Virus record (IMG/VR): IMGVR_UViG_3300049846_002574
Coordinates: 1-32,542 of that record
Source: a virus
Length of the DNA: 32,542 nt
Direction: 5' to 3' (one strand)
Under the pieces are notes generated by a model. The model saw only the letters and a program-made list of their open reading frames with translations. It was not told where the DNA came from and did no database searches. This document shows, piece after piece, positions 1 through 32,542 of this stretch (its first letter is position 1; every line of letters begins with the position of its first letter). The translations under genes were made by a program, and so were the position numbers.

Positions 1-408
1 CCCGCCACTGTGATCCCGGCCCCGCCGGTGTTCCCTCAGCCGGCGGGGCCGGCGGTCGTGGCGGGCGGGAGCCCCTCATCTCCGGCGGCGCGAATCGTGC
101 CGCCATCACAACCGGAGACGGTCTCGCCAGCGGCGTCGGCCGTGAGCCTCGCGCGCCCCGCGCTTGCGCCGCCGCGGACGGAAACGCTCGACGGCCTCAG
201 GCGTCAGGCGGCGTCAATTCTCGACGCCCTCGCCACGGAGGCGAGCGCCCGGATGAGCGGACCCAACCGTGAGGTGCTGGTTCAGGGCCTTGAGGCCAAT
301 CGGGACAAGGCCAAGGCAGCGCTGATCGCGGCCGACACTGTGGCGGCGATCGAGACCATCATGCGGGCGGCCAAAATCGCCTTCGAGAGGGTCATGGGGA
401 ATGGCTGA
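1..408 (+). CDS. Partial virion-region protein, C-terminal part
   Basis: The reading frame is open to the left edge of the window, so this is probably the C-terminal part of a longer protein; a GTG at 10 is the first possible start inside the window. The visible part begins with a Pro/Ala/Ser-rich low-complexity stretch (about 60 residues), followed by a helical segment (about residues 60-130) with alternating Ala and charged residues. I do not recognise a family. Its stop overlaps the ATG of the next gene by 8 bases, which suggests translational coupling. Its place upstream of a predicted virion protein and in line with the late genes suggests a structural or ejection protein, but that is inference from position only. 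Confidence 0.5.
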   Translation, partial: PATVIPAPPVFPQPAGPAVVAGGSPSSPAARIVPPSQPETVSPAASAVSLARPALAPPRTETLDGLRRQAASILDALATEASARMSGPNREVLVQGLEANRDKAKAALIAADTVAAIETIMRAAKIAFERVMGNG

Positions 409-1582
409 CACGACCGACATTCTGCGCCGCATGCGGCGCGATGCGCAGGTCCAGACGCAAACGCCGGCGCCAGGAACCATCGGCGCGCCACCGTCGGGCA
501 GCAGCGCACCGGGCCTCGACCCGAGCCGCTATCCGCCGGTGCCGGCCCTTTATGACGGCGGCCCGCTCGTGAACGCCGCCCTTTACGGAGTGCCGGCGTC
601 GCAGCTGCCGTGGGCGGCGCCCGCTCCCGACCTCACGACGGCCGACATTGCCGACGTCGCCCGCACCCGCCAGCAGCCATGGGACGGGTCGCTCGGCGGC
701 CTCCTGCATGGGCTCAGGGACGCGATTCCCGCAAATCCCCACACGCCGCTCTCGGCCCTCAACATGGCCAGGGGCGGCCTCGACACCATGGGCAACTGGG
801 CCGCCATGGATCCGACCATGATCGGTTGGGGCGATATGCTGGCGCCGACGGGGCAGGCCGGCCTCGTCACGACCTTCATGCGACCGTCCCCAAACGTGGC
901 GGGGATGTTCATCGGCCCGCTCGCGGCCAGTCCGCACCGGCGGACGATCGAGCGGGCCCGCAATGCCATGATTGATGACGGGCTGCCCCCGGCGGAGGCC
1001 GCAAAGCGCTATGGAGTGCAGTATGATCCGCTTGCCGACGCCTTCGGCGTCTATGCCGACACGAGCGGATGGCGAGTGAGGCCGGAGGCGTTCGGGTCAG
1101 GAAGCATTTATGCGGGACCGCTTAGTCAGGTGCTGGATGCCCCGGGGCTGCATGGAATGCCGGGATTGTACGATCTGTACCCCGGGATGTCGCAAGCATC
1201 CGCAGTGGTTCGGCTGAGGCCGTCGCCAACTTCGCCAGAAGGGTTGGCTATTCCGTTCCCGCGCGGCGGGCTGTCCAGTGTCGAGGCAACAGCTCACGAT
1301 CCGGAGATGCTGCTCGATATTCTGCGCCACGAGGTGGCAGGGCACGGGGTGGACTTTGCCGAGCTCCGCAGGCAGCGACTTACGGCGATGAGCAAGGGAT
1401 TGCCGTACTTCCAGACTCCGGTGGAGATCTCGGCGCGGCGGGCGCATCTGGCGCCGCACTACAACGACGCGCTGCTTTCCGGGGCGCTGCCGTGGTCCGC
1501 GATCGACGTCTGGCGACACCCCACCCAGCCGCTGTTCGATCAGTGGCTGGCCGCCGCGGCTCCGCCGGGGGCCAGACGGTAA
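401..1582 (+). CDS. Probable virion-associated protein with HExxxH motif
   Basis: A 393-residue protein of unknown family. The N-terminal 100 residues are rich in Pro, Ala and Gly. Residues 310-315 read HEVAGH inside LRHEVAGHGVD, which looks like a metalloprotease zinc helix but has one residue too many for the canonical HExxH spacing, so catalysis is uncertain. The middle part (residues 175-215) contains ERARNAMIDDGLPPAEAAKRYGV-like helix text typical of proteins carried with phage ejection or polyvalent modules. It starts at the ATG that overlaps the preceding stop by 8 bases, with a GAGAGGG-like ribosome site upstream. It is the last gene of the late block before the lysis region. The 3' end overlaps a minus-strand gene by 43 bases. 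Structural or ejected role is inferred from position. Confidence 0.65.
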   Translation: MADTTDILRRMRRDAQVQTQTPAPGTIGAPPSGSSAPGLDPSRYPPVPALYDGGPLVNAALYGVPASQLPWAAPAPDLTTADIADVARTRQQPWDGSLGGLLHGLRDAIPANPHTPLSALNMARGGLDTMGNWAAMDPTMIGWGDMLAPTGQAGLVTTFMRPSPNVAGMFIGPLAASPHRRTIERARNAMIDDGLPPAEAAKRYGVQYDPLADAFGVYADTSGWRVRPEAFGSGSIYAGPLSQVLDAPGLHGMPGLYDLYPGMSQASAVVRLRPSPTSPEGLAIPFPRGGLSSVEATAHDPEMLLDILRHEVAGHGVDFAELRRQRLTAMSKGLPYFQTPVEISARRAHLAPHYNDALLSGALPWSAIDVWRHPTQPLFDQWLAAAAPPGARR

Positions 1583-1836
1583 CCGAGTGCGCGGAGGTCA
1601 ATGGACCTGACCGCGACGATGTAGAGCACCCGGCCCGGAAAACTCCGATGCTCCCAGCTGTCGAGGACATCCGTGGCGAGATCCGGTCGGGCCTTGATGA
1701 CGGCGGCCGCCTCCTCGGACGAGTGGGCTGTCAATCCGGTTGAATCGATGATGCGGTCAAAGACGGGGTACGGCAGGTCTCGCGGGGTGGTGGTGAGGAC
1801 GATCTCGCCGCAGGTGCCAGCGTCGGTGTTAGTCAT
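1540..1836 (-). CDS. Small unknown protein, opposite to late operon
   Basis: A 98-residue protein not matching any family I recognise. The case for it being real is a very strong ribosome site (AAGGAGGG, 7 nt before the ATG) and a balanced amino-acid composition with a plausible fold: a beta-rich N-terminus, then an acidic helix around SSEEAAAVIKARPDLA. It runs against the late genes, between the virion block and the outer-membrane protein, and overlaps the end of the upstream plus-strand gene by 43 bases tail to tail. An independently oriented single gene in a late operon is the usual arrangement of a phage moron (a gene expressed from the prophage), but I cannot identify a convincing -35/-10 pair upstream, so this is inference. 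Confidence 0.6.
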   Translation of the reverse strand: MTNTDAGTCGEIVLTTTPRDLPYPVFDRIIDSTGLTAHSSEEAAAVIKARPDLATDVLDSWEHRSFPGRVLYIVAVRSIDLRALGYRLAPGGAAAASH

Positions 1837-1958
1837 GACCTATCCCTCCTTGAGCTGATCGAAGCATAGCACAATTGGGTCGGCCAAGCCACCGGAATTG
1901 GCGTTGTGTGATGTCGCGTGCGTGACCCGTAACCACTTGAAACAACGAGGTTAATGTC

Positions 1959-2537
1959 ATGCGCCTGCTGCTCGTGCTGGCCGTCATCGCGGCCACCAGC
2001 CTGCCCGCCGCCGCCGACACGCCCGACCGCCGCATCACCTGCGGCGGCGAGGTCTCGGGCGGCTACGCCATTGCCCGGGCTCGCGTCGCCGGGGCAACCG
2101 CCGGTGCCCTCGACTTCGCCGCCGATGGCGTCCTTCTCGCGCTCGGCGGCGAGTGTCACATGGCCGTGGGGAAGATCACCGCCGGCGCGCTCGCGCGCTA
2201 CCACGTCGGCAAGGCCGAGACCCGAGTCGAGGACGTCACTCTGGAGATCGAGGGTCTCTGGACGGTTGCCGGCCGTCTCGGTTGGCAGATCCAGCCGACG
2301 ACGACCTTCTACGGGATTATCGGGTGGTCCGGGGCCACGACAGGAGCCACCGGACTGGCCGACCGTCGTCTGCAGGGACTCGCGACCGGACTCGGCATCG
2401 ACACCCGTCTTGTCGGCCCGACGCTGCTGCGGTTCGAGTGGACCCGTCACGATTTCCGCGGCGTCGCCATTGAGGACGCAAGGCTGTCGCCGGTCCTCAA
2501 CCTCATCCGTGCGGGTGTCGTCATCGAGCTCAACTGA
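1959..2537 (+). CDS. Outer-membrane beta-barrel protein
   Basis: A 192-residue secreted protein. Residues 1-20 form a classical signal peptide (MRLLLVLAVIAATSLPAAA, then DTP), with Ala-X-Ala before the likely cleavage point. The mature part shows repeated alternating hydrophobic/polar strands separated by short turns (for example GLWTVAGRLGWQI and TTFYGIIGWSG) and ends with a hydrophobic strand, AGVVIEL plus Asn, as in small eight-strand outer-membrane barrels. A pair of Cys residues (about 28 and 65) could form a disulfide. The start has an ACGAGG ribosome site. The stop overlaps the endolysin ATG by one base (TGATG). Known phage outer-membrane proteins (the Lom type) change the surface of the lysogen; here the function is inferred and co-expression with the lysis genes is suggested by the overlap. 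Confidence 0.65.
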   Translation: MRLLLVLAVIAATSLPAAADTPDRRITCGGEVSGGYAIARARVAGATAGALDFAADGVLLALGGECHMAVGKITAGALARYHVGKAETRVEDVTLEIEGLWTVAGRLGWQIQPTTTFYGIIGWSGATTGATGLADRRLQGLATGLGIDTRLVGPTLLRFEWTRHDFRGVAIEDARLSPVLNLIRAGVVIELN

Positions 2538-3448
2538 TGGCCGACACCTTCGACGCCTGCCTCGCCCAGACCTTGCGGCACGAGGGCGGGTATTCGGATG
2601 ATCCGCACGACCCGGGCGGACCGACCATGCGCGGGATCACGCACAGGGTGTATGACGCCTGGCGGGACGCGCACGGGGAGCCGCGCCGGGATGTGCGGGC
2701 CATAACCGCGGACGAGGTCGCTCGCATCTACCGCAGCCAGTACTGGGAGGCGGTGTCCGGCGACGCCCTGCCTCCTGGGATCGATCTCGCCGTGTTCGAC
2801 TTCAGCGTTAACTCCGGTCCCGCCCGGGCGATCAAGGCCCTGCAGCGGGCGATCGGGGTTGCTGCCGACGGGCATATCGGCGCGGTGACGCTCACCGCGG
2901 CGCATGCCGCCGACCCGGTCGACACCATCACCAGGATCATGGACGAGCGGCTGGTGTTCCTGCGCCAGCTCCGACATTTCTGGCGCTTCGGGCGCGGCTG
3001 GACGCGGCGGGTCGAGGATGTGCGCGAGTGCGCCCTCGACATGGTGCATACCGGCGGTGAGACCCGAGGATCGAGCCGTGCGGACGCGGCCACTCACCCG
3101 CTTGGTCTCAGCCTCATGGTGGCGGCCAAGGCGCCGGAGCCGGCCGGGGACGCCACCGCACCGAACGCGAGCGCCAAGGCGGTTGTCGCGGCGGCGCCGG
3201 AGACGATGGCGCAGTCCAAGACCGCATGGGCCTCGCTCGCCGGGGCCCTTGGCGGCATCGCCCTGCTGCTCCAGCAGATCAACATGATTGGCCGGGAGCT
3301 CATGCAAGCGGCGACGACGGCCCGCGGCCTGCGCCTCGATGCTGGCGCCGTCGCGTCGAACCCCTGGCTCTGGGTCGGGCTGATCCCTGTGTGGGCGTGC
3401 CTTTTCATTTGGCTGGAACGGCGGCGGAAAATCCGGGAGGGAGCATGA
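2537..3448 (+). CDS. Endolysin, GH108 family, with C-terminal membrane segments
   Basis: Peptidoglycan-cleaving lysozyme (N-acetylmuramidase, ZliS-like). The N-terminal GH108 domain is clear: RHEGGY at residues 14-19 carries the catalytic Glu16, followed by DDPHDPGGPTMRGIT, which is typical of the family. Residues about 90-130 (DFSVNSGPARAIKALQRAIG and DGHIGAVTL) match the associated peptidoglycan-binding segment. After an Ala/Pro-rich linker there are two hydrophobic segments, about residues 232-252 and 276-293, the last followed by a basic tail (ERRRKIREG). With 303 residues it is longer than a soluble GH108 enzyme (about 180); the addition may anchor it in the membrane or provide holin-like activity. 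It overlaps the upstream stop by one base and the next gene by 4 bases (ATGA), forming the core of the lysis cassette. Confidence 0.88.
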   Translation: MADTFDACLAQTLRHEGGYSDDPHDPGGPTMRGITHRVYDAWRDAHGEPRRDVRAITADEVARIYRSQYWEAVSGDALPPGIDLAVFDFSVNSGPARAIKALQRAIGVAADGHIGAVTLTAAHAADPVDTITRIMDERLVFLRQLRHFWRFGRGWTRRVEDVRECALDMVHTGGETRGSSRADAATHPLGLSLMVAAKAPEPAGDATAPNASAKAVVAAAPETMAQSKTAWASLAGALGGIALLLQQINMIGRELMQAATTARGLRLDAGAVASNPWLWVGLIPVWACLFIWLERRRKIREGA

Positions 3449-3666
3449 TGATCGGGGGACTGCTCGCCTCGTGGCTGGCGCGGCTCACCGGCGGGGCGCT
3501 GGGACCGCTTGTCAAGTCGGGCGCGCTGGCGCTTCTCGTCGCTGGCGCGATCATCGGGTCGCTCTGGTGGCTCAGGGCCGACGCCCGTCACGATGAGCGG
3601 CTCGTCTGCGTCGCGGCAGCGACAGCCGCCAAGTCGGCCGCGGATCTGGCCGCGGCGAAGGCGTGA
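3445..3666 (+). CDS. Inner-membrane spanin (Rz-like), N-terminal part before a frameshift
   Basis: A 73-residue product with one transmembrane helix (about residues 24-44: SGALALLVAGAIIGSLWWL) and then the beginning of an Ala-rich periplasmic helix that stops abruptly at a TGA (3664-3666). The helix continues in the +1 frame (next entry). An intact reading of the two parts would give about 146 residues, the usual size of an Rz-type spanin. The start overlaps the endolysin stop (ATGA). Spanins link the inner and outer membranes and complete lysis by fusing them. Either the gene is broken by an indel, the sequence contains an error, or ribosomes shift frame; the stop context GCG-TGA-G is not a strong known slip site. 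Confidence 0.7.
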   Translation: MMIGGLLASWLARLTGGALGPLVKSGALALLVAGAIIGSLWWLRADARHDERLVCVAAATAAKSAADLAAAKA

Positions 3667-3886
3667 GGCGGCGCTGAGGGCCGATGCGGCGGCGCTGAAG
3701 GCCGAGATCCGTGCGCGCGCCGCCGATCTGGAAGCATCCGAACTCGCGCTCAAGCAGCTGCGGACCGACATCGAGGAGATACGACGTGAGCCACCGAAAG
3801 CGGACAATGACGTGGTTTTTGGTCCCGGCGATCCTGTGTTCCGGCTGCGCCCTGGGTCCTCCGCCGCCGCCGGAAAAAAGAAGTGA
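3665..3886 (+). CDS. Spanin (Rz-like), C-terminal coiled-coil part in +1 frame
   Basis: Immediately after the TGA that ends the preceding piece, the +1 frame reads a long Ala/Glu/Arg-rich coiled coil (EAALRADAAALKAEIRARA and onward to KQLRTDIEEIRR), then a short tail ending in GKKK. This is the periplasmic coiled coil expected of an Rz-type spanin. No good independent start codon with a ribosome site is seen, so it is probably made only as a continuation of the upstream piece. The last 100 bases overlap the lipoprotein spanin gene in another frame, which is the classical Rz/Rz1 arrangement and argues that both parts originally formed one gene. Confidence 0.6.
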   Translation, partial: EAALRADAAALKAEIRARAADLEASELALKQLRTDIEEIRREPPKADNDVVFGPGDPVFRLRPGSSAAAGKKK

Positions 3887-4124
3887 GACGGAGGCGGAGC
3901 TGATCGAGCGCATTCGTGCACGCTGCCCCACCCTCCCGGCGGCAGACCGGGAGATTCTCCGGCGGGCTCACGCGACCGCGAAAGCACCGCTCGGCAAGGC
4001 GCAGCTGCGCGTCTGGATCGGGGAGTTGCATCTGGATGCAGCCGAGAAGGCGGCCGCGGGCGAGCGGATCGCGAATATGTACGACCGGTGTCTCGGTGTG
4101 ACGTCGGGTGCGTCGACGAGCTGA
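3786..4124 (+). CDS. Outer-membrane lipoprotein spanin (Rz1-like)
   Basis: A 112-residue lipoprotein if started at the GTG at 3786, which has a GAGGAG ribosome site 7 nt upstream; an in-frame ATG at 3807 is the alternative. The N-terminus is basic (SHRKRT), then a hydrophobic stretch ending in the lipobox LCSGC with the lipidated Cys at residue 21, then a proline run (GPPPPPEK) as in Rz1 proteins. The mature part is helical and contains three further Cys residues or pairs (for example RARC and DRC). It begins inside the coiled-coil part of the inner-membrane spanin in a different frame. Length exceeds that of lambda Rz1, so it is an overlapping rather than fully embedded partner. Expected to sit in the outer membrane and pair with the inner spanin. 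Confidence 0.75.
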   Translation: MSHRKRTMTWFLVPAILCSGCALGPPPPPEKRSETEAELIERIRARCPTLPAADREILRRAHATAKAPLGKAQLRVWIGELHLDAAEKAAAGERIANMYDRCLGVTSGASTS

Positions 4125-4143
4125 TGAGGACCTGGCATGCGCG

Positions 4144-4434
4144 ATGAGCAAGAGAAGCGCGATGCGCAAGAGACGCGAGCGGCTCTCGGCCTCGTGGCCG
4201 CCGCCCTTTCCCAAGAATCATCCGACGTCGCTGGACTGGCGCGTCACGCGACTCGAGGAGCACGTGGACGAGATCCTCGAGCGCCCGTCGCTGCCGGACG
4301 TGGGGGGATGGCCCTGGATGCGGATCATCGGCGTTCTGCTGTTGCTCGGGCTCGGCGCCCGGGGCCATCTGTCGTGGGAGCAGGTGGCGCAGCTCGTGGG
4401 GCGGATGTTCGGGCTTTCGTCACCCGGGGGCTGA
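4144..4434 (+). CDS. Small membrane protein, holin candidate
   Basis: A 96-residue protein: a basic N-terminus (SKRSAMRKRRERL), a short amphipathic helix (DWRVTRLEEHVDEILERP), one transmembrane helix (about residues 60-74, MRIIGVLLLLGLGA) and a short C-terminal amphipathic helix. Third-position GC is highest in this frame from about 4200 on. The start is uncertain: the ATG at 4144 lacks a well-spaced ribosome site, and an ATG at 4137 in another frame has a better one (GAGG) but soon enters implausible sequence. Position at the end of the lysis cassette suggests a holin or lysis accessory. The alternative frame later encodes a hydrophobic stretch (4440-4535) without a credible start. Confidence 0.5.
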   Translation: MSKRSAMRKRRERLSASWPPPFPKNHPTSLDWRVTRLEEHVDEILERPSLPDVGGWPWMRIIGVLLLLGLGARGHLSWEQVAQLVGRMFGLSSPGG

Positions 4435-4538
4435 GCAGTCGGTGGCTGTGGGTAGCGCTGATTGTATGGGCCGTTTCAGGCCTGATCCGATCCGGCGCGC
4501 TTACCGGCCCGATCGCGGCCCTTCATCTGGCGATTTAG

Positions 4539-4554
4539 GATCGCGGACGCGATC
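4539..4554. repeat. Short palindrome in the gap after the lysis genes
   Basis: GATCGCG-GA-CGCGATC, a perfect 7-bp inverted repeat, is the only feature I see in the 258-base gap 4435-4692 between the convergent lysis and early-left operons. There is no T run after it, so it is not a textbook terminator, though ending transcription from both sides would make sense here. A hydrophobic reading frame (4440-4538) crosses the gap but has no credible start. Confidence 0.35.
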
Positions 4555-4692
4555 TAGCCGGTCCAACCAGTGATACCATGCGATTGCGGCACGCCGTTTT
4601 CGAGCCCACCTTTCCATCAGGCGTTTATACGCCAACTCTCGGCGCGTTCCCAATTCATGTTCAACCCGCCCTATCGTCACCGCCGCGCCTCC

Positions 4693-5247
4693 TCAGTTAT
4701 TCCGGCCGCTCGGGCCGAACGTCCTGTAGTACCGCGTCATCGCCCACCCCTGTGGACCTGCCTGGACCGCGTCCGCGTTGGTCCTGTGCCGCACCAGGTC
4801 AAACCACACGGCCCGGGCCCGCTCGACAACCTCAGGCGGAAACGTCTTCGGCGGGCGGCCCGACTGATCCCGAGATCGAGGCGCCCGACCGGCATGCGTC
4901 AACGCCTCGATCGCGTCGGCGATCATATCATCCCGCTCGGCTTTGGTGGCTGTCGATCGCCCGCTGTCCACCTCGATTATGTGGGCCCCCCTGGCCTCGA
5001 TCGCGCGGATTGCCGCCCACAGCGCGAGCCGCGGACGGTCGGCTGTGCGCAGCTTGGGCGGCGCCAAAACGTGGAGCCGGACGACGGCGACGGCCTCGCC
5101 GCGCCGGAGAGAGCGGATCAGCGCGTCGAGCGTCTCCGGCCCATCGCCCTCGACGTAGACGCGCTCGCGCGGCACGCCGTGCTCGGCGAGGCCGGCGATC
5201 TGGCCGGCCGCCGAGAAGCGGCTGAGGGGGCGGACGTAGCCGTGCAT
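4693..5247 (-). CDS. Resolvase-like protein (serine recombinase fold, catalysis doubtful)
   Basis: From the ATG at 5247 (GGAG 8 nt upstream) the protein has 184 residues; a GTG at 5256 is an alternative start. The first 75 residues follow the pattern of a serine-recombinase catalytic domain: GYVRPLSRF in the place of YARVS, an Asp/Gly/Glu stretch, LDALIRSLRRGEAVAVVRLHVLA in the place of the GD-vvV-RLDRL segment. The usual Arg after the DRL motif is missing, so activity is doubtful. The C-terminus (SGRPPKTFPPEVVERARAVW, later RYYRTFGPSGR) resembles a DNA-binding helix-turn-helix tail. It is the last gene of the early-left operon. A nine-codon ORF with its own GAGGAG site (5253-5282, minus) overlaps the ribosome site and could couple translation. 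Confidence 0.6.
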   Translation of the reverse strand: MHGYVRPLSRFSAAGQIAGLAEHGVPRERVYVEGDGPETLDALIRSLRRGEAVAVVRLHVLAPPKLRTADRPRLALWAAIRAIEARGAHIIEVDSGRSTATKAERDDMIADAIEALTHAGRAPRSRDQSGRPPKTFPPEVVERARAVWFDLVRHRTNADAVQAGPQGWAMTRYYRTFGPSGRNN

Positions 5248-5357
5248 GTTGGTCACTCCGGTTCCATCGCCAGCCGCCGCATGTCGGCTCCTCTATGGGC
5301 GGACGTATCCCTAATGCGGGCTGTCGATTTCATTTTATCATAATGCCCGAATGCCTA

Positions 5358-5386
5358 TTGACAGTCAAGTGATGATGCGCTATATT
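5358..5386 (+). promoter_or_regulatory. Consensus sigma-70-type promoter
   Basis: TTGACA (5358-5363), exactly 17 bases, then TATATT (5381-5386), in an unusually AT-rich island. It points at the gene starting at 5438, giving a predicted leader of about 45 nt. It is the best promoter match in the window by eye. Confidence 0.75.
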
Positions 5387-5437
5387 TGGATCATCAGCCC
5401 GGCGCCTCGCGGGACACTCAGGGGCGGAGACAGGCAG

Positions 5438-5704
5438 ATGGCAACCCACCCCCACCGCAACACTCGCAATGCCGAGGACAAGTACGCGACGGTGCTCGTG
5501 CAAGCGAGCGGTCGCAGGTACCATGCCGATGGATGGAGCAGCAGGGCGGAGCCCCTGTTTCGCGTTTGGGTTGAGGCAGCCTCCTACGCCGATATGCTGC
5601 GGCAGGCCGAGGGGTTTCGGCGCACAGCCGGGCCCGGATGCCTCCGCCACGGGGACGAGGAGGTCGAGAGCGTAGTCGTGCTCAATCAGCGCCGCGTCGT
5701 CTAA
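5438..5704 (+). CDS. Small unknown protein with its own promoter, moron candidate
   Basis: An 88-residue basic protein beginning at the ATG at 5438, preceded by GGCGGAGACAGGC as ribosome site; an upstream in-frame ATG at 5351 lies before the predicted transcription start and is rejected. The sequence contains a compact alpha/beta region (KYATVLVQASGRRYHADGW, then LFRVWVEAASYADMLRQAEGF) but no family I recognise. It is the only plus-strand gene inside the minus-strand early-left operon and is served by a near-consensus promoter at 5358-5386. Its end overlaps the end of the methyltransferase gene by 4 bases. This is the classical layout of a moron expressed from the prophage, so a host-benefit or superinfection-related role is possible; function is unknown. 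Confidence 0.7.
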   Translation: MATHPHRNTRNAEDKYATVLVQASGRRYHADGWSSRAEPLFRVWVEAASYADMLRQAEGFRRTAGPGCLRHGDEEVESVVVLNQRRVV

Positions 5705-6138
5705 ACCGCCGAACAACAAGGGTGCTCCGACTCAGCGAATCTACGTTTGAGGGCGAGTAACCGGTCAGCTCCGCGAGTGCGCAGCCGAGGTGAGTTCTCA
5801 AATCCGATCCAACGAGCGCCGGTCTCCCGTGCAAGTCGGATGGCGTCGAGATAGTAGCGGGAGCTGGCGCCGTCGATACCGGCTCCGCGAGTGTTGGCGG
5901 AGCTGATGTCGGTGCAGGGCGGGGAGGCGAGGAGGAGATCGATAGCCCCGCGGCGCGCGGTGAGTCTCGCGCCGTCGAGACTAGCGACGTCGTGGTAGAG
6001 GATGGCATCGGGCCAGCGCTCCAGGTAACGCGCACGCTTCCAGTCGTCCCACTCGCACGCCCACGCGACGTCGACGCCATTGTGATGGCAGGCGATCTCC
6101 CACCCGCCGATGCCGGCAAAAAGGACGGCGGCGCGCAT
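5701..6138 (-). CDS. C5 cytosine DNA methyltransferase, truncated
   Basis: Residues 1-13 (MRAAVLFAGIGGWE) are motif I, the S-adenosylmethionine-binding loop; residues 71-77 (ASPPCTD) carry the catalytic Cys75 of motif IV; residues 113-116 (FENS) are motif VI. The SPPCTDISSANTRG wording is typical of phage-type C5 methyltransferases. At 145 residues the protein lacks the target-recognition domain and motifs VIII-X, which normally add 100-200 residues. The C-terminus turns into basic sequence (ALKRRFAESEHPCCSAV) and runs into the plus-strand gene, suggesting that the 3' end was lost by recombination when that gene was inserted. Likely inactive alone. The start abuts the stop of the upstream gene. 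Confidence 0.8.
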   Translation of the reverse strand: MRAAVLFAGIGGWEIACHHNGVDVAWACEWDDWKRARYLERWPDAILYHDVASLDGARLTARRGAIDLLLASPPCTDISSANTRGAGIDGASSRYYLDAIRLARETGARWIGFENSPRLRTRGADRLLALKRRFAESEHPCCSAV

Positions 6139-6387
6139 TTACTCGCGCTCGGCAATGCTAAGCGCGGCTTCGACCTCCTCCTGAAACCGGCTCCCAAGCG
6201 GCGTCGTTTTCCACGTCGTCACGTCGTCGATCCGCTTCAGCAGGGCGCGGAGGGCCTCGATCTCGTCGGCTGCCTCGTTCGCCAACCGGCAGATGCAATC
6301 TTTGTGTTCCGGGGTGTACGGCGCGTGGTTGCAGGCCGTGTTGCGAAGGCGGTCGAGAAGCGGATCTGACATCCCACGCTGCTCCAT
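6139..6387 (-). CDS. Small unknown early protein
   Basis: An 82-residue, mostly helical acidic protein with three Cys/His positions (ACNHAPYTPEHKDCICRL) that could bind metal, then a helix (ANEAADEIEALRALLKRIDD). No family recognised. The ATG at 6387 has a GAGGGGG ribosome site 6 nt upstream, better than the in-frame ATG at 6372. Its TAA directly adjoins the methyltransferase ATG, so the two are probably co-translated. Confidence 0.6.
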   Translation of the reverse strand: MEQRGMSDPLLDRLRNTACNHAPYTPEHKDCICRLANEAADEIEALRALLKRIDDVTTWKTTPLGSRFQEEVEAALSIAERE

Positions 6388-6410
6388 TTATGCCCCCTCA
6401 GCAAGCTGGT

Positions 6411-7034
6411 TTATGTCGCCAAGGCGGCGTCGCTCATTTTGTCGAACGCGGACCTAGACCGCAGTGCGGCACACACGGCGGCGCGCACCTCTTGGCCCGT
6501 CATATACGCCTCGCAGGCATCGCGCAATTTGGAGTGCGTAACCCCCTTGCCGGCGACGTAGCACCTATGGCGCGTCGCGACTGCAATCAGTTCTTCCCGC
6601 CACAGCATGTCCAGCATCTGAAACGCCCAGGGCTGCCACTTCGCATAGGCCGGATCCGTCACGGTGACAGTGCCGGCCCCTGCATCCACTGTCCACGTCT
6701 CACAGTGTCCAATGTCACGCAGAATCGTTTGCGTCTCGGACATCATCGGCAGCCGCTCGTTCCACTTCGGGGCCAGCGCCGCAATCACCTTTGCGCAGAC
6801 CGGTTTGAACGCAGTCAATTGCGCCGCGAGTCGAGCCACAACATCTCGGCTCGACTTAATCTCAACGCCGATTATTTCGGCCTCCGTCACTGCCGCAATG
6901 TCGATCCTATTCGATGAATAACGGAGTGGTAACTCGTGGATAATGCGAGCAGTGGGATATGAGGCACGAAGGCGCGGCACAATCAGCTCGCGCATTGCTA
7001 GTTCTTCATCGCTACGACCCGCCCGCTTCGTCAC
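6411..7034 (-). CDS. PD-(D/E)XK nuclease-like protein
   Basis: A 207-residue protein started at GTG 7034, which has AGGGAGG five bases upstream; longer readings would overlap another small gene. Residues 30-62 contain a textbook restriction-endonuclease-like core: Glu34 in HELPL, Asp45 in RIDIAAV and Glu58-X-Lys60 in GVEIKSS, as in sce7726/MmcB-type nucleases. The remainder is helical with a tryptophan-rich region (KWQPWAFQMLDMLWREELI) followed by a basic segment. Such proteins in phages act in DNA processing or recombination or degrade DNA; the substrate here is unknown. It lies in the early-left operon after three tiny overlapping ORFs, with only 11 nt between their stop and its start. Confidence 0.75.
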   Translation of the reverse strand: MTKRAGRSDEELAMRELIVPRLRASYPTARIIHELPLRYSSNRIDIAAVTEAEIIGVEIKSSRDVVARLAAQLTAFKPVCAKVIAALAPKWNERLPMMSETQTILRDIGHCETWTVDAGAGTVTVTDPAYAKWQPWAFQMLDMLWREELIAVATRHRCYVAGKGVTHSKLRDACEAYMTGQEVRAAVCAALRSRSAFDKMSDAALAT

Positions 7035-7045
7035 ACTCGCCTCCC

Positions 7046-7159
7046 TCAATGAACGTCGTCGCGGGCGCCGCGCTCGCCCCGCTCCAGCGCCTTGAGCCTC
7101 GCCGCGCATCGATCGGCTTGCGCTCTGAGCTTGCGCAATGGTGATTGTGATGTGCTCAT
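7046..7159 (-). CDS. Very small coupled ORF (37 residues)
   Basis: ATG at 7159 overlaps the upstream stop (ATGA), and the stop at 7046-7048 overlaps the ribosome site of the nuclease gene. The product is a short basic helix (SPLRKLRAQADRCAARLKALE, then a charged tail). No family recognised. The tight fit on both sides, rather than the sequence, supports it as a real gene. Confidence 0.45.
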   Translation of the reverse strand: MSTSQSPLRKLRAQADRCAARLKALERGERGARDDVH

Positions 7160-7344
7160 GATCGATGCCTTCTACGGCCGGCGCGCGGGTAGGCGGCGCT
7201 GGCGTCCCTGTCCTGCCACACCCCGCCGCGGCCCCGCTCGGGGCCGGACGTGGCAATGCCGTAGTGGATCGCGAGACGGTCGAGCGCGGCCTGCAGCGTG
7301 CGTCCCACCTTGTGGCGGGCGCCGAAGCGGCCGAGGATCGTCAT
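7156..7344 (-). CDS. Small unknown early protein
   Basis: A 62-residue basic protein starting at the ATG at 7344 within an ATGA overlap with the stop of the tiny ORF before it. It contains a short helix (GRTLQAALDRLAIHYGI) and a Gly/Arg-rich end. A longer in-frame reading from 7473 would overlap the upstream gene by 46 bases and is less likely. No function can be given. Confidence 0.5.
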   Translation of the reverse strand: MTILGRFGARHKVGRTLQAALDRLAIHYGIATSGPERGRGGVWQDRDASAAYPRAGRRRHRS

Positions 7345-7403
7345 CCGGTCTGTCGTTCGCGCTCGCGGGCTATCTCGAGGATCACGTGCTCGTGCGGCTT
7401 CAT
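7341..7403 (-). CDS. Twenty-residue ORF, possible leader peptide
   Basis: A 20-residue ORF starting at 7403 with a strong AGGAGG site close upstream and ending in an ATGA overlap with the following gene. The product is charged and helical (VILEIARERERQ). Its strong ribosome site combined with the weak one of the next gene suggests that it exists to deliver ribosomes downstream; it may also be the remnant of a longer protein. Confidence 0.4.
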   Translation of the reverse strand: MKPHEHVILEIARERERQTG

Positions 7404-7427
7404 GGGCCCTCCTATGTGTTTCCTGCT

Positions 7428-7886
7428 TCATGACGAAGCCTCGCCGGTGATGCGGCCAGTCGCCTTCGGCCACACCTTCAGGCGGCCGAAGTGCGTTGCG
7501 CCAGCGATGACCATGGCGGCAACCTTGGCTTCTGCGGGATCGTCGCTGCCACAGCGCCGCTCGAGGTCGGCGATCGCAGCGTCAAATTCCGGGGTGCCGC
7601 GATAGGCGACGGTATAGTGAGGGCCCGGATCAACCGGATCCGGTTGTGGCCGGGGACGACGCACTGCGGCGATGGCGTTCGCGGCGCGATAGCACTCGCC
7701 CGGAGTCGGCCAAGCGCGGTAGACCTGATCGCGGATCACGCGGTCGGCGGTATCGGCGAGGATCGTGTCCGTGAAACCCTTGAGGACTTGCCGATACTCG
7801 GCGGCGAAGGCCGTGGGGTCGTCGGTTTTGGGTTCCCCATAGAGGCCCGCGAACCGGGTCAGCATGCGATCGATCTCGTCCATCAC
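7428..7886 (-). CDS. Unknown early protein, possible replication accessory
   Basis: A 152-residue protein (151 if the ATG at 7883 is used instead of the GTG at 7886); GGAGG lies 5-8 nt upstream within the end of the preceding gene. The N-terminal 60 residues are helical (RMLTRFAGLYGEPKTDDPTA, then a helix with FTDTILADTADRVI), followed by AWPTPGECYRAANAI, a wording also found in small phage helicase-loader-like proteins, then a Pro-rich hinge and a C-terminal helix. No firm family. It lies two genes downstream of the DUF1376 replication protein, so a loader-type role is a reasonable but unproven inference. Confidence 0.6.
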   Translation of the reverse strand: MMDEIDRMLTRFAGLYGEPKTDDPTAFAAEYRQVLKGFTDTILADTADRVIRDQVYRAWPTPGECYRAANAIAAVRRPRPQPDPVDPGPHYTVAYRGTPEFDAAIADLERRCGSDDPAEAKVAAMVIAGATHFGRLKVWPKATGRITGEASS

Positions 7887-8156
7887 TCAGTCCTCCGGCA
7901 GCTTAATCCGTTGCGGATTGAAGATGGCGCGGATGACCATCATCCAGCCGAGCTGCATCTGCGTGCGGCCAACCGCGGCCAACCGCTTGCGCTCGCCGAT
8001 CTTGACCGTGTCCGGGTCGGTCTCAGCGTACTTTTCGACCCGCTCGATGTAGCGGAGCATCCGCTCCTCTAACTGCTTGCCCTCGTTGGCGAGGTCGATG
8101 TTGGCCTGGCTCTGCGCCGTGTAGCCAGCCACTGGCATGGGTGCGTGGGTGGTCAT
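7887..8156 (-). CDS. acb2: Acb2-like cyclic-oligonucleotide sponge (anti-CBASS candidate)
   Basis: An 89-residue helical protein. The order GY-x4-S-x3-IDL-x-N-x2-K-x-LEER-x-LR, a central acidic helix, then VGRTQMQLGWM, a basic helix RAIF and the ending PQRIKLPED matches the Acb2/Tad1 hairpin family as I know it from tailed phages (GR-T-x-E/Q-x-GFM-x2-NRA-x-F-x-P-x-R). Tyr12 and Lys27 have the same 15-residue spacing as Tyr11 and Lys26, reported as ligand-binding in Pseudomonas phage Acb2. Acb2 proteins form hexamers that soak up cyclic di- and trinucleotides and thus silence CBASS and related defences. Early expression next to the replication genes fits a counter-defence role. The assignment is by eye; activity is inferred. 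Confidence 0.75.
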   Translation of the reverse strand: MTTHAPMPVAGYTAQSQANIDLANEGKQLEERMLRYIERVEKYAETDPDTVKIGERKRLAAVGRTQMQLGWMMVIRAIFNPQRIKLPED

Positions 8157-8157
8157 T

Positions 8158-9009
8158 TCAATTCCTCCTCTCGATCACTTCGCGGATTGTTGGTTTGCGG
8201 CTCGCGCCTGCGGCGGCCTCTGGCAGCCCGCGCAAGCGTCGGTCGCGGGCCTCGGCGATTGCCTTCGAGAAATACTCCCAGCTGCCGATCGGGGTGCGGC
8301 GCGGCTTGCGCGCGACGGCGCGGATCGTGGTCAGCACGTCGCGGTCGAGGTCGCAGCCCGACTCGAGCCACATGATCGGGACCCCGAGGTGCAGCAGGCC
8401 GGGGGCGCCCGCCGGGTTGGCGAGCGCCGTGCCAGCCGCAGCAAACAGTTGGCCCTCGAGCGCCTGCCATCGCTCTCGATCGAGCGGCGCAGCAGCATTG
8501 GGTTGACTCCGCTGCTGCTGACTAAAAACGGTAATAGTATTCTCTTCTTTTGGTGCAGGTGAAGGTGAAGTGTTTTGTAACCCCTTGATCCCGCTCATTG
8601 TTGTATGTGGGATCGCAGGCAACTTCGGGGCAACTTCGTCCTGACTTCGAGCCGACTTCGCGCCGACTTCAGGGGCGACATCATGTGGGATGTCGGGGCG
8701 ATCTGGCGGCGATTTGCGCTTCTGCCGGCGGGCGGCCACGGACTCGATCTCGACGAGCGCGCGCTCATTGACCAGCGTCCCGTCCGCGGCAATCCGGATC
8801 ACGCCGGCCTGCAGGAGGATCGCCTTGAGGCGGCGGAAGCGCCTTACGTCATACCCAAACATCCGCGCGCTGTCGGCATCGTCATCGGGGAGGCCGGCCT
8901 CGCGGGAGTGCATCTTGAGCAGCATGCGGAAGTAGAGCCGCTCGGCATCGTGCGGGAGACCCTCGACGGCCTCGCAATAGTCCGCAATGGAGATGGCGGC
9001 GATCTTCAT
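8158..9009 (-). CDS. DUF1376 (YdaU-like) phage replication protein
   Basis: A 283-residue protein. Residues 1-90 (ISIADYCEAVEGLPHDAERL with LYFRMLLKMHSREAGLPDDD following, then RRFRRLKAILLQAGVIRI) match the DUF1376 N-terminal domain of phage replication initiators. A charged, probably disordered linker (90-175) has Arg/Lys-Ser-rich text. The C-terminal part (LDRDVLTTIRAVARKPRRTP, then GSWEYFSKAIAEARDRR) matches the usual end of these proteins. The ATG at 9009 overlaps the GcrA stop (ATGA). A much longer open frame continues upstream to 9705 but lies across GcrA in another frame and is rejected. Its role is probably origin recognition or helicase recruitment. Confidence 0.78.
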   Translation of the reverse strand: MKIAAISIADYCEAVEGLPHDAERLYFRMLLKMHSREAGLPDDDADSARMFGYDVRRFRRLKAILLQAGVIRIAADGTLVNERALVEIESVAARRQKRKSPPDRPDIPHDVAPEVGAKSARSQDEVAPKLPAIPHTTMSGIKGLQNTSPSPAPKEENTITVFSQQQRSQPNAAAPLDRERWQALEGQLFAAAGTALANPAGAPGLLHLGVPIMWLESGCDLDRDVLTTIRAVARKPRRTPIGSWEYFSKAIAEARDRRLRGLPEAAAGASRKPTIREVIERRN

Positions 9010-9509
9010 GTCACGGGCTCCAGCGTTTGGTTGCGGAGGGCCTCGGCGACGGCCAGCGGAGGCAGGGCGTAGCAGCGTCGGGCGTGTGCGGCGCAGTAGG
9101 AGATCCCCGGGACTCGCTGGCCGCCACAGAAGCCAAAGCCGGGCGTTGCCGGCTTGCCGATGGGATAGCGGCAGTGGTGATCCTCCAGATCGATGACGCT
9201 CATGATGGTGGCCGGGATGGCGCGATCGGCCGCGTCGAGCTGGCGGCGGAGCGCGTCGAAGTCCGCGCGCGCCCGGGCGCGCTGCTCCCGTGTCGCCGTC
9301 CGGCGCTTGTGCTCTGCTACCAGAGGCGACGGCCTCGGCGGCTTGCGACGGCTCGTGGTGTGGCGGGCAAGCCCGAGGCGGTGGACCTTGCCGATCACGG
9401 CGGATCGGCTGACCACGCCATCCAGCCGGGCGCTGATCACGCTCGCCGAGTAGCCCTCGCGCCACAGCGCGATCAGGACGTCGACGCGCTCCTCTGTCCA
9501 CACGCTCAT
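9006..9509 (-). CDS. gcrA: GcrA-family cell-cycle regulator, phage copy
   Basis: A 167-residue protein. Residues 4-47 (WTEERVDVLIALWREGYSAS, then SRSAVIGKVHRLGL) are the GcrA DNA-binding region, almost word for word as in alphaproteobacterial GcrA. The C-terminus keeps CRYPIG (Cys113), FCG (Cys128) and YCAAH (Cys139, His142), the conserved Cys-rich end that contacts sigma-70 RNA polymerase in cellular GcrA. Cellular GcrA activates promoters carrying CcrM-methylated GANTC sites and controls cell division genes. A phage copy could redirect host transcription or read host methylation. It lies after a 259-base non-coding stretch in the early-left operon and overlaps the replication gene by 4 bases. 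Confidence 0.88.
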   Translation of the reverse strand: MSVWTEERVDVLIALWREGYSASVISARLDGVVSRSAVIGKVHRLGLARHTTSRRKPPRPSPLVAEHKRRTATREQRARARADFDALRRQLDAADRAIPATIMSVIDLEDHHCRYPIGKPATPGFGFCGGQRVPGISYCAAHARRCYALPPLAVAEALRNQTLEPVT

Positions 9510-9632
9510 GCTGCCCCCATGTGACACATGTTGGATTGATCCCAGCGGAGCCGGTTCGGCCGCTGGGGGCGGGACGCACACTTGTGATTTGTGAGGACGG
9601 CGGGCGACAGGCCCGGTCTCGACCTCCGCTCC

Positions 9633-9748
9633 AGGCGATGGCACGTGCGATGCGAATCAGTGGCGGGAGTCGCTTTGGAGGGAGGTACCCGCCGACACGT
9701 GCCATCGCCTCGAGGGGAGTGAAGAAGTCCCGCCAGCACCCCTCGAGG
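9633..9748. repeat. Nested inverted repeats between cro-like gene and gcrA
   Basis: The 259-base gap 9510-9768 has no convincing gene on either strand. It carries a perfect 15-bp inverted repeat (AGGCGATGGCACGTG at 9633-9647 and its complement at 9696-9710) and, partly overlapping, a 10-bp inverted repeat (9708-9717 with 9739-9748). On the minus strand this would be transcribed just after the Cro-like gene, where lambdoid phages keep antitermination or terminator signals. Nature unknown. Confidence 0.5.
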
Positions 9749-9768
9749 GAGGGCCCCGGCGGGCAAGC

Positions 9769-10011
9769 CTAGGCGACCTGATCCTCCGCGGGCCTCTTAC
9801 GGGCGGACCGCCGAGACGATCGCGTGCGGTAATTCTCCATGAAGGCGCGGATTTTGTCTGACGTCCGGAGGGTCACCTGTTTGCCGAGCCGTAGATCGCG
9901 CACGAGGTGACCGTCATTGGCACACTCAAGCCCAAAGACTGTCGGCGTCATGGAGTGGCGCTCCATGAACTTCTCGACTTCCTGAAGGAGGAGATCAGCC
10001 GAAGAGATCAT
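9769..10011 (-). CDS. Cro-like helix-turn-helix protein
   Basis: An 80-residue protein from the ATG at 10011. Text such as FMERHSMTPTVFGLECANDG, then HLVRDLRLGKQVTLRTSDKI and RAFMENYR is a small helix-turn-helix domain of the sort found in Cro-like phage proteins of Alphaproteobacteria, followed by a basic tail (RSSRRSARKRPAEDQ). It is the first gene of the early-left operon and is divergent from the repressor at 10101. The ATG lies only about 11-15 bases downstream of the predicted -10 region and has no ribosome site, so its mRNA may be nearly leaderless. Probably a repressor antagonist in the lysis-lysogeny switch. Confidence 0.7.
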   Translation of the reverse strand: MISSADLLLQEVEKFMERHSMTPTVFGLECANDGHLVRDLRLGKQVTLRTSDKIRAFMENYRTRSSRRSARKRPAEDQVA

Positions 10012-10028
10012 GATGGGCCATAATTTGC

Positions 10029-10050
10029 TGGGCAAATGCCCATTTGTCAA
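10029..10050 (-). promoter_or_regulatory. Early-left promoter region with operator palindrome
   Basis: Read on the minus strand: TTGACA (10050-10045), one base, then ATGGGCATTTGCCCA (10043-10029), a near-perfect palindrome. The -10 box is weak: CAAATT at 17-base spacing or AATTAT at 19-base spacing. The same -35/one-base/operator layout is found at 11772-11794. Binding of a repressor here would block the early-left operon. Confidence 0.7.
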
Positions 10051-10100
10051 GTGGCGAACGCCTATGTGATCTTGGAGCCACGATAGCGCAAACTGGCACC

Positions 10101-10703
10101 ATGAGCCCGACATGGCGCGACCGGCTGCAGAGGGCGATGCTCGCCCGCAACTTCAACATGAAGGAGTTGTCGCTCGCGTCTGGCCTTGGCGAGACGGCCG
10201 TCCGGGATGCCTTGAAACGCCGCAGTGCGCCGAGCGTCGCGACGCTCGGCCCAATCGCAAAGGCTCTCGGGATGTCCCTTGATGAGTTGCTCGAGGGGGA
10301 CGCCACACCGGTCCTCTCAATTCCGATCCTAGGCGCAGTGTCAGCGGGAGAGGGTTGGGTCTCATTCAATGACGCAAACGCAAGAGCGCTGCCTCGGCTT
10401 GAGGCGAAGATTGACGGCAACGCGGTTGCTCTAGAGGTCCGATCCGACTCGATGGCGCCGGCGTACCGCAACGGGGATTACATCATCGGATCGAAGCGCG
10501 CGGGCGCTTCTGCGGACAACTTGATAGGTCTCGACTGCATCATATTGACAGACAAAGGAGAACGCTATGTGAAGTATCTTGCTGGTGGAACTGCGCGGGG
10601 TCGATTCAACCTGCGATCGTACAACCCCTCCCACAAAGATGTGGAAAACGTCAAGCTCGTGTGGGTGGCACCGATTCTGTGGGTTCGTCGCTCCCAGAAG
10701 TAG
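10101..10703 (+). CDS. LexA/CI-type phage repressor (first copy)
   Basis: A 200-residue repressor. Residues 6-66 are an XRE-type helix-turn-helix (MKELSLASGLGETAVRDALK). Residues 70-200 are an S24 peptidase domain: likely autocleavage bond Ala82-Gly83, catalytic Ser117 (SDSMAP) and Lys158 (YVKYL). The start at 10101 is chosen because the frame upstream runs over the operator. It is divergent from the Cro-like gene and is followed after 15 bases by a membrane-protein gene. It is related to the second repressor at 11043-11642: Ser117 and Lys158 lie at identical positions and both end in RSYNP, then APxLWVRRS. RecA-stimulated self-cleavage and SOS induction are expected from the family. Confidence 0.85.
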   Translation: MSPTWRDRLQRAMLARNFNMKELSLASGLGETAVRDALKRRSAPSVATLGPIAKALGMSLDELLEGDATPVLSIPILGAVSAGEGWVSFNDANARALPRLEAKIDGNAVALEVRSDSMAPAYRNGDYIIGSKRAGASADNLIGLDCIILTDKGERYVKYLAGGTARGRFNLRSYNPSHKDVENVKLVWVAPILWVRRSQK

Positions 10704-10718
10704 CCAGAGGCGATTGAA

Positions 10719-11051
10719 ATGGTCAGTCGGCACGATCGGATTGCGCGCGGCTTCCTGCGCATCGCATGCTCGCTCAGCGTACCGGTTGCCCTGCTGGCAG
10801 CGGTTAGCTTCGCACTCATAAGCTCAGCGCCAGCGCCTCGGTTGAGCCCGAGCGTCAACGATGTCCACGAGCACGAGTCGCCCAGCCCCTTCGATGACAT
10901 CGAGAGAAGAAACCGCCGACGGATGGCCGAAGCAAAGGATTACTCCGCGCCGCTGATGATGGCCGGCTTCGCAGCTTTCTGGTTCGTGTTCTGGTGGACA
11001 ATCGGGTGGATTGTCAGAGGGTTCGTCGCTGATAGCGCACACTCAGAATGA
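10719..11051 (+). CDS. Small two-span membrane protein downstream of the repressor
   Basis: A 110-residue protein with two transmembrane helices (about residues 12-35, FLRIACSLSVPVALLAAVSF, and 80-102, MMAGFAAFWFVFWWTIGWIV) separated by a charged loop (DDIERRNRRRMAEAKD). The start ATG has GAGGCG 6 nt upstream. It would be co-transcribed with the first repressor and so made in the lysogen. Membrane proteins in this position often exclude superinfecting phages, which is an inference from location. Its 3' end overlaps the convergent second repressor by 9 bases. Confidence 0.65.
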   Translation: MVSRHDRIARGFLRIACSLSVPVALLAAVSFALISSAPAPRLSPSVNDVHEHESPSPFDDIERRNRRRMAEAKDYSAPLMMAGFAAFWFVFWWTIGWIVRGFVADSAHSE

Positions 11052-11642
11052 CCGCCGCACCCAGAGCACCGGAGCAGCCCACTCGAGCGCTACGTCGTCA
11101 ATGTCGGCATATAGCGGATTGTACGAGCGGAGGCGGAAGACCCCTTTTTTAGACCCGGGCCGCACAACTTTGAGATACCCGGCGCCTGCGGCCGTCTTCA
11201 CGAGGCAGTCCCGTCCAATCGCGTTCTGCATAGCGGAGCCGCGCAGCTGCACACCGATAATGACATCTCCATCTCGATAGGCCGGAGCCATAGAGTCGCC
11301 CCGAACACGCAGGGCGATCTGCCTCTCCTCTCCCAGGCTGAGTCGCACGTGGTCTGGATGTGTGCCCGGCGGGGAGTAATCGGTCGGCACAAACTCTTCT
11401 CCGGCGCTGATCTCCCCGACAATCGGGATCAGCCGCGGCGCTTCATTGCTGTGGAAAAACTCGCTGACTGACATGCCGGCTAGCGCCGCAATGGATTCCT
11501 GGAGTACCCGCTTGACCGGAGCGCCCGACTCCCAGCGACTGACTGTCGCCTGCTCGACCCGGAAGCGCTCGGCGAACTCGCTCTGGGACTCCCCCAGCGC
11601 GAGTCTGAGTTGGCGGACCTTGTTCCCCACGATCCGTGACAT
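11043..11642 (-). CDS. LexA/CI-type phage repressor (second copy)
   Basis: A 199-residue repressor from the ATG at 11642 (a GTG at 11651 is possible). Residues 8-62 form an XRE helix-turn-helix (LGESQSEFAERFRVEQATVS); residues 70-199 an S24 peptidase domain with likely cleavage bond Ala80-Gly81, Ser117 (GDSMAP) and Lys158 (YLKVV). The C-terminal domain is clearly homologous to that of the first repressor, while the DNA-binding domains differ more. It faces the early-right operon divergently, and its upstream region holds paired repeats (11658-11688) and two operator copies (11749-11794). Two cleavable repressors in one phage suggest either a two-step switch or capture of a second immunity gene. 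Confidence 0.85.
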   Translation of the reverse strand: MSRIVGNKVRQLRLALGESQSEFAERFRVEQATVSRWESGAPVKRVLQESIAALAGMSVSEFFHSNEAPRLIPIVGEISAGEEFVPTDYSPPGTHPDHVRLSLGEERQIALRVRGDSMAPAYRDGDVIIGVQLRGSAMQNAIGRDCLVKTAAGAGYLKVVRPGSKKGVFRLRSYNPLYADIDDVALEWAAPVLWVRRSF

Positions 11643-11657
11643 GGGCCGCACCTATCA

Positions 11658-11688
11658 GGTCCGCTGGGAATTATTCCCGGTCCGCTGG
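11658..11688. promoter_or_regulatory. Paired repeats with a central palindrome before repressor 2
   Basis: GGTCCGCTGG occurs at 11658-11667 and again at 11679-11688, exactly 21 bases (two helix turns) apart, with the perfect palindrome GGGAATTATTCCC (11666-11678) between. It lies 16-46 bases upstream of the second repressor's start codon, in the place of an autoregulatory operator, and is unrelated to the ATGGGCA palindromes. Confidence 0.5.
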
Positions 11689-11748
11689 ATTTCAAACGTG
11701 GGTATCGCAGTCTAAATCTATGCGAAAAAACCTAGTGTATCCAACCTC

Positions 11749-11764
11749 ATGGGCAAACACCCAT
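11749..11764. promoter_or_regulatory. Upstream operator copy
   Basis: ATGGGCAAACACCCAT, differing from the perfect operator at 11779-11794 by two bases. The two sites are spaced 30 bp start to start, about three helix turns, suiting cooperative binding. No -35 box accompanies this copy on either strand. Confidence 0.6.
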
Positions 11765-11771
11765 TTCTCGC

Positions 11772-11800
11772 TTGACTGATGGGCAAATGCCCATTATTGA
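11772..11800 (+). promoter_or_regulatory. Early-right promoter with operator in the spacer
   Basis: TTGACT (11772-11777), one base, then ATGGGCAAATGCCCAT (11779-11794), then TATTGA (11795-11800) at 17-base spacing. The -10 box is poor but the arrangement is the same as at the early-left promoter, where the operator also starts one base after the -35 box. It would drive the genes from 12038 on, through a structured leader. Confidence 0.7.
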
Positions 11801-11811
11801 TTTCCCGCATC

Positions 11812-12020
11812 ACCGGTCGGGAGCGCCGAGCCGCATCGGCGCCAAACCCACCTCAACCACATCCCGGCCGGTGACCCCTCACGGGGGAGCTAACGGCGAC
11901 TGAGATCGGCAATCGCCCCGCCTGACCTCTCGCGGGCAGAGGGTGCAAGTCCCCTGCGAAAGCTCGGGTGCGGCAGCGGGGCCCCGGGGGAAGGCGTAGT
12001 CCCCCTTCCCCCGGGGGGCC
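11812..12020 (+). other. Structured untranslated leader of the early-right operon
   Basis: About 230 bases between the predicted promoter and the first gene hold no ORF but many stems. ACCGGTCGGGA (11812-11822) pairs with TCCCGGCCGGT (11862-11872), enclosing a hairpin (11823-11829 with 11836-11842). Short C/G stems follow near 11876-11885. A very strong hairpin spans 11980-12020 (GGCCCCGGGGGAAGG against CCTTCCCCCGGGG with a two-base bulge) and ends two bases before the GGAGGAG ribosome site of the first gene. It could be an antitermination RNA, a riboregulator or a translation control element. It matches no class I can name. Confidence 0.5.
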
Positions 12021-12037
12021 TTGGAGGAGCGACGACC

Positions 12038-12349
12038 ATGAAACTGTCAGTCGAGCGCAAGCGCGATGAGATCGAGATCAATCTCAACGGCCGTCCCGCG
12101 ACGCTGTCGGGCCTCCTCGTCGAGTACGACGTCTCAGGCCCTGGCCCCCAGGAGCACACCATTTCGGCAGTGACCGTGAACGGAAAGTCAATTCAAGACC
12201 TTCCGGAAGCAGCGCAGCTCCTGCTGATGAGCGCCCTGGAGGCACGCGAGGCCCGCGAATGGGAGGCAACCTATGAGGAAGCCCTGCCCGACACGATTGA
12301 GCGGGCTCGATCAGACGAGTGGGAGAGGAGATTTGGCGATGCGCGCTAG
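12038..12349 (+). CDS. Unknown early protein, first gene of early-right operon
   Basis: A 103-residue acidic protein. The N-terminal half is beta-rich (ERKRDEIEINLNGRPATLSG, then HTISAVTVNGKSI); the C-terminal half is a long charged helix (ALEAREAREWEATYEEALPD). GGAGGAG lies 10 nt before the ATG, directly after the strong hairpin at 11980-12020, so its translation may be controlled. No family recognised. It overlaps the next gene by 11 bases. Confidence 0.65.
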   Translation: MKLSVERKRDEIEINLNGRPATLSGLLVEYDVSGPGPQEHTISAVTVNGKSIQDLPEAAQLLLMSALEAREAREWEATYEEALPDTIERARSDEWERRFGDAR

Positions 12350-12590
12350 CCCCAAGGAGCGGCTGCAATCCGGCGTGTACGAGTTGCGCGCATGGCTCGC
12401 CGGTCTGGACGACCTCGTGAGAGGAGCCGAGGTGCACGGCGTCGGGACGCTGCCCGTTCGCCGCATGGCCGCGGCGATGGACGAGTTCGGCGCCGCCTTC
12501 CGAGAATTGTCGGAGGCCATTGAAACTGCACGTGAGGCGCGGCGCCGAGCGAAGGTCACATGGCATGATCATGATGGAGGGGGACCATGA
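12339..12590 (+). CDS. Unknown early protein, helical
   Basis: An 83-residue protein from the ATG at 12339 (GAGGAG 8 nt upstream). It is almost entirely helical (LQSGVYELRAWLAGLDDLVR, then a long Ala/Glu helix FRELSEAIETAREARRRAKV). It overlaps the next gene by 4 bases (ATGA). No family recognised; a small DNA-binding or regulatory protein is possible. Confidence 0.6.
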   Translation: MRASPKERLQSGVYELRAWLAGLDDLVRGAEVHGVGTLPVRRMAAAMDEFGAAFRELSEAIETAREARRRAKVTWHDHDGGGP

Positions 12591-12817
12591 TGCGGGTGAT
12601 CGAAGGCGGCCGGGGCAAACCCCGGCCGGAGACGGGGACGTCCACCAACAGCGATAGTGGCCTCTCGCCCTCACTGCAGGCGAGCATTGAGGAGGGAGCC
12701 TCCCTCGACCGGGCGCTGATGTCGCTGGCGGAGATGATGCGGCTCGCCTGGGGGCCACAGATCGCGGCGGCCAAGCTGATCCAGGCAGGCCACGTGATCC
12801 GCTACGTGGCCCGATGA
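12587..12817 (+). CDS. Unknown early protein
   Basis: A 76-residue protein starting within an ATGATG at 12587 and overlapping the previous stop. The N-terminal 30 residues are polar and probably disordered; the C-terminal half is a helical domain (LDRALMSLAEMMRLAWGPQI, then AAAKLIQAGHVIRYVAR). No family recognised. It is followed by the annealing protein gene after 13 bases. Confidence 0.55.
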   Translation: MMRVIEGGRGKPRPETGTSTNSDSGLSPSLQASIEEGASLDRALMSLAEMMRLAWGPQIAAAKLIQAGHVIRYVAR

Positions 12818-12830
12818 GGGAGAAATTGCA

Positions 12831-13562
12831 ATGACCGATACTGTGCATCAGTCGATAGCGCCGTGGCGCTCGATCGAGCGCATTCCGGCCGAAATCGTGC
12901 GCGCGATCTGCCAAGTGCAGAGCTCAATTAAGTCGGTGGCGCGGGACGGAAAGAACGCCCACGGCGGCTATCATTTTGCGTCCACTGACGCGATCTATGC
13001 CGCGCTGGCACTCAAGCTCGGCGAGGTGGGGCTTGCCATTCTCTGCCTCGAGGAGGCAGAGCCCGACATCCGCCGCATCGAGAAGGACGGCAAAACCCAG
13101 CAATGGGGCCTGTTTCGCTTTTCGTTCGTGCTCGCCACGGAGGCCGCGACGTGGAGCGACCCCCGCTGGCGCCGCACGCTCATGGTCCAGATCACGGGCC
13201 CGCAAACATTCATGACAGCGCAGAGTTATGCGGAAAAATCGCTGCTCCGCTCGCTGTTCAAGATCCCAACGGGGGACATGGATCTTGACGCGCTGCCCCA
13301 GGCCGAGACCGAGGAGGATCAGGCCGCACTTGTGGGCTCAGGCATCAAGCGTAAGTCGTCGGCTGCGGCGAAGAGGGACGGCACCGATCGTCGGTTCAAT
13401 GATCTCTGCCGCGAAATTCAGAGCTGCGCCACACCAGAAGCGCTGCAGGTCCTCCGGACGGCACGCGGGCCCGAGATCGACGAGCTTCCGGAACGTTGGA
13501 AATCGCTCGTGGACGATGAGTATGCGACCCGCATGGACGATCTGCGGGGGCGGACCCAATGA
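12831..13562 (+). CDS. erf: ERF-family single-strand annealing protein
   Basis: A 243-residue recombination protein. The N-terminal domain (residues 20-155) has the ERF order: IVRAICQVQSSIKSVARDGK, then FASTDAIYAALALKLGEVGLAI, an antiparallel sheet region, and TGPQTFMTAQSYAEKSLLRS with LFKIPTGDMDLDALP, the signature YAxKx2LxxLF-x-I-x-TGD-x-D. The C-terminal 60 residues are helical and charged, as in the usual protein-interaction tail. ERF proteins anneal homologous single strands and help circularise or recombine phage genomes. GGGAG lies 9 nt before the ATG. It overlaps the following gene by 4 bases. Confidence 0.82.
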   Translation: MTDTVHQSIAPWRSIERIPAEIVRAICQVQSSIKSVARDGKNAHGGYHFASTDAIYAALALKLGEVGLAILCLEEAEPDIRRIEKDGKTQQWGLFRFSFVLATEAATWSDPRWRRTLMVQITGPQTFMTAQSYAEKSLLRSLFKIPTGDMDLDALPQAETEEDQAALVGSGIKRKSSAAAKRDGTDRRFNDLCREIQSCATPEALQVLRTARGPEIDELPERWKSLVDDEYATRMDDLRGRTQ

Positions 13563-13765
13563 TCTCCCTCAACCAGCAGATCGAGGAAGTCGCGCGCGAG
13601 ATCGAGATGAGGGAGCGGGTCTATCCGCATCTCGTCTCTAGCGGCAAAATGAGGCAATCGCACGCAGACTATCATCAGGCGCGATTGCGCGCGGTTCTGA
13701 AGACGCTGCAATGGCTCGCGGCGAACGAGAAGACGATCAAGCAGGCAATCGGGAGCGGCACATGA
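13559..13765 (+). CDS. Small helical early protein
   Basis: A 68-residue, all-helical protein (QQIEEVAREIEMRERVYPHL, then VSSGKMRQSHADYHQARLRA and VLKTLQWLAANE). The wording RVYPxLVxSGKM recurs in small unnamed proteins next to recombination genes of alphaproteobacterial phages, as far as I remember. It overlaps both neighbours by 4 bases, so it is clearly part of the operon. Function unknown. Confidence 0.65.
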   Translation: MISLNQQIEEVAREIEMRERVYPHLVSSGKMRQSHADYHQARLRAVLKTLQWLAANEKTIKQAIGSGT

Positions 13766-14130
13766 TTCGCAACTCGACCCGCGCCCGCCGCATCTGCTTC
13801 GATGCGCACCGAACCGAGATCAACGGCCGCCCTCATCTCATCTGCCACGTGTGCAGCGCCGCCTTGGATCCCGTGCGCGACCGGTGGGAGGCCGACCACA
13901 TCGCCCGTGTCGCCGATGGCGGGGCGGACACCGCAGACAATCTGTGGCCGGCGTGTTGGCCCTGCCATCGCCGCAAGTCGGCGGGCGACACGCGTGAGAT
14001 CGCCAAGGGCAAGCGAGTGCACGATCGCATCCACGGTATCAAGCGGCGCAAGGGGGCGCCGCTGCCCGGGACACGGGACAGCGGCTGGAAGAAGCACATG
14101 GACGGGTCCGTCTCACGGAGGCGCGAATGA
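13762..14130 (+). CDS. HNH endonuclease
   Basis: A 122-residue nuclease. The zinc site is made of Cys28, Cys31, Cys65 and Cys68; the HNH catalytic triad is His46 (EADHI), Asn60 (DNLWP) and His69 (CHRRKS). The order C-x2-C-x13-DH-x-ARVADGG-x-N-LWPACWPCH is a textbook HNH arrangement. A basic C-terminus (KRRKGAPLPG and onward) may bind DNA. It starts at the ATG at 13762 overlapping the upstream stop and ends in an overlap with the following microprotein gene. Because it is in the recombination operon rather than beside the terminase, a role in DNA repair or recombination is more likely than in packaging. Confidence 0.85.
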   Translation: MIRNSTRARRICFDAHRTEINGRPHLICHVCSAALDPVRDRWEADHIARVADGGADTADNLWPACWPCHRRKSAGDTREIAKGKRVHDRIHGIKRRKGAPLPGTRDSGWKKHMDGSVSRRRE

Positions 14131-14231
14131 CGATCGCCGGGATCGTCTGGCATGTGCTGGTCATGGGAGTGGCCATGACCGTCGGGATTGCACTGGTGTG
14201 GAGCCTGCATGATGAAGATGAAAATGACTGA
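14127..14231 (+). CDS. Membrane microprotein (34 residues)
   Basis: An uninterrupted 34-residue ORF, ATGA-overlapping with the HNH stop. Residues 3-26 form one transmembrane helix (IAGIVWHVLVMGVAMTVGIA, then LVW) and the tail is strongly acidic (HDEDEND). It overlaps the next microprotein gene by 23 bases in another frame. No family is known to me. Confidence 0.55.
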   Translation: MTIAGIVWHVLVMGVAMTVGIALVWSLHDEDEND

Positions 14232-14364
14232 GACCACTACCCCGCGCAACTCACGCTGGCTGCTGTCGATGGAGGGAGCGGCGATGGTGATCGCGCTCAC
14301 AATTCTGGTGATTGTGAGCGCGATCACCGGAACACTGGTCTGGATCATAGGGAGGCTGCTGTGA
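14209..14364 (+). CDS. Membrane microprotein (51 residues)
   Basis: A 51-residue ORF with four closely spaced in-frame ATGs (14209, 14212, 14218, 14224); GGAG six bases before the first favours 14209. After a basic, polar start there is one transmembrane helix (AAMVIALTILVIVSAITGTL, then VWII). The stop overlaps the next start (GTGA). The central part of the helix is encoded by a perfect inverted repeat (14286-14328). No family recognised; its pairing with the preceding acidic-tailed microprotein suggests a two-component membrane function. Confidence 0.55.
   Translation: MMKMKMTETTTPRNSRWLLSMEGAAMVIALTILVIVSAITGTLVWIIGRLL
14286..14328. repeat. Perfect 18-bp inverted repeat inside a membrane microprotein gene
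   Basis: GGTGATCGCGCTCACAAT (14286-14303) is followed after 7 bases by its exact complement (14311-14328). The RNA hairpin would be extremely stable and lies wholly inside coding sequence. No T run follows, so it is not an ordinary terminator. Confidence 0.8.
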
Positions 14365-14663
14365 CCACACCCACGCAAAAGGCGAGCTGGCTGAAGGGGG
14401 TCCTCACCGGCGCCGAGGCCACTGGCGAACCGATCCCGCCGACCGTGCCGAGGACACTCGTCGACTTCAACGCGCTTGCTCAGGTATTCCGAGCCGCACA
14501 GTCCCGCGTCGTCGTCGCGGCAACCGAGGAGCATCAGGCGCTGCTTGCCCTGGAGGACGCCAGGGGCCGTCTCACCATGGCGCGCGCGAGTATGCAGGAG
14601 GCCGAGAGTGCATTTCTCGCGGCGGCGAGCGATCTCGGGATCAGGAAAGGGGATGGGCAATGA
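14361..14663 (+). CDS. Unknown early protein with coiled coil
   Basis: A 100-residue protein starting at GTG 14361, overlapping the previous stop (GTGA), with GGGAGG 5 nt before. Residues 30-92 form a long Ala-rich coiled coil (LAQVFRAAQSRVVVAATEEH, then LTMARASMQEAESAFLAAA). No family recognised. It is in the same operon as the recombination genes. Confidence 0.6.
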   Translation: MTTPTQKASWLKGVLTGAEATGEPIPPTVPRTLVDFNALAQVFRAAQSRVVVAATEEHQALLALEDARGRLTMARASMQEAESAFLAAASDLGIRKGDGQ

Positions 14664-14690
14664 CGCGACATCGACTCACTCGACGCCAAG

Positions 14691-14849
14691 GTGATCGACG
14701 CACACGAGAACCCACAGGTGGGGTCTCTGGTGGAGGTGCGTCTGCCGGACGCGGGACCAAGCCGATTTCTGCGCGTGACGTGCGGGACGGGGCGAGACTT
14801 CGCCCTGCCCGTGCCGCTCAATCTGGCGTCGGCCATGAGATCCTATTGA
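14691..14849 (+). CDS. Small protein, probably frameshifted near its start
   Basis: From GTG 14691 a 52-residue beta-rich product is read (VGSLVEVRLPDAGPSRFLRV, then DFALPVPLNLASAM). The expected start is the ATG at 14660, which overlaps the upstream stop (ATGA) as in every neighbour, but that ATG is in a different frame and gives Arg-rich nonsense. The frame used here is open back to 14664. A single lost or gained base between 14663 and 14691 would join the two and give a protein of about 62 residues. Either the gene is damaged, the sequence has an error, or the poor GTG is used. Confidence 0.45.
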   Translation: MIDAHENPQVGSLVEVRLPDAGPSRFLRVTCGTGRDFALPVPLNLASAMRSY

Positions 14850-14859
14850 GGGATCAAAA

Positions 14860-15078
14860 ATGCAAAGCCGCGAGCGCTGCAATCGCTGCAGCGGAGCCGG
14901 TTTTATTCCGGCAACTACGCCTGTAGGCGTGGCAACAGGCGCCTACTGGACCGCATTAGAGCAAGAAATGGCGAAGAGGGAAGAACTCCGCCGCGCTGAG
15001 GCCGCAAGGAAAGAACAGCTAATGGCCACGGCTTTGGCGAAACTGTCGGACGATGAGCGGGAGGCTCTGGGGGTATGA
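14860..15078 (+). CDS. Small Cys-motif protein
   Basis: A 72-residue protein with CNRCSGAGF near the N-terminus (residues 7-15), half of a DnaJ-type zinc motif, followed by a charged helix (EQEMAKREELRRAEAARKEQ) and an acidic end. GAGGGA lies 6 nt before the ATG. Its stop overlaps the following start. No function can be given; single CxxCxGxG motifs are frequent in small phage proteins that may dimerise round zinc. Confidence 0.6.
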   Translation: MQSRERCNRCSGAGFIPATTPVGVATGAYWTALEQEMAKREELRRAEAARKEQLMATALAKLSDDEREALGV

Positions 15079-15506
15079 GCCACTGCCCCCACTGCGGCGG
15101 AGTTCTCGACGAGCGCAAAAGGCGCTCGCTTTCCGACCACCGGCGGTTGATGGCCATAATCCATCAGGCGTTTGAGAACTGGCCGGAGACCCACGACTAT
15201 CAGCCTGAGACCGCAGAAATGTTGCGCGCGTGGCTCATCTGCAAGGCGGGGCCGCAGTTCCGCGAGACCACGCCGATCCTGGTTGGGGATGAGATTGGCG
15301 ACGTGACCCTGCTGCGGATTGCCATCGAGGCGGCGATCCGCGCCGCGGGCGGTATGGCGTTCGTGGTGCCCGTTTCGAATGGCGTCGCCGTTGTCCGGCC
15401 GAAGAGCATGTCGTTCCGCGCCATGGCGCAGTCCGAGTTCTCGCGGCTGCGGGATGCGATTGAGGAAGTGATCGGCGTGGAGATGGGGACGAAACTTGCG
15501 GCGTGA
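15075..15506 (+). CDS. DUF1367-like phage protein with zinc ribbon
   Basis: A 143-residue protein. A half zinc ribbon (CPHCGG, residues 4-9) is followed by SDHRRLMAIIHQAFENWPET and LRAWLICKAG, and the end reads KSMSFRAMAQSEFSRLRDAI then EEVIG. The core K-S-x-S-F-x2-M-x4-EF-x2-L is the wording I know from DUF1367, a family of NinX-region proteins in lambdoid recombination operons. Function of the family is not established; location beside annealing and HNH proteins points to recombination. It starts at the ATG overlapping the previous stop. Confidence 0.6.
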   Translation: MSHCPHCGGVLDERKRRSLSDHRRLMAIIHQAFENWPETHDYQPETAEMLRAWLICKAGPQFRETTPILVGDEIGDVTLLRIAIEAAIRAAGGMAFVVPVSNGVAVVRPKSMSFRAMAQSEFSRLRDAIEEVIGVEMGTKLAA

Positions 15507-15549
15507 GCGCCATCGGCCAATTGGCCTCGCAGAGGCGGAGCAGGAACGC

Positions 15550-15945
15550 ATGACCGACGCCCCCTTCACTCCCGAGACGCTGGCCGAGCGCTGGCAGTGC
15601 TCGCCGCGACATATCTACCGGCTGATCGAGCAGGGCCTTGTCAGGCCGTTCCGACTCGGTGGACGCATGATCAGGATATCGGCGGCGGAGGTCGAGCGAT
15701 GCGAAAATGGCGCCCCTACCGGATCGGAGGCCTTTCCCTCGGCCAGCTCAAGGGCGAGGCCGTCGCCGTCTGGCGCGAGGGCGGAACCCGCCGCCGCTTC
15801 CGGCTTGGTGTGTGGACCGAGGCTGAAGGCCGAACTGCGCTCGATCGATTTGCCCGCCGCAAAATCCTCGCGACCACCGGGCGCTCCGTCGCCGAGATCT
15901 GGTCCGCCTACATCGCCGACCGCACCCGGGACGGCAAAGACATGA
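15550..15945 (+). CDS. Excisionase-like helix-turn-helix protein overlapping integrase
   Basis: Residues 1-52 are a MerR/excisionase-type winged helix (FTPETLAERWQCSPRHIYRL, then IEQGLVRPFRLGGRMIRISA and AEVERCE), the standard small DNA-binding domain of phage excisionases. The frame then stays open for another 80 Pro/Ser/Ala-rich residues over the integrase start in another frame, giving 131 residues in all; this tail looks like out-of-frame integrase sequence rather than a selected domain. The ATG at 15550 has GGAG 8 nt upstream. The 247-base overlap with the integrase couples the two genes. Expected role: directing integrase toward excision. Confidence 0.72.
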   Translation: MTDAPFTPETLAERWQCSPRHIYRLIEQGLVRPFRLGGRMIRISAAEVERCENGAPTGSEAFPSASSRARPSPSGARAEPAAASGLVCGPRLKAELRSIDLPAAKSSRPPGAPSPRSGPPTSPTAPGTAKT

Positions 15946-16742
15946 GAGACTGGGACTTGCGCTGGCCGCCGGCACGAGCCCGCTTCGGCGCGCTCGACCC
16001 GAGTGAGATCACGGCCGATCTCTGCCGCGCCTATGCCCGCGAGCGCTTCGATGCCGGCCGTCGTCCGGCGACGGTGGTGACCGAGCTCGTGCGACTGAGG
16101 TCGGCTCTCAGCTGGGCACAGAAGATGCGCATCATCGACGTCGCACCCTACATCTGGACCCCGAGCACGTCGCCACCGCGCGCGCGGGTCGCGACGCCCG
16201 AGGAGGTCGCGCGGCTCATTGAGTGCGCGCCCACGCATCACATCGCGCTCTTCATCCTGCTCGCGATCACCACCGGCGCTCGCCATCGCGCCATTCTCGA
16301 GCTCACCTGGGACCGGGTTGATGCCGAGAGCGGTCGGGTCGACTTCCGCGTCCCTGCCGAGCGCGATCCCATGAGCAAGCGGGGCCGCAAGGGCCGCGCC
16401 GTGGTCGAGGTGCCGGGCCTCGTGCGTGCGGCGCTCGCCGAGGCCCGGGCGGGCGCCCTCACCGACCACGTGATCGAGTGGGACGGCGGACCAGTCGATC
16501 GGGTGACGCGCGGCTTCGGGACCGCCTGCCGCAAGGCCGGGGTCAGCGGGATCACCCCGCACACGCTGCGCCACACCTGCGCAACCTGGGCCGCCGAGAG
16601 CGGGCAGCCGATGGCAGCGGTGGCGCGCCTGCTCGGCCACCAGCATGAGGCAACGACCGAGCGCGTCTATGCCAAACCGACCGGGGAGGCGGCCGGGATC
16701 GCGTCGACGGCGGTCGCGAAGCGCTTGAGGATTATCCGATGA
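15699..16742 (+). CDS. int: Tyrosine recombinase (phage integrase)
   Basis: A 347-residue integrase from the ATG at 15699, inside the excisionase gene. The N-terminal part has a small basic arm-binding segment and a SAM-like core-binding domain (about 68-160: AEIWSAYIADRTRDGKD and onward). The catalytic domain starts at about 165 and contains Arg195 (TTGARH), His288 and Arg291 (HTLRH), His314 (LGHQ) and the nucleophile Tyr324 (ERVYAK). All conserved catalytic residues that can be checked by eye are present. The attachment site lies 60 bases downstream at a tRNA-Phe fragment, where such integrases normally act. A long arginine-rich segment (SKRGRKGR) likely forms the beta hairpin carrying the catalytic Lys. 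Confidence 0.93.
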   Translation: MRKWRPYRIGGLSLGQLKGEAVAVWREGGTRRRFRLGVWTEAEGRTALDRFARRKILATTGRSVAEIWSAYIADRTRDGKDMRDWDLRWPPARARFGALDPSEITADLCRAYARERFDAGRRPATVVTELVRLRSALSWAQKMRIIDVAPYIWTPSTSPPRARVATPEEVARLIECAPTHHIALFILLAITTGARHRAILELTWDRVDAESGRVDFRVPAERDPMSKRGRKGRAVVEVPGLVRAALAEARAGALTDHVIEWDGGPVDRVTRGFGTACRKAGVSGITPHTLRHTCATWAAESGQPMAAVARLLGHQHEATTERVYAKPTGEAAGIASTAVAKRLRIIR

Positions 16743-16802
16743 CGGCGCGGGTTAACGAGCGGCCGCGCGCAGCATAAATGTGGTGTAAGTGTCTGAATTA
16801 TA

Positions 16803-16859
16803 TGGTGCCCAGGGGCAGAATTGAACTGCCGACACCAGCATTTTCAGCGCTGGTGTCGG
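16803..16859 (-). other. attP: attP-like site: 3' part of tRNA-Phe with flanking inverted repeat
   Basis: On the minus strand this reads as the end of a tRNA-Phe gene: anticodon stem CAGCG, loop CTGAAAA (anticodon GAA), partner TGCTG, variable region GTGTC, T stem-loop GGCAG-TTCAATT-CTGCC and the acceptor end through CCA (16803-16805). The D arm and 5' acceptor strand are absent, so it is not a working tRNA. An 11-bp inverted repeat, CCGACACCAGC (16829-16839) and complement (16849-16859), surrounds the anticodon loop, as expected of the two core sites for a tyrosine integrase crossing over in the loop. It lies just after the integrase gene. Confidence 0.8.
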
Positions 16860-16940
16860 GAGCGACAGGCCCGGACGGCAAGGGAACGTCAGGCGGCGTG
16901 ATGGTCGCGGCGTGACTGTGTTTCCTTCCTGTTCACGGCC

Positions 16941-16962
16941 CGCAGGTCCGGCCGGACCTGCG
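16941..16962. repeat. Perfect 22-bp palindrome near the attachment site
   Basis: CGCAGGTCCGG followed at once by its complement, with no loop (16941-16962), lies 82 bases beyond the attP-like core. There is no T run on either side. It may bind a dimeric protein (an integrase arm or accessory site) or act in termination. The remaining bases from 16743 to 17034 outside the attP-like core and this palindrome show nothing else I can name. Confidence 0.6.
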
Positions 16963-17034
16963 CAACCAGCATAGTACGAGGACTACGTCGGCGCCGCCAA
17001 CGAACCAGAGGCAATAACTTGAGGAGGGTCGGAG

Positions 17035-17280
17035 ATGACAACAACGGAGGGCAGGATGGATCGGATTTACGAAGTGAAGATTGAGCCGATCTATGACTAC
17101 GGCATCTACTATGTGCTCGCGCCAGATGTCGCCAGCGCAGCGCAGAAAGCTCTCCAAGCTGATAATCGGCGCTCTGACGGAAATGACCTTGTGGTCTGTG
17201 GCCGGGTCACAGCGCGCTACGTCGGGCAATGCGACGGCCCCCGGTACCGGTTCACCGAGGGGGAGTTCTCGTGCCGATAA
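17035..17280 (+). CDS. Small unknown protein
   Basis: An 81-residue protein with a compact alpha/beta pattern (YEVKIEPIYDYGIYYVLAPD, then VASAAQKALQADNRR and NDLVVCGRVTARYVGQCDG). Start at 17035 (GGAGG upstream) or the in-frame ATG at 17056, which also has an AGGGCAGG site. No family recognised. It is the first gene past the attachment site and is followed by a tiny ORF. Confidence 0.6.
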   Translation: MTTTEGRMDRIYEVKIEPIYDYGIYYVLAPDVASAAQKALQADNRRSDGNDLVVCGRVTARYVGQCDGPRYRFTEGEFSCR

Positions 17281-17328
17281 TCGTGTGGTGGCGTAATTGG
17301 CGGGCCAGATCAACATAGGAGCGGCAGA

Positions 17329-17388
17329 ATGCCACCGTGCCGTTACTGCGGTTACCCGATTAATCCCGGCGCCGTCAATCACCCGTGA
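17329..17388 (+). CDS. Nineteen-residue ORF with CxxC motif
   Basis: A very short ORF beginning with an AGGAG site 9 nt upstream and encoding PPCRYCGYPINPGAV and a few more residues. The Cys-x2-Cys-Gly pair looks like the first half of a zinc ribbon, so this may be a remnant of a longer phage zinc-finger gene. A weak hairpin (17391-17407) follows. Confidence 0.35.
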   Translation: MPPCRYCGYPINPGAVNHP

Positions 17389-17491
17389 CGACCGCCTTGG
17401 GGGCGGTGGTCGCGCGCTCAACGGCCTTGATAATCCGCGCGAATAGTCCCTTAAACGTCTCCACGCGTGCGCGTCCACCCAATGATGGACT

Positions 17492-18046
17492 ATGACCGCC
17501 CTCCCCTCCCTCTCTGCCGTCCGAGCCCGTCGCATTGGCCCCAACAGCCGCCCCGCCCGCCGGGCCCGCCAAGCCGCTGAGGCTGGCGGTAGCCTGGGCG
17601 AGGTCCTCGCCCAAATGGTCGACAGCGGCCGGCTCTCGCCCGCACACGTGGAAATCGGGCAGTGGTTCCTCACCCTGCTGCAGTCATCGTTCGGCAGTTC
17701 CGGCGGGATCACCTCGGCCTGGCGCGAGCGCGTGGACGGAGGCACCGTCTTCCGGTCGAGCCCGACCGGATGGACTCACGCCCAGCTCACCATCCAGGCC
17801 ATTCTCGATGAGCTCCGTCAGCACGAGCGCCGGACCCTGGATTGGCTGATCCTGCGCCGCGAGCAGGAGCGCCGCTCCCTGGCCGACTTCGGGCGGGTCT
17901 CCTGCGGCTATCAGGATCGGTCGATGGCGATCGCCGCAGCCGGCGAGCGCATAAGAATGTTGCTCGAAAGCATCAGTGAGATCAGAAACCGACGCGGCCA
18001 TCGCAGTCGGGCGCCCGTTCCCCCTTGCTCCGTCCGTACCGGTTAG
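17492..18046 (+). CDS. Unknown protein, possible late-gene regulator
   Basis: A 184-residue protein. A basic, Pro/Arg-rich N-terminus (first 35 residues) precedes a helical domain: LGEVLAQMVDSGRLSPAHVE, then a Gly/Ser-rich loop, QLTIQAILDELRQHERRTLD, WLILRREQERRSLADFGRVS, and YQDRSMAIAAAGERIRMLLE. The closing R-x2-A-x3-AGERIRMLL pattern resembles DNA-binding ends in other alphaproteobacterial phage regulators, but I cannot name a family. It lies directly before the strong terminator at 18074 and the late block, the place where lambdoid phages carry an antiterminator (Q). A late-regulator role is therefore an inference from location. Confidence 0.6.
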   Translation: MTALPSLSAVRARRIGPNSRPARRARQAAEAGGSLGEVLAQMVDSGRLSPAHVEIGQWFLTLLQSSFGSSGGITSAWRERVDGGTVFRSSPTGWTHAQLTIQAILDELRQHERRTLDWLILRREQERRSLADFGRVSCGYQDRSMAIAAAGERIRMLLESISEIRNRRGHRSRAPVPPCSVRTG

Positions 18047-18073
18047 GCCAAATCCACCCAACCTGATGATTTG

Positions 18074-18112
18074 CGCCCCGGCCCACGACTCAAACGTGGG
18101 CCGGGGCGTTTT
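18074..18112 (+). terminator. Strong intrinsic terminator before the late block
   Basis: CGCCCCGGCCCACG (18074-18087), a seven-base loop, the exact complement (18095-18108), then TTTT. A 14-bp GC-rich stem with a T run is a textbook rho-independent terminator. Only 15 bases separate it from the next start codon, so late transcription from upstream must read through it. Confidence 0.9.
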
Positions 18113-18127
18113 GCGCGCGGGGAACCC

Positions 18128-19096
18128 ATGTCGCACACAGACTTCCTCAACAAGACGGTCAATCAGCTGATCGTGTGGGCGTTCCTGCTGACCTTCCTGG
18201 TGGCGGCCGGAACCAATGCTGCGAATGCCTGGCCACGGGGCTTTTTCTGGGCCGTGTTCGCCATCGTCATTGTGACGGCAGAGGCGCTCGGCGCCGTCCT
18301 CGCGGAACGGTTCTTCGCCGCCCGTCGCTGGTACTACGGATCGGCCGCAGTGGTGTTGTGGGTGTGCGCAATGACCGCGTCTCTGGTGCAGTCGTTCAAT
18401 TCGGCGGCCATCACGCAGGACGGCGTCGCCGCGGCGCGCATGGCGCAGCACGCGTCGCACCGGACGGCCGGCGAGACCCGGGCCGCGGCCGGTGAGCGAC
18501 TGACGGAAGCGAAGGCGAAGATGGAGGGCTTGCGTAAGCAAGTGTGGGCCCCCATGCCGCAGATCGATGGCGTGACGATCATGACCGCCGCAGCGGCAGA
18601 GGAAGTCGCCGCGAAGGTCCGCGCCCGCCCGATCTTCAAGACCACGAACGAATGCGCAGAGACCACCACCAAGGACCGTCGCATCGCCTGCGACACCTAC
18701 CGCCAGGCGCTGGCCGCGAAGGCCGAGATCGAGGCCCGCGGGCCGCTCAAGAGCGCCTTCGATAAGGCCGAGATCGAGTACCGTGACGCGCACGAAGCCT
18801 ACCTCAAGGCCGGTGTTGCGGCGACCAGCGCTCCCGCCGTCACCTCAGGGACCACGCCCTTTGTGCAGTTTGTCGGCCACCTGACCGGCCTCGATGCCGA
18901 CGCCATCAATCTCGCCGCAGCGGGACAGATGTCGATCACCGCGCAGGTGTTCCTGACGATCCTGGGGCTGTTCCTGTTCGGCGCGGCGCTGCGGGTCGAT
19001 CATAGCGGCGGCGGCTCGACAACCGTGCACCATCCCGTCTCGCTCAAGTGGACCGAGTTCGAGGACGCGCTGCGCAGTCTCAAGGCCCCGGCATGA
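18128..19096 (+). CDS. Membrane protein with large extramembrane coiled coil
   Basis: A 322-residue protein with three N-terminal transmembrane helices (about residues 13-33, 38-60 and 70-92) and one near the C-terminus (about 275-298, ITAQVFLTILGLFLFGAALR). Between them lies a roughly 180-residue helical domain with a Cys pair (TTNECAETTTKDRRIACDTY). Start at ATG 18128, 15 bases after the terminator, with GGGGAA as ribosome site. I recognise no family. It is the first gene of the late block, followed by a second small membrane protein with an ATGA overlap, so a two-gene membrane complex is possible. Confidence 0.7.
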   Translation: MSHTDFLNKTVNQLIVWAFLLTFLVAAGTNAANAWPRGFFWAVFAIVIVTAEALGAVLAERFFAARRWYYGSAAVVLWVCAMTASLVQSFNSAAITQDGVAAARMAQHASHRTAGETRAAAGERLTEAKAKMEGLRKQVWAPMPQIDGVTIMTAAAAEEVAAKVRARPIFKTTNECAETTTKDRRIACDTYRQALAAKAEIEARGPLKSAFDKAEIEYRDAHEAYLKAGVAATSAPAVTSGTTPFVQFVGHLTGLDADAINLAAAGQMSITAQVFLTILGLFLFGAALRVDHSGGGSTTVHHPVSLKWTEFEDALRSLKAPA

Positions 19097-19275
19097 CCCA
19101 GATCCTCACCGCGGCGCGGCCGTTTCTGGCCGCCGCGTCTGTCCTCTTCGCTCTCGTGGCCGCAGTGAAGGGGCTCACCATCCTCATCCCCGCGCTGGGC
19201 GGGATTGTAGCGATCCGCGGAGGGCTCACGGAGATGTGCGCCCTTGCGATCGCCTGCGCGCTCGCCGGGAAGTAG
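19093..19275 (+). CDS. Small two-span membrane protein
   Basis: A 60-residue hydrophobic protein from the ATG at 19093, overlapping the previous stop. Two membrane segments (about residues 9-36, FLAAASVLFALVAAVKGLTI, and 37-58) are separated by a Gly turn. No family recognised. It is translationally coupled to the larger membrane protein upstream. Confidence 0.55.
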   Translation: MTQILTAARPFLAAASVLFALVAAVKGLTILIPALGGIVAIRGGLTEMCALAIACALAGK

Positions 19276-19278
19276 CAG

Positions 19279-20487
19279 ATGGCGCTGTTCGGCCGCCGCG
19301 CGCTGATCACCGGCGGTGGGGCCACGTTCACGCCCAGCGTCGACACCCAGGCGGCCATGCTCGCCCTGGCCGACCGACCCGGCCAGCGCGCCTTCCGCAC
19401 CGATCTCGGGTCCACCTTTGAGCAGACGGCCTCGCCCGCGTCGACACTGGCCAACTGGCAGCAGATCAGCGACGAGGCCGCAGCAAAAGCCGAGGCGGCG
19501 GCGGTCGGCATTTCCGCGACGGCGACCAATCTTGGCAGTCTGACGCCGACGACAGGTGCGCCGGGCACGACCGAAACCGCCAAGAGCCTTGGCGAGAAGC
19601 TCGAGAAGGCGATTCTGGACCTTGTGAGCCTCTCCGGCGTTGCTCGCAACGCCGCGAGCCTCGGAACGTTCGCGGGGGTCACGATCGCGGACAATCGCGA
19701 CACCAAGGGCGCGCTGCAGGATCTCGAGACGTCGCTCGAGACGGTCACCTTCGAGCCGCGACTGGATGGTCGCCTGGAATATGTCTCAGCGACACAGCTG
19801 AGACTGGCCCGCCGCAACGGCCGGCGCGTGTTCATCAATGACGCCAATGTCGTCATTCCCTCGACGGCGCCGACACTTTCGAATTCTGGGCTGTCGGCGA
19901 GCACGCTCTATTACGTTTACGCCTACGTAAATGCCGGCACGCTCACTCTCGAAGCCTCGGCGACGGCCTACGCGACCGACTCGACCTACGGCCACCAGGT
20001 CAAGTCCGGCGACTCCACCCGCACGCTGGTCGGCATGGTGCGCACCAACGCCTCATCGCAGTTCGTCGACAGCGCGGGCCAGCGCCTGGTGAGGTCTTGG
20101 GCCCACGATCCGGGTGTCGCCACGACGGCCCTGTTCACGGCCAACCGCAGCACGAGTTCGCTCACCGCCGTCGAGCTCAACAGCGAGATCCGCAACGAGG
20201 TGCTGCTCTGGGCCGGAGAGACGTGGGACCTGTCCTTCCTGGGCGCGGGCGTCAACGCCACAGCAAGCGGGTGGACCATCAGCGCAGTCGCGATCGACGG
20301 CACGACCGCGGAGAACGGCGGATGTCTCGCGACGACCGTTGATGCGGTCCCGGTCGTGGCGTCCGCCTACCGCGACAACCTCTCTGAGGGCTACCACTAT
20401 GCCACCGTCGTCGGCTCGGTCAATGCCGGCACCGGCACCTGGTACGGCAATCGCTGCCGGCTCTCGGGGCGCACATCGCGGAGATAA
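19279..20487 (+). CDS. Tail fibre or spike-like protein
   Basis: A 402-residue Ser/Thr/Ala-rich protein. The N-terminal region has QRAFRTDLGSTFEQTASPAS, wording found in tail fibres and pectate-lyase-like spikes; the middle is helical (EAAAVGISATATNLGSLTPT and ETAKSLGEKLEKAILDLV); the rest is beta-rich, with YYVYAYVNAGTLTLEASATA and a run of short beta strands to the end. It lies 3 bases after the upstream stop and opens the tail appendage block. Receptor binding is likely from composition and position; no domain is identified with certainty. Confidence 0.65.
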   Translation: MALFGRRALITGGGATFTPSVDTQAAMLALADRPGQRAFRTDLGSTFEQTASPASTLANWQQISDEAAAKAEAAAVGISATATNLGSLTPTTGAPGTTETAKSLGEKLEKAILDLVSLSGVARNAASLGTFAGVTIADNRDTKGALQDLETSLETVTFEPRLDGRLEYVSATQLRLARRNGRRVFINDANVVIPSTAPTLSNSGLSASTLYYVYAYVNAGTLTLEASATAYATDSTYGHQVKSGDSTRTLVGMVRTNASSQFVDSAGQRLVRSWAHDPGVATTALFTANRSTSSLTAVELNSEIRNEVLLWAGETWDLSFLGAGVNATASGWTISAVAIDGTTAENGGCLATTVDAVPVVASAYRDNLSEGYHYATVVGSVNAGTGTWYGNRCRLSGRTSRR

Positions 20488-20492
20488 ATCGG

Positions 20493-20648
20493 ATGCCCTG
20501 GACTATCATTATCACTCTAACGCTGATCCTTGCTGGGTGCGCGCATCGCCATACGCCGCTCATGCTCGGCGCGCCGAGCCCTGCCCACTGCCTCGCTCTT
20601 GCCGAGACCGAGATCGAGATCGTGATCGAGATGAGGGATTGCCACTGA
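20493..20648 (+). CDS. Small lipoprotein
   Basis: A 51-residue ORF from the ATG at 20493 (GGAG 9 nt upstream). Residues 1-16 form a lipoprotein signal, TIIITLTLILAGC, with the lipobox LAGC at residues 13-16, then HRHTPLMLGAPSPAHC and a short hydrophobic/acidic helix. It overlaps the next microgene by one base. It is separate from the spanin lipoprotein in the lysis cassette. No known homologue; it may be a second small outer-membrane component or a surface modifier. Confidence 0.6.
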   Translation: MPWTIIITLTLILAGCAHRHTPLMLGAPSPAHCLALAETEIEIVIEMRDCH

Positions 20649-20761
20649 TGGAGGTCGTCGTCGCAGCCGTCGCTGTCGCCCCGGCGCTGCTGCTCTCGGT
20701 TGGGCTCTTCGGCGCTTTCACGCTCCTCGTCGCCGAAGTGGTCGGACGCTGGGACGCGTGA
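20648..20761 (+). CDS. Single-span membrane microprotein (37 residues)
   Basis: ATG at 20648 overlaps the lipoprotein stop (TGATG). The product is almost one long membrane helix (VAAVAVAPALLLSVGLFGAF, then TLLVAEVVGR). The stop overlaps the next start by one base. No family recognised; holin-like or scaffold-like membrane roles are possible. Confidence 0.5.
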   Translation: MEVVVAAVAVAPALLLSVGLFGAFTLLVAEVVGRWDA

Positions 20762-20871
20762 TGACCGAGCTGGCCATGTTCATCCTGGCACTGGCGCCGA
20801 TCCTGCTCATCGGCGCCGTGGCCGGCGCCGTCGTTCTGCTGGCGATTGAGATGATGGAGCGCCTGTGGTGA
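20761..20871 (+). CDS. Single-span membrane microprotein (36 residues)
   Basis: ATG at 20761 overlaps the previous stop. One membrane helix (AMFILALAPILLIGAVAGAV, then VLLAIEMM) and a short amphipathic end. It resembles the preceding microprotein in size and layout, as if duplicated, although the sequences differ. Its stop overlaps the next start. Confidence 0.5.
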   Translation: MTELAMFILALAPILLIGAVAGAVVLLAIEMMERLW

Positions 20872-20996
20872 GCGCGCCCAACGGGCCCGTTCGCATCGCC
20901 GTGATCCGGTTCAAGCCGCACGTTCCGATCGATGTCATCCGCGCCATCATGGCATTCCACAAGGACACCGCATGGATAAGAGAGATCGGAACGTGA
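20868..20996 (+). CDS. Small unknown ORF (42 residues)
   Basis: Starts at GTG 20868, overlapping the upstream stop (GTGA), and encodes a short basic beta-helix product (VRIAVIRFKPHVPIDVIRAI). The next gene starts inside it at 20972 in another frame. Supported by operon fit rather than homology. Confidence 0.4.
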   Translation: MSAPNGPVRIAVIRFKPHVPIDVIRAIMAFHKDTAWIREIGT

Positions 20997-21178
20997 GCGA
21001 GGCGCCCGCAGCAGAGCGGAACCGGGACGAGGCGGCGATTGAGGACGCGGGCGACCTGATCAAAGAAGCGCTGAGGAGGCTCAGCGATCGCTTCGGCGCG
21101 CACGTCGGTCTCACGATCGCCCTGTCAATTCTGGCCGATTGTGCCGTCGAAGATGACGCGCCGGAGGAGGTCCACTGA
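20972..21178 (+). CDS. Small acidic helical protein
   Basis: A 68-residue protein, helical throughout (DEAAIEDAGDLIKEALRRLS, then FGAHVGLTIALSILADCAVE). AAGGACACC-type upstream sequence gives only a weak ribosome site, so translation is probably coupled to the overlapping ORF. It overlaps the next start by one base. No family recognised. Confidence 0.55.
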   Translation: MDKRDRNVSEAPAAERNRDEAAIEDAGDLIKEALRRLSDRFGAHVGLTIALSILADCAVEDDAPEEVH

Positions 21179-21471
21179 TGGCCTCGCTCAGCGTCACGTT
21201 GCCCAACAACTCCACCTGGATCGAGGTCGATCCAGGCTCGTCGGCGCAGATGACCGTGCAGAACCACTCGGACGCGCGGACGGCGTACTGGTTCGTCGGC
21301 ACCGCAGCGCCGGCCGCCGACGCGACGCCGGCCAGCACGGCCGGCGTCGGCGAGCTCGCGCCCAAGGGCGAGTTCGCGTTCTCGTTCTCGCCGGGGGAGA
21401 AGGCCTACTTCCGTGCCGCGGCCCCCGTCGGCGCCAACAAGACGTTCCGCCTCGCCTACGGCCTCGCGTGA
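21178..21471 (+). CDS. Small beta-rich virion or tail protein
   Basis: A 97-residue beta-sandwich-like protein (SLSVTLPNNSTWIEVDPGSS, then MTVQNHSDARTAYWFVG and FAFSFSPGEKAYFRAAAPVG), of the kind found as small decoration or fibre-cap proteins of phage virions. No named family. It overlaps its neighbours on both sides by 1 and 4 bases. Confidence 0.6.
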   Translation: MASLSVTLPNNSTWIEVDPGSSAQMTVQNHSDARTAYWFVGTAAPAADATPASTAGVGELAPKGEFAFSFSPGEKAYFRAAAPVGANKTFRLAYGLA

Positions 21472-22094
21472 TCCGCACCATAACGTATACGGCAACCGGA
21501 CGGCGGGCGATGCGCGGCCTTCGGGCCGATGCCCAAGGGCGCCCGCTGCTGGTCGTCAACGGGGGCGCGGTTGCAATCATTACCCTCGATCTGGCGCCGG
21601 ACCTTGCGCTCGGGAACCGTATCGCATGGGTGAAGGTGGGGGCGCGACACTGCGTCGTCTCGGCCACGCACGACGCCCGCCGCGTCGTGCTCACGATCAG
21701 CGGCATTCCGGCGGTCGGGATCGCCCGTGATTACGGCACGCGTCTTGATGCCGACGCGGCCGCGGGACTCGTCAGCGTTGAGGTCGGCCGCATGAACGGC
21801 GAGAACCTCGTCGAGACGCTCGTGTGCCGCACCCACAACCGCGCCACGGGAGAGGCGCCGATCGCTGGAACCGAGGTGTCGGGCAACTCGCTCGAGCCGT
21901 TCTCACCGGTCACCGGCGCCGACATTGCCGGTCCGGCCACTGTCGCGGGGAGCGACGATCGCCGCCGGCTCACCAACGGCCAGTTTGGCGGCATTGTCGA
22001 CGGAGTCGATTACTCCGACGACGGCGCCATCGATGAGACACAGACGCTCGAGGAGCTGGTGGAAGATCAGTACGAGGCCGGGCACATCCCATGA
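21468..22094 (+). CDS. Tail appendage protein, unknown
   Basis: A 208-residue protein from GTG 21468, overlapping the previous stop (GTGA); earlier in-frame starts fall within another gene. The first 110 residues are beta-rich (ITYTATGRRAMRGLRADAQG, then AVAIITLDLAPDLALGN and HCVVSATHDARRVVLTISGI), the rest is acidic and turn-rich and ends in a helix (TQTLEELVEDQYEAGHIP). No family recognised. Position in the appendage cluster suggests a baseplate-like or fibre-connecting role. Confidence 0.6.
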   Translation: MIRTITYTATGRRAMRGLRADAQGRPLLVVNGGAVAIITLDLAPDLALGNRIAWVKVGARHCVVSATHDARRVVLTISGIPAVGIARDYGTRLDADAAAGLVSVEVGRMNGENLVETLVCRTHNRATGEAPIAGTEVSGNSLEPFSPVTGADIAGPATVAGSDDRRRLTNGQFGGIVDGVDYSDDGAIDETQTLEELVEDQYEAGHIP

Positions 22095-22762
22095 GTCGCG
22101 CCCTCGACCTTGACGCGCAACGTCTGGTGTTCACACCCCACGCCCCCGGCGCCAAGCCGATGGCGGTGCCGCCGCTTGACGTGGTGGTGCGGATACTCAA
22201 GACGGCGGGAATCATCGATGTCCACATCGATCCCGAGACGCCGCCCGCCCAGACCTCGCAGCTGTGGTGGAAGACCGCGACCCCCGCCACGGGGTCTGGC
22301 CACATGCGCTATTGGAACGGCTCCGCGTGGGTCGCCGTCGTGCCCGGGCCCGGCGTCGGGTACGTCCGACGTGATGGCACGACACCGTTCACCGTGCCGC
22401 AGCCCGGAATCGATGCGGTTGCCGCCAATCATCTCGTCACGCTCCAGCAGCTGACGGCCGTCGCGGCCCAAACCGGCGGCGGCCAGACCTGGGGCGCCTG
22501 GTCCGAGGCCCCGGCGAATCCGGTTCGCGGCCACCGTCATTGGCTCGTGCCCGGCGACACGCTCTACGTTGCCGTCAACGACAGCGTGGGCGATGTGTGG
22601 GTCGACGTCAGCACGGCCGGCGTCGACGCCGACAGTCTGATCGCAACGCTGACGGAGCCAACAACGCCATTCCTCGGCGAGGAATGGCACGGCCCGTTCG
22701 GAGTCCGGAAGTGGTCGACCGATGGGTCATCCTACTTCTGGGCGCAACTCGGGACCTACTGA
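22091..22762 (+). CDS. Tail fibre-like protein sharing a domain with the 24868 gene
   Basis: A 223-residue protein. Its N-terminal half contains PPLDVVVRILKTAGIIDVHI and QLWWKTATPA, then MRYWNGSAWVAVVPG; a parallel order (EVIAKMLAELGLLEIEI, LWLKPHPN, LRAHNGTSWVAVTPT) appears in the protein at 24868-25665, so the two share an adaptor domain. The C-terminal half is beta-rich and Trp-rich. It overlaps both neighbours by 4 and 1 bases. Probably a fibre subunit that attaches to the same virion site as its paralogue. Confidence 0.6.
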   Translation: MSRALDLDAQRLVFTPHAPGAKPMAVPPLDVVVRILKTAGIIDVHIDPETPPAQTSQLWWKTATPATGSGHMRYWNGSAWVAVVPGPGVGYVRRDGTTPFTVPQPGIDAVAANHLVTLQQLTAVAAQTGGGQTWGAWSEAPANPVRGHRHWLVPGDTLYVAVNDSVGDVWVDVSTAGVDADSLIATLTEPTTPFLGEEWHGPFGVRKWSTDGSSYFWAQLGTY

Positions 22763-23853
22763 TGCCCTTCCCCGCCAACCCAACCCTCAATCAGGAATAC
22801 ACAAACACCAACGGGGTCGTGTACGTGTGCACGAAAGCCCCGCCGCGGCCTGCGTGGGCGGTCAAGAACCTGCTCACCAACCAGGTCGACACCCTGCGTA
22901 CGTACGACACCATCGCGGTCGCAGCCGCGACGAACATCCCCGGCAGCGCGCAATACGTCCTTATCGGCGGGTACCTGCCGCAGCCCCGGCTCTTCAAGCG
23001 CAGCGCGACAGACCCGGGGTCGGGTGACCGGTTCCAGTCGGCGGACGGGGCTTATTGGATCGGCACCGCGCTCCCCCCCTCGATCATCGATCTCCCGAAT
23101 GAGGTTGCGCGGACCTCGGACGTCGCGTTCGGTGTCGACGACATGGACAAGGCGCACGCCTTCTCCATCGGCGCCGGGGTGACAGTCGGTGCCACTCTGC
23201 CGCCGGCCGTGAACTTCCTCGGCCGGATCCTCCACATCAGCGTCGAGAGTACCGCGAGCGGGAAGCTGCAGCTGCGCGCAACGCCGGGAAACTCGACGTC
23301 GCTGATTGAGGACTGGCCGACCAATGACTTCTACATGTGGGCCGGGGAGGATATCGTCCTCAAGGCGGCTCCGCTCGGATGGCGGATCCGGGGTGGTCGC
23401 TGCCGCCCCATCCAGCTGACCGTGACCCGCCCTGCCGCGAGCGGCAACGTCACCATGACGGACGCGAACGAGGTCGCCTTCGACAGCTGGGAGGCCCCCT
23501 CCCTCGTCGGCAGTCAGTGGCGCCATTCGCTGCATGCCCTCAACAGCTCGGCGCAGGTCGTGATCCCGCGTCGGGGGTACTATTCCATCGAGTTCAGCAC
23601 TCTGGCCCAGTTTGCCGGGACGACGCCCACCATCTGCTTCGGCGCCATCCAGTCGTTCGGAGCGCTGACAACGTCGCGCCTGTGGTCGCCCCTGATCGCC
23701 GGTAACCCCAACACGACGGTGCGGGGCCTCTACAACGGTATCTTCGCGACCGGAGATCCGGTCAAGGGGTCGGCCTATCGGTCGGGAGGCAGCGCCACAG
23801 ACGCGCTGGCGTCATTCACGCGACTGACGCTGACCGAGTCGCCACGATGGTAG
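22762..23853 (+). CDS. Tail fibre or receptor-binding protein
   Basis: A 363-residue protein starting in a TGATG overlap. The N-terminus (PFPANPTLNQEYTNTNGVVY with VCTKAP) is the short entry domain seen at the start of many phage appendage proteins (an immunoglobulin-like or carbohydrate-binding beta unit that begins with NP-x-GQ/NQ-x-Y-x3-NG). The central and C-terminal parts are beta-rich with Gly, Ser and Trp, and end with a trimeric-fibre-like run (ASGNVTMTDANEVAFDSWEA and onward). Receptor-binding role inferred from composition and cluster position. Confidence 0.62.
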   Translation: MPFPANPTLNQEYTNTNGVVYVCTKAPPRPAWAVKNLLTNQVDTLRTYDTIAVAAATNIPGSAQYVLIGGYLPQPRLFKRSATDPGSGDRFQSADGAYWIGTALPPSIIDLPNEVARTSDVAFGVDDMDKAHAFSIGAGVTVGATLPPAVNFLGRILHISVESTASGKLQLRATPGNSTSLIEDWPTNDFYMWAGEDIVLKAAPLGWRIRGGRCRPIQLTVTRPAASGNVTMTDANEVAFDSWEAPSLVGSQWRHSLHALNSSAQVVIPRRGYYSIEFSTLAQFAGTTPTICFGAIQSFGALTTSRLWSPLIAGNPNTTVRGLYNGIFATGDPVKGSAYRSGGSATDALASFTRLTLTESPRW

Positions 23854-23857
23854 TCGG

Positions 23858-24871
23858 ATGAGCGTCATCTACTATCGCCTGTCGCTGGGCGAGCAGTCCG
23901 ATCTCCATCAGACCATTCTGCCGAACGATGGGCGACTGCTGGTCTCCGATTATCATACGATTGCCGAGCGCAGCGCGACGCGGCTGCGGTTCTCGCGCCC
24001 GCTCGCCGACGGCAGCGGCTACCAGCACTGCGCGCCGGGCGCCCGGGTGTCGTTCATCACGAATGCATCCTCGGTCCGCTTCCGCGTCGCCTACAATGGG
24101 CTCGTTACCCGGACCGGTTCCGGGCGGAACTTCGTTTCCGTGGTGCTGGTCGACGGTGCCCTGCACTCGAGCTTCACCAATCCGCTCGGCGAGGCCGGCG
24201 CCGCCGTCGTCGACCATGTCGTGGAATTGTCATCGCTGCCGCGTCAGTATGACCTTGTGTGGCCCTACGGGGACGGCATGGATCTGCTCGCCATCATCCT
24301 CAACGCGGGGGCGAGCCTGTTCCAGGGGATCCGCCCGCTCGGGAAGATGGTCGTAGCCGGGGACTCGATGACTCAAGGCTTCGAGGCGACCGACGTGCTC
24401 GCCTCCTACGCGCTGAGCCTGCCAGCTGCCAAGGCGCGGCAGCTGATCAATATGGGATACGGGGGCCGCCGCTGCTTCGCCAGCGATGCCGGCGAAGCAC
24501 TGACCGGCACCGGTGCAGACCGGGTGGTCTATCTGATCGGGTTCAATGACTTCTTTGGCCAGGTCTCCCTCGCGACGTTCCAGTCGGAGGCGCAGGGCTG
24601 GATCACCGCCGCTCGAGCGGCCCTGCCAAGCGCCAAGATCTATATCGTCTCGCCCCTCTACTCGCCCGCGACCGCGGCCATTCCGCTCTCTTCATACCGG
24701 TCCGCGCTGCAGGCGGCCGAAGGCGGCGTCGGCGACGCGGAAACTTTCTTCATCGATGGGCTCTCGCTCATGGCCAATGACCTGAGTTCGCTCGCCCCAG
24801 ATCAGATCCACCCGAACAATTTCGGAATGTCGCAGGTGTGGATGAACTTAGCCGCGCAGATTGCATCATGA
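23858..24871 (+). CDS. SGNH/GDSL hydrolase on the tail
   Basis: A 337-residue protein with all four SGNH blocks: GDSMTQG (Ser170), MGYGG (Gly202), IGFND (Asn230) and DQIHPN (Asp315, His318). The first 150 residues form a beta-rich domain likely to bind carbohydrate or the virion. SGNH enzymes cleave esters; on phage tails they typically remove O-acetyl groups from capsule or O-antigen. The start lies 4 bases after the preceding stop and the end overlaps the next fibre gene by 4 bases, placing it inside the fibre cluster. The catalytic set is complete, so activity is probable; the substrate is unknown. Confidence 0.82.
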   Translation: MSVIYYRLSLGEQSDLHQTILPNDGRLLVSDYHTIAERSATRLRFSRPLADGSGYQHCAPGARVSFITNASSVRFRVAYNGLVTRTGSGRNFVSVVLVDGALHSSFTNPLGEAGAAVVDHVVELSSLPRQYDLVWPYGDGMDLLAIILNAGASLFQGIRPLGKMVVAGDSMTQGFEATDVLASYALSLPAAKARQLINMGYGGRRCFASDAGEALTGTGADRVVYLIGFNDFFGQVSLATFQSEAQGWITAARAALPSAKIYIVSPLYSPATAAIPLSSYRSALQAAEGGVGDAETFFIDGLSLMANDLSSLAPDQIHPNNFGMSQVWMNLAAQIAS

Positions 24872-25665
24872 GCTTCTCCGGCACGACTCACTATCTACCG
24901 CTCAAGCCCATCTCCGGAACGCCACCGGTCAGCCATTCCTGGCCGACGGAGGTGATCGCCAAGATGCTGGCCGAGCTCGGTCTCCTCGAGATCGAGATCA
25001 GAGATGATCAGCCGATCGCCACGACGAAGCTGTGGCTCAAGCCGCACCCCAACAGATCGTCGTCGCCGGGCGAATTGCGCGCGCACAATGGTACCAGCTG
25101 GGTGGCGGTAACGCCGACGCTGTTCGCCCGCCACATCGTCAGCAGGGTCGCGACGAGTGAGCTGTTCACGGCGGCGGACAGAGTGAAGCTGGATGGCATT
25201 GAGGCCGGCGCGACGGCGGATATGACCGGGACGGAAATCGCGGCCGCGCTCGATGTCCTCCTCGGGCCCGGATGGCGGGCGACCGGTATCAGCTATGCGC
25301 TGGCGACCCAGGGCGCCCACGGGCTGATGTCCGCGACGGACAAGACCAAGCTTGATGGCATTCCGGCCGGGACTCACACGCCGACGGCGGTTGAGATTAC
25401 CAACCTCCTCGACACCTATTTCGGGTCGTTCGTGTGGCGTCAGGGAACGATCACGGGGGCTGGCGTGACAGACTACCGGGCCGGCATCGCGCCAGAGTTC
25501 TCTGGACTCTCGCAGGGAGCCGCTCTCTCCACCGCCCAGAAGACGGCTCTCGGCGTTGCCGTTGGCGACACCTGGGTCGCGCGCTCGGTCTCGCCCCTGA
25601 TCAAGGGCAGCGCCAACGGCAGCAACCAGGACGTCTGGTTCTGCCTCGCTCAACGGATTGCGTGA
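24868..25665 (+). CDS. Tail fibre protein with KLDGI-type repeats
   Basis: A 265-residue fibre protein from the ATG at 24868, overlapping the hydrolase stop. Two fibre repeats are plain: TAADRVKLDGIEAGAT and SATDKTKLDGIPAGTHT, the short repeat (x-A-x-D-K-x-KLDGI-x-AGA) of many tail fibres. The N-terminal 80 residues share an adaptor domain with the 22091 protein. The C-terminus is beta-rich and ends with Trp/Phe-rich text. It closes the appendage cluster directly before the small terminase gene. Confidence 0.75.
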   Translation: MSFSGTTHYLPLKPISGTPPVSHSWPTEVIAKMLAELGLLEIEIRDDQPIATTKLWLKPHPNRSSSPGELRAHNGTSWVAVTPTLFARHIVSRVATSELFTAADRVKLDGIEAGATADMTGTEIAAALDVLLGPGWRATGISYALATQGAHGLMSATDKTKLDGIPAGTHTPTAVEITNLLDTYFGSFVWRQGTITGAGVTDYRAGIAPEFSGLSQGAALSTAQKTALGVAVGDTWVARSVSPLIKGSANGSNQDVWFCLAQRIA

Positions 25666-25667
25666 CC

Positions 25668-26180
25668 ATGACAAAGACCAAATCCAAGCTCACGGGGCGC
25701 CAGGAGGCGTTCTGCCGCGCTTACATGGAAACCGGGAATGCGTCAGAGGCCTATCGCAGGGCCTTTGTGACCGACAAGATGGCGCCCCACACGATCTGGC
25801 GTGCATCCTCGGCCCTGAAGGCAAGGCCGGAGGTTACCGCCAGGATCGCGGAACTGGAGGCGGCGGCGGCTGAGGCGGCCGTGCTGAACAAAGCCTGGGT
25901 CCTCAATCGGCTCATGCGCAACGCCAAGGTGACGATGGGTGAGGAGAAGACACGCATCTCCTACCGGCCGAGGAACGGCGATGAGGCCACCTCCGTCGAG
26001 ATGTTCCGCCCGAACCCGGACGCCGCCAACCGCGCGCTTGAGCTGCTCGGTCGCGAGGTCGGGCTCTTCACTGAGAAGCTGGAGACGACGAACACGCACA
26101 TGACCGTCACCGACGCGGCCATGACGCCGGAGGAGTGGGAGGCGCAGAACGCCGAGAGCGTCACGCCGAAGGCCCACTGA
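25668..26180 (+). CDS. terS: Terminase small subunit
   Basis: A 170-residue protein. LTGRQEAFCRAYMETGNASE, then AYRRAFVTDKMAPHTIWRAS and ALKARPEVTARIAELEAAAA form the helix-turn-helix and coiled coil of the Terminase_2 family, which recognises phage DNA and brings it to the large subunit. The C-terminal 40 residues are acidic, probably flexible. It follows the last fibre gene by 2 bases and precedes the large subunit by 22 bases. Confidence 0.85.
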   Translation: MTKTKSKLTGRQEAFCRAYMETGNASEAYRRAFVTDKMAPHTIWRASSALKARPEVTARIAELEAAAAEAAVLNKAWVLNRLMRNAKVTMGEEKTRISYRPRNGDEATSVEMFRPNPDAANRALELLGREVGLFTEKLETTNTHMTVTDAAMTPEEWEAQNAESVTPKAH

Positions 26181-26202
26181 GGGCGTACCGGTCATCGGTC
26201 AG

Positions 26203-27627
26203 ATGAAGATCATCTGGGCGCCGCAGCCAGGGCCGCAGAAGGCCCTGGTCGACTGTCCGCATCCGGAGGTGTTCTTCGGCGGCGCGCGCGGTGGCGGGAA
26301 GACAGACGGAGTTCTCGGCAAGTGGGCGCTGAAAGAGCGCCGCTATGGCGAGGCGTTCAACGCCATCATGTTCCGGCGCACGACGGTCTCAGCCGAAGAT
26401 GCGATCGAGCGAGCGAAGCAGATCTATGTCCCGCTTGGAGCGACGTTCAACGCATCGAAGAACATTTTCCGCATGCCGAGTGGCGGGCGCGTCGCATTCG
26501 CCTACCTTGAGCGCGTTCAAGACGCCGATGAGTATCAGGGTCGCAATGTCACCGACGCATGGGTTGAGGAGGCCGGCCAGTTCCCGGATCCCGCTCCGAT
26601 CGACCGCCTCAATGGCGTGCTGCGATCGGCGCACAGGGTGCCGACGCAGCTGATCCTGACCGCCAACCCTGGGGGTGCCGGACAGGCGTGGCTGCGGAGT
26701 CGCTACGAGCTCCACCCGTTTCCCAAGCGGCCGAAGGTGCTGCTCCGAGCGCTCCCGAACGGCGGCATTCATCGCGTCGCCGTCATCCCGTCGCGGCACA
26801 TGGACAATATGATCCTGGCTCGCGATCCGGACTACGTGAACCGCCTCTATCAGGTCGGATCGTCGTCGCTGGTGCGAGCCTGGCTCGAGGGCGACTGGTC
26901 GGCGATCGTCGGCGCCTTCTTCGATTGTTGGCGCGAGGATCGTCACGTGGTGGCGCCGTTCGCCGTTCCGGCGGATTGGCTGCGGTTCCGGTCGGCTGAC
27001 TGGGGGTCTGCCCGGCCGTTCTCGGTCGGCTGGTGGGCCGTGGTCGGGGACGACCATCAACTCGCGGACGGGCGTGTTCTTCCACGCGGGGCGCTCGTGC
27101 GGTATCGCGAGTGGTACGGCGCAAGCGGCCCCAACCAGGGATTGAAGCTGCATGCCGAGGAGGTCGCGAAAGGGATCGCGGCGCGCGAGTCCGGTGACAC
27201 AATCAGCCACGGCGTGATTGATCCGGCCGCATTCCAGGAGGATGGAGGCCCCTCGATCGCCGAGCGTATGAGCGGGGCGGGCATCTACTGGTCCCCAGCG
27301 GACAACGCGCGCGTCGCGCGTCGCGGCGCCATGGGCGGGTGGGATCAGATGCGGGCGCGGCTCATGGGCGATGGAACGCGCCCGATGATTTACTGTTTCT
27401 CGACCTGCGTCGACTCAATCCGGACCATTCCCACCCTCCAGCACGATCCGCACCGCGCGGAAGACCTGGACACGGAGGCGGAGGATCACTGTGCGGATGA
27501 GTGGCGCTACGCCTGCATGAGCCGGCCATGGGTGCGGAGCGACACGGCAACAGCGAGCGATGGCCCGCGGGATTACCGGCCGGCATCTCCGGTCTGGTCC
27601 GAGGACAGGGACGCGATGCTGGCATGA
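26203..27627 (+). CDS. terL: Terminase large subunit
   Basis: A 474-residue packaging motor. Walker A is GGARGGGKT (residues 26-34), Walker B with catalytic Glu is TDAWVEEAG (117-125), and the coupling motif LTANPGG follows near residue 150. The nuclease part begins with RSADWGSARPFSVGWWAV (acidic Asp near 265) and continues through GVIDPAAF to the closing CADEWRYACMSRP. ATP-driven DNA translocation and cutting of concatemers are the known role of the family. The start lies in a poor ribosome-site context; the end overlaps the next gene by 4 bases (ATGA). Confidence 0.92.
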   Translation: MKIIWAPQPGPQKALVDCPHPEVFFGGARGGGKTDGVLGKWALKERRYGEAFNAIMFRRTTVSAEDAIERAKQIYVPLGATFNASKNIFRMPSGGRVAFAYLERVQDADEYQGRNVTDAWVEEAGQFPDPAPIDRLNGVLRSAHRVPTQLILTANPGGAGQAWLRSRYELHPFPKRPKVLLRALPNGGIHRVAVIPSRHMDNMILARDPDYVNRLYQVGSSSLVRAWLEGDWSAIVGAFFDCWREDRHVVAPFAVPADWLRFRSADWGSARPFSVGWWAVVGDDHQLADGRVLPRGALVRYREWYGASGPNQGLKLHAEEVAKGIAARESGDTISHGVIDPAAFQEDGGPSIAERMSGAGIYWSPADNARVARRGAMGGWDQMRARLMGDGTRPMIYCFSTCVDSIRTIPTLQHDPHRAEDLDTEAEDHCADEWRYACMSRPWVRSDTATASDGPRDYRPASPVWSEDRDAMLA

Positions 27628-27869
27628 GCGGCGCGAAGCGGGGAACGAGCTGCATTCTCTGCGGCGGAACGAGGCGTATCAGCGTCGCGGCCACCGGTCG
27701 CACCGTGCGGGACGCACAGGGTCGCGAGCGGGTGCCGAGGGCCAAAGCCCGCAGCATTCCCTGCCTGGCCTGCTCCAGAGGTCGGGTCGCGAAGGACTAT
27801 GAGACGAGGCTCGAGGGCCTTGAGGGAGACGACATGCTCGACAAGATCAAGCGGTTCTACGGGTTCTGA
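27624..27869 (+). CDS. Small four-Cys zinc-ribbon protein
   Basis: An 81-residue protein from the ATG at 27624. Two Cys pairs (CILC and CLAC, about 38 residues apart) make a likely zinc ribbon, with a basic middle (RTVRDAQGRERVPRAKARSI) and a charged helical end. It sits between the terminase and portal genes, overlapping both. A role in packaging is suggested only by location. Confidence 0.65.
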   Translation: MSGAKRGTSCILCGGTRRISVAATGRTVRDAQGRERVPRAKARSIPCLACSRGRVAKDYETRLEGLEGDDMLDKIKRFYGF

Positions 27870-29995
27870 TGACCGCCGACGTGCTGTCGTTTCCGCCAGC
27901 CGCGAGCCTGATGGCGGGTGTGGCGCGGGCACCGGCGACACCACTGCCGCCGACCACGACCGCCAGCGTCGATCCGGGGATCAGCCCCGCCGCCGATCCC
28001 GCGACCGGCGGCCTCGACGGTGACACGCTCTACAAGTTCTTCCTCAACTGGGAGACGGCCAAGAGCGGCGAGCGGGCCGACATGGCCAAGGCGTGGCGGT
28101 ACTATCATCACAAGCACTGGACGAGCGAGCAGCTCGCCGTGCTCGCCGCCCGCAACCAACTGCCGACGATCTGGAACAGGATCGCCAGGAAGATCAACTT
28201 TCTCGTCGGGACCCAGCAGCGCCTGCGGCGGGATCCCAAGGCCTATCCGCGGACGCCGATGCATGAGGCCGATGCCGACGTGGCATCGGCCGTGTTGCGG
28301 TACGTCCACGACACCACCCAATGGTCGGCGGAGGCATCGAATGCCACGTTGGACTTCTTCGTGGCCGGGATCGGCGTGTCCTACCTCGGTGCCGAGGGAG
28401 CCGACGTCGTCAAGCGCTGGGTTCCCTGCCATCAGTTCTTTTACGATCCGCGGTCGATCGACCCGATGTTCAAGGACGCCAAGTACCTCGGCGTCGTGAA
28501 GTGGGTTGACATCGACGCGGCGCGGAAGATCGTGAGTGCGATCGGCGGCGATGCCGAGGAGATCGACGGTCTGATCAACACCCAGCGCGACGGCCTCGTG
28601 ACGTGGGACCAGCGGCACCAATGGGTGCATCCCCACGAGCGCCGGGTGCGGCTGGTCGAGATGTGGTACCGCCACGACGATGCGTGGCGTTGCGCCTACC
28701 TGTGCGGCCCGGTCAAGCTCGGTGACGTGCCCGCGCCCTATGAGCGCGACGGCAAGACGGCGCACCCTTACAACGCCGTGTCCTGCCACATCGATGAGCA
28801 GGGCGACAGGTACGGGATCGTGGCCGGGATGATTCCGGTCCAGGACGAAATCAATTTCATTCACTCGAAGCTGACGTGGTCCCTTGCGGCCCGGCAGGTG
28901 TTCTTCGAGTCGGGTGCGTTCGGCGGCAAGGCCGCGGATATCGACAAGGTCCGCCGTGAGCTCATGAAGGCCAACGGTCTCATCGAGCTCGCGCCCGGGG
29001 CACTCAAGGACAAGAAGATCGATATCCAGCGCCACGACGCCGAGATCGCAGGCTGGACCTCGCTACTGCAGGGGGCGCTTGCCGAGATCGAGAACCTGGG
29101 CCCCAACCCAGGACTGATCGGCCGGGGCGAGGGCATCAACACCCAATCGGGCCGCGCCATCCTGGCGCAGCAGAATGCGGGCATGACCGAGCTGTCGCCC
29201 GCCTTCGAGCGCCTGCGCGAGTGGCAGCTCAGCGGCTACAAGATCGACTGGTCGCTGGTGCGGCAGTTCTGGACGCAGGAGAAGATCATTCGTGTCACCG
29301 ACGACGACCAGTCGTCCCGGTTCCTGAAGATCAACGAGGTCCGCATCGACCCGATGACGGGGGCGATTTCGCTCGCCAACCAGGTTGCTGCGATCGACGT
29401 CGACATCATCCTCGAGGAGGGGCCGGACACGGTCACGATGAAGGAGGAGATGCTTCAGACATTTGCGCAGCTCGGGCAGGCCGCGATCGGTCCGCTCGGC
29501 AAGGTGCTGATCGAGCTCTCGAACATGCCCAACAAGGCGAAGCTCTTGCAGCTGATGGATGAGGCCCAGGCACCGCCACCCGAGGTGGCGCAGATGACCG
29601 AGCGGATGGCAAAGCTGGAGGCCGCCCTCAAGGAGATGCAGGTTGCCAAGGCGGCGGCCGAGGTCGAGAACAAGCGAGCCGACACGCTTGCCAAGCTGGC
29701 GCCGATCATGATCCCGCCGCAGGTGCTGGCAAACGTGTTCCCAATCCCCTTCGCCGACACCGGCGGACCGCCAGAGGGTCCGCCGACGATCATGGGACCG
29801 GACGCTGCGATGATGGGCCCGCTCGGGCCGGGGATGCCGCCCATGCAGCAGGGCCCAGACCCGCGCTCGCTGCCGCCCGGCGGCCTCGCCGGCCCACCGG
29901 ATCCCCGCGTCATCGCTGAGCCCGTCGCGGGTGGTCCGGGTCAACTGCCGATGCCGCCGCCGGGCATCCTGCCGGCGCAGCCAGCGCTGAACTGA
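27869..29995 (+). CDS. Portal protein, P22-like
   Basis: A 708-residue portal. The first 250 residues read as in P22-type portals: FFLNWETAKSGERADMAKAW (and RYYHHKHWTSEQ), NRIARKINFLVGTQQRLRRD, then WVPCHQFFYDPRSIDP. Further conserved stretches include DEINFIHSKLTWSLAARQVF and INTQSGRAILAQQNAG. A helix-rich zone (about 575-610) precedes a Pro/Gly/Met-rich, probably disordered C-terminal tail of about 90 residues. Portals form the dodecameric DNA channel at one head vertex. It starts in a TGATG overlap with the zinc-ribbon gene. The size is close to the P22 portal (about 725). Confidence 0.9.
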   Translation: MTADVLSFPPAASLMAGVARAPATPLPPTTTASVDPGISPAADPATGGLDGDTLYKFFLNWETAKSGERADMAKAWRYYHHKHWTSEQLAVLAARNQLPTIWNRIARKINFLVGTQQRLRRDPKAYPRTPMHEADADVASAVLRYVHDTTQWSAEASNATLDFFVAGIGVSYLGAEGADVVKRWVPCHQFFYDPRSIDPMFKDAKYLGVVKWVDIDAARKIVSAIGGDAEEIDGLINTQRDGLVTWDQRHQWVHPHERRVRLVEMWYRHDDAWRCAYLCGPVKLGDVPAPYERDGKTAHPYNAVSCHIDEQGDRYGIVAGMIPVQDEINFIHSKLTWSLAARQVFFESGAFGGKAADIDKVRRELMKANGLIELAPGALKDKKIDIQRHDAEIAGWTSLLQGALAEIENLGPNPGLIGRGEGINTQSGRAILAQQNAGMTELSPAFERLREWQLSGYKIDWSLVRQFWTQEKIIRVTDDDQSSRFLKINEVRIDPMTGAISLANQVAAIDVDIILEEGPDTVTMKEEMLQTFAQLGQAAIGPLGKVLIELSNMPNKAKLLQLMDEAQAPPPEVAQMTERMAKLEAALKEMQVAKAAAEVENKRADTLAKLAPIMIPPQVLANVFPIPFADTGGPPEGPPTIMGPDAAMMGPLGPGMPPMQQGPDPRSLPPGGLAGPPDPRVIAEPVAGGPGQLPMPPPGILPAQPALN

Positions 29996-30022
29996 CAACG
30001 ACTTTCTCAGTTGTCGCGTTGA

Positions 30023-30046
30023 GAGCCGCGCTTCGCCAGCGCGGCT
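30023..30046 (+). repeat. Hairpin between portal and scaffold genes
   Basis: GAGCCGCGCT (30023-30032), loop TCGCC, exact complement (30038-30046). A smaller repeat, GACAAC (29994-29999) with GTTGTC (30010-30015), overlaps the portal stop. No T run, so it is more likely an mRNA processing or stability element than a terminator. The rest of the 192-base gap to 30187 shows no gene. Confidence 0.5.
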
Positions 30047-30187
30047 CGATCCTGTGTGCGTTTGGCGTTCCGGTGTCCCGCTGCCGACACGGCGGGAAGC
30101 GTTCGCGAGCGCTCCTCCACTCGCGTTCCGGCCCGGTGCCCGACAGCCACCGTCTCGTGACCAGCAACGATATCGCGGAGACCTCTC

Positions 30188-31129
30188 ATGGATGCCGTCA
30201 GCACGCCTGCCCCTGTCGAGTCGTTCGACCTTCTAGGCGACGGCCAGGCAGGAACACCCCCAGCGCCTAGTGCTCAGCCGTCACCGGCGCCGGTTGCGCC
30301 GGTCGCGCAACCCGCCGTCCAGACCGGTGCGCAGCCGGTTCAGGACCCGGCCAAGCCGGCTGCACAGCCCGAGGCGCCCAAGGCGCCAGACGGCTATGTG
30401 CCGCATGCTGTGGTCGGGGAGTTGCGCAACGAGCTTCGGACCGAGCGTGCGCGCACCGAGCAAATGCAGGCGGCTCTGCTGCAGTTGCTACAGCAGAGCC
30501 AGCAGATGTTCGGCGCGATGCAGGCTGCGCCGGTTGCCACGCCGCAGACTCAGCCGCCGCCACCCATTCCCGATCCGGTGCTGGACCCGCAAGGGTTCCA
30601 GCGCTACCTCGCGGACCAGGTGGCATCGGCTGAGACCAAGGCTGCGGCCAAGGCGAAGGCCGAGTTCGAGGCCTATCAGAAGCAGATCACGGAGCATCTG
30701 CAGGCGCAGCAGGCGGCCGTCACCCAGCAGCGGCTTGCCGCGAGCTACGAGGCGGCCAAGGCGCAGCACAATCCGACGGACATCCAGACCGCGGCGGATC
30801 AGGCCAAGCAGGCCGGCCTGCTGCCGCAGTTCCTCGGCCAGCCCGACCCCTATCGCGCGTTGATGACCTGGTATCGGCAGATGCAGGTCATCAGCACCGT
30901 CGGGGGCGATCTCCAGGCGTACAATCAGCGTGTCCTATCCGAGGCGATGACGAAGCCGGAGTTCGCGGCTCAGGTCGCCCAGGTCCTGCGCAACGGCACG
31001 CCTCACCCGAAAACCCCGCCCTCGCTCGCCGGTGTGCCGCAAGCCACCGGGGCTCAGCCCGGCGCTGCGGCGCCGTTCCCTGATTTTGTGCGGGATTTTC
31101 TTGCGACAGCCCCGCCGCAGCGGAGATGA
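30188..31129 (+). CDS. Scaffolding protein
   Basis: A 313-residue protein without globular features: a Pro/Ala/Gln-rich N-terminal 75 residues, a coiled coil (GELRNELRTERARTEQMQAA), a Pro hinge, a long Ala/Gln/Lys helix (residues 140-200) and a small basic end. Length, composition and position between portal and capsid genes are those of the scaffold of P22-like heads, which guides capsid assembly and then leaves. GGAG lies 9 nt before the ATG. The high Gln/Ala content can also occur in internal head proteins. Confidence 0.75.
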   Translation: MDAVSTPAPVESFDLLGDGQAGTPPAPSAQPSPAPVAPVAQPAVQTGAQPVQDPAKPAAQPEAPKAPDGYVPHAVVGELRNELRTERARTEQMQAALLQLLQQSQQMFGAMQAAPVATPQTQPPPPIPDPVLDPQGFQRYLADQVASAETKAAAKAKAEFEAYQKQITEHLQAQQAAVTQQRLAASYEAAKAQHNPTDIQTAADQAKQAGLLPQFLGQPDPYRALMTWYRQMQVISTVGGDLQAYNQRVLSEAMTKPEFAAQVAQVLRNGTPHPKTPPSLAGVPQATGAQPGAAAPFPDFVRDFLATAPPQRR

Positions 31130-31143
31130 CCACGAGACCTTAA

Positions 31144-32325
31144 ATGGCGATCACCACAACTCCGGCTGCCCTCGTCCAGACCAACGAGCGGCGGTCGTTC
31201 TGGCTTGAGTACGTTCGTGACTCCGGCTTCAAACCGTACATGGGCGCCGGCGGCGAGGCCACTCAGAAGCCGATCAGCGTCGCGATCGAGACCAAGAAGG
31301 GCGGCGAGACGATCAAGATCCCGATCCTGATGCGTCTCAAGGGGCGCGGCACGTCCGGCAACGCGACGCTGACCGGCAACGAGGAGGCGCTGGGGAAGTA
31401 CGTGTTCACGTCCCGCGTCGACATGCGTCGGCATGCGATCATCCACTCGGAGTGGGATGAGCACAAGGCGTTCGCGAAGTCGTACGAGGAATCCAAGCCC
31501 CGACTGAAGCTGTGGTGCGAGGAACAGGTCCGCGACCAGATCATAGATGCCTTCGCGATGGCCGCGCAGACCGGCTCGGCGTTCAAGACCTACGTTGCGC
31601 CGATCTCGAACCCAACCGTTGCAGACCCGTCGTCAATCATCTGCTCTGCCTCGACGACCGGTGAGAACAACACGTGGCTCACCAACAACACCGACCGCAT
31701 CCTCTTCGGCGCCGACGGCCAGCCGGGCGCTGCCGTCAACCTAGTGGGCGGCAACTTCGCGGGCTCGCTCGCCAACCTCGACGCGACGGCGGACAAGCCG
31801 TCGGCGGCATTCTTGTCGCGGTTGAAAATGAAGGCGCGGTCGGTCGCCGATCCGCACATCCGCCCGATCAGGGTCAACAACGGCTCCGGCCGTGAGTATT
31901 TCGTCGTCTTCTGCGACAGCCGGTCGTTCGCGGTCCTCAAGACCGACTCGACGATCCTCACGTCGAACCAGAACGCCCGCCCGCGGGATGTCGAGCAGAA
32001 CCCGATCTTCCAGGACGGCGACCTGCTGTGGGACGGTCTGGTCATCCGCGAGATCCCCGAAATGGCGCCGATCCCAAAGGCGCTGTACTCGACGACCTTC
32101 GATGTCGGTCGCTTCTACCTGTGCGGGGCCCAGGCGCTGTGCTTCTCATGGGGTGCCGAGCCGGACTTCCGCGAGGCCGATGTCACCGACTACGGCATCA
32201 AGAAGGGCATCGGCGTGCAGGAGATTCGGGGCTGCCAGAAGATTCAGGTCAACATCACGCCCGGCGCCGGGGATCGCACCGTCGACATTGGCCTCGCCAG
32301 CGGCTTCGTCGGACTCAACGACTGA
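31144..32325 (+). CDS. Major capsid protein, N4-gp56 family
   Basis: A 393-residue capsid protein. The beginning (ALVQTNERRSFWLEYVRDSG) and the segment GETIKIPILMRLKGRGTSGN with TLTGNEEALGKYVFTSRVDM and RRHAIIHSEWDEHK match the N4-gp56/P22-gp5-type capsid family. The C-terminal half is beta-rich with TTFDVGRFYLCGAQALCFSW. An HK97-like fold is expected. It follows the scaffold gene after 14 bases. It is the clearest structural marker of this virion type in the window. Confidence 0.9.
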   Translation: MAITTTPAALVQTNERRSFWLEYVRDSGFKPYMGAGGEATQKPISVAIETKKGGETIKIPILMRLKGRGTSGNATLTGNEEALGKYVFTSRVDMRRHAIIHSEWDEHKAFAKSYEESKPRLKLWCEEQVRDQIIDAFAMAAQTGSAFKTYVAPISNPTVADPSSIICSASTTGENNTWLTNNTDRILFGADGQPGAAVNLVGGNFAGSLANLDATADKPSAAFLSRLKMKARSVADPHIRPIRVNNGSGREYFVVFCDSRSFAVLKTDSTILTSNQNARPRDVEQNPIFQDGDLLWDGLVIREIPEMAPIPKALYSTTFDVGRFYLCGAQALCFSWGAEPDFREADVTDYGIKKGIGVQEIRGCQKIQVNITPGAGDRTVDIGLASGFVGLND

Positions 32326-32341
32326 TCTGTGTTGACTGAGT

Positions 32342-32367
32342 GACGGGGAGGCGTCCGCCTCCCCGTC
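32342..32367 (+). terminator. Hairpin after the capsid gene
   Basis: GACGGGGAGGC (32342-32352), four-base loop, exact complement (32357-32367). No clean T run follows, so termination would be partial at best. The hairpin separates the highly expressed capsid gene from the next head gene and may adjust relative expression or protect the capsid mRNA. Confidence 0.55.
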
Positions 32368-32403
32368 CGACTGTGATCCACTTTCTGAGGGACATCAAGA
32401 CTC

Positions 32404-32542
32404 ATGGCCAAAGTCACTTACATCGGCGATCCGCAGGACAAGGAATCGCCCGCGACCGTTGAGTGGGGCGGCATCCAGTTCGAGATGAACAAGCCGGTGA
32501 CCGTGCCTGACGAGAAGGTCGGCAAGCTCCGCGCGAATCGGT
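32404..32542 (+). CDS. Partial head protein gene, cut by window end
   Basis: Starts at ATG 32404 with GAGGGA 11 nt upstream and stays open to the right edge (46 residues visible). The product begins AKVTYIGDPQDKESPATVEW with GGIQFEMNKPVTVPDEK, a compact beta-type wording found in small proteins next to N4-gp56 capsid genes, possibly a capsid accessory or head completion protein. Identification is tentative because the end is missing. Confidence 0.6.
   Translation, partial: MAKVTYIGDPQDKESPATVEWGGIQFEMNKPVTVPDEKVGKLRANR

What the first reader, a model, noticed from the sequence alone, without database searches (positions are those of the whole stretch)
7887..8156. Acb2-like anti-CBASS sponge in an alphaproteobacterial phage early operon
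Seen: an 89-residue helical protein whose motif order (GY...IDL-x-N-x2-K-x-LEER...GRT-x-Q-x-GWM...RAIF-x-PQRI-x-LPED) fits the Acb2/Tad1 hairpin family, with Tyr12 and Lys27 spaced as the reported ligand residues Tyr11 and Lys26 of Pseudomonas Acb2. Known: Acb2 hexamers sequester cyclic oligonucleotides and defeat CBASS. Inferred: this phage carries a counter-defence gene expressed with its replication genes. The central acidic helix (YAETDPDTVKIGERKR) appears longer than in the Pseudomonas form and may alter the ligand pocket.
Basis: partly seen in the sequence, partly recalled or inferred. Interest (0 to 1): 0.8.

Follow-up and report, generated by a model that had tools for sequence, protein, structure and literature searches.

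The report
Acb2-family immune-signal sponge gene
A temperate phage of an alphaproteobacterium carries a small protein of the known Acb2 family, which soaks up the chemical alarm signals bacteria use against phages; it is a well-supported but expected member of a family found here in hundreds of related phages and prophages.

Summary
The ORF is real: 89 aa on the MINUS strand (8156..7887), strong Shine-Dalgarno, codon-position GC of a gene. It belongs to the Acb2/Tad1 hairpin family: Pfam PF24729 E=1e-9, above the curated cut-off. A profile built only from its relatives hits solved Pseudomonas Acb2 (6e-12) and T4 Vs.4/Acb2 (6e-10), but Tad1 only at 0.14. The AlphaFold2 monomer (pLDDT 90.7) is a two-helix hairpin whose only convincing PDB matches are Acb2 and Vs.4. 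Y12, K27, T65 and F79 align with T4 Acb2 Y8, K23, T68 and F82; changes at Y8, T68 and F82 weaken binding in the literature. The Tad1 N-terminal domain is absent. One claim is wrong: the hairpin tip is 10 residues shorter than in Pseudomonas Acb2, though 9 longer than in most alphaproteobacterial relatives. The gene sits in a minus-strand early cluster with replication-type genes and GcrA, next to a CI-type repressor. Relatives are common in alphaproteobacterial phages (at least 247 IMG/VR loci, 44 genomes). Best reading: a cyclic-oligonucleotide sponge against CBASS. Ligand binding, hexamer formation and the host's CBASS were not shown. New member of a known kind.

The parts
7887..8156 (-). 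Acb2-family hairpin protein, 89 aa (helices 17-46 and 51-79; Y12, K27, R58, T65, R76, F79, P81, R83 conserved)
   Evidence: Pfam PF24729 1e-9; profile to PDB 8h2j 6e-12 and 7uq2 6e-10; AF2 plus Foldseek
8160..8176 (-). Shine-Dalgarno region (GAGAGGAGGAATT) just before the ATG of the hairpin gene; it overlaps the end of the DUF1376 gene
   Evidence: read from the sequence
8158..9009 (-). upstream gene: DUF1376 / primosomal-protein-like replication gene; its stop is 1-2 bases from the hairpin gene's ATG
   Evidence: Pfam DUF1376 6.6e-7 (30.0 bits, just under the 30.1 cut-off); phrog_9327 primosomal protein 5.6e-6
7428..7886 (-). downstream gene, 152 aa, unknown; its start directly follows the hairpin gene's stop (TGAGTGATG), so probably translationally coupled
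   Evidence: sequence; no credible family match
9006..9509 (-). phage-borne GcrA cell-cycle regulator; points to an alphaproteobacterial host (start chosen at the internal ATG)
   Evidence: Pfam GcrA 3.3e-35 on the ORF 9006-9644
9769..10011 (-). first gene of the leftward cluster, 80 aa, Cro-like by position and appearance only
   Evidence: position and sequence; no family match
10101..10703 (+). divergent CI-type repressor (HTH_3 + peptidase S24), indicating a temperate lambdoid-style switch
   Evidence: Pfam S24 1.5e-10, HTH_3 1.2e-6; phrog_4 transcriptional repressor 5.8e-26
6411..7256 (-). further gene of the leftward cluster, phrog_984, function unknown; probable start lies inside this ORF
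   Evidence: PHROG 7.7e-24
5701..6138 (-). C5 cytosine methyltransferase, N-terminal half only (145 aa)
   Evidence: Pfam DNA_methylase 7.2e-17, profile positions 4-118 of 324

Best explanation
The gene encodes a stand-alone Acb2-type sponge. Shown here: it has the Acb2/Tad1 hairpin sequence and fold, lacks the Tad1 N-terminal domain, and keeps the residues that in characterised Acb2 proteins hold the ligand. [quoted passage not shown] Made early in infection or on prophage induction together with the replication genes, it removes the signal produced by host CBASS (or related cyclic-nucleotide) systems before the effector is switched on. It sequesters; it does not cut.
For: Pfam hairpin above the gathering score, and all 72 aligned relatives match the same model. 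A relatives-only profile finds p26 Acb2 and T4 Vs.4 over nearly the whole protein. Foldseek ranks 1-8 are all Acb2/Vs.4 chains, probability 1.00, TM about 0.75; the next hits have E>=0.49. Y12 = T4 Y8, whose Y8A change disrupts binding (PMC12657218, PMC12657230); T65 = T4 T68, where T68M lowers affinity (PMC12657230); F79 = T4 F82, where F82C diminishes binding (PMC12657218); numbering. Conservation is not just an effect of how relatives were found: among 77 distinct relatives not caught by the N-terminal search pattern, Y12 is kept in 72 and K27 in 74 (the other three have R). Early-cluster context. CD-NTase (SMODS) genes pass the cut-off in 5 of 27 genomes that carry this family, against 7 of 289 Alphaproteobacteria drawn evenly (Fisher p 0.002).
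Against: No binding or anti-CBASS data for any alphaproteobacterial member turned up in the held papers. Hexamer formation untested. The host and its CBASS are unknown. The window protein departs from its own relatives at near-invariant sites (I75 where 114 of 115 have N; A23 for V; G26 mostly N). Some relatives sit among head or tail genes rather than early genes (RcapMu, RcWaterboi, Vibrio H188).
Confidence: 0.72

Rival explanations
1. It is a Tad1-type sponge whose main target is the Thoeris signal gcADPR rather than CBASS nucleotides.
For: The same Pfam hairpin family name covers both; the alphaproteobacterial clade has a conserved C-terminal tail beyond P81, and in Tad1 the C-terminal tail lines the ligand pocket (PMC12043709).
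Against: No N-terminal beta domain: only 10 residues precede G11. Tad1 chains are found only at E about 0.14 over 26-27 profile positions, while Acb2 chains match over nearly the full length. No Tad1 chain among the 50 listed Foldseek hits.
Confidence: 0.08
2. A hairpin-family protein used for something other than immune-signal capture, for example a replication accessory or virion-associated oligomer, with the pocket binding an ordinary host nucleotide.
For: It is embedded between replication-type genes; relatives occur next to capsid and tail genes in other phages; the domain is fused to unrelated N-terminal segments in some phages, e.g. Caulobacter phage Jess A (188 aa) and L112, L079, L124.
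Against: Among the residues kept across alphaproteobacterial, Pseudomonas and T4 proteins are the ligand-binding ones; variable genomic position is typical of accessory counter-defence genes.
Confidence: 0.15
3. A decayed copy: the fold is retained but the pocket no longer binds.
For: Departures at otherwise near-invariant sites I75, A23 and G26.
Against: Intact ORF with strong ribosome-binding site and strong third-position GC bias; Pseudomonas Acb2, which is active, also has I at the site matching I75; Y12, K27, T65, R76, F79 and P81 kept.
Confidence: 0.05

Closest known systems
Acb2 of Pseudomonas phages (p26/gp24; PDB 8h2j, 8h2x, 8ixz)
   Same: Two-helix hairpin, N-terminal GY loop, residues matching Y11/K26, R67 and the end of helix 2
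   Different: 34% identity; hairpin tip 10 residues shorter here; conserved C-terminal tail R-x-x-LPED absent from the Pseudomonas form; F79 where Pseudomonas has A
T4 Vs.4 / Acb2 (PDB 7uq2)
   Same: Hairpin fold, Y8/K23/T68/F82 equivalents present
   Different: 22% identity; tip 7 residues shorter; C-terminal tail not present in T4
Alphaproteobacterial phage hairpin proteins (Rhizobium RHph_Y2_11, Caulobacter Jess A, Brevundimonas Strzyga, Rhodobacter RcapMu; annotated hypothetical)
   Same: Clear homologues, about 35-53% identical, including the LPVxGY start and the P-x-R-[IV]-x-LPED tail
   Different: Window protein has a 9-residue longer tip than most and I75 instead of N
Tad1 (PDB 7uav, 8kbe)
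   Same: C-terminal hairpin classed in the same Pfam family
   Different: Tad1 has an N-terminal beta-sheet domain; absent here; sequence match not significant

Membership tests
Acb2 (Acb2/Tad1 hairpin, PF24729) | Significant match to the curated hairpin profile | tested here: met
   38.8 bits against cut-off 27, E=1e-9
Acb2 (Acb2/Tad1 hairpin, PF24729) | Sequence homology to experimentally characterised Acb2 over its length | tested here: met
   phmmer to p26 2e-4; relatives-only profile 6e-12 to p26, 6e-10 to T4 Vs.4
Acb2 (Acb2/Tad1 hairpin, PF24729) | Two long antiparallel helices with a short N-terminal segment | tested here: met
   AF2 helices 17-46 and 51-79, pLDDT 90.7; Foldseek top 8 all Acb2/Vs.4
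Acb2 (Acb2/Tad1 hairpin, PF24729) | Ligand residues Tyr (Pa Y11/T4 Y8) and Lys (Pa K26/T4 K23) | tested here: met
   Y12 and K27 in the alignments
Acb2 (Acb2/Tad1 hairpin, PF24729) | Homo-hexamer | not testable with these tools
   only monomer prediction offered
Acb2 (Acb2/Tad1 hairpin, PF24729) | Binds and releases cyclic oligonucleotides intact; defeats CBASS | not testable with these tools
   needs biochemistry and plaque assays
Tad1 | N-terminal antiparallel beta-sheet domain before the hairpin | tested here: not met
   no room: 10 residues before G11; no strand of 3 or more residues in the model
Tad1 | Sequence match to solved Tad1 | tested here: not met
   best E 0.14 over 27 profile positions

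The most novel reading that the evidence does not exclude
The alphaproteobacterial branch is a ligand-specificity variant of Acb2: its own conserved C-terminal tail (R83 in 114 of 115 distinct relatives, then x-x-LPED), absent from the Pseudomonas and T4 proteins, folds over the pocket, together with a tip of different length, so that it captures a different set of signals from the characterised sponges.
Probability: 0.2. Interest if true: 0.45.

Novelty: new member of a known kind. Interest (0 to 1): 0.3.

Why it matters
It adds an alphaproteobacterial temperate phage to the known carriers of Acb2-family sponges, and the comparison shows that a large, so far 'hypothetical' branch of this family (hundreds of loci, mostly from phages and prophages of Alphaproteobacteria such as Rhizobium, Rhodobacter, Caulobacter, Brevundimonas and Methylobacterium) keeps the binding residues and a tail of its own. 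If the branch is active, nucleotide-signal immunity is being countered widely in Alphaproteobacteria, where I found no report of an assayed member.

Tried and rejected
Single-sequence search of IMG/VR found no relative; an alignment query was needed. A profile including a near-identical copy of p26 gave E=6e-25 to p26; this is circular and was replaced by the relatives-only profile. TAL-effector hits have no stretch passing on its own and are repeat artefacts. NCBIfam gave only a chance LonB hit (E 0.08). N-terminal extensions in many relatives look like open upstream frames of GC-rich DNA with an internal ATG before the LPVxGY motif; only a few (Jess A, L112, L079, L124) look like real fusions. 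Host identification through the portal protein failed: it is only 34% identical to its best named match, with no IMG/VR relative found. Association with CBASS in host genomes is suggestive but confounded. Promoter and terminator scan of the divergent region was empty, which says little outside enterobacterial-type promoters. Key Acb2 papers (Huiting 2023; Cao 2024; Li 2024) are not held.

Full report
What is there. Window 8156..7887 on the minus strand encodes an 89-aa protein. The third codon positions are 88% GC against 40% at second positions, a GAGAGGAGG Shine-Dalgarno lies just upstream of the ATG, the stop of the preceding gene is one or two bases from the start, and the next gene's start follows the stop directly (TGAGTGATG). 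It is a normal gene of a compact leftward cluster.

What family. Pfam-A returns one family, Acb2_Tad1_hairpin, at E=1e-9, 38.8 bits against a curated cut-off of 27. PHROG 717 (unknown function) matches through its C-terminal part. Against solved structures a single-sequence search already finds p26, the Pseudomonas Acb2. To avoid circularity I built a profile only from the window protein and relatives recovered from IMG/VR and bacterial genomes (A3, 72 rows); it finds p26 at 6e-12, T4 Vs.4 at 6e-10, and Tad1 chains only at about 0.14 over part of the hairpin. All 72 rows match the same Pfam model.

Fold. AlphaFold2 with that alignment gives mean pLDDT 90.7 and two helices, 17-46 and 51-79. Against the PDB the eight best Foldseek matches are all Acb2 or Vs.4, probability 1.00, TM-score about 0.75; the ninth has E=0.49. 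In the viral library the best match is L7TP98, 126 aa, 38% identical, the same length as the Rhizobium phage RHEph10 homologue (that the two are the same protein is inferred from length and percent identity).

Pocket residues. Y12 and K27 align with Y11 and K26 of p26 and with Y8 and K23 of T4. T65 and F79 align with T68 and F82 of T4. Published changes at these sites weaken the sponge: Y8A disrupts cyclic dinucleotide binding and fails to activate Panoptes, and F82C shows diminished binding (PMC12657218); Y8A is a binding-deficient mutant and T68M lowers affinity (PMC12657230). In 115 distinct relatives the conserved positions include G11, Y12, Q15, N24, K27, E30, E31, R58, T65, M72, R76, F79, P81 and R83. 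Because the loci were found with two peptide patterns, I checked subsets not caught by each pattern: Y12 72/77, K27 74/77, and R76, P81, R83 13/13.

The 'central acidic helix' is the tip of the hairpin. From K27 to T65 there are 38 residues here, 48 in p26, 45 in T4 and 29 in most alphaproteobacterial relatives. So the tip is intermediate, not longer than in Pseudomonas. [quoted passage not shown] That is inference.

Surroundings. The record is a 32.5-kb virus contig with an integrase, Erf-type annealing protein, endolysin, large terminase, portal and major head protein: a temperate tailed phage. Leftward from the divergent CI-type repressor come a small Cro-like gene (by position only), GcrA (Pfam 3.3e-35), a DUF1376/primosomal-like gene, the hairpin gene, an unknown gene, a phrog_984 gene and the N-terminal half of a C5 methylase. 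GcrA and the relatives point to an alphaproteobacterial host; the exact host is unknown (best named portal relative 34% identical). Early expression is inferred from this layout; no sigma-70-like promoter was seen.

Relatives. 21 phage records, at least 247 IMG/VR loci, 44 genome loci, nearly all Alphaproteobacteria, and 39 plasmid records, mostly Klebsiella; the Pararhizobium one has the same peptidase/ParA neighbourhood as the large Rhizobium phages, so it is probably a phage-plasmid. Position varies: beside replication genes in Brevundimonas and Caulobacter phages, beside a peptidase and partition genes in large Rhizobium phages, and among head and tail genes in RcapMu, RcWaterboi and Vibrio H188. 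This scatter fits an accessory gene. RcapMu44 already carries the depositor's note 'similar to cyclic-nucleotide binding domain'.

Targets. CD-NTase genes (SMODS, over the Pfam cut-off) were found in 5 of 27 genomes carrying the family and in 7 of 289 class members (Fisher p 0.002, or 0.02 if only half the control group were comparable).

Verdict. Membership by sequence and fold is solid (my estimate about 0.97); the sponge function is inferred (0.72). It is a new member of a known kind; the alphaproteobacterial branch with its own tail is worth a binding assay.

Noticed in passing
window 10101-10703 (+) and 11043-11651 (-): Two different CI/LexA-type repressors (HTH + peptidase S24) lie a few hundred bases apart in the same phage, both best matching phrog_4; an unusual doubling of the switch.
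   Followed up: no
window 9006-9509 (-): Phage-encoded GcrA, the alphaproteobacterial cell-cycle regulator, in the early cluster; no similar protein in the INPHARED phage records by tblastn.
   Followed up: partly
window 5701-6138 (-): C5 cytosine methylase only 145 aa long, matching profile positions 4-118 of 324, with PCT where PCQ is usual; truncated or a short-form enzyme.
   Followed up: no
L004:4444-4983 and 5001-5249 (Rhizobium phage RHph_X2_26): A hairpin homologue lies directly downstream of a protein annotated as TIR domain-containing; possible functional pair around nucleotide signals.
   Followed up: no
L003:4728-5294 (Caulobacter phage Jess A), L112, L079, L124: Hairpin fused behind different small N-terminal segments, an architecture reminiscent of Tad1 but with apparently unrelated N-termini.
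   Followed up: partly
L005:5001-5291, L011:3001-3291, L010:2980-3204: Hairpin homologues placed between capsid and tail genes in Mu-like Rhodobacter phages and Vibrio phage H188, that is, late-gene context.
   Followed up: partly
window 27869-29995 (+): Portal protein only 34% identical to its best named relative, from Pseudanabaena phage Pam5; a little-sampled phage lineage.
   Followed up: no
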